Shown: piece by piece, positions 1-38,886 of the stretch
How positions within the stretch are numbered: the first letter of the stretch is position 1
Layout of the letters: each line of letters starts with the position of its first letter
Origin: Chloroflexota bacterium
Lineage (GTDB): Bacteria; Chloroflexota; Anaerolineae; J102
Length of the DNA: 38,886 nt
Direction of reading: 5' to 3'
NCBI GenBank assembly: GCA_024224665.1
Contig: JAAENG010000340.1
Span: 1-38,886 of the forward strand
Translations under genes and position numbers: made by a program
The notes under the pieces: generated by a model
What the model saw: only the letters and a program-made list of their open reading frames with translations
Databases searched by the model: none
What the model was told of the DNA's origin: nothing

Positions 1-449
1 GATTTCACATACTTCTCTATCCTCGTCGGTTGTCTTGACCGACCGACTTCGCCTGTCTCCCATTAGACAATCTGTTCATTCAATTGTAAAGATGCTTTTG
101 CATGGATATGAACCATGCCGGAATTGCGAATCATCTGGAGATACCCATCCCCAGAAACTTGCCCGGAGGTGCTACCTGCCTAATTCTTCATTCACGGGTA
201 TTGCGATTAAAGCACCTACGCAGTTGCGTGGGGAGCCACCCAAACCTGTATCATGATCTAGGTCAAAACTGGTTCTATATGGGGTGTGCAAATCAAAGTT
301 CGGTGTCATGATAGGAGAAGTATATCAAATCTTCGCCTATAACCAACTCATTGATTGTCACCCAGAGCCAAACCTAGACCAGATACCGTACCGATGATCT
401 GAGTAGGCCTGGCAAGAGTGCTCCCTCCTTAAATTCGCGGAATCAGTTT
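1..449. other. Non-coding leader region upstream of the giant secreted protein
   Basis: No convincing gene is seen in this stretch. The two short overlapping open frames on the + strand have no recognisable motif and no good ribosome binding site, and I take them as chance frames. The region is moderately AT-rich near 300-340 and presumably carries the promoter of the large gene that starts at 450. I could not pick a promoter pair or riboswitch with confidence. Confidence 0.4.
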
Positions 450-3400
450 ATGAACAGCATAACTAAACCTGTGATAAATCTAAGAAAAAGATCCATGTGG
501 TATTCGGCTACTTTCAAGCGATTGCTCGTCGCCATATTACTTGGGGCGACAGTGCCGGCAAGCCCCGCACAACTTGTCAATGCCAGATCAGAAAATCTCT
601 TCATTCCTAATGCTCCTATACTTTCTGTTAGCCAGGCTGTTAGTCAGGAACCGCTGCTAGGGAGTGAGGTGACTTATGCCGTCACTATTTACAACAGCGG
701 AGCTATCCCGGTTTCTGACAAAGGTTACAATCTCACAATCACCGACACCTTGCCAATCGGGCTGGATTTCGTGAGCGCCAGTCCTGCACCGACCTCAATC
801 GTCGAACAACCCGATGGCGCAACCATAATAAACTGGGACAATATCGCCGACATCGAAGTCAACGAAGATCTAAGACTAAGTGTCGTAGCCAGCCTGCAAG
901 ATAGCCTGACCCCAACCGATACATTTGACAATCTGATAACGGCAGCCGTCAATACCATCCCTGATAACAGCGGCAGCTGGCTCTCAACTTCCCATCACCT
1001 GCAGGCCGGCCCGCAGGTCATCGATATCGAGATGAATTCACTGCAATCGACGGCTGATGAACAGGCCCCAGGTGCAGGCGAATATGATATCCTCGCGCCC
1101 GGCCGTGGCCCTGACGCCGATTGGCCTTATCAATATAGCATCTCCGTTCAAAACAACAAGGTGGGAAGCACCAATAATGTGGTAGCCACGACCCTATTGC
1201 CTCCCGGTGTCGCTTATTCAGGCGACGTTTCCATCACTCCAAACCCCAACGCTAGTTCCACCACCCCGGCCATCGATCTTAAGCCCAATGGTTCGTTAGA
1301 ACTGGCATGGAACCTGGGGACGCTGACGGTTGCCCAATACAACGATCCGATTCTCATCACATTCAGTGCCGCGATTCCCTATCGATACCGAACCGGAGAT
1401 GACACCGATGCGATCAGTGGCCCATATGCCGGCCCCATGAGTGGCGCCATTATCCCTGAAGACACCGTGATGTCTGTCAATTACGAGGCTGACGGCTCGT
1501 ATGATAGCGCGCCCTCCAGCGATGGCACCCAGTCTACACCTGGGGATGATCTCCCGGATCAAGTGACAGCCGACTATCTGACGGTCAGCAAATCGGCGAG
1601 CCCCAAAACCGTTGGCATCGGCAGCACAGTCACTTTCGACATTGATTTTTACGTAGCAGAATATTACACCATGACCGATGTGGTGTTGACAGACATCCTA
1701 CCTGATGGCATGACCTATGTGGAAAACAGTGCCAGCCAGGTACCGGATCTGGTCGAATTGGACACGCCAGGTACCGGACAAACCACAATCACCTGGAACA
1801 TGCCTAGCAGCAGCACAACACCTGGAAGCAGTGGCACTATCACTTTCGAGGCTACTGTAGACGCCACCTACGAAGCGGCGCCCTATACTGGCGAGCCTGT
1901 CGTTTCCGGGGATAGCCTGACGAATCAGGTGACAATTACTGATGACTGGCAGGATGCCATCGATCCTGATCGCTTTGGTACGGTGATCCCTGACAGCTCT
2001 TCGGACACAGTACGCACACGTATGCCTACCTTTGGCAAGGATGTTTGGGATCAGGAGAGCAGTACCTGGGCTGACCGAGCTGCAGGCTTCACCGGCGATA
2101 CCATGCGTTTTCGGCTCACATACACCGGTGCAGCCGATGTAGATGCCAAGGCGATTGTCATTCGCGATTTCTTACCCCGCGGCATGGTTTTCGTTACAAA
2201 TAGCGATACCTATAATGTCAACGGCATTTTCAGCGACGGTCCCGGCTGTAACAGCGCGCCGCAAGTTCCCACTCTCGGCTCTCTCAATGGTCTGCAGTAC
2301 CTGGAATGGCGGTTGTGCAATGTAGCCCAGGCCAGTAGCTGGCAGGTAGAATTGGACGCCATAGTCCAAGATATTCCCAATGTGCAGCCGGGTTGGATTG
2401 TCGCTAACTTCGGCAAGCTCAGCGGCCAAAACACATACGGCGACGCTTACTCTCTGCGTGATATCGCCAATGTCGGTTATTTGGCGCCCAGATTGGTGCT
2501 TGATAAAGACGCTACTCCGGCGACCGGCCTGGTCGCTAACGATGTGGTGAGCTATACCATTACTGTCACCAACGCCGGTGAAGCGACGGCATATAACCTG
2601 GTCGTAACTGATGCCATCCCGGCCGATCTACTGGTTTCGACCACGGGGGGACTTGGCGCTCCAAACCCAAGCACATACACCGCCGTCAGCGGCGACCCGG
2701 CTAACGGAAACGGAGGCGTCCTGCTCTGGAGCAACGTGCTCAGCCTGGCGCCAGGTGAGAGCCAGACTTTTAAGTATGACGCCACCATTCCCGCCGGGTT
2801 GCCAGCTGGTGCGCAGATGACCAACCTGGCAAGCGTGGCCTATAATAGCCGCGCAGATAATACTGGCCATCAGTGGCCGGCCACTATCGATATAAATGAC
2901 GATAACACCGATGAAATGACAGTCTACGTGCGAGGTGTCAGCCTGAGAAAAGGGGCAATACCAAAGAATGTGACTATCGGCGATAACGTACACTGGATCA
3001 TCACTGGAACCGTGCCAGCCAGCGTCATCGCCTACTGGCCGGTGCTGGAAGAAAACAATTTGCCCGACGGCTTTGATTATGTGACGGGGAGTACCATACT
3101 GAGCGGTGTTGCCCTGGATACGGATAACCACGCCCTTAATCCCTTGGACAACGATGACAAAGATTTGCGGTGGTTCTTGCAAACCATCGACAACAGTGCC
3201 AGCTCTACCGACTACGAATTCATCCTTGAATTTGATACCCTGGTGACGGGTGTAAAAGGCACGGATACAGCCACCCAGTATTATCTTAATCACCGTAACT
3301 TGTTGAAAGCTGACAACGACGCTTTTATCGGTTGGTATGATAGCCTCAGTGGCTACAACAACCAGGGGTACGCTTTTGATGGTTTCATTGTTAATAATGT

Positions 3401-6400
3401 CGATCATCGCAGCCCCCAGGCAGACTACGATGTCTTCATACGTCAGCCCTACCTGGAATTGTACAAATCGGCCGGCGGAACGTTGATCGGCGCAGATGAC
3501 ACGGTGACTTTTACACTCCAAGTTGCCAACCTTGGCAACAGTGAGGCTCACGGCATTGTCTTGACCGATACCCTGCCCGCCGATCTTGCCTTTCTGGGTA
3601 CTTCAGATATGACCCTCTCCTATCCGCCTGCTTTTCCACCTGTACAGACCGTGATGACCGATACCAACGTCGCAGGTGCAGGCGATCTGACTTACGAGCT
3701 GGATATACTCCACGTCGGCGCCCGCTGGCACATTACCTATACGACCCAGGTCGATGCAGGGATCTCCGCCAGCCTTAATCTTCAGAATCAGGCCCGAGTG
3801 AACACGTATAGTTCCAAAACCGGTACGCCGCCGGATAGCAACGGCGATGGCCTGGCGGATGAACGCCTCTACAGTGGTCCGGTGGTCGCTCTCAATTTAA
3901 GCACCTCGGAAGGCAGTCTGCAAAAAGATATGATTGCCTCCGAGGAACTAACATTCGGCAGTGCTTTGGTCTATACTTTGACAATACCCTCCACTCCGAT
4001 CGATGCAACCATGTATGATGTCGTCATCAGCGACCTGGTTGACAGCCGGTTGCAGGTCACCGGTGTGACCAATGGCACTCATAACGCTAACCAGGTGAAT
4101 GCCAGCTTTACCAGCATCCCACCCTATGAGCAACGTATTGTCGTAGTCGAAGCATTGTTGCCCGAGACCAGCAGCGCCCAAGATGGTGATGTGATCAGTA
4201 ACCAGGCCGACTACTACTATACCAATAGTGATCAACAAACTAGCAATGCAGTTGCCCTGACGGTGGTTGCGCCAGCCCTGGTCGTCGAAAAGCAAGCCGG
4301 CGCGGCCGTGATTAACGCCGGCGATGAAATCACCTATAGTATTACGCTGGCAAATGTGGGTGCGGGTCTGGCAACAGGATTGACCCTACACGATGAACTA
4401 CCAGGCAATATGAGCTACATAAGTGGTTCCGGCGTGCTAAACGGCTTACCATTAGCCGATCCGATTAACGGTCAATGGACCCTGCCCGATCTCACAGGTG
4501 AGGACACCCACCAGTTGAGTTTCCGGGCCGACGTTATCAGCGCCGATCCTGGAATTGGTTATGTCAATTCGGTCAGCGCGACCGGTGTTGATAGCCGAGG
4601 CGTACCGATCCCTGCCGATAACAGCAGTCGAATACCCTCTGACATCGATCACGATGATTGGGCTTCCGCCACTGTGTATGGCCCACTAACTTGGGAATCG
4701 GAAAGCACGTTTGTTGCCTACGAGGACCTGAAAAATACGGGCTGGAGCGATTGGGACTATAACGACATGACGGTGCGTATTGATGTTGACAAAGGTCTGA
4801 ATACCAACAATGAATTGGCTGTCCTGCACATCACTTACGAAGCTCTTTCTCGAGGAGCCGATTACGATCATGCATTTATTCATGAATTACCAATTTTTGG
4901 AGGAGGTCATTATGAGCTTATCGTACAGAATGCCGATCAGAGCCTGGTCGAACAACGCAGCGCCAACTTCGCAACAGACGTCGTTTTTACGATTTTCGAC
5001 CACACCAAGCAAGCATTGCCTCCCGATGATGGCTTTTTCGCAACAAACACCGAAATGGAGCAAGGCTACTACATCCAGGGATTCATCGCCGAACTGACAG
5101 TCGTACTCGACGATCCAGGTCAGAACCCCACCTTTTTCCTACCCCCTCTGCCCTGGGATCCCTACATGTACGTCTATGATACCGGTGAGGAAGTGCACTT
5201 GGTGATTCCCGGCCACCTGGACAACATGCAATCAGTTAACGGTACCTACGATCCGACTACACCCTTACTCGGCTATGACTTACCACTGGCTCAGACCTTT
5301 AATCCCGATTGGCATTGGCCCAGCGAATATAACGGCATCTGGCACGGTTACCCCGACTATGTCGACTTCACCGATAGCGGCGGCACGACCAACCTGGATT
5401 GGTTTGACTCAGCCAACGCCGATACGCAATACCTTTGGCTTTTTGGCCCACCACCAAGCGCGAGATTTGGGCTGATCTCTACAGAAAACGTTACCACGCG
5501 CTACTTTGCCAGCCCAACTGTCGTTGACCTGGACGGTGATGGTACGCAAGAGATCATCATGGGCAACCAAATCGGTAATCAGGTAGAGGTGTACAACTCA
5601 TCAGGCCAAATGCTCGCCAACTGGCCGCAAGCCGTTGGCGGCAATGTAAAAGCAGCCGCGGCGACGGCCGACCTCGACGCTAACAACGACCTGGAGATTA
5701 TCATAGGTGCTGCCGACGGCCATCTCTACGCTTTTCATCACGATGGTTCGACGGTAAGTGGTTGGCCCGTACGGGTTGGTACCGACAGCGAAACTAACTA
5801 TCGCATCCTGGCCACGCCTGCCGTCGCCCATCTGGACGACGATGCTGTGTTGGATATCATCATTCCCTTGGCTGATGGTCGCCTCTACGCCTTCAATGCC
5901 GATGGTACAGCGAAAACAGGTTGGCCTGTCAGTATTGGCGATGCAAGTGATACTTTTGGTAACCAGGTAATCAACAGCTCGCCGGTTATCGCCGATATCG
6001 ACGGAGATGGCAGTCTCGATATCGTCGTGGGTGGCTCATACTCCAACAAGGTTTACGCATTTAACAACGATGGCAGTCTAAAAGACGGTTGGCCTTTCAC
6101 CACTGGCGATGTCGTGATGTCTACACCAGCGATTACCGATATCGACCTGAACATACCAGGTTTGGAAACGGCCGTTGGTTCGGGAGATGGCTACGTCTAT
6201 CTTTTGGACAAAAATGGTAATAGCCTATGGCAAGGCAACGAGGGGAGAACCACGTGGACAGTGCGTTCATCACCACTGGTCGTGGATATAGACGGTAACG
6301 GTGATCTCGAGATCCTGGTTGGTGGCGATGACGACCGTATGTGGGCCTGGCACCATGACGGATCGTGGGTCGATGGTTGGCCCCGGCAGACTGGGGCCGA

Positions 6401-6944
6401 CGTTTTCTCTTCGCCTGCTGCAGGGGACATTGATGGTGACGGAGACCTGGAAGTGATTGTTGGTTCGGATGATGCTCGTGTCTACGTTTGGCATCACGAT
6501 GGCCTTACAGCAAATGGTTGGCCAAATCCAACGAATGTATCGGTTAAGGGGAAACCCGCATTAGCGAATCTCGATAACGATCCGGCACTTGAGGTCGTTG
6601 CAGGTGACTTCGATGGGAACCTCTTTGTCTGGGGAAAACACATGCCGGTCTCTCCTACCATCGTGAACGGCGGCGATGTGCAGTTGGATTGGACTCATGA
6701 GCCAGTGTATACGCATTATCAGGTCCGACAAAGCAGCGATCCATACTTCAATCTGGATGATCCTGACGCTTACGACAGTCATGATGCGCCCTCATCACCT
6801 TACGTCGACACCGGTCCGACGGGCACTCCCGGTACCAATGCCTACTACGTCGTCGTACCGTTGAACGCGGCTGATGAACCTGCATCTTCATCCGACCGGG
6901 TAGGGGTCTTCTCCTTCGCCATCCAGCCGGGCACCACACCCTAG
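450..6944 (+). CDS. Giant secreted protein: DUF11-type repeats, LruC/DUF4842-like domain, VCBS/FG-GAP propeller
   Basis: 2164 residues. The N-terminus has basic residues and then a hydrophobic stretch (LLVAILLGATVPA, about residues 25-37), a signal peptide likely cut near ASPAQLVNA. About nine Ig-like units of the DUF11/conserved-repeat type follow (about residues 53-1390). They are recognisable by repeats of 'K-x-A-x-P...V-T-Y-T-I-x-V-x-N-x-G' and 'DxLPxGL/M', for example near residues 377, 680, 1000 and 1277. Around residues 1414-1480 the segment 'YEDLKNTGWSDWDYNDM' plus 'ARGADYDHAF'-like residues resembles the LruC/DUF4842 family. Residues about 1685-2063 hold eight FG-GAP/VCBS units with Ca-loop cores (DLDGDG, DIDGDG) and 'GWP' turns, a probable beta-propeller. 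The last 100 residues look like a fibronectin-III-type fold. No LPXTG or C-terminal membrane anchor is seen, so the protein is released or held non-covalently. ATG 450 has a weak ribosome site, and ATG 495 would also leave a full signal peptide. The exact adhesive or structural role is unknown. Confidence 0.85.
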   Translation: MNSITKPVINLRKRSMWYSATFKRLLVAILLGATVPASPAQLVNARSENLFIPNAPILSVSQAVSQEPLLGSEVTYAVTIYNSGAIPVSDKGYNLTITDTLPIGLDFVSASPAPTSIVEQPDGATIINWDNIADIEVNEDLRLSVVASLQDSLTPTDTFDNLITAAVNTIPDNSGSWLSTSHHLQAGPQVIDIEMNSLQSTADEQAPGAGEYDILAPGRGPDADWPYQYSISVQNNKVGSTNNVVATTLLPPGVAYSGDVSITPNPNASSTTPAIDLKPNGSLELAWNLGTLTVAQYNDPILITFSAAIPYRYRTGDDTDAISGPYAGPMSGAIIPEDTVMSVNYEADGSYDSAPSSDGTQSTPGDDLPDQVTADYLTVSKSASPKTVGIGSTVTFDIDFYVAEYYTMTDVVLTDILPDGMTYVENSASQVPDLVELDTPGTGQTTITWNMPSSSTTPGSSGTITFEATVDATYEAAPYTGEPVVSGDSLTNQVTITDDWQDAIDPDRFGTVIPDSSSDTVRTRMPTFGKDVWDQESSTWADRAAGFTGDTMRFRLTYTGAADVDAKAIVIRDFLPRGMVFVTNSDTYNVNGIFSDGPGCNSAPQVPTLGSLNGLQYLEWRLCNVAQASSWQVELDAIVQDIPNVQPGWIVANFGKLSGQNTYGDAYSLRDIANVGYLAPRLVLDKDATPATGLVANDVVSYTITVTNAGEATAYNLVVTDAIPADLLVSTTGGLGAPNPSTYTAVSGDPANGNGGVLLWSNVLSLAPGESQTFKYDATIPAGLPAGAQMTNLASVAYNSRADNTGHQWPATIDINDDNTDEMTVYVRGVSLRKGAIPKNVTIGDNVHWIITGTVPASVIAYWPVLEENNLPDGFDYVTGSTILSGVALDTDNHALNPLDNDDKDLRWFLQTIDNSASSTDYEFILEFDTLVTGVKGTDTATQYYLNHRNLLKADNDAFIGWYDSLSGYNNQGYAFDGFIVNNVDHRSPQADYDVFIRQPYLELYKSAGGTLIGADDTVTFTLQVANLGNSEAHGIVLTDTLPADLAFLGTSDMTLSYPPAFPPVQTVMTDTNVAGAGDLTYELDILHVGARWHITYTTQVDAGISASLNLQNQARVNTYSSKTGTPPDSNGDGLADERLYSGPVVALNLSTSEGSLQKDMIASEELTFGSALVYTLTIPSTPIDATMYDVVISDLVDSRLQVTGVTNGTHNANQVNASFTSIPPYEQRIVVVEALLPETSSAQDGDVISNQADYYYTNSDQQTSNAVALTVVAPALVVEKQAGAAVINAGDEITYSITLANVGAGLATGLTLHDELPGNMSYISGSGVLNGLPLADPINGQWTLPDLTGEDTHQLSFRADVISADPGIGYVNSVSATGVDSRGVPIPADNSSRIPSDIDHDDWASATVYGPLTWESESTFVAYEDLKNTGWSDWDYNDMTVRIDVDKGLNTNNELAVLHITYEALSRGADYDHAFIHELPIFGGGHYELIVQNADQSLVEQRSANFATDVVFTIFDHTKQALPPDDGFFATNTEMEQGYYIQGFIAELTVVLDDPGQNPTFFLPPLPWDPYMYVYDTGEEVHLVIPGHLDNMQSVNGTYDPTTPLLGYDLPLAQTFNPDWHWPSEYNGIWHGYPDYVDFTDSGGTTNLDWFDSANADTQYLWLFGPPPSARFGLISTENVTTRYFASPTVVDLDGDGTQEIIMGNQIGNQVEVYNSSGQMLANWPQAVGGNVKAAAATADLDANNDLEIIIGAADGHLYAFHHDGSTVSGWPVRVGTDSETNYRILATPAVAHLDDDAVLDIIIPLADGRLYAFNADGTAKTGWPVSIGDASDTFGNQVINSSPVIADIDGDGSLDIVVGGSYSNKVYAFNNDGSLKDGWPFTTGDVVMSTPAITDIDLNIPGLETAVGSGDGYVYLLDKNGNSLWQGNEGRTTWTVRSSPLVVDIDGNGDLEILVGGDDDRMWAWHHDGSWVDGWPRQTGADVFSSPAAGDIDGDGDLEVIVGSDDARVYVWHHDGLTANGWPNPTNVSVKGKPALANLDNDPALEVVAGDFDGNLFVWGKHMPVSPTIVNGGDVQLDWTHEPVYTHYQVRQSSDPYFNLDDPDAYDSHDAPSSPYVDTGPTGTPGTNAYYVVVPLNAADEPASSSDRVGVFSFAIQPGTTP

Positions 6945-7045
6945 CTGTAAGAAACCCAGTTATGACACCACTTTTTCGGACATTTCCCGATGATTTACTA
7001 TGATGACAATCGAGCAACATTCATTCTTGGAGGTAACATAGTTTT

Positions 7046-8236
7046 ATGAAAATCGCCACGGCTTTTAATCTCGTACCAGACACGACGGAAGCGGCGCGTA
7101 CGGCCTATCGAAATCTAGAGGACGAACTTGGAGTGAGACCCGATCTGCTTGTGTTGTATGCAACCGTGACTCATGACTCCCAGGCACTTTTTGCAGAGAT
7201 AGCAAAATCGGCACCCAACCTATCAATTCAAGGAGGGACATCTTGCCGGGGCGTGATGACTGCCGCGGGTTTCCACTCTGCAGATGGTGTAGGAATGGGT
7301 CTGTTCGGCATCAGCGACCCTGATGGTGATTACGGTGTAGGTGCGGCCTCGATCAAGGGAGACGCGCGCGCTGCAGGTGCTATGGCTGTACAACAAGCGA
7401 TTGAGAACGCGGGCCGCCTGGGTGAACCACCCGAACTGGTCTGGCTGAGCGGCGTGCCGGGCTACGAAGAAGACGTACTACTTGGCATACAAGATGTGAT
7501 CGGTGCAGGCGTGCCCATTGCAGGCGGAAGTACAGCAGATAACACCGTCGAGGGATATTGGCACCAGTTCGCCAATGGAAAGATCTACAGCGATGCAGTA
7601 GTGGTCACGGCCATGTATCCCTCGACCATGACTCACCTGGCCTTTCACAGTGGCTATACGACCACAGAGACTACAGGCATCGTTACACGTGCCGAAGGGC
7701 GGACGCTTTACGAGATCGATGGTAGACCGGCGGCTTTGGTGTATAACGAATGGACAGAAGGGGTGATCACCGACTACCTTGATGGCGGAAATGTTTTGAG
7801 CGCCACTACACTCTACCCGCTCGGCCGCGTCGTAGGAACTGTAGGTGAGATGCCTTATCATCGCCTGTCGCATCCTGATACGGTAACATCAGATGGGGCG
7901 CTAACACTCTTCGCCAACATCGAGAAAGGAGAGAAAATCATTCTCATGGCGGGCACCCGCGCCAGTCTCGTATCCCGCGCCGGTCGCGTAGCCAAGGCAG
8001 CCTTGAACGCTGGCAGGATCTCGGCAGATCAGATCGCTGGAGCGCTGGTCATTTACTGTGCCGGCTGCATGTTGACAGTACAGGATAGAATGGATGAAGT
8101 AGCAGAAGAAGTTCAAAATGCGCTCGGGGGTATGCCTTTTATCGGCACGTTTACCTTCGGCGAACAAGGCTGTTTCATTGGTGGCGAGAACCGCCATGGG
8201 AATTTAATGATCTCAGTGGTTGTTTTCGAACAATGA
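7046..8236 (+). CDS. FIST domain sensor protein (FIST_N + FIST_C)
   Basis: 396 residues, with no signal peptide or membrane segment, so cytoplasmic. The N-terminal half (about residues 25-215) has the FIST_N pattern: a DLLVLYAT strand, then 'IQGGTSCRGVMT' and 'DGVGMGLFGI'. The C-terminal half (about 225-385) has the FIST_C pattern, with 'GRTLYEIDGRPAALVYNEW' and the late 'IGTFTFGEQGC'. FIST proteins are predicted sensors of small ligands such as amino acids and usually feed two-component or cyclic-di-GMP signalling. This agrees with the hybrid histidine kinase two genes downstream. GGAGG at 7029-7033 lies 12 bases before ATG 7046. The gene starts a probable three-gene unit (FIST, ABM protein, kinase) with a 75-base gap to the next start. 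The ligand cannot be told from sequence. Confidence 0.88.
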   Translation: MKIATAFNLVPDTTEAARTAYRNLEDELGVRPDLLVLYATVTHDSQALFAEIAKSAPNLSIQGGTSCRGVMTAAGFHSADGVGMGLFGISDPDGDYGVGAASIKGDARAAGAMAVQQAIENAGRLGEPPELVWLSGVPGYEEDVLLGIQDVIGAGVPIAGGSTADNTVEGYWHQFANGKIYSDAVVVTAMYPSTMTHLAFHSGYTTTETTGIVTRAEGRTLYEIDGRPAALVYNEWTEGVITDYLDGGNVLSATTLYPLGRVVGTVGEMPYHRLSHPDTVTSDGALTLFANIEKGEKIILMAGTRASLVSRAGRVAKAALNAGRISADQIAGALVIYCAGCMLTVQDRMDEVAEEVQNALGGMPFIGTFTFGEQGCFIGGENRHGNLMISVVVFEQ

Positions 8237-8311
8237 TCAATCATCACTCGCTCTTAACCTTATTATGGAATAGTGACAATCCAACGTTTTTGCACACCTT
8301 GGAGGTTCCAA

Positions 8312-8620
8312 ATGTTTATCGTCCATGTATTTGTCCATGTAAAACCAGAATCAGCCGACGCGTTTAAGTCGGCAACGCTGCAAAATGCCCGCAATAGCGT
8401 CCAGGAACCGGGGATCGCGCGTTTTGACGTGATACAGCAGCTCGATGACCCTACGCGATTTTTGCTAGTGGAAGTGTACCGAACCACAGATGACCCTGCC
8501 CGGCATAAAGAGACAGCACACTACAAAACCTGGCGCGACACAGTCGCAGATATGATGGCTGAGCCACGCAGCAGCATTAAGTATGCCAATATTTTCCCAG
8601 ATGACCAGGGATGGGGGTAA
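8312..8620 (+). CDS. Antibiotic biosynthesis monooxygenase (ABM/LsrG-like) family protein
   Basis: 102 residues from ATG 8312, chosen because GGAGG (8301-8305) sits 6 bases upstream. A GTG at 8273 would add 13 residues but has no such site. The chain begins '[21 protein letters not shown]' and ends in the region '[18 protein letters not shown]', the dimeric alpha+beta barrel pattern of ABM-fold proteins. In this family the 'F-x-x-x-T' and 'H-x-x-x-x-H-Y-x-x-W' type segments are usual. Members act as cofactor-free monooxygenases, as LsrG-type isomerases of phosphorylated autoinducer-2, or as small-molecule binders, and sequence alone does not separate these. It lies between the FIST protein and the hybrid kinase with short gaps, so a role in making, degrading or sensing a small signal is a reasonable guess. 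Confidence 0.8.
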
Positions 8621-8642
8621 ACGTCCCTCACCAGGCAAGCCT

Positions 8643-13193
<4,551 letters not shown>

Positions 13194-13400
13194 ATCATCA
13201 ATACGTATCATCTCAGTAATTTGGGGTAGATTACGGTTGAATTCGCTACCCTTTCGGCTCCTGTCCCCACGGCAAACATCACCAATGTACCTCCTCTGGT
13301 ATTCGTCCTCAGTACAACTCAACTCAACACCCTGGATTGGTCTCCATCCGGGTTGTAAACCTATTGTCATCTTATCTCGTAAGGAACTGCCATACATCTC

Positions 13401-14489
13401 ATGATAACATCAATCTACCCTGTCATTCTCGCTGGTGGTGTAGGTAGCCGTCTCTGGCCGCGTAGCCGCAAAAGCACGCCCAAACAATTCTTGAACCTGA
13501 CCGGCGCCGATCTCAGCATGCTGCAAGAGGCCTATGAACGCATGACGCCTCTGGTCCCTGCCGATCACATCTACGTGATCACGAATGCCGAATACATGGA
13601 AACGGTCAGCGCCCAATTGCCAGACTTACCTCCGGCCAATATCGTGGGCGAACCCGCGGCTCGTGGGTCTGCAGCCGCCATAGGACTCGCCGCCATTCAC
13701 TTACAAAAGCGAGATCCCGATGCTGTCATGGCCGTACTAACTGCAGACCATCTCATTCGCAAACCGCAAGCCTTGCGCAATGTGATCATTGGCGCTTCCC
13801 AACTCGCGCAGGAGGGTGAGCTCATCACGCTGGGTATCGAACCGAGTTACCCCGAGACCGGCTATGGTTACATCGAAATGGGCGATACTTTAGGCGACTA
13901 TAATCATCGCTCTGCCCGCCGCGTCAGACGCTTCCGAGAAAAACCTGATCAGCAGACCGCCGAAGCATTCGTAGAGGCGGGAAACTATGCGTGGAATAGC
14001 GGAATGTTTATCTGGCGTGTCGATGACATAATGGCCGAATTCCAGCGCCAAATGCCACAACTTTATACAGCTTTGCAACAGCTTGGACCGGCTTTGGGCA
14101 CAGCAGGTGAAGCACAGGCTTTCCTCGACCATTGGATGCCGCTACAGGGTAACATCACCATTGATTATGGTGTGATGGAGGGGGCTAACTCTGTGGCTGT
14201 TTTTCCGGTTGACCTAGGCTGGGACGATATCGGCTCGTGGGCTGCACTTCTGGAAGTATTGCCCAAGGATGAATTCGGCAATGTCAACCAAGCCTCGCAT
14301 CTTCAGCATGACAGTAGTAACATACTCGCCTATAGCTCTGAACGCATGATCGCAACCATCGGACTGCACGATATGATCGTCGTGGACACTGATGACTGTA
14401 TACTCGTCATGCCTGCCGACCGGGCGCAAGAAGTGAAGGTGCTTATTGATAAGCTTCGCACTAGTGGCTTGGAGAAATATCTCGAGTAG
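13401..14489 (+). CDS. manC: Mannose-1-phosphate guanylyltransferase
   Basis: 362 residues. It makes GDP-mannose from GTP and mannose-1-phosphate in the cytoplasm, for polysaccharide or glycan assembly. The nucleotide-binding signature 'ILAGGVGSRLWPRSR' followed by 'PKQFLNL' is at residues 9-33. 'TADHLI' (metal-binding region), 'FREKPD' and 'NYAWNSGMFIW' (sugar-binding region) are also present and in the usual order. The length fits the single-function form. The C-terminal cupin (phosphomannose isomerase) domain of the longer bifunctional ManC is absent. It stands alone, with 207 bases upstream and gene debris downstream, and no other GDP-mannose or glycan gene is in the window. The start is ATG 13401; the ribosome site is weak. 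The symbol is given by family; manA, algA or cpsB name related enzymes. Confidence 0.9.
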   Translation: MITSIYPVILAGGVGSRLWPRSRKSTPKQFLNLTGADLSMLQEAYERMTPLVPADHIYVITNAEYMETVSAQLPDLPPANIVGEPAARGSAAAIGLAAIHLQKRDPDAVMAVLTADHLIRKPQALRNVIIGASQLAQEGELITLGIEPSYPETGYGYIEMGDTLGDYNHRSARRVRRFREKPDQQTAEAFVEAGNYAWNSGMFIWRVDDIMAEFQRQMPQLYTALQQLGPALGTAGEAQAFLDHWMPLQGNITIDYGVMEGANSVAVFPVDLGWDDIGSWAALLEVLPKDEFGNVNQASHLQHDSSNILAYSSERMIATIGLHDMIVVDTDDCILVMPADRAQEVKVLIDKLRTSGLEKYLE

Positions 14490-14824
14490 CAAGCTGTAAG
14501 TTGTCAGTAGCGCCAATGCCCCTACGGGCACTTCGTACCGAAAGCAACAGGCAAAAGGACGCTGTTACTTAGCAGCACCTATTGGACTCGTTCACGGTAC
14601 ATACTAATGGAGGCTTTCCGAGCATACAAACGGCATGCGTCAGATACAGTTTCATACAATCAGCAAGAGTCTGATTATCCAAGATACGTCGCCAATGGTG
14701 TTTGACTTCTGAGTTACATGTTCACATGGTCTGTTTTGACACTGCTTTCATGACTGGAATCGAGTTTCTACCTCAGGTACCAATATCGCCAGAAGATCAA
14801 GCGGCGCATAAGTATTACTTCTGA
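14490..14824. other. Non-coding / degraded spacer
   Basis: No intact gene is seen. A short hairpin (TGCCC-CTAC-GGGCA, 14517-14530) follows the guanylyltransferase gene but has no T-run, so I do not call it a terminator. A + strand frame continuous with the lamin-tail remnant runs from about 14739 to a TGA at 14822-14824, so part of this stretch may be the decayed upstream portion of that gene. Confidence 0.35.
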
Positions 14825-15133
14825 AGGTATTCCAACGAGTATCTTGCTGCTCCGGCCGGTGGTGCAAGCGAATACGTCGAACTGTTCAACAGCAACCCCT
14901 TCGATGTCGACCTCAGTGACTGGCAGATCGATGACATCGCCGGTGGCAGCAGCCCCTATCGCTTGGGATCAGGGAGTGTTATCCCCGCTGGAGGGTTCTA
15001 CCTGGCGATCCGGGCCTTTGGACTGAACAACAGCGGCGACAGCGTGCGCTTGCTGGCGCCCGATGATACGATCTTGGATAGCCACAGCTATCTAGAAAAT
15101 CCTGGCTCAGGCATAGCCTGGTCGAGATATCCC
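14825..15133 (+). pseudogene. Lamin-tail-domain (LTD) protein remnant
   Basis: Read in the frame of 14825, the sequence gives 'NEYLAAPAGGASEYVELFN', then 'DVDLSDWQIDD', 'SGSVIPAGGFYLAI', 'NSGDSVRLLAPDDTILDS' and 'WSRYP'. This is the ordered set of strands of a bacterial lamin-tail domain (usual pattern: N-E-ylA-...-EyvELyN-...-dlsgW-...-iPaggy...-d-vrLl-...-iDs...). It is preceded in frame by TGA (14822-14824) and has no start codon or signal peptide. At about 15130 the homology stops exactly where the antisense E1 alpha fragment begins. Such domains normally occur in large secreted proteins or nucleases. This is one domain cut off at both ends and should not make a functional protein. Confidence 0.75.
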
Positions 15134-15320
15134 ATAGCTAGTGGCCCGGTCCGAGATGCGCTGGATGTTGAATGCTCTTTTGGGTGAAAATGACATGGCA
15201 TACTGGTTGTTCTCGCACACCTAAACCACCGGCAAGGTGCAGATAGCGGCCATGTTCAATACCTCGTGGAAAGGCCCGGTGTTCGCAGCGCCGTCGCCAA
15301 AAAAACAGAGCACGATTTTT
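15128..15320 (-). pseudogene. Fragment of pyruvate/2-oxoacid dehydrogenase E1 alpha subunit gene
   Basis: Reading the - strand downward from 15320 gives '[19 protein letters not shown]', then '[13 protein letters not shown]', a TAG stop (15223-15221), '[10 protein letters not shown]', and later '[11 protein letters not shown]'. This is the thiamine-diphosphate motif of E1 alpha proteins (GDG ... NN, with the family's 'FHEALNMAA', '[10 protein letters not shown]' and 'iaDRAasYG' words). The TAG replaces the residue just before VCENN. The fragment spans about 64 codons of a protein normally about 320-370 residues long, with no start or end. It meets the lamin-tail remnant of the opposite strand at about 15128-15133. 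I see it as a relic; there is no E1 beta, E2 or E3 gene in the window. Confidence 0.82.
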
Positions 15321-15501
15321 GCCGCGTTCATCCGCGTCCCATATACTCAAACAAACCTTGACCATTACAGTTCCAGAATTAAAATGCTCCCAAAAACTTA
15401 GTTCTTCGTGAAACGTAAAACGTGAGGATTTAGGCGTAAAATCATCACGCATCACGCATCACGTTTCACGAGTTTTGCATTATTGTTACCCTGGAACAGC
15501 C
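15321..15501. repeat. Intergenic repeat-word tract with a large imperfect hairpin
   Basis: The inverted repeat CGTGAAACGT (15407-15416) / ACGTTTCACG (15461-15470) is perfect over 10 bp. After a short mismatch it continues with GTGA/TCAC, enclosing about 44 bases. The right arm contains three near-tandem copies of the 7-mer ATCACGC (15444-15464). To the left is the word TCCGCGT around 15331 next to GCGTTCATCCGCG (15324-15336). The tract lies just beyond the stop of the D-2-hydroxyacid dehydrogenase gene, so its transcript could fold and end or protect the long - strand mRNA. No T-run is seen, so it is not a classical terminator. Confidence 0.6.
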
Positions 15502-16491
15502 TTAGTAGAGCACTTCCGGATTGACGATGCGGCTGGGTCTCGAACCTTGTTGAAGCGCCCGCACATTCTCGACGATCATCGCTGAGTGATGCACTTTCAC
15601 ATCGTCCGAGGCGCCCGCAAGATGCGGGGTCAGGAGCACATTGTCGAGTTCGCGCCAGGGACTATCGGGAGGCAGCGGCTCCTGCCAAAAAACGTCGAGA
15701 GCTGCGCCGGCGATTTGCTCTTCCTGCAGAGCCGCAAATAGTGCTTGCTCATCGATTATGGCAGCACGAGCGGTATTGATCAGGTAGGCGCTGCGTTTCA
15801 TGCGGCGCAATTCGGCCCCTCCGATCATGCCACGGGTCTCCGGCGTGACAGGTACGTGCAAAGAGATGAAATCGGATTGGGAGAGAACAGGGTCGAGGGA
15901 AGTCAACTGGCCGAGATCGCCCAGTGCTTCCTGGCTGAGATAGGGATCGTAGATCGCGACGATCATGCCCAACGCCCGCGCCCGCCGGGCCAATCCCCGG
16001 CCAATAGCGCCGCACCCAACTAAGCCCAATGTCTTCCCGGCCAACTCCGGCCCCCGAAAGTGGAAATAGGGGATCTCACCATCGACATGCCAGCCGTATT
16101 CGCGTACATGGCGGTCAGCCCGGCAGATATTCCTGCCCAGAACCAAAATCAATCCCAGAGCGAAATCAGCCACCGAATCAGCGTTGCGGGCGGGTGTGTT
16201 CAAAACAGGGATCCCCCGCGCCGTCGCCGCCGCCACATCCACATTGACCGGAACGCCGCGACATACGGCGATGTACTTCAACTGCGGGGCGGCAGCGATC
16301 ACCTTCGCCGTCACCTGTTCGACTTCGACCACCAAAAGCGCGACATCACCGACAAGATCGATCAGCGCCTCCTCGCTCAAGGTGTGTCGCGTCTGTCCCC
16401 AACCGCCGAGCACGACCTCGTAACCCAACTTCTCCAGGCCTGGAATGGCGTCGGCGTCAAATTCAGATAGAACCATCGCTCGCTTCGTCAT
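15502..16491 (-). CDS. D-2-hydroxyacid dehydrogenase (NAD-dependent, phosphoglycerate-dehydrogenase-like)
   Basis: 329 residues. It reduces a 2-keto acid to a D-2-hydroxy acid, or the reverse, with NAD(P)H. The Rossmann motif 'GLVGCGAIG' is at 157-164. The family's catalytic triad is present: Arg242 in 'INTARAAIID', Glu271 in 'FWQEPLP', and His290 in 'LTPHLAG'. Length matches the family (310-330); there is no ACT domain, so it is not a full-length SerA. The start ATG (16491) directly follows the TAG of the kinase gene, so the two are translationally coupled. It is the last gene of the long - strand cluster. The physiological substrate is unknown, perhaps a keto acid or sugar-acid intermediate of the pathway. 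Confidence 0.88.
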   Translation of the reverse strand: MTKRAMVLSEFDADAIPGLEKLGYEVVLGGWGQTRHTLSEEALIDLVGDVALLVVEVEQVTAKVIAAAPQLKYIAVCRGVPVNVDVAAATARGIPVLNTPARNADSVADFALGLILVLGRNICRADRHVREYGWHVDGEIPYFHFRGPELAGKTLGLVGCGAIGRGLARRARALGMIVAIYDPYLSQEALGDLGQLTSLDPVLSQSDFISLHVPVTPETRGMIGGAELRRMKRSAYLINTARAAIIDEQALFAALQEEQIAGAALDVFWQEPLPPDSPWRELDNVLLTPHLAGASDDVKVHHSAMIVENVRALQQGSRPSRIVNPEVLY

Positions 16492-18006
16492 CTAATCCGC
16501 TCCTGCCGAAAAGTGCTCCTGCATCTTCTCGAAGAGAGTGACATACGCCTGGTAATGCGGCTCGTAGGCTGAATTTCGGCCTGGATCGGGTTCGTACAGG
16601 ATTTCGGGCGGGGGCGGCAGCCGTTCGGCGCTGCCAGTTCCCCACAGCACGATCTGCGCCCCGGCCGCTGCTGCTGGCTCGACCACCTGCGGCGCCAGCA
16701 GCGGGCGGTCGAGAACATCGGCCATCATCTGCGCCCACAACGGCACATTGGCCGATCCGCCGCTGAACAGCACCCGGCCAAAGCGCTTGTCCAGCACCCG
16801 CTCCAACTGTTCCAGGTTACCCCGCACGCCGTAACAGACACTTTCGAGGATGCTGCGGGCGACATGGCCGATCTGATGGTTGACGTTGAAATTATGAATG
16901 ACATACGGGGCCTTGCGCTGCCAGGTGTCCTGCGCCCATCGTGGGCTGGCGGCCACGACCAGCAATCCTTCCGCACCAATTGACGCCTGCGCTGCGATTT
17001 CGTTCAACACCTCGTACTCGCCCAACCCCCGACGGCGAGCCTCGGCCACCTGCGCCTGCCCAAATGTGTCTCGGAACCACTTATAAAGCATGCCCGTGAG
17101 CCCGGCATTGGTCTCCAGTGCCCAGAATTCGGGCGCCAGATGCGTGCTCACCCAGGGGTAGCGCAACGGATCGAACATCGGCCGGTTCAGCGTCAGTAGG
17201 ATGGGCGTGGTCGATCCGCCGACGATCACCACCTGTTCGTTCCCCATGCCGCCGACACCAAGACAGCCAAATTGTGTGTCGCCGCCACCGACATGCACAG
17301 GCAAGCCGGGTGGCAAGCCGACAGCACGAGCGATGTTAGCGTCCATTCCGCCCAACTGCTCCCCACTTTCGAGCGCGGGCGGCAACAATGATTTTCTTAT
17401 ATCAAATTCACGCAGGAGATCATACGCCCAAGTGCGATTTCGCACATCGGCCATCTGTCCTGCGCAGATGAGTGTGGCGTTGGTGGCTTGGCGGCCGCTG
17501 AGCCGGTAGAGCACCCAGTCGTGGATGAAGAGCATGACTGCAACACGGCGCCAAACGTCGGGCTGCTCAGCCTGAAACCACAAAAGTTTGGGCAATGTAA
17601 GCTCGGGCGCAAGCCAATGGCCGCTAAGCCGGTAGAGTTCGCCGATCCCCAACTGCGCCTCGATGCGGGCATTGGCTGAGGCCCCCCGCCGGTCGTAGTT
17701 GAGCACGCCGGGAGCCAGGGGGATGCCGCTTCGATCCAGCAGCACAAAACCTTGCCGCAGCGAGGTGGCCGTGACGCCCAGATAATCTGCGCCCGGCCTC
17801 CCAACCTGTTTCACGACCTCTGCTATCACCCCAACGATGTGCTGCCACCAGACATCGGGATCAAACTCAGCCCGGTCGGGTTGGGGATGATGGATGGGAC
17901 AGACGCTTGCAGCCACACCCAACACCCGATCTTCAGCAATGGAATAAACACAGGCACGGCTGCTTCCGGTGCCCACGTCGATGGTCAAGGCCAGGTCGCC
18001 GTTCAT
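16492..18006 (-). CDS. FGGY-family carbohydrate kinase (xylulokinase / AI-2-kinase-like)
   Basis: 504 residues, cytoplasmic. It transfers phosphate from ATP to a sugar or polyol. The N-terminal ATP/sugar motif is 'TIDVGTGSSRACVYS' with Asp10. 'GGGDTQFGCLGVG' marks the interdomain catalytic region, and the C-terminal FGGY_C signature region reads 'FSGGSANVPLWAQMMAD' followed by 'EPAAAAGAQ'. Segments such as 'EFDPDVWWQ', 'TSLRQGFVLLD', 'LYRLSG' and 'LPKLLWFQ' recall autoinducer-2 kinase (LsrK) and related kinases more than glycerol kinase, but FGGY substrate calls from sequence are unreliable. Its start overlaps the sulfurtransferase stop by 4 bases (ATGA). It probably phosphorylates the ketose or sugar acid produced by the upstream isomerase and dehydrogenases. 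Confidence 0.88.
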   Translation of the reverse strand: MNGDLALTIDVGTGSSRACVYSIAEDRVLGVAASVCPIHHPQPDRAEFDPDVWWQHIVGVIAEVVKQVGRPGADYLGVTATSLRQGFVLLDRSGIPLAPGVLNYDRRGASANARIEAQLGIGELYRLSGHWLAPELTLPKLLWFQAEQPDVWRRVAVMLFIHDWVLYRLSGRQATNATLICAGQMADVRNRTWAYDLLREFDIRKSLLPPALESGEQLGGMDANIARAVGLPPGLPVHVGGGDTQFGCLGVGGMGNEQVVIVGGSTTPILLTLNRPMFDPLRYPWVSTHLAPEFWALETNAGLTGMLYKWFRDTFGQAQVAEARRRGLGEYEVLNEIAAQASIGAEGLLVVAASPRWAQDTWQRKAPYVIHNFNVNHQIGHVARSILESVCYGVRGNLEQLERVLDKRFGRVLFSGGSANVPLWAQMMADVLDRPLLAPQVVEPAAAAGAQIVLWGTGSAERLPPPPEILYEPDPGRNSAYEPHYQAYVTLFEKMQEHFSAGAD

Positions 18007-18842
18007 ACGTCCGCTTCAACAGAGAGAGTCGGATCCGCCAGCCATTCTTCCAGCGAACCGTCATACATGCTGACATCGTCGTAGCCCAACAACGTCAGGA
18101 TCAGGGCATCGCTGCTGGCGACGATGCCCGCCCCGCAGTATGTGATTACCTGATTATCCGGCAACGCCCCTGCGTTTTCAAACCAGCGGCGCAGGACTGA
18201 GCGGGGCAGAAACACATGGGTGTCGGGATCGACCAGGGTGCGGGCGCTGATGTGGATGCTACCTGGGATGCGGGCAGCGGCATAGTTCTCGGCGCTAAGG
18301 GCGTTGATCTGACATGCCGGACTATCTTGGGCGGCTATCACATCCGCTTTGTGGGCGACGAGATGCGGGCGGGGGCGGGAGATGAAGGAGGCAGGTGCAG
18401 GAACCGTCACAGTGGTCGAGATGGGATACTGCTCGTTCTGCCAGGCGCGCCAACCGCCATTTAACACGGCGGCGTTGTCAAAACCGAAGGCGCGCAGCAT
18501 CCACCACAGACGCGCCGCCCACACGTTCATGTCGCTGTCGTACAGGATGACGCAAGCCCCCTCCCCAACCCCGTGTGCGGCCATACCGGCGGCAAAGCGT
18601 GCGGCTGAGGGCCAGGAAAATCGCATCGATGTGTTTGGTTCCGACAGTTCATGATCGAGATCGGCGAATGTGCTGCCGGGGATATGCCCCAGCTCCCACT
18701 GATCCCGACCACTTTCGATGCGCTTACCATGTTCCTCGGCAAGAATGCGCATCGTACAATCGAGGATGCGCAGGTCAGGGTGAGCGACATGATCGTGCAA
18801 CCAGGCGGCGTTGATTAGAGGGGAGGGTATGATTAGAGTCAT
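18003..18842 (-). CDS. Two-domain sulfurtransferase (rhodanese / 3-mercaptopyruvate type)
   Basis: 279 residues, the usual length for tandem-rhodanese sulfurtransferases, with no signal peptide. The N-terminal, normally inactive, domain starts 'WLHDHVAHPDLRILDCTM' and includes 'HIPGSTFADLDHELS'. The C-terminal domain has 'ARIPGSIHISA' and the active-site loop 'VITYCGAGIVAS' with Cys236. The loop reads CGAGIVA, closer to the mercaptopyruvate type (CG-x-G-V-T) than to thiosulfate rhodanese (CRKGV). It moves a sulfane sulfur onto an acceptor. Finding it inside a sugar cluster, 15 bases after a zinc dehydrogenase gene and overlapping a kinase gene, is unusual. Either it has a pathway-specific sulfur step or it was recruited for another reason. 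Confidence 0.88.
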   Translation of the reverse strand: MTLIIPSPLINAAWLHDHVAHPDLRILDCTMRILAEEHGKRIESGRDQWELGHIPGSTFADLDHELSEPNTSMRFSWPSAARFAAGMAAHGVGEGACVILYDSDMNVWAARLWWMLRAFGFDNAAVLNGGWRAWQNEQYPISTTVTVPAPASFISRPRPHLVAHKADVIAAQDSPACQINALSAENYAAARIPGSIHISARTLVDPDTHVFLPRSVLRRWFENAGALPDNQVITYCGAGIVASSDALILTLLGYDDVSMYDGSLEEWLADPTLSVEADV

Positions 18843-18857
18843 GGCAAATGATGGAAA

Positions 18858-19889
18858 TCAGGGGATCAAAAGTGTTTTGATGCTGGTGACGCCAGCCTGG
18901 AATTTGACGTTGATCGCGTCCTCGTAAGAGGCAAGGGGGAAGGTGTGTGTGACCATCACCTGCCAATCGACCAGGCCCTCGGCCAGATATTTGATGGCCA
19001 GCGCATAGGTGTTGGGACTGAGATGGCCGCCGGCCAATTCCAGCTCTTTGAACTCGCTCACGATATTGAAGTCCACGGTCGCTTCCTGGCCGTACACGCC
19101 GAATATGACCATGCGACCAGCCTTGCGCAGGGCGTCGAGGCCGGTCGTGATTGATTGCGGGCTGCCGGAAACCTCGATGTAGATGTCACAGCCACGGCCA
19201 TCGCTGAGAGAACGAACGGCGTCCGGGACATCGACCTGGGTGGGGTTGAGGACGTGGTCGGCCCCGAGCTGTCCGGCGATTTCGAGCAGGCCATCGTCGA
19301 TGTCGACACCGATCAGGGTGAAGGGCGTTTTCAATCGGGCAACCTGGAGTGCACCCATGCCGATAGCGCCCAGACCGGCCACTACCACGGTGTCACCCAA
19401 CTGGATGTCGGCTAACTGCACGGCGTGGATGGAGCAGGAAAGTGGTTCGATCAGAACGACTTGTTCGGGCGCAAGCGCCGATGGTACGCGGTGGATGATA
19501 GCGCCCGCCGGGATCTTTAGGTAGTCCGCCCAGGCCCCGACACAGACGCCGGGGCGGTCGCAGTGCTGATACAGCCCGCGATGGCAGAACCAGCAGGTAC
19601 GGCAGGGAACGAGGATCTCGGCGGTGATGCGCTCACCTTCCTCGAGGTCTCTCTTTAGTTTGACTTGTGCGCCCATTTCTACGATTTTACCCACATATTC
19701 GTGGCCAGGAACGTAAGGATCGGGCAACTGCCAGGGATGGTTGCCGCTGAATATCTTGCGGTCAGCGGCGCAGATTCCGGCAGCTTCGACCTGAATGACT
19801 ATCTCGTTCGGCCCAGGTGCCGGTTTTTCGATTCGTTCGAGGCGAAATTCGCGGCCGTCGCGCACAACCACAGCATCCATCTGGCTCAT
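18858..19889 (-). CDS. Zinc-dependent alcohol/polyol dehydrogenase (third of three in the cluster)
   Basis: 343 residues, medium-chain dehydrogenase family. Catalytic zinc ligands are Cys40 ('GICAADRK') and His63-Glu64 ('PGHEYVG'). Structural zinc cysteines are Cys96, Cys99, Cys102 and Cys110 ('CRTCWFCHRGLYQHC'). The NAD-binding turn is 'VVAGLGAIGMGALQVARL'. The sequence resembles threonine 3-dehydrogenase/sorbitol dehydrogenase relatives that oxidise a secondary alcohol of a polyol or sugar. A strong ribosome site (GGAGGAG) lies just ahead of ATG 19889. Only 2 bases separate it from the SorC regulator gene. The substrate is unknown; it likely oxidises a hydroxyl group of the pathway sugar. 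Confidence 0.88.
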   Translation of the reverse strand: MSQMDAVVVRDGREFRLERIEKPAPGPNEIVIQVEAAGICAADRKIFSGNHPWQLPDPYVPGHEYVGKIVEMGAQVKLKRDLEEGERITAEILVPCRTCWFCHRGLYQHCDRPGVCVGAWADYLKIPAGAIIHRVPSALAPEQVVLIEPLSCSIHAVQLADIQLGDTVVVAGLGAIGMGALQVARLKTPFTLIGVDIDDGLLEIAGQLGADHVLNPTQVDVPDAVRSLSDGRGCDIYIEVSGSPQSITTGLDALRKAGRMVIFGVYGQEATVDFNIVSEFKELELAGGHLSPNTYALAIKYLAEGLVDWQVMVTHTFPLASYEDAINVKFQAGVTSIKTLLIP

Positions 19890-19891
19890 AA

Positions 19892-20860
19892 TTATTCTCC
19901 TCCGGCGGATCGATGTTGATTTGAGCGTTGGCTTGCCCTTAGTAGCGCCTGGGCGGTGGCGGTATCGCTGACAAAAACGTTGATGTATCCGCCGCGAATG
20001 GCGCCGAAAATGGCACGGACCTTGTCTGCTCCACCAGCAATGGCGATGACCGTAGGAATGGCAGCAAGTTGATCCAAGCTGAGGGCGATGAGACGTTCGT
20101 CCAGTTCCGTCACGACCGGCTTACCTTCGCCGTCGAAGAAGTGTCCAAGAACATCACCTACGGCACCCTGTGGTCGCAAGTGCAACACGGTTGCCTCGTC
20201 ATAGTAGCCCAGCTTGCGCATGAGCATATCGTCGGCGACATTGCCGATGCCCACCAGGGCCACATCGCAGGCAGCCGCCCGCTTCAAAGCCGAAGCAATC
20301 TGAGGGTCTTGCATGAGAGCATCTCGGCCGACTGCGCTCTTGACCATGAGGGGCGAAAAGACATGCTCGGCCTCGCCGCCGCAAAGCTCGGCCAGACGCC
20401 AACTCACGTTGTAGGTGTCCACACCCAGATCAGAATCTGACGCCCCGCCCACCATTTCCACAAAAGTGCATTTAGTGGTGCGATTGCGTTCGACAAAACG
20501 GGGGATCATAGCCAGTGTGCGGCCCATGCCCAGACCCACCACCATACCGGGGCGGAAGAGGGTGTCCAGATAGCGAGCGGCCGCTTCGCCCAGGGTGCGC
20601 CGCAGCTTTGATGCATCCAACGGTGTTGACGCCAACCAGGCATCCTTCAGACCCAACTGTTGCCTTAGCTCACCCTCCAGTTCCAGGTGCGTCGTAGATT
20701 TGGCGATGCGAAATTCGATGATGCCTTCGTCACGCGCTTCCTTGAGCAAACGCGTGACCTTGACCCGCGGTAGATTCAGCCGTTCGCCGATTTCCTGATG
20801 AGTCAAGCTTTCGACGTAGTACAGCCAGGCCACGCGGGCGAGCAGATCGTCACGGTTCAT
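19892..20860 (-). CDS. SorC/DeoR-type sugar-binding transcriptional regulator
   Basis: 322 residues from ATG 20860, chosen because it begins right before the helix-turn-helix ('MNRDDLLARVAWLYYVESLT', then 'HQEIGERLNLPRVKVTRLL'). A longer open frame to 21040 lies wholly inside the nucleoside-hydrolase gene. Residues about 60-315 form the SorC sugar-binding domain, with 'VVGLGMGRTLAMIPRF', 'DVALVGIGNVAD', 'GAVGDVLGHFFD' and 'TVIAIAGGADKVRAIFGAIRGG'. Such proteins bind a phosphorylated sugar and control catabolic operons (SorC, DeoR of Bacillus, LsrR). The gene overlaps the nucleoside-hydrolase stop by 11 bases and lies inside the cluster, so it most likely controls it. The operator may be the palindromic region near 34744-34777, but this is inference. 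Confidence 0.9.
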   Translation of the reverse strand: MNRDDLLARVAWLYYVESLTHQEIGERLNLPRVKVTRLLKEARDEGIIEFRIAKSTTHLELEGELRQQLGLKDAWLASTPLDASKLRRTLGEAAARYLDTLFRPGMVVGLGMGRTLAMIPRFVERNRTTKCTFVEMVGGASDSDLGVDTYNVSWRLAELCGGEAEHVFSPLMVKSAVGRDALMQDPQIASALKRAAACDVALVGIGNVADDMLMRKLGYYDEATVLHLRPQGAVGDVLGHFFDGEGKPVVTELDERLIALSLDQLAAIPTVIAIAGGADKVRAIFGAIRGGYINVFVSDTATAQALLRASQRSNQHRSAGGE

Positions 20861-21737
20861 AGCGTGCATAGTGTGCGGCTGCGTGTTCCCAGGCATCGTA
20901 CAGTGTCTGGTAAAAGCCGTCGAGGTCAAGGATGTGGGCTGGCATGTTGATGGTGGGGGCTCCGGCCTCCTCACTTGATACCAGAGCGCCCGTTTCCATG
21001 TCGGCCACGCTGGCGCGCAATCGTGCGCGTCGGTTGTCAAATAAGTCAGGTCGGGAGAGGTAGATGGCGGGAAGGAGGTCCCACAAGTATTCGGTCGAGC
21101 TGCCGTGATGGACGATACATCGCCGAAGCCAATCGTGCATGGCCTCGTAAATCTCCGTGCCCTGCCAGCACTTCATTTTAGCCAATTCATCCAGGCCAAA
21201 GGGCGCTTCCAGGCAGATCTGAGCGTTCATGAGCGTGACCGGACATTCGGCATCGAGCACCAGTTGGGCGGCTTCGGGGTCAGAGGAGAGATTGCGTTCG
21301 GGCACATGCTCCCAGCCGGGAATGGGTAAGGCTTGGAGATAGCCGCCCATGATCGCAATCTCACGTACGTTTTTGAAGAAGTCTGAATCAAGCTCGTATG
21401 CCCCGCGCAGGTTACCAAGAGGGCCAATGGCCAGCACGCTGACCTCGCCGGGATAGCGTGCGGCGGTGTCGGCCAAAAAATGAGCGGCCTCGGTGGGCGG
21501 TTGCTGGCGCTCTCCGACGCCGTGGATCAAGGGGATATCGCTGCACCCCACCGCCCGAACAAACCACTCGGTGCCACCCTGTACCTCCTCGATGGTTCCG
21601 TTACCAAAGGTGGTCGTGATCCCGACCAGATCGATATCTTCCCGGCCAAGCAGATAAAGCAGGGTCTGCCCGTCGTCGATGGGCCGGTCGGGCGCGCCCA
21701 GGGTGTTGTCGCAGTCGCAGATCACTTTCTTGGACAT
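20850..21737 (-). CDS. Nucleoside-hydrolase-family protein (variant N-terminal metal motif)
   Basis: 295 residues, the usual length for inosine-uridine hydrolase relatives. These cut the N-glycosidic bond of ribonucleosides, giving base and ribose, and need Ca2+. Classical members start with D-T-D-P-G-x-D-D; here the same position reads 'CDCDNTLGAPDRPIDDG', with Asp8, Asp10 and Asp21-Asp22 kept but a 5-6 residue insertion and no Pro-Gly. Then come 'LVGITTTFGNGTIEEV', 'LIHGVGERQ', 'VLAIGPLGNLRGAYE' and 'IAIMGGYLQ', all typical family blocks. The central 'ERNLSSDPEAAQLVLDAECPVTLMN' matches the family's 'EfNi..DpeAA..vl.a..pvtlv'. The substrate may differ from common nucleosides. It lies between the ADP-ribosylglycohydrolase gene (81-base gap) and the regulator. 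Confidence 0.88.
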   Translation of the reverse strand: MSKKVICDCDNTLGAPDRPIDDGQTLLYLLGREDIDLVGITTTFGNGTIEEVQGGTEWFVRAVGCSDIPLIHGVGERQQPPTEAAHFLADTAARYPGEVSVLAIGPLGNLRGAYELDSDFFKNVREIAIMGGYLQALPIPGWEHVPERNLSSDPEAAQLVLDAECPVTLMNAQICLEAPFGLDELAKMKCWQGTEIYEAMHDWLRRCIVHHGSSTEYLWDLLPAIYLSRPDLFDNRRARLRASVADMETGALVSSEEAGAPTINMPAHILDLDGFYQTLYDAWEHAAAHYARYEP

Positions 21738-21818
21738 GGTTGGCAGCTTTTTGCGGGGAAATGAGGGAAAATGTGATGATTAAAGATTGAAGACTAAAGA
21801 TTCTCTACCGTAGTGAAG

Positions 21819-22931
21819 CTACTGAAGCAAATGAGGCCGAAGAAGAACATCAACAGCCTGAGTCACGGCCTGCATTTTCTGCTGGCGTCTGGAGGCGACG
21901 GCTGTCAAACCCTCGGCGAGATAGCGCATGTCCGGTTCCGGGTTCGCAGCCTCCAGCGTTTGCCGCCAGTCGTCGGGAATGGCGTCGCGCCCGTGCATGG
22001 CCCCGGCGATCGCCCCGGCCACGCTGGCGTAGCTGTCGTTATCCCGGCCATAATTCACGCAGCCGATAATGGTCTGCGCCAGATCGCCATCGGCGGCCAC
22101 GAGCATGCCCAGAGCCACAGCCAGGGTTTGCGCGGCCTCAGAACCGAGCGGGCTGACTTGTAGTTGCTCGTAGAAAGCTTGTCGTACGGCAAACACATCT
22201 CGATGCCTAGAAGCAATGCTGACGGCGGTATCGACCAGGCGCTCGTTGAGTTGGAACACGTGCTCGTACCAGCCCCACTGCCGGCTGAGTTCGCCCTCGC
22301 GACGATGCTTCCCGCAAGTGGCCAAAGCCTCGTCGATGATGGAGGTGGCCGTGGCATCGGGCTGCATGGCGGCGGCGACGGCGGTAGCGGCGATGGCAGA
22401 GGAGTAACGGGCGTAGCCCATGCTGATAAAATCCAAATCAAACGAAAGATTGAAGGCTGTCTCAGGATCGCAAGGGCAGATGAGGCCGAGGGCCGAGTTG
22501 GCCATGATAAAGCCGTTCGTTGGCTGCCCGCCCCAGATCAGCTTGCCGTTGCCGTGTATCCCAGCCAGGGCATATTCTTCCAGGAATCCTCGTTCCAGGT
22601 CGTCTTCTGCAGCATAGTAGGCGTCGGATAGCGTCTTCACGAAGTCGCCGCGGGTGGGGAGAGAATCATGGTCGAGGATAGTACGGCAGAGGAGGTGTTT
22701 GAGGCGGGTGTCGTCTGTGTAGCTGCCGGGGGCCAGATCAAAGTGTGAGTGAAAGTCAGGGGGCTGGTCGTAGGGTAGCAAAGTATCAACCACGCCATGC
22801 GTCTCGGCGATACGCTGCCAGTGCCATCCCTCGACCGGACCGCCCATAGCATCGCCAATAGCGCCTGCCAGCATAGAGGCGAAGATCTTGTCGAAGAGTA
22901 CGGTCTCACTCAGTTGATGTTCGCCGGGCAT
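21819..22931 (-). CDS. ADP-ribosylglycohydrolase-fold protein
   Basis: 370 residues from ATG 22931. A TTG at 22937 would add two residues and overlap the ABC ATPase stop (TTGA). The DraG/ARH fold is shown by 'MLAGAIGDAMGGPVEGW' near the N-terminus, the metal site 'YTDDTRL' at about residue 72, and the C-terminal 'NYGRDNDSYASVAGAIAGAMHG'. That last segment corresponds to the family's G-G-D-t-D-t-x-A metal-binding helix. Classical members remove ADP-ribose from proteins or cleave related alpha-glycosidic ribose bonds. Members placed in sugar clusters probably act on small glycosides. Its neighbours are the importer and the nucleoside-hydrolase-like gene, so I infer it cleaves an imported N- or O-riboside-like compound. 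Confidence 0.87.
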   Translation of the reverse strand: MPGEHQLSETVLFDKIFASMLAGAIGDAMGGPVEGWHWQRIAETHGVVDTLLPYDQPPDFHSHFDLAPGSYTDDTRLKHLLCRTILDHDSLPTRGDFVKTLSDAYYAAEDDLERGFLEEYALAGIHGNGKLIWGGQPTNGFIMANSALGLICPCDPETAFNLSFDLDFISMGYARYSSAIAATAVAAAMQPDATATSIIDEALATCGKHRREGELSRQWGWYEHVFQLNERLVDTAVSIASRHRDVFAVRQAFYEQLQVSPLGSEAAQTLAVALGMLVAADGDLAQTIIGCVNYGRDNDSYASVAGAIAGAMHGRDAIPDDWRQTLEAANPEPDMRYLAEGLTAVASRRQQKMQAVTQAVDVLLRPHLLQ

Positions 22932-22933
22932 GT

Positions 22934-23986
22934 TCAAGCCTCTTCCGGTTCTACCAGCCAGATGTGGTGGCGTGGGAAGCCCAGTTGCACGGTTTCTCCG
23001 TCGTGGAACTGCTGCACACTGGCGGCGTCGGTGACGACCTCTAACAGCTGATCTCCCGCTTCCACCTTGAAGCGTGCGTGGGTGCCGACATAGACATGGC
23101 CGCGAATGCGCGCCTGGATGCTGTTTTTCCCGGACTCGCCCAAGCGAAGGTTTTCTGGTCGGATGGTGATCACGGCCGGGCCATCGGCGAAATGGTCGGG
23201 ATTCACGTCGAATAGGCCGAGGGCGGTCTCCACCACAGCGCCCCTCTTCTCGCCCGCCACGAAATTGACACCGCCAAAGAAACGGGCGGTGCGCACGTTG
23301 ACAGGTCGCTCGTAAAAGGCATTGGGCTGATCGAACTGTGTGAGTTTGCCTTCGAACATAAGGGCGATTGTGTCAGCCAGAACCACGGCCTCCTCCTGAT
23401 CGTGGGTGACAAAGACCGTGGTGATGGCAAGCTGGCGCTGAATGCTGAGGATCAGTTCGCGCATCTCATCCCGCAGATGGGCGTCAAGATTTGAGAGCGG
23501 TTCGTCGAGCAGCAAGACCTCCGGCTCGATCACCAGCGCCCGCGCCAACGCCACCCGCTGTTGCTGCCCGCCCGATAGCTGTTTCGGCCTTCTGTCCTGC
23601 ATCCCGGGTAGTTTGACTAGCTCGAGGATATCGGCCACTTTCTTGTCGGTGATGAGCTTGTCCACATGCCGCATACGTAAGCCGAAACCGACGTTTTCGC
23701 CGACCGACATGTACGGAAACAGCAGATAATTCTGAAAGACCATGGCCGCGCCCCGTTTCTCAGGCGGAATGCGCATCACCGAGCGCTCATCAAAGCGGAT
23801 GTCGCCGGAGGTGGGGTGCAGCAACCCGGCGATCATTTTGAGGGTGGTGGTTTTGCCACAGCCGGAGGGGCCAAGCAGGGCGGTGATCTGGCCGGAAGTG
23901 ATGGTCAGATCCAGATCTTGGACGGCGTGAACGGTATCTCTGCCCTGGAAAATCTTGTTGAGGCCTTGCAGGGTGACTTCCGTCAT
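22934..23986 (-). CDS. ABC importer ATP-binding protein (MalK/PotA-type, with TOBE domain)
   Basis: 350 residues, energising subunit at the inner face of the membrane. Walker A is 'GPSGCGKTTT' (39-48), Q-loop 'VFQNYLLFPYMSV', signature 'LSGGQQQR' (137-144), Walker B 'VLLLDEPLSNLD' with Asp161-Glu162, and the switch His is in 'TVFVTHDQEEA'. About residues 275-345 form a TOBE-like regulatory domain ('ITIRPENLRLGE', 'HVYVGTHARFKVE'). That is normal for CUT1/spermidine/iron-type importers and absent from most short ATPases. It overlaps the permease gene by 4 bases (ATGA), and the next gene follows directly. It works with the two permeases and the lipoprotein encoded upstream. Confidence 0.93.
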   Translation of the reverse strand: MTEVTLQGLNKIFQGRDTVHAVQDLDLTITSGQITALLGPSGCGKTTTLKMIAGLLHPTSGDIRFDERSVMRIPPEKRGAAMVFQNYLLFPYMSVGENVGFGLRMRHVDKLITDKKVADILELVKLPGMQDRRPKQLSGGQQQRVALARALVIEPEVLLLDEPLSNLDAHLRDEMRELILSIQRQLAITTVFVTHDQEEAVVLADTIALMFEGKLTQFDQPNAFYERPVNVRTARFFGGVNFVAGEKRGAVVETALGLFDVNPDHFADGPAVITIRPENLRLGESGKNSIQARIRGHVYVGTHARFKVEAGDQLLEVVTDAASVQQFHDGETVQLGFPRHHIWLVEPEEA

Positions 23987-24864
23987 GCTCCAAATCCTCC
24001 CAAGGCGGCGCTTTCGCCTGTAAGGTATTTCGAGGTGATAATGATGATGAGAATCGAGGGGGCCAGGAAAACGAGGCTCAGCGCCGCCGTCACCGGGTTA
24101 TCGTTAGCATTGGCGAAATTGACCAACAACAGGGGCACGGTAATCACACGTCCGCCGCTGATCAAAAGGGTGACGATGTACTGACCCCAGGATATGATAA
24201 AGGCAAACATCGCCGCCACAAGCACGCCGGGGAGAATCGTGGGAAATGTGACGTGGATAAATGTGCGGATGGCGTTCGCCCCCAGTGTACGCGCCTGTTC
24301 CTCAAATTCGGGATTGTAGTTCGAAAAGACGCTGGCCATCACCAGGACGACGTATGGCGTTGTGCCGATCAAGTGGGCCAGTGTGACGCCGCTTAGTTTG
24401 CCCGCCAGTCCCAGGCGGATGAAGGCGACGTGGATGCCCATAACCACGGCCAGACCGGGAACGATGACCGGGGCCAGGATAAGAAATTGGACGATGCGTT
24501 TACCCCGGAATTTGTGCAGTCCCAGGGCTCGACCGGCGGGGATGCCGACAGCCAATGACAGAATTGTGGCGATGATGGCGATGATGCCGCCCTGGAGCGC
24601 CGCTTCACCGGCCTTGGAAGCAGGCGAGGCCACATACGACCAGGCTCGCAGGCTCAGTTCTTCGGGCAGCAGATCCGGATAAAACCAACGCCCGCTGAAT
24701 GACCATAACACGATGGGGATGATGGGCAGTAAAATGGTGACGATGATGAGGATCATGGCGCCGTAACTGAGCCCACGCCACACACGTTCCCGTCCTGCCG
24801 GTTCGTTCGAATCCACAAGGACGGGCTGCTCTTTTGCTTCAGATCGTTCAAATCTCCGTAACAT
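23983..24864 (-). CDS. ABC importer permease, second subunit (PotC-like)
   Basis: 293 residues with about six membrane helices (the first near residues 31-55, 'AMILIIVTILLPIIPIVLWSF'). The cytoplasmic EAA loop reads 'EEQARTLGANAIRTFIHVTFP', which contacts the ATPase. A soluble basic N-terminus of about 30 residues precedes helix 1. Ribosome site GAGGAGG lies just upstream of ATG 24864. The gap to the first permease gene is 12 bases and the overlap with the ATPase gene is 4 bases, so the three are co-transcribed. The permease is of the binding-protein-dependent inner-membrane family shared by spermidine, iron and some carbohydrate or thiamine-like importers; the substrate is not visible in it. 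Confidence 0.92.
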   Translation of the reverse strand: MLRRFERSEAKEQPVLVDSNEPAGRERVWRGLSYGAMILIIVTILLPIIPIVLWSFSGRWFYPDLLPEELSLRAWSYVASPASKAGEAALQGGIIAIIATILSLAVGIPAGRALGLHKFRGKRIVQFLILAPVIVPGLAVVMGIHVAFIRLGLAGKLSGVTLAHLIGTTPYVVLVMASVFSNYNPEFEEQARTLGANAIRTFIHVTFPTILPGVLVAAMFAFIISWGQYIVTLLISGGRVITVPLLLVNFANANDNPVTAALSLVFLAPSILIIIITSKYLTGESAALGGFGA

Positions 24865-24876
24865 GATTCATCCTCC

Positions 24877-25749
24877 TCAGTCCGATCGCACGTAGGTCTC
24901 TGTCAGTTTCATGTACACCAAGATCAAGATCGTGATCAGTGCGGCGATGATCATGCTGGTGGCCATGGCCTCGCGCCGGAAACCCAGATCGACGTTGTGG
25001 TAGTATTCGAAGCTGAGCACAGGCAATGCTCGCGGATAACGCTGACCCAGCAAAAATGGTATCTCGAAGGCGCCAAAAGCAAAGGCGAATACGAGGATGG
25101 AGGCGCGCAGGATGCCGGGCATGATCAGGGGCATGATCACGAAACGGAAGCGCTGCCAGGCGTTGGCGCCCAACGAGCGGGCCGCGTCCTCGTAATCATC
25201 GCCAATGGATTGCAGCACCGCCAGCAGGATCACGCCCGTAAAAAAGGTCATTTTCCAAAGATATTCGAGAATGATGCCGATGGCATATTTGTCGTGAACC
25301 AGCGCCGGAAATTCGGACTGTACAGACGTAAGGCCTATCGCCTGCGTCAAGCGAGAGATCAGGCCGCTCTGGGAAAAGAGAAAGATAACGCCAATAGCGC
25401 CGACGATGTGCGGCACAGCCACATTCAACTGAAAAATAAATGTGGTGATACGCTTCCCTCTGAGATTTTGCCGCAACACCAGGGCGAAGATAACGGCCAG
25501 GATCGTAGAAAAAATGGTGGCGGCAAAACCAATCCAAGCGGTGAGCAGCAGGGATCGCAGAAAATCCTCGTCCGTGAAAATGTTGATATAGGCGTCAAAA
25601 GTGATGTCGGTTTTGCCGATGATGGGCATGTAGCCCAGCGATTGCATGAAGCCCATGATCAGCCCGCCCATAAACAAAACGAACACAACCGACATGGCAG
25701 GCAGCAAGAGGAGGGGGACTTGCATCCGTTCTTTTAAGTTCGCGAGCAT
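24877..25749 (-). CDS. ABC importer permease, first subunit (PotB-like)
   Basis: 290 residues with about six membrane helices, starting at 'VPLLLLPAMSVVFVLFMGGLIMG'. The EAA loop is 'YEDAARSLGANAWQRFRFVIM' followed by PLIMPG. It forms the channel with the second permease. Its ATG (25749) lies 82 bases after the lipoprotein gene stop, and a hairpin-forming inverted repeat occupies that gap. In the E. coli YnjBCD system, which the receptor resembles, the permease is one fused double-length protein. Here it is two separate genes. Substrate unknown. Confidence 0.92.
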   Translation of the reverse strand: MLANLKERMQVPLLLLPAMSVVFVLFMGGLIMGFMQSLGYMPIIGKTDITFDAYINIFTDEDFLRSLLLTAWIGFAATIFSTILAVIFALVLRQNLRGKRITTFIFQLNVAVPHIVGAIGVIFLFSQSGLISRLTQAIGLTSVQSEFPALVHDKYAIGIILEYLWKMTFFTGVILLAVLQSIGDDYEDAARSLGANAWQRFRFVIMPLIMPGILRASILVFAFAFGAFEIPFLLGQRYPRALPVLSFEYYHNVDLGFRREAMATSMIIAALITILILVYMKLTETYVRSD

Positions 25750-25773
25750 TGTTTATCTCATCTGTTGGGTGCA

Positions 25774-25820
25774 ACCGAGACCTGCGGGACAGATAAGCTC
25801 CCGTCCCACAGGTTCGGGTT
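25774..25820. repeat. Inverted repeat between receptor and permease genes (possible mRNA stabiliser or attenuator)
   Basis: ACCTGCGGGAC (25780-25790) pairs with GTCCCACAGGT (25803-25813), an 11-bp stem with one mismatch and a 12-base loop. Flanking AACC-GAG and TTCGGGTT extend it with a bulge. It sits 12 bases after the lipoprotein receptor stop and 24 bases before the permease start in the direction of transcription. Hairpins in this place often leave the receptor mRNA more abundant than that of the permeases. No T-run follows. Confidence 0.6.
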
Positions 25821-25831
25821 GAGGATGCGGT

Positions 25832-27151
25832 CTACTTCTTGAGGACGTTCTCGATCCAGCCTTGTTCGAGAGCCGTCAACCAGTCGGACTGCAACTCCGG
25901 CGCTTTGTTCGCTGACAGAACGGCGGGAGCCAGAACAGCGGGACCTCGCTCAACAGCGGCAAGGCGATCCAGGGCCTCTTGCGGCAGGATTGAGACATTG
26001 AGCGGGGCGATCCAGTTGTGGTTTTCGATCCGATCAAGCTGTGCATCCAGCCCAGCGAGGAAGTTGGCGGTGACGATGGCCGCAGGCAGATTGGCGGCGT
26101 TGTAGGCGGTTGCGATGTAGTTGGTGTTGGCGATGGTGCCATCAGAGACCACAAAGGTGCGCACGGTTTCGGGATAGGTCCCGTTATCGATGCGGTTCTG
26201 AGCATCGCCGGGGCCATAGGTCATGCGGAATTGCACTTCGCCATTGGCAAAGAGGTCGATGTGCGCCTGCTGGGTATCGGGATAGGTCTGGCCCTCCCGC
26301 CACAGATAAGGATCGATCTCGTTGAATAGGTCCCAGCAGGCAGGCGTGAGTTCGTCGAATTTGGCTTGATCGAATTCACCGAGGAACTCTTCATAGCCAC
26401 CGGCGGCGTAGTAGCACATCATCCGCACCCAGACGCTGCCCGTGAAGTCGGGCGGGGCCGGGTAAGTGAACAGGCCTGGATTGTCCTTGATCCACTGCAT
26501 CAGGGCGGCCATATCCGTGGGCGGCTCATCGATCACGGCGGAATCATACTGGAGGACGACCTGAGCGCCGCCCCAGGGGATTTCGTAGCCGTCAACCGGG
26601 AAGCCGAAATCGAAGGCAACGCTGGCGTCATTCCAGTCATAGAACGCCCCCGAAGGCACGGCTTCGGACCAGGGACCGTAGAGCAGATCGGCGCCTTTCA
26701 TGGTGCGGAAGTTCTCGCCGTTGATCCACATGATGTCCACAGCGCCGGCGTCATCGACACCGGCTTCTTTTTCGCCAAGCGTCTGGTTGATGAACTCGGT
26801 GGGGCCGGCCACGGGCACTTGTTTCATAGTGATGTTGTACTGCTCTTTGAGCTGATCGGCCAGCCAGCCATTCACCCAGGCATTGATGGTATCGGAGCCG
26901 CCCCACATCCACCAGTTGACATCCTGTCCGTCGGCAGCGGCGACGATGTCATCCCATGACATGCCCTCCAATCTGCCGGTTAAACCAAGCGAATCCGCGG
27001 GTTCGGCCGCGGGTTCTTCAACTGCTGGCTCCTCTGCGGCGGGTTCCTCGGCCACCGGTGCTGCTGGCGGCGCCGCTGGCGCTACACATGCTGCCAATAA
27101 CATAGTCAGTACTAAAACCAATCCAAAAAACAGATAGATTTTACGATTCAT
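25832..27151 (-). CDS. ABC importer solute-binding lipoprotein (YnjB-like)
   Basis: 439 residues. Signal peptide with lipobox LLAAC, Cys22 ('FGLVLVLTMLLAAC'), then a flexible linker of Ala/Pro/Glu repeats (about 24-54), so the receptor is tethered to the outer face of the cell membrane. The mature part has 'VNWWMWGGSDTINAWVNGWL', 'VDIMWINGENFRTMKGADLL', 'GPWSEAVP' and 'IPWGGAQVVLQYDSA'. These recall the E. coli YnjB (COG4134) receptor rather than typical family-1 sugar receptors. Strong ribosome site (AGGAGG) before ATG 27151. The gene follows the isomerase gene by 105 bases and precedes the permeases. YnjBCD itself has no firmly known substrate, so the ligand remains open. Confidence 0.9.
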   Translation of the reverse strand: MNRKIYLFFGLVLVLTMLLAACVAPAAPPAAPVAEEPAAEEPAVEEPAAEPADSLGLTGRLEGMSWDDIVAAADGQDVNWWMWGGSDTINAWVNGWLADQLKEQYNITMKQVPVAGPTEFINQTLGEKEAGVDDAGAVDIMWINGENFRTMKGADLLYGPWSEAVPSGAFYDWNDASVAFDFGFPVDGYEIPWGGAQVVLQYDSAVIDEPPTDMAALMQWIKDNPGLFTYPAPPDFTGSVWVRMMCYYAAGGYEEFLGEFDQAKFDELTPACWDLFNEIDPYLWREGQTYPDTQQAHIDLFANGEVQFRMTYGPGDAQNRIDNGTYPETVRTFVVSDGTIANTNYIATAYNAANLPAAIVTANFLAGLDAQLDRIENHNWIAPLNVSILPQEALDRLAAVERGPAVLAPAVLSANKAPELQSDWLTALEQGWIENVLKK

Positions 27152-27256
27152 CAGTTTGCCTCCTGATTTAGCAAGTGTGAGTGGAAAACGGAACGATAGT
27201 GAGAGATTGGGAATTCAGACATTGGGCATACTCCTCCTCCTTACGCTGTGGTTGTG

Positions 27257-28693
27257 TCAGGCGATTGCTATGGGGTTGATCAGGTGATCTCGATATGAAA
27301 TCTTGGGCAGCACATGGATATTGGTCCATGCAGCCAGTTCGGCGAAGACATCCGTCCAGTCGCCTCGCGCCAGCGGATAATGATGTTCAAGACCATAAAA
27401 AGCGATGGTCTCGAACAAGTCGGCATTGGATAACGGCTGGTCCTTCATGCGCAGATTGGCCAGCCAGCCGCGGCTGCCGGCATAGCCACGGGTCGGGCCT
27501 TCGACCACATCGGCGGACATCAGCAACAGTGTGTCTGCCGCCTGGGAAAAACGGGCCACCGTCACCGGGCCGGGTGCAAAAACCAGGTCGGATGAAGCCC
27601 CATGTTTGGGCGCCTCGGGTGGGTTGGCCCGGTCCAGCGTCACATGAAAGACAATCGATTGGCCCTGCTCATCGGCCCAACTGGCCGGCGACGGCCCGCA
27701 GTGCCACATCTGGATCAGTTCCGGTTCGTCGGCCAGCGCCACCAGATCCATCAGCGTCACCGGCTGGCGGCTGACAAAATAGGATGCCAACATGCTGATG
27801 GCGCCGAGAACATCGCCTTCGCAGGATGCGGGTAGGCCAGTTTCGTTGAGCCAACTGATAGCGACGCAGGGGGCAACGCCGCCCAACTCGCTCTGAAATT
27901 CCGGCCAGCAGCGCACGCCCAGCGAGCTGTACCCGCCCTCTGTGGCTAACTCCCGCAATGCCAGATAGATCCGGGCAGTCTGCTCCATCCACTTGTCCGA
28001 TACCTGCACATCTGTGGCCCGACCTGTGATCGCTTGTACGACCTCCGCCACTTCCCTCTCTCCGTAGTGACCCACCCGAGCAAAGACCTCGCCCATCGCC
28101 TGCTGCTCGATCTGCACGCCCAGGCGCTCGGCGATAGCTTCGGCGTCATAATCCAGGTTCAGAAACGTTGGCGCCGCCCCGCCGATCAGGCCAACTTTCG
28201 TTTGGCTCAGATTCTTCAAGGCGCTCAAAGCCCGCACGGTGATGGCCAGTCGTCGCCGGAACTGTGGCGAAGGGGCATGGCCGTAGAGCCACTTGTACGG
28301 CAGGTTCCGCTCCTTCAGATGCAGGCGAATGATGGAGGCAAATAGATTGAAACCGGTGAGCGAGTTAAGGGGGATATCGCCCTCGAACGAAGGCTCAGGT
28401 AGGAACCACAGCCCCAGGCGGGCGTCAACATCCGCCAGCGGCAGCACTACATCGCCCAGGGCAAAGGAACTGGCCTGGATGAGTAGGAAATCGACGCCCT
28501 CGGCGCTCATGTGACGGGCGGCGACCTCAGCTTCTTCACGCGACTGCACACCCTTTTCGAGTGCAATCAGTTCAAAATCAAATTCAGCGGCCAGCGTCTT
28601 CAACTCGATCCTCGAGCGCTCGATCACGCCCAATTTGACGGCATCGAAATTGGGAAAGTAGGCGCTGACTAAACCGATCTTGAGTCGTTTCAT
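27257..28693 (-). CDS. L-fucose/L-arabinose-isomerase-family protein
   Basis: 478 residues from ATG 28693 ('MKRLKIGLVSAYFPNFDAVK'). A TTG at 28717 is in frame but belongs to the upstream gene's end. The N-terminal Rossmann-like domain carries 'FDFELIALEKGVQSREEAE' and 'GVDFLLIQASSFALGD'. The central part has 'YKWLYGHAPSPQFRRRLAI', 'KVGLIGGAAPTFLNLDYD' and 'VRCWPEFQSELGGVAPCVAI', the family pattern seen in fucose isomerase C-terminal-type proteins. Such enzymes convert free aldoses to ketoses with Mn2+. Classical FucI is about 590 residues and AraA about 500, so this is a shorter relative whose exact sugar is unknown. Its first 21 bases plus flank recur upstream of the ATPase gene, suggesting the ATPase gene was inserted at its start. 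Confidence 0.82.
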   Translation of the reverse strand: MKRLKIGLVSAYFPNFDAVKLGVIERSRIELKTLAAEFDFELIALEKGVQSREEAEVAARHMSAEGVDFLLIQASSFALGDVVLPLADVDARLGLWFLPEPSFEGDIPLNSLTGFNLFASIIRLHLKERNLPYKWLYGHAPSPQFRRRLAITVRALSALKNLSQTKVGLIGGAAPTFLNLDYDAEAIAERLGVQIEQQAMGEVFARVGHYGEREVAEVVQAITGRATDVQVSDKWMEQTARIYLALRELATEGGYSSLGVRCWPEFQSELGGVAPCVAISWLNETGLPASCEGDVLGAISMLASYFVSRQPVTLMDLVALADEPELIQMWHCGPSPASWADEQGQSIVFHVTLDRANPPEAPKHGASSDLVFAPGPVTVARFSQAADTLLLMSADVVEGPTRGYAGSRGWLANLRMKDQPLSNADLFETIAFYGLEHHYPLARGDWTDVFAELAAWTNIHVLPKISYRDHLINPIAIA

Positions 28694-28694
28694 G
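28674..28694. repeat. 21-bp direct repeat, copy 1 (isomerase start)
   Basis: This copy covers the start codon and first six codons of the isomerase-like gene (in + orientation CCGATCTTGAGTCGTTTCAT plus G). It is identical over all 21 bases to 30212-30232. Flanking bases differ on both sides. Confidence 0.92.
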
Positions 28695-28713
28695 CTGTTC
28701 ACATCACTGCCAG

Positions 28714-30117
28714 TCAAAGGTCCACCACCGAAGCCAGATCAACCAGTAAAACGTTGGCGTCGGCAGCCCGTTTCTGCAGACCTGCGGTGAAACCACTACG
28801 ACTGAAAAGGGTATAGTGCACGGCCCAGTTTGGATCTGGGACAACCCGAGTTGCTTTGGCGTTCAGAGCCTCCAGGTTCTCGACGCTCATGGGGCGTGAA
28901 GTCCACTTGGCCTCGCCCAAGAGGATCGCCTGGTCCCGCTCGTTGATTGCTACGACGTCCACTTCGGCTTGCCGGTCCCACCAGCGGCCTACACGGCGGG
29001 GGACAAAGGGGAGTTGGTCAGCATCACCCTTGGCTATCACCCAGGCTCGACATAGGTCTTCGAATGCCGTCTGTCCCACGAAGGCGGGCAAGTTGCGTTC
29101 GATCTCCTCCAGAACGAGGCCGGTTCGGCCCTGCTCGATCAGTTCCAGGTTGGTAGCCAGGAAGCGGAAATAAAAGCGCAGGTAGGGATCGGCGATGATA
29201 TAGCGCCCACGACGGCTGGTCTCGGGTTGGGCTTCGGTTACGGGAACCTGTCGATCCACCAGGCGGAGCGAGCGTAATGTGTTGAGATAGCTCGACACCT
29301 GCCCATCGATGCCTGCGGCTTGACCAATAGCTGTAGGAGTGCGTTTCCCGCTGGCGATGGCCATGAGTATGGCCGCGTAGTTCCGGGGCTTGCTAAGTTC
29401 GTCACCGAGCAGGTACGGGGGATCGAAGAGAAACAAACTGGTTGAACTCAGCATGCGCTCTACGTTGCCCATCACCGGAATCTGATCGTCCCACAGTTCC
29501 AGGTAACTAGGAATGCCGCCCAGGATGGCGTAGGTCTCCACCTGTTGCACGGCGCTATAGCGGTGGAGTAACTGACGCACTGCTGGGAACTTGAGCGGAT
29601 TCAGCAACAGACGCCCCGTGGCCCGACCATAGAGGGGGGCCTGGTAGCTACCGATCTCTCGCTCCATCATGCCCACGTGACTGCCGGCAAGTGCCAGGAA
29701 GATTTGAGTGTTCTTGAGGTAGTGGTCCCAAACGTTTTGCAGGATCGAGGAGAGTGCGGATTCGGCGTCGGCGGCATAAGGATACTCATCAAGGATGATT
29801 AGTAGCCGTTGGTCGCGAGCGATTGAGGCAGTCTGTCGCAGGGCTGTCTCCCAGTCGCCGTAAGTGAAATCGGGGCCGGCTGGTGTCTCAGGATAAGCCC
29901 AGTTATGCACGGCACGGGAGAAGCTGCGCAGCAAAGCATCCGAGGATAGTCGGCTGGCCACCCAGTAGAGATATGGACGATCTCTGGCAAAATGCAGGAG
30001 AAGGGTGGTTTTACCCGTACGCCGGCGGCCGTAAACGGCCAGGAATTGAGCGCCTCGTCTGGCCCACATTTCTTCCAGCGCCGCCAGTTCCTCTTCACGG
30101 TTAATAAAACGATTCAC
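28714..30117 (-). CDS. ATPase_2 (archaeal-type) P-loop ATPase with DUF234 nuclease-like C-terminus
   Basis: 467 residues from GTG 30117, chosen because AAGGGG sits 6-8 bases upstream and the product starts 'MNRFINREEELAALEEMW', typical of the family. A TTG at 30132 is the alternative. Walker A is 'YGRRRTGKTTLL' (29-40). Walker B is 'LLIILDEYPY' with Asp110-Glu111. The family words 'LAGSHVGMMEREIGSYQAPL' and 'YGRATGRLLLNPLKF' follow. A winged-helix-like segment ('TPTAIGQAAGIDGQVSSYLN') precedes the C-terminal DUF234 region, which contains a PD-(D/E)XK-like core: Glu385/Asp387 and, 15 residues later, Glu402-x-Lys404 in 'LGEAKW'. The role of this family is not established. It does not fit the sugar pathway, and the gene is bounded by 21-bp direct repeats, so it looks like an inserted module. 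Confidence 0.88.
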   Translation of the reverse strand: MNRFINREEELAALEEMWARRGAQFLAVYGRRRTGKTTLLLHFARDRPYLYWVASRLSSDALLRSFSRAVHNWAYPETPAGPDFTYGDWETALRQTASIARDQRLLIILDEYPYAADAESALSSILQNVWDHYLKNTQIFLALAGSHVGMMEREIGSYQAPLYGRATGRLLLNPLKFPAVRQLLHRYSAVQQVETYAILGGIPSYLELWDDQIPVMGNVERMLSSTSLFLFDPPYLLGDELSKPRNYAAILMAIASGKRTPTAIGQAAGIDGQVSSYLNTLRSLRLVDRQVPVTEAQPETSRRGRYIIADPYLRFYFRFLATNLELIEQGRTGLVLEEIERNLPAFVGQTAFEDLCRAWVIAKGDADQLPFVPRRVGRWWDRQAEVDVVAINERDQAILLGEAKWTSRPMSVENLEALNAKATRVVPDPNWAVHYTLFSRSGFTAGLQKRAADANVLLVDLASVVDL

Positions 30118-30211
30118 GATTATCCCCTTCAAATACAGGTAGCATAAGCATGATTATCATAATGTGGCTTATGTTACTGTACTTGATATGAATCGCCATG
30201 TCAAAATGTTG
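30118..30211. other. AT-rich leader of the inserted ATPase gene
   Basis: In contrast to the GC-richer cluster around it, this 94-base stretch is AT-rich. It carries several short inverted words (for example TAAGCATGATTATCATAATG and GCTTATG/CATAAGC). It lies between repeat copy 2 and the ATPase start. In the direction of transcription it opens with the duplicated isomerase start (ATG 30231) and a 20-codon frame (MKRLKIG... ending TAA near 30170). It may hold the module's own promoter. Confidence 0.45.
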
Positions 30212-30232
30212 CCGATCTTGAGTCGTTTCATG
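30212..30232. repeat. 21-bp direct repeat, copy 2 (after GH42 stop)
   Basis: Identical to 28674-28694. In transcription direction it begins with the base following the GH42 stop codon (TGA, 30235-30233), then ATG AAA CGA CTC AAG ATC GG. This implies an ancestral junction GH42-TGA-C-ATG-isomerase that was split by the ATPase module. Confidence 0.92.
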
Positions 30233-32398
30233 TCAGTGTGTGAGAAGAAGAGCGGTGCTATCGTAGCCATCGAGCGTCACGTCGAAACGGAGGGTGGAGG
30301 CGGAGGGCCGGGTGACAGGCGGATGGTCGGAGAACAGATCGCAGAGGGTCGTGTTCGGTGGCAGAGTGGGGATGTGGACGGCAGCGGTGGCGCGCTGCGG
30401 ACCGTGGTTGATCATAATAAAAATATGCTGATCCCCGGCAGTCAGCAAATGCCCATCCAAGCGCCCATCACCTTTGATGGTGAAGGGAGGGACGACGCCG
30501 GCAAGCCCGGCGAGATTGGCAAAGACCTGGCGATGCCGATCGGCCCCATCCCCCAGAGCCGCCACATCAAAATGCGTGCCGAACAGGATCGCCCGCCCGG
30601 CGCCAGACTTTCTGGAAGTCACCGCCGCTCTGCCATCCTGGTAGCGGGCGACAACTTCTGTGCCCTCGAGCACTTCGAAATCCTGCCGATGCCAGTGGCC
30701 GTGTAACGAACCCGACACGCCCGCAAACACGTTGTTTCCCGGCTCAGGACGTAGCACAGGCGCTTCTTCTTTTTTGATCCCCGTTTCCTTGACGCCGAAC
30801 AACTCTGTCAACCCGCCCGGCCGTTCCCGCCAATACCACGATTTCTCGTTCAACATCCCGCATTTGCCGAACCCGACCACCGTGCCGCCCCCGGCCACAA
30901 ACTCGGTTACGGCCTGAGCGCATGACGGCGTCACCAGCATGTTGAACGGCATCAGCAGCAAGCGATAGTGCTCGCCCTTACCCGCGGCCAGCAGCTCCGG
31001 CGTGATGAACTCGACCGCATAGTGCTGCGACCAGCAGGCGGCGTAGACGCCCTTGATGGCCTTGAGCAGCATATCGGCGGCGCCCATGCCCACGCAGGCG
31101 ATGTTGTTTTTCGGGTCGACCAGAATGCCGATCTGTGCCCGTAGCGGCTGCGCATCGAGGAACAACGCCTCGTGCGCCTGCACCACCCGATTGATGTTCG
31201 CCGCCTCATGGTAGCGCTCGGTGGGCTCGCCCTTGAGATCGACCAACGCCCCCCAGTGCAATGGCAGTGGCTCCCACTCCCGATAACCCTGGTAGAGGAT
31301 CAATTTAGCGCCGTGTGCGATACAATCCAGGTCGTAACGGCGGATGTCGCGGGCGGTGGTGGCGTGGGTCGGGCCCAATACCCACTCGCCGATGGCGCCG
31401 CTCTCGATTTCGGGAATCCAGAAGGGTTTATCGGCATGAACAGCGGGTGAACGGGCATAGTCCAATTGCAGGGATGAGAAAAAGGGTTCGGCGACAAAAC
31501 GGTTGAGCGGATACAAGTCAAACCCGAGGGCATCGCAGGTTTCTGGATACTGCCAGGCGTCGATGCCCCGCACCACGCCCAAGTCGACATCCAACAGATG
31601 CACCAGATTGGTCGTGGTGGGATGCTCGCCGTCCATTTCCTTGATGATGTCGTTCTGCCAGGCGATGAATCGGGCGAAGCCGTGATCGACAAACGTGCGC
31701 CAATCAAGCCAGGCGCCCGGCGACCCCCAGGCCGCGGGGGCGCTGCGAGGCGGCTGCAGCTGTGACCAGTCGTGGTAGCGATGGTGGGTGGGCGTGCAGG
31801 CCCAGGCCTCGCTCAACGACTGCACATCCGCATACTTCGTTTGCAGCCATTTTCGGAAAGCCTCGGCGCAGTGGCAGCAGTAGCAGTGATATTCCACCAC
31901 ACCTGTCCGGCGTTGGATGTGGGGATGCCCCGGTTCGTTGTGAATCTGCCAGGCGAACAGAGCCGGATGGCTGCGATAGCGATCCAGCAGGACGCGCAGA
32001 TAGCGGTCGGATTCAGTACAAAAGCCGGGATGATGGATGCAGGCCCATCCCCACATCGTGCCGGTGGGATAGGGTGCGCCATTCTGCGAGATAATTTGGA
32101 CATCGGGATAGGCATCCAGCAGCCAGATGGGCGGACTGCCGGCCCCCGTGCCGAGCATGATCCTGATCCCATGCGCCTGCGATAGCTCAAAAATCTGGTC
32201 CACCCAGCCAAAGTCGAACTCGCCCTTTTTCGGCTCGATCCACTCCCAACTGGCGATCAACTCGGCGGTGCGAATGGCGTTCAGCCCGGCTTCGGCCATG
32301 CGCGCCACATCCTGCACCCACTCGTCAGGCGTGTGGAGGGGTGGGTAGTAGCTAGAGCCAAGGGGGAAGAACGAGAGTCGTGCGATGTTTCTGTTCAT
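30233..32398 (-). CDS. GH42 beta-galactosidase
   Basis: 721 residues, no signal peptide, so it works inside the cell on imported beta-galactosides or related oligosaccharides. The TIM-barrel starts 'GSSYYPPLHTPDEWVQDVAR'. The acid/base Glu155 is in 'WQIHNEPG', and the nucleophile region is 'PFWIPEIESGAIG' near residue 330. The cysteine cluster typical of many GH42 enzymes is visible as Cys120 in 'GWACIHHPGFC' and 'HCYCCHC' at 171-177. The trimerisation (GATase-like) and C-terminal beta domains fill about residues 400-721. Length is normal for GH42 (about 650-720). The ATG lies 37 bases after the preceding dehydrogenase gene stop. Specificity (lactose, arabinoside or other) cannot be fixed from sequence. 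Confidence 0.92.
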   Translation of the reverse strand: MNRNIARLSFFPLGSSYYPPLHTPDEWVQDVARMAEAGLNAIRTAELIASWEWIEPKKGEFDFGWVDQIFELSQAHGIRIMLGTGAGSPPIWLLDAYPDVQIISQNGAPYPTGTMWGWACIHHPGFCTESDRYLRVLLDRYRSHPALFAWQIHNEPGHPHIQRRTGVVEYHCYCCHCAEAFRKWLQTKYADVQSLSEAWACTPTHHRYHDWSQLQPPRSAPAAWGSPGAWLDWRTFVDHGFARFIAWQNDIIKEMDGEHPTTTNLVHLLDVDLGVVRGIDAWQYPETCDALGFDLYPLNRFVAEPFFSSLQLDYARSPAVHADKPFWIPEIESGAIGEWVLGPTHATTARDIRRYDLDCIAHGAKLILYQGYREWEPLPLHWGALVDLKGEPTERYHEAANINRVVQAHEALFLDAQPLRAQIGILVDPKNNIACVGMGAADMLLKAIKGVYAACWSQHYAVEFITPELLAAGKGEHYRLLLMPFNMLVTPSCAQAVTEFVAGGGTVVGFGKCGMLNEKSWYWRERPGGLTELFGVKETGIKKEEAPVLRPEPGNNVFAGVSGSLHGHWHRQDFEVLEGTEVVARYQDGRAAVTSRKSGAGRAILFGTHFDVAALGDGADRHRQVFANLAGLAGVVPPFTIKGDGRLDGHLLTAGDQHIFIMINHGPQRATAAVHIPTLPPNTTLCDLFSDHPPVTRPSASTLRFDVTLDGYDSTALLLTH

Positions 32399-32435
32399 TA
32401 TGCCAACTAGTTAAAGGGTAAGCGCCGTACCTTGA

Positions 32436-33491
32436 TCACACCACCTCGCCGATGCCCGGTGTCAGGGCTGGTTTAATCACCGATTTGATCGATTCGCCGG
32501 CCTTCTCGATCAGAGCGATCCCGTCGGCCACCTGATGCAGACCGAAACGGTGCGTGATCATGGCTGGGGCATCGATGCGGCCGGTTTCGATGAAACGCAA
32601 CGCCTGCACGGTGTCGATGTGATTGCAAGAATAGGTTGTTTTCAAGGCGATCTCCCGCCAGAACAGATCGAGGGTTGGGGATAGGGTGAGGGTTTCGTCG
32701 GGATGAGGCGGGGCAAAGAAAAGCACCGTGGCCCCTTTCCCGGCGATCTTCAGCCCGAACTCAATCGGTTTGATCCCATTCGGTGTGACGATGACCACAT
32801 CTGCTCCCCGGCCCTCATTCACGTCCTGCAAGGCCGCTAACCCATCGGATTTGCCCGAATTGATGGTCGCATCGGCCCCCAGCGCTGCGCCTTGCTGCAA
32901 CCGCCAATCGTTCAGATCGAAAGCGACTACTTTTCCCGCCCCCCAAACTCGCGCCAATTGGATGAATCCCAGCCCGATGAAACCGCAACCGACGATTGCG
33001 ACCGTGTCGCCGGGCTGGATGCCGGCGATCTTCAGGGCCTTGACCACGCAGGCCATCGGTTCAATCAACGTTCCTTCTTCAAATGACATCGAGTCGGGCA
33101 GGAGATGTACGTCGTGCTGCACATTTTCGGCAGGAACCCGGATGTATTCGGCAAAGGCGCAGGGGTAGATGTGCGATTTGCGGAAATTCTCGCACAGTGT
33201 GTAAGAGCCACGGCGGCACTCATGGCACGACATGCAGCCGAGGTGATGATGCACGAACACCCGGTCACCCGGCTTGAATTTTGTCACGCCCTCGCCCACC
33301 TCGCACACGATGCCGGTGGGCTCGTGCCCGAGGATAATTGGCGCTTTATGCACAAGATACCATTCCATGGTGTCGCCGCCGCACAATCCGCACGAGTCGA
33401 TCTTGACGACGATGTCGCCCGGCCCGGCATCGGGATCTGGGCAGTCTTCCAGACGAACGTCCTTGTTGTTGTAGTAAATCGCTGCTTTCAT
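32436..33491 (-). CDS. Zinc-dependent alcohol/polyol dehydrogenase (second of three)
   Basis: 351 residues, medium-chain family. Catalytic zinc site Cys37 ('CGLCGGD') with His56-Glu57 ('LGHEPTG'). Structural zinc cysteines 86, 89, 92 and 100 ('CMSCHECRRGSYTLC'). NAD turn 'VAIVGCGFIGLGFIQLARVW'. It most resembles threonine dehydrogenase/sorbitol dehydrogenase relatives in sugar clusters. Compared with the flanking enzyme it has GD in the active-site loop instead of TD. The start is ATG 33491; 37 bases separate its stop from the GH42 start. Likely to oxidise a polyol or sugar hydroxyl with NAD+; substrate unknown. Confidence 0.88.
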   Translation of the reverse strand: MKAAIYYNNKDVRLEDCPDPDAGPGDIVVKIDSCGLCGGDTMEWYLVHKAPIILGHEPTGIVCEVGEGVTKFKPGDRVFVHHHLGCMSCHECRRGSYTLCENFRKSHIYPCAFAEYIRVPAENVQHDVHLLPDSMSFEEGTLIEPMACVVKALKIAGIQPGDTVAIVGCGFIGLGFIQLARVWGAGKVVAFDLNDWRLQQGAALGADATINSGKSDGLAALQDVNEGRGADVVIVTPNGIKPIEFGLKIAGKGATVLFFAPPHPDETLTLSPTLDLFWREIALKTTYSCNHIDTVQALRFIETGRIDAPAMITHRFGLHQVADGIALIEKAGESIKSVIKPALTPGIGEVV

Positions 33492-33619
33492 GGTGAGTCA
33501 CTGTACCGAATGGCAGGTTGGAGGTTGGTAAGTTTGGTAAATACGTGCGTGTTTCGTACTGCGTACTACGTCGAGGCATCCCGTGGTGAGATCGGGCCCG
33601 GTACGCAACACGCAATACG
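33492..33619. repeat. Intergenic tract of degenerate CGTACT/TACGCAACACG words
   Basis: The 128-base gap between the two dehydrogenase genes contains CGTACTGCGTACTACG (33556-33571) and GTACGCAACACGCAATACG (33601-33619). These are imperfect inverted copies of each other's words. The composition resembles the tract at 15407-15470. No promoter could be assigned. Confidence 0.45.
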
Positions 33620-34657
33620 CTACGGCACAACTGCCACTTTCAAGCTCTCGCCCGCCATCATCATGCGCAAGCCGTCCTCCAATCTCTCGAGCGGGACTTC
33701 GTGTGTGATCAGCGCCTTTGCATCGATCACGCCTTCGCCGACCAGATGGAACGCCCGTTCCAATGTCTGCGGCGTCAGGTGATAAACACCGAAGATGCTG
33801 ATCTCATCGTAGTGGACGTGTGTGGCATCGATCTCGACCTGCGTGCCGCCGGGTAGGCCGCCGAACCAGAGCACGCGCCCGCCTTTGCGGACGAGCTGCA
33901 GCGCCGACAGCCAGGCCGCCTTCGCGCCCGCACATTCGATGACGACATCCGCGCCCCGACCTGCGGTCATCTCTCGAACGATGGTTGCTGGATCCTCATG
34001 CTTGAGATTGATCGTCCGGCTCGCGCCCAGTTGTCTGGCGATGCCCAGGCGCATGTCGTTCATGTCGATGGCGAAAACGGGCGCGGCGCCTTGGTGTAAG
34101 GCGAGTTGCGTGTGCATCAGACCAATGGGGCCGCCGGCGCCGATGATGGCGACGCTTTCACCCGTTTGAATCTGCACCAAATCTTGTCCGTGAAGCACAC
34201 AAGCGAGCGGCTCGATGATGGCCGCCTGGCGATAGCTGAGATGGTCGGGCAGAATGAAAGTGTTTTGTTGGACGAGGCGGGCGGGGACACGAATGTATTC
34301 GGCAAATGCACCCAGATTGACCAACAGATCATCGCAAAGATTATGCTGACCCCGTTTGCAATAGTAGCAAGCGTTGCAGGGAGCGGTATTGCCCGCCACC
34401 ACGCGCATGCCTGGCTCGAACTCCGTTACCGCCTCCCCAACAGCCACGATATCCCCCGCAAATTCGTGCCCAAACATCGTCGGCGGATCATATTTAGGGT
34501 GGCCCCGCTTGTAGGTCTTGACATCAGTGCCACACGTGAGCGCCGTACGCACTCGCACCAACAGATCCCCCGACTCGATATTTGGGATGGGAACCTGGCG
34601 CAGTGCGATGACGCCCGGTTCCAGATAGACGACAGCTCGCATGCTTGCTGCTGGCAT
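33620..34657 (-). CDS. Zinc-dependent alcohol/polyol dehydrogenase (first of three)
   Basis: 345 residues, first gene of the - strand cluster. Catalytic zinc site Cys42 ('TCGTDVKTY') with His64-Glu65 ('FGHEFAG'). Structural zinc cysteines 94, 97, 100 and 108 ('CNACYYCKRGQHNLC'). NAD turn 'VAIIGAGGPIGLMHTQLAL', with a GPIG turn close to GxGxxG. Start ATG 34657 is favoured by GGGAGG about 7 bases upstream; an internal ATG at 34642 is the alternative. Probably oxidises a sugar or polyol. It has 128 bases before the next dehydrogenase gene. Confidence 0.88.
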   Translation of the reverse strand: MPAASMRAVVYLEPGVIALRQVPIPNIESGDLLVRVRTALTCGTDVKTYKRGHPKYDPPTMFGHEFAGDIVAVGEAVTEFEPGMRVVAGNTAPCNACYYCKRGQHNLCDDLLVNLGAFAEYIRVPARLVQQNTFILPDHLSYRQAAIIEPLACVLHGQDLVQIQTGESVAIIGAGGPIGLMHTQLALHQGAAPVFAIDMNDMRLGIARQLGASRTINLKHEDPATIVREMTAGRGADVVIECAGAKAAWLSALQLVRKGGRVLWFGGLPGGTQVEIDATHVHYDEISIFGVYHLTPQTLERAFHLVGEGVIDAKALITHEVPLERLEDGLRMMMAGESLKVAVVP

Positions 34658-34937
34658 GACAAAGCCTCCCTACCATGAATCATGCACGAAGCGCTATCGC
34701 CCACACATGAATATCTTTAACTCATCAGAATGTAAACACCGTAACATAGCTATGTACAAAAGTCAAAGACCTGTACATTGGTTCAGTCATTCCAATAGGA
34801 CGGTGGGGGATTTTCAGCCGTACAGACTCTCGGTATTATCCTGAGCAGAATCAAATCGATTCTGGAAGATCATGATGCCAACGAAATTATCCGTGTCAAT
34901 ATGTGTCGATCCGTGAGCCTGTTTTTAAACTCTGAAC
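34658..34937. promoter_or_regulatory. Leader/probable control region of the catabolic cluster
   Basis: The region upstream of the first cluster gene contains a perfect 12-bp palindrome ACATAGCTATGT (34744-34755). It also contains two copies of the palindromic hexamer TGTACA (34753-34758 and 34772-34777), spaced about two helical turns apart. On the - strand a TTGACT box (34762-34767) lies close to these, but no well-spaced -10 could be assigned. This is the natural place for an operator of the SorC-type regulator encoded in the cluster; that link is inference. Confidence 0.4.
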
Positions 34938-35195
34938 GTAACTACTAAGACACTGTAGGACAATGGTATCTTCTCAATAACCCGGGAGGAACAAACCCGT
35001 CCACGTAGAGTGGAGGGTGCTGGACTGGGAGATGGTGGTGGAGATATTGCGGTTGTTGGACGCTAGGTAATGATGTTTTGTTCAACACAATGTCAACAGG
35101 TTTTCTGTAACTACTAAGGATGACCTCGAGCTGCGGTCGAAGGCATGAAAGGCTGGCCGAGGAAAGCGTTGTAAATGGCATCTATGACATTGAGC
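34938..35195. repeat. Spacer bounded by a 12-bp direct repeat
   Basis: GTAACTACTAAG occurs at 34938-34949 and again at 35107-35118, with 157 bases between. No terminal inverted repeats are seen at the inner edges, and I recognise no coding content on either strand. It could be a target duplication around a small decayed element or chance reuse of an intergenic word. Confidence 0.4.
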
Positions 35196-35675
35196 GTTAC
35201 TGACTTTGATGCCCAGTTTGAGGAGTTCGCCCCGAATGCGCTCAGCACCTCAGGTCCGATTGTCTGACGCCATCTGGCGGATGAGCGCTATCGCTTCGGT
35301 TGAAATCCTTGGTTCCGCTGGTTTTGGTTTGGATTGTCGTCGCCAGATGATGCAAAAGAGTTCACGATGCCAGCGCAGAAGCGTGTCAGGCTGAACGATG
35401 AGCAAAGCCTGCTTCCAGTTAGGTGTGGCTCTTGCCAGCAACAGGAGTTTGATACGAAGAAAGTTTGTGAGCTTGGGGCGTTTGCTATGTTGATGGAGGA
35501 TAATGAGTTGTTGCCGCAGAAAAGCATTCTCAGCGATGAGAGCAGTCCTGCTGCGGGTTAAGTCGATGGCTGAACCACTCGCCAAGGAAAGGTTGCTGGG
35601 TTTGAGCCAACATTTGATGTGAGTTTGAACGGCGTTGGAGAATCGACGATAGAGTTTATGAAGGGCTGAATGCAT
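35196..35675 (-). pseudogene. Truncated IS transposase remnant (integrase-core/IS3-IS481-like N-terminal part)
   Basis: From ATG 35675 the frame reads 'SRTALIAENAFLRQQLIILH', 'KLLLLARATPNWKQALLIVQ', 'PDTLLRWHRELFCIIWRR' and 'EAIALIRQMASDNRT'. A TGA follows (35252-35250) where homologues have Trp, and then, still in frame, 'GAERIRGELLKLGIKVSN'. This is the N-terminal helix-turn-helix half of a common integrase-core transposase. Similarity ends at about 35196, before the DDE catalytic domain. It therefore has both a nonsense mutation and a 3' truncation and cannot transpose. Confidence 0.75.
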
Positions 35676-35844
35676 ATTGCTGAGACTCCCGCTTTGGAGA
35701 TATGAAGTCGGGAGCATAGCAGCATGATGCCCGTAATTCAACAACAGCGAGCACCCAAATCAGCACGGATGAGCGAAGTCGCCAGCACGCCCGCAAGGCG
35801 TATATCCTGCGCTTGTGGGGCTTTTGGATTCATGCACCAAAACA
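35676..35844. other. Intergenic stretch with a possible small coding relic
   Basis: No intact gene. A short + frame at about 35759-35850 reads 'STDERSRQHARKAYILRLWG' and ends in TGA. It resembles the start of a small protein with a 'A-Y-x-L-R-L/C-W' segment, but I cannot assign it. Confidence 0.3.
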
Positions 35845-35873
35845 TTGACAAAAAGCCCAGCCCCGAATATACT
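35845..35873 (+). promoter_or_regulatory. Near-consensus sigma-70 promoter of the oxidoreductase-MarR operon
   Basis: The -35 box TTGACA (35845-35850) is perfect, the spacer is exactly 17 bases, and the -10 box is TATACT (35868-35873), one mismatch from consensus. Transcription would begin near 35880, giving a leader of about 130 bases before ATG 36010. Confidence 0.8.
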
Positions 35874-35890
35874 TAGTCTACATTAAGTAT
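35869..35890. promoter_or_regulatory. Perfect inverted repeat over the -10 box (candidate MarR operator)
   Basis: ATACTTA (35869-35875), 8-base spacer, TAAGTAT (35884-35890). The arms are exactly complementary and the left arm overlaps the -10 box, so a dimer bound here would block polymerase. The size fits a winged-helix dimer. The MarR gene two genes downstream is the obvious candidate. Confidence 0.65.
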
Positions 35891-36009
35891 TAACTTGTAT
35901 TATCCAAAGTGGTTTTCATTATCACCTCGCCACCCTCCTGAAAAAACCTCATCCCTATTTGAGGCAATAACATTCAAGCACACACCCAAAAACGTTGGAG
36001 ATCATTCAA

Positions 36010-36633
36010 ATGAAGTTGGCGATATTCGGCGCAACCGGTAAAACGGGTATCGAACTTGTAAAACAGGCCCTTGATCAGGGACATGCAGTCACCGCTTTCG
36101 TGCGCGACCCAACCCGTCTGGCCATTGAAGATGACCGTTTAGGCTTAGTTACTGGGGATGTCCTTGACGCCGCCGCCGTCTCCCAGGCCATCCAGGGACA
36201 AGATGCGGCCATCTGCGCATTGGGAGCAGGCTCCTCTCTGAAGAAAACGACGATCCGCACTACCGGTACGATCAATATCATCCTTGGTATGAAAGAGCAT
36301 GACGTTAAACGGTTACTGGCCGTTACTGCAATGGGTGTGGGTGATAGCTGGAATACGCTCTCACTGGTTAACAAATTCTTCTTTGCCACCTTGTTGAAAA
36401 ACAGCCGCAATGACCACGAGACACAAGAGGCCGCTGTGAAAGAAAGCGGATTGGATTGGACCATCGTCCGGCCTAGCGGCTTGACCGACACGCCTCGAAC
36501 AGGCGTCTATGATGTGGGGGGGCATATCTCCGCCAAAACATCACGGATTGCCCGCGCCGATGTAGCTGACCTTGTTCTGAAAGAAGTGGAAGAAAACGCG
36601 TGGGTCAGTAAAGCGGTCACTATTACCAACTGA
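36010..36633 (+). CDS. NAD(P)-binding oxidoreductase (NmrA/BVR-B-like, atypical SDR)
   Basis: 207 residues from ATG 36010, preceded by TTGGAG at 35995-36000. A TTG at 35995 would add five residues. The nucleotide-binding turn is 'LAIFGATGKTGIELVKQALD' (GxTGxxG), with 'VTAFVRDPTRL' after strand 2, 'GQDAAICALGAG' in the middle, and 'SGLDWTIVRPSGLTD' near the end. This is the usual layout of the short atypical-SDR family that includes biliverdin reductase B and NmrA-like sensors. No catalytic Tyr-x-x-x-Lys is evident. It is the first gene after the promoter and leads the MarR gene by 45 bases. Possible roles are flavin or quinone reduction, or redox sensing. Confidence 0.88.
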   Translation: MKLAIFGATGKTGIELVKQALDQGHAVTAFVRDPTRLAIEDDRLGLVTGDVLDAAAVSQAIQGQDAAICALGAGSSLKKTTIRTTGTINIILGMKEHDVKRLLAVTAMGVGDSWNTLSLVNKFFFATLLKNSRNDHETQEAAVKESGLDWTIVRPSGLTDTPRTGVYDVGGHISAKTSRIARADVADLVLKEVEENAWVSKAVTITN

Positions 36634-36678
36634 CAGATACCACGTTTCACCCAGTTCTGCACTGAACGGAAGGGGCTC

Positions 36679-37113
36679 ATGTCATCCCAAGAAAACTTTA
36701 TCGTCGCGATGGAAAACTGGACGAATGTCTATTTGTACCGCTCGTTGGTTGAGTATTTCGGATTTCTGAAATCCACTGATGTCTCTATGAAGCAAGCCTA
36801 TGTGCTCACCCACATCTATCACAATGGCCCCAGTAAGATATCTGAGATCTGTGAGCACATGACGGTATCCGTTCCGGCAGCCAGCCAGATGATTGACCGG
36901 TTGAAGAAACAGAATCTGGTGGAGCGAATTGCCGACCCCGGAGACCGGCGGGTGCGACATGTCATCCTCTCAGAGCAAGGAGAGAGTTTCGTCAAGCAGA
37001 GTATTGCTGCTCGAAAAAACTGGGTAGAAGCGATCCCGCCAGAACTTAGCGAGCAGCAGTTGGATCAAATTGCCGCTGCGCTGCAAATGTTATCCACAGC
37101 CTATCGGGCTTAA
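36679..37113 (+). CDS. MarR-family transcriptional regulator
   Basis: 144 residues. Good ribosome site (GGAAGGGG) before ATG 36679. The winged helix-turn-helix lies at about residues 50-105: 'KISEICEHMTVSVPAASQMI', then 'DRLKKQNLVERIADPGDRRV' and 'RHVILSEQG'. The D-x-R-D-R-R wing signature appears as 'DPGDRRVR'. Flanking helices form the dimer interface. MarR proteins usually repress their own operon and are released by small phenolic or oxidising ligands. The operator is likely the inverted repeat at 35869-35890 in front of the oxidoreductase gene, so it would autoregulate and control the oxidoreductase. Confidence 0.92.
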   Translation: MSSQENFIVAMENWTNVYLYRSLVEYFGFLKSTDVSMKQAYVLTHIYHNGPSKISEICEHMTVSVPAASQMIDRLKKQNLVERIADPGDRRVRHVILSEQGESFVKQSIAARKNWVEAIPPELSEQQLDQIAAALQMLSTAYRA

Positions 37114-37224
37114 ATGCCCAACAAGAAATCAATCATTTCAAAACACACTCACCTCACAATACCATAAACTATCCTGAACTAGGGTAGGTGGTGACAACCG
37201 CCATTTTCGGCGAATTCAAACAAC

Positions 37225-38133
37225 ATGACGACGATAAAACAAAGCAACAGCATGCAAGGCAAAGTTTGCCTGGTCACCGGCGCCACCGCGGGGATCGGCC
37301 AGGCGACTGCGAAGTTATTGGCGGAACAGGGCGCTACTGTGGTCGGCGTTGGCCGTAATCCCGCGAAAAACGAGTACTCGCTTCAGATGATCAAGGAAAA
37401 AACGGGCAACCTGGCCATTGAATACCTACTGGCTGACCTATCTTCGCAACAGGATATTCGGGCTCTGGCACAGCAATTCCTCGACAAATATGATCGGCTG
37501 GACGTGCTGGTCAACAATGCCGGAGCAACTTTCGGCGAACGGCTGGAAAGCGTCGACGGCATTGAGATGACCTTCGCGCTCAATCATCTGGGCTACTTTC
37601 TTCTGACCGATCTGTTGAGCGATATCCTGGTAGCGAGTGCGCCGGCGCGGGTGATCAACGTCTCTTCCAGCCTTCATAAGCTGGGAAAGCTCGATTTTGA
37701 CGATATCCCCTTCAAGCATGGCTACGCCCGTTCAAAAGCTTACCGACGCTCAAAGCTGGCGAACATCGCTTTCACCTATGAATTGGCCGCCCGGCGTTTC
37801 TCAAGTCAGCAAGTTACCGTCAACGCCATGAACCCCGGTTTGGTGGCGACCAATGTAGGAGAGAGCGCCGGCGGCGTCGCAGCCAAAATCAAGGGGCTGG
37901 TCGATAAGATCGCGGGCTTGACGCCCGAACAAGGGGCGCAAACGATCATCTATCTGGCGACATCGCCAGAAGTGAGAGGGGTGACTGGCAGATATTTCGT
38001 CAAGAAGAAGTCGGTTCCATCTGCAAAAATCACCTATGACCTGGATTTTTGCCGCCGTCTTTGGGAAGTCAGCGAGAACTTGATCACGTCACATGGCAGG
38101 GCGGGGATGAATCCGGCCTCAGCGGGGGTATGA
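37225..38133 (+). CDS. Short-chain dehydrogenase/reductase (retinol-dehydrogenase-like)
   Basis: 302 residues. Cofactor motif 'LVTGATAGIGQATAKLLAEQ' (TGxxxGIG), 'VGVGRN' after strand 2 (Arg suggests NADP), 'VLVNNAGATF' (NNAG), catalytic Ser in 'VINVSSSLHK', and the active-site Tyr-x-x-x-Lys in 'AYRRSKLANIAFTYELAAR'. The YxxSKLAN-F-EL-A form is that of retinol dehydrogenase-like or WW-domain-oxidoreductase-like SDRs. The start ATG 37225 lacks a strong ribosome site. It is 111 bases from the MarR gene on the same strand, so it could be a MarR target through read-through or have its own promoter. Substrate unknown. Confidence 0.9.
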   Translation: MTTIKQSNSMQGKVCLVTGATAGIGQATAKLLAEQGATVVGVGRNPAKNEYSLQMIKEKTGNLAIEYLLADLSSQQDIRALAQQFLDKYDRLDVLVNNAGATFGERLESVDGIEMTFALNHLGYFLLTDLLSDILVASAPARVINVSSSLHKLGKLDFDDIPFKHGYARSKAYRRSKLANIAFTYELAARRFSSQQVTVNAMNPGLVATNVGESAGGVAAKIKGLVDKIAGLTPEQGAQTIIYLATSPEVRGVTGRYFVKKKSVPSAKITYDLDFCRRLWEVSENLITSHGRAGMNPASAGV

Positions 38134-38250
38134 TATGGAACAGCGTATGAAAAGGGTAGGACCAGTCGGGCATCGCTACAACAGCAAATTCTCCGGGCCA
38201 CGCTGGATGTCCTACATACTGTCTCGAGCAGGGAGAAGTAACTCGCCCGC

Positions 38251-38685
38251 ATGAATCTACTCACCATTGTCAGCATCGGCTTTCTGATACTAGAAGCGAC
38301 TAACGTCGTCACGCTCTACTTCTTTCCCGGATCAACATACGCCAACGGCGTGGGCGTTTTCAAAGCCTGGGATAAATCGAAAGCCGATCCGGAAATGCAC
38401 GATTTTGTGAAGTATCTGGTCAATTGGGTGGCGGGAACGAAGCTGATTTTCATCCTGTTGCTGATCGTCATCCTCTACGTGGCTGATGATCAGACTTTGA
38501 TCCTGGCGGGCGTTGCATTGGTTATTTCGATTGCATCTTTCTTCTGGCGGCTCTTCCCGCTGGCCTGTAAGATGGATCGAGAAGGCCAGGTTGAGCCCAG
38601 GAACTATTCGACTGCGCTCGGCGGGATGATTGGCGCTTTTGTCCTGGTGTTTTTGGCAGCCGTTTTGATAGCGGCCTTTGCGTAG
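38251..38685 (+). CDS. Small four-helix membrane protein of unknown function
   Basis: 144 residues with about four hydrophobic segments: 1-24 ('LLTIVSIGFLILEATNVVTL'), 60-80 ('LIFILLLIVILYVADDQ' region), 83-104, and 122-143 ('MIGAFVLVFLAAVLIAA'). A soluble loop after helix 1 has 'FKAWDKSKADPEMHDFVKYL'. I do not recognise a named family. The start is ATG 38251, with an AGGGAGAAG stretch 13 bases upstream. It follows the short-chain dehydrogenase gene by 117 bases on the same strand and may be co-transcribed. Confidence 0.75.
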   Translation: MNLLTIVSIGFLILEATNVVTLYFFPGSTYANGVGVFKAWDKSKADPEMHDFVKYLVNWVAGTKLIFILLLIVILYVADDQTLILAGVALVISIASFFWRLFPLACKMDREGQVEPRNYSTALGGMIGAFVLVFLAAVLIAAFA

Positions 38686-38886
38686 GGAGATGGTCCCGTG
38701 CGGTGTAAAAACCACAACCGAACCATTTGAGTCAGTTCAAACACCAGTCCATCGCGGATATCAAGGTTCAACGAGTCGTCCATCGGAGCGAATCGTCAGG
38801 CAGATGCGTTAGTACTCGATTTCGAAGCGCCTCGAGAAGCCCAGTCAGCATAAATGAATCCGGCACGGGCGCGATGAACGAATTGC
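38686..38886. other. Non-coding end of window
   Basis: No gene is recognised. A - strand frame is open from the edge down to a TGA near 38768 (about 38 codons, 'FIAPVPDSFMLTGLL...'), which may be the C-terminus of a gene lying beyond the window, but the fit is too short to name. Confidence 0.3.

Follow-up and report, generated by a model that had tools for sequence, protein, structure and literature searches.

A putative one-gene ATPase-nuclease module with a tandem-palindrome promoter at the start of an isomerase-like gene

Introduction

How can a gene with a nuclease-like domain come to stand exactly at the start codon of another gene, within an operon, and leave that gene readable? The question is raised by a Chloroflexota contig of 38,886 nucleotides (JAAENG010000340.1, assembly GCA_024224665.1), the whole of which we analysed and here call the window. 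In it, an ATPase gene flanked by a direct repeat separates a GH42 gene from an isomerase-like gene. The ATPase_2-DUF234 family to which it belongs is itself not new. Its PADLOC listing is PDC-S27, an unvalidated defence candidate in which an ATPase is fused to a PD-(D/E)XK domain (PMC12988326). A 2026 survey counted about 8,000 S27 loci, 3,503 of them archaeal and 4,562 bacterial (PMC12988326).

Results

A single gene between two copies of a gene start

All genes of the locus lie on the minus strand (Table 1). Read on that strand, the GH42 gene ends in TGA and is followed by the left repeat (CATGAAACGACTCAAGATCGG), a 34-bp filler and a palindromic array, and then by the ATPase gene, a 19-bp spacer, the right repeat and the isomerase-like gene. 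The 21-mer (CCGATCTTGAGTCGTTTCATG) is exact at 28674-28694 and 30212-30232 and has no third copy in the window, even when three mismatches are allowed; shuffled sequences gave 0 matches (0 expected). The first-pass annotation had described this repeat around one ATPase gene, with one copy at the isomerase-like start and the other directly after the GH42 stop. All of this was borne out, and Pfam finds one complete ATPase_2/DUF234 gene between the copies. The 'AT-rich leader' of the same annotation is present, but it is structured, with the filler, a promoter-like element and a tandem palindrome that had been missed. The isomerase-like product is nearest to sulfoquinovose isomerase, as a remote relative judged by its sub-threshold NF048012 score. 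Deleting one repeat and everything between the copies would leave the GH42 and isomerase genes one base apart.

Table 1. Features of the locus, in window coordinates.
Feature	Position	Strand	Evidence or remarks
GH42 gene of the interrupted sugar operon, upstream neighbour	30233..32398	-	Pfam Glyco_hydro_42, 3e-68
Left 21-bp repeat copy	30212..30232	-	Isomerase start remnant (MKRLKI...); adjoins GH42 stop codon
34-bp filler, left repeat to array	30178..30211	-	Sequence
Promoter-like TTGACA-17-TACAGT	30176..30204	-	Consensus scan, 10/12 matches; consensus match only
Tandem palindromic array ATAAGCCACATTAT-G-ATAATCATGCTTAT	30144..30172	-	Two 14-bp units, 15-bp period, centre -41
ATPase_2-wHTH-DUF234 gene (PDC-S27-like), GTG start, 467 aa	28714..30117	-	Pfam, PADLOC, AlphaFold2, start context
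Walker A GRRRTGKT	30007..30030	-	G32, R33, R34, G37, K38 invariant in 60 sequences (two alignments)
Winged-helix domain, model residues 243-310	29194..29397	-	AlphaFold2; weak MarR_2 match
DUF234, PD-(D/E)XK-like domain	28729..29172	-	Pfam, alignments, model
19-bp spacer, ATPase stop codon to right repeat	28695..28713	-	Sequence
Right 21-bp repeat copy	28674..28694	-	Working start (ATG and first codons) of isomerase-like gene
Isomerase-like gene, downstream	27257..28693	-	NCBIfam NF048012, 167 bits, below cut-off 700

The start codon of the ATPase gene is most likely the GTG at 30117 rather than the program-listed TTG at 30132, because a Shine-Dalgarno-like AAGGGG precedes the GTG. The product matches Pfam ATPase_2 (3e-21) and DUF234 (5e-24), as well as two PADLOC profiles over nearly its whole length (PDLC04984, E = 1.6e-40, residues 5-453 of 469; PDLC04985, E = 8e-29, residues 5-465). 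An AlphaFold2 model built on an alignment of 60 homologues (mean pLDDT 96) places an AAA+/STAND ATPase first, then a winged helix and a C-terminal PD-(D/E)XK-like fold. The winged helix is modelled with helices at 246-257, 263-270 and 276-285 and wing strands at 289-292 and 307-310; the weak MarR_2 match covers residues 247-292. D389 and E404-x-K406 are kept in at least 90% of the 60 aligned homologues. Pfam, the alignment and the model agree that the ATPase is joined to a PD-(D/E)XK-type domain whose catalytic residues are kept; this, together with the full-length profile matches, places the protein in PDC-S27. We consider the gene a candidate phage-defence gene on the basis of the PADLOC listing and these domains. 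No transposase domain was found with the Pfam and PADLOC profiles. The best fold matches in the PDB are 2qen and 2fna, followed by Orc1/Cdc6 and plant NLR resistosomes. An initial scan of genome contigs with the single protein as query gave no match, the closest homologue found has 45% amino-acid identity, and phage-encoded matches are few and distant.

A tandem-palindrome promoter across the family

The unit that recurs upstream of homologues is a 14-bp palindrome (ATAMTYNNRAKTAT), in two or three copies with a sharp 15-bp period. Its carriers range from Chloroflexota to haloarchaea. With scoring thresholds set while looking at the data, lag-15 self-similarity of 10/12 or better was present in 32.1% of 109 non-redundant homologue upstream regions (a set drawn from many phyla but enriched in relatives of the window gene, with estimated start codons) vs 0.3% of 351 mechanically called control ORFs. 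The same signal averaged 0.26% in dinucleotide shuffles (maximum 1.8%) and reached 0.9-2.8% inside the gene, downstream of it or further upstream, and among lags 9-30 no other period stood out in the 109 regions. Palindrome scores of at least 9, a threshold chosen in the same way, were seen in 60% of 75 homologue upstream regions and in 4.4% of 298 control ORFs (p = 5e-22). Sites that beat 20 shuffles were present in 75 of 109; about a third of homologues lack such an array, and the low scorers include several haloarchaeal and thermoplasmatal copies. One close copy, L079, has lost the array and kept an intact gene. The few DUF4143 relatives examined have palindromes of other kinds, and in none of them is the 15-bp form convincing.

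The array is placed over the core promoter. Its centre has a median position of -38. At 41 of the 72 best sites, a -10-like hexamer occupies the array centre. In the window, the dyad extends over 30139-30177, and the promoter-like element would set the transcription start inside the array. The window array is also the only match to ATAAN6TTAT-N-ATAAN6TTAT (at most 1 mismatch) in its 5.77-Mb genome. In the open-access literature that we searched, we found no description of a tandem-palindrome promoter, autoregulation or insertion borders for PDC-S27, and the 15-bp-period signature of the family is apparently undescribed.

Dyad sites over a gene's own promoter, as in the window at -41, are the arrangement of an autoregulated repressor; with the core promoter covered by the array, the simplest reading is that the ATPase represses its own gene. 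Array divergence correlates with divergence of the winged helix-turn-helix (wHTH) domain (r = 0.38; 0.18 after partialling out the ATPase domain, permutation p = 0.001) in a Mantel test that removes phylogeny only in part, and its partial correlation with the ATPase domain given the wHTH is 0.05. In a sliding-window scan, residues 146-165 of the ATPase domain track the array almost as well as windows at the wHTH edge. Since array divergence best tracks the wHTH domain, these data suggest that the ATPase controls its own expression by self-repression, so that the module would carry its own switch. Self-binding is likewise suggested by the confidently modelled wHTH and by the uniqueness of the array in the window's genome.

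We think it unlikely, though worth serious weight, that the array is not this protein's site and instead serves a host regulator or acts, in single-stranded DNA or RNA, as a hairpin. The near-perfect symmetry of many arrays would let them extrude, and direct binding by the ATPase is a prediction. However, the 15-bp tandem form lies upstream of genes of the family in both bacteria and archaea, domains that share few regulators, and array divergence follows the wHTH domain as described above. Furthermore, the perfect Chloroflexota form (ATAAGCCAC) occurs in three carrier genomes only at ATPase_2-DUF234 genes, apart from one extra copy directly behind a stop codon in genome G031. The form found in the window is unique in its genome, although the looser array pattern has further occurrences elsewhere in genomes G099 and G385.

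Spread of the gene as a single unit

Within one Chloroflexota family, the alignable stretch of pairs with 72-93% DNA identity starts near -60 and stops at the stop codon, and their flanks are unrelated. The -60 border coincides with the palindrome's outer edge. L039 and L060, which share a genome, align at 89% from -60 to +1. Haloarchaeal copies with 90-96% identity to L245 sit in unrelated plasmid contexts; they share a 5' border near -109, their 3' borders are variable, and some of the copies cut into TnpB genes. In Rhizobium, loci L243 and L261 have flanks that are ~98% identical, and the unit (L243:2816-4495) replaces 2.16 kb of other genes present in L261. There is no conserved partner gene. 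Among relatives of the window gene there are thus near-identical copies with sharp borders in unrelated contexts, as expected of a mobile single-gene unit. Judged from these alignments, the module in relatives travels with its own promoter region, and more than one kind of event has moved the gene as a unit.

For the window copy itself, we found neither a close copy nor an empty site. No searched genome was seen with the GH42-isomerase pair, and no empty junction was found. GH42 was absent near isomerase homologues of the same family (at most 33% identity) within the fetched flank of ~1.5 kb at most, and near those in 400 genomes of the phylum (at most 38% identity) within ~1.5 kb at most. A clean empty site for L039 in genome G264 was considered and rejected: synteny is present, but G080 has ~5 kb of extra DNA there. 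Searched against the sister genome, the flanks of G435:C71 gave mostly repeats.

The first-pass annotation had proposed a mobile single-gene module, possibly homing-like. Spread as a one-gene unit holds for the relatives, but there is no support for a module that behaves like a transposon and makes a long target duplication of its own, and the homing-like reading fails. Close copies occupy unrelated insertion sites, whereas a homing endonuclease inserts at its own conserved site. Nor does the gene resemble a DNA transposon or insertion sequence: there is no transposase, terminal inverted repeats were not seen (in agreement with the annotation), and in place of a fixed-length target duplication we find repeats that are absent or variable and, at the Rhizobium site, a deletion.

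Repeats at gene ends and the mode of insertion

The annotation also asked whether homologues show 15-30 bp flanking repeats at gene starts. Direct repeats that leave the neighbouring gene whole do recur in distant homologues, far above controls, but most homologues have none and the lengths vary. A flanking repeat score of at least 18 (260-bp flanks; threshold likewise set while looking at the data) was reached by 8 of 106 homologues vs 1 of 323 control ORFs (p = 8e-5); in one of these eight, L056, the gene's own palindrome is repeated downstream, which is not a gene-end repeat. Such a repeat is lacking in about 92% of homologues. Two further loci with a score of 400 (L184 and L234) were dropped as edge artefacts, their upstream and downstream windows being identical sequence, and repeats with unclear gene context at L203 (57 bp) and L063 (51 bp, terminator-like) were left out of the gene-end cases.

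Besides the window, six loci have gene-end repeats. The repeat is the start of the downstream gene at L176, L227, L242 (score 26, obtained with a flank wider than 260 bp) and L253, and the end of a convergent gene at L219 and L222. Repeat lengths across loci run from 21 to about 180 bp, the latter at L229. At L227 the similarity begins a few codons into the neighbour gene; at the other loci the gene-end repeats set in no more than about 3 bp from its start or stop codon. Target duplication is disfavoured because a random duplication would not respect coding boundaries so closely. Among changed codons, 10 of 12 are synonymous at L253 (10:2) and 7 of 12 at L227 (7:5); no significant synonymous bias was seen in the L242 and L222 repeats. 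The differences at L253 and L227 therefore point to two related coding genes rather than a decayed duplicate.

One-sided, homology-facilitated illegitimate recombination fits these repeats better than transposition. Such recombination is known in bacteria with natural competence and, rarely, in E. coli conjugation (PMC3240628). In the window the repeat is exact, so it is compatible with both one-sided recombination and target duplication, and its own differences cannot tell the two histories apart. Note that the one-sided model needs a donor with the ATPase already beside an isomerase gene; none was seen.

We regard as quite improbable a self-mobile element, in which the ATPase-nuclease would recognise its own array and a gene-end target, make a wide staggered cut and leave long target duplications. 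Such an element would account for one-gene units that keep a sharp 5' border from one unrelated context to another. Flanking repeats far above controls would suit it too, as would the resemblance, at profile level, between the ATPase domain and TnsC, an ATPase of transposition, and the second palindrome fused to the stop codon at L042/L062. But most homologues have no repeat, repeats that do exist differ widely in length and start at coding boundaries with synonymous-biased differences at L253 and L227, and the Rhizobium copy came with a 2.16-kb deletion. Array sequences also diverge together with the protein, and L079 keeps an intact gene without an array. The broader proposition, that ATPase_2-DUF234 genes are self-mobilising one-gene elements whose ATPase assembles on the array and whose nuclease cuts gene ends so that the neighbour is regenerated, seems to us distinctly doubtful; if it were true, the array would be operator and element end at once. 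That the isomerase start was duplicated locally, giving the 21-bp repeat independently of the ATPase gene's arrival, agrees with the lack of a known empty site at the GH42-isomerase junction but is very improbable, given similar gene-end repeats at the six loci above and their near absence from control genes.

Discussion

Our preferred reading is that the locus holds a horizontally acquired one-gene module, self-repressed through its array, that made a one-sided entry at the isomerase start. We give this reading as a whole a probability of roughly 0.6. The module would combine a STAND/AAA+ ATPase with a winged helix for DNA binding and a nuclease domain of PD-(D/E)XK type, under a promoter region whose core, in much of the family, is overlaid by 14-bp palindromes repeated every 15 bp. 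Dimers of the ATPase would bind the array cooperatively, each through the winged helix, and repress the ATPase gene, so that the module may arrive already switched off. A trigger would then release repression and the nuclease would act; invading DNA as that trigger is a guess. Entry at the isomerase gene start probably occurred by one-sided recombination, with one end provided by homology within the neighbour gene and the other by an illegitimate join within its first codons. The outcome would be a remnant upstream, consisting of the first 20 coding bases and one further base, and an intact gene downstream. With the remnant upstream and the isomerase gene intact downstream, the sugar operon would stay open.

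This is of interest for PDC-S27, which has about 8,000 loci, yet no established function. A promoter signature common to bacteria and archaea points to a probable DNA-binding place, a 29-bp site. An off switch of its own is a suggested way for a one-gene ATPase-nuclease to be carried safely between genomes. The repeats at gene ends also show a way for modules of this kind to enter an operon and leave it unbroken.

Several known systems share parts of this organisation. The STAND/AAA+ ATPases SSO1545 (2fna) and PABY2304 (2qen) are the best profile and fold matches and have the ATPase domain plus winged helix; however, their solved chains have ~350 residues, the profile alignment stops at position 283, short of DUF234, and the sources that we read record no DNA site for either. 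Orc1/Cdc6 initiators likewise have an AAA+ ATPase followed by a winged helix, which in these proteins binds repeated DNA sites. They differ in lacking a nuclease domain and in their biology, and TM-scores are mostly 0.3-0.4 over the whole chain. The ATPase domain gives a weak profile match to VchTnsC of the Tn7/CAST systems (E = 8e-5), but the window module has none of their transposase partners, terminal inverted repeats or fixed target duplication. Toxin-antitoxin operons and phage repressors offer an analogy, as their regulators bind palindromes over their own promoter; here, with no conserved partner gene, one polypeptide would hold the sensor, DNA-binding and effector domains. The closest likeness is to PDC-S27, a family abundant in archaea and bacteria, with which the window protein has in common the full-length match, the fusion of an ATPase to a PD-(D/E)XK-type domain and the single-gene format.

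Variant and displaced palindromes

In much of the family, 14-bp palindromes with a 15-bp period lie upstream of the ATPase gene. One contig (G435:C71) carries two ATPase copies, L072 and L079, both of which have other palindromic repeats in place of the usual palindrome; L074, which is 93% identical to L079, retains it. At the locus L042/L062, the ATPase gene has palindromes on both sides; the second of these follows the TAA stop codon directly and draws its own first base from the end of that codon. Genomes G099 and G385 also contain tandem palindromes in the 15-bp-period form with no recognisable ATPase gene nearby, and these are perhaps remnants or other targets. Among the related DUF4143 ATPase genes, some (L262 and L265) are preceded by palindromes, such as GTTTATTTGCAGTATAATTGCAAATAAAC, that differ in form from the 15-bp tandem.

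Neighbouring elements and genes

MITE-like repeats of about 139 bp are present in dozens of copies in genomes G398 and G435, where they are frequent near ATPase genes. In haloarchaeal plasmids (L248, L252 and L253), TnpB genes or fragments of them directly adjoin the ATPase copies.

Locations of the palindromes, repeats and window features
Feature	Location	Remark
Second palindrome	G031:C115:22505-22545	L042/L062
Tandem palindromes	L280:831-859	
Tandem palindromes	L279:1501-1529	
MITE-like repeats	L128:5765-5903 and 11042-11320	
ORF	window 35250-35744	similar to IS-type transposase fragment, judged by eye
Sugar-use gene cluster	window 22934-34657	ABC transporter, GH42, two dehydrogenases, isomerase-like gene

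The isomerase of the sugar-use cluster has sulfoquinovose isomerase as a remote relative.
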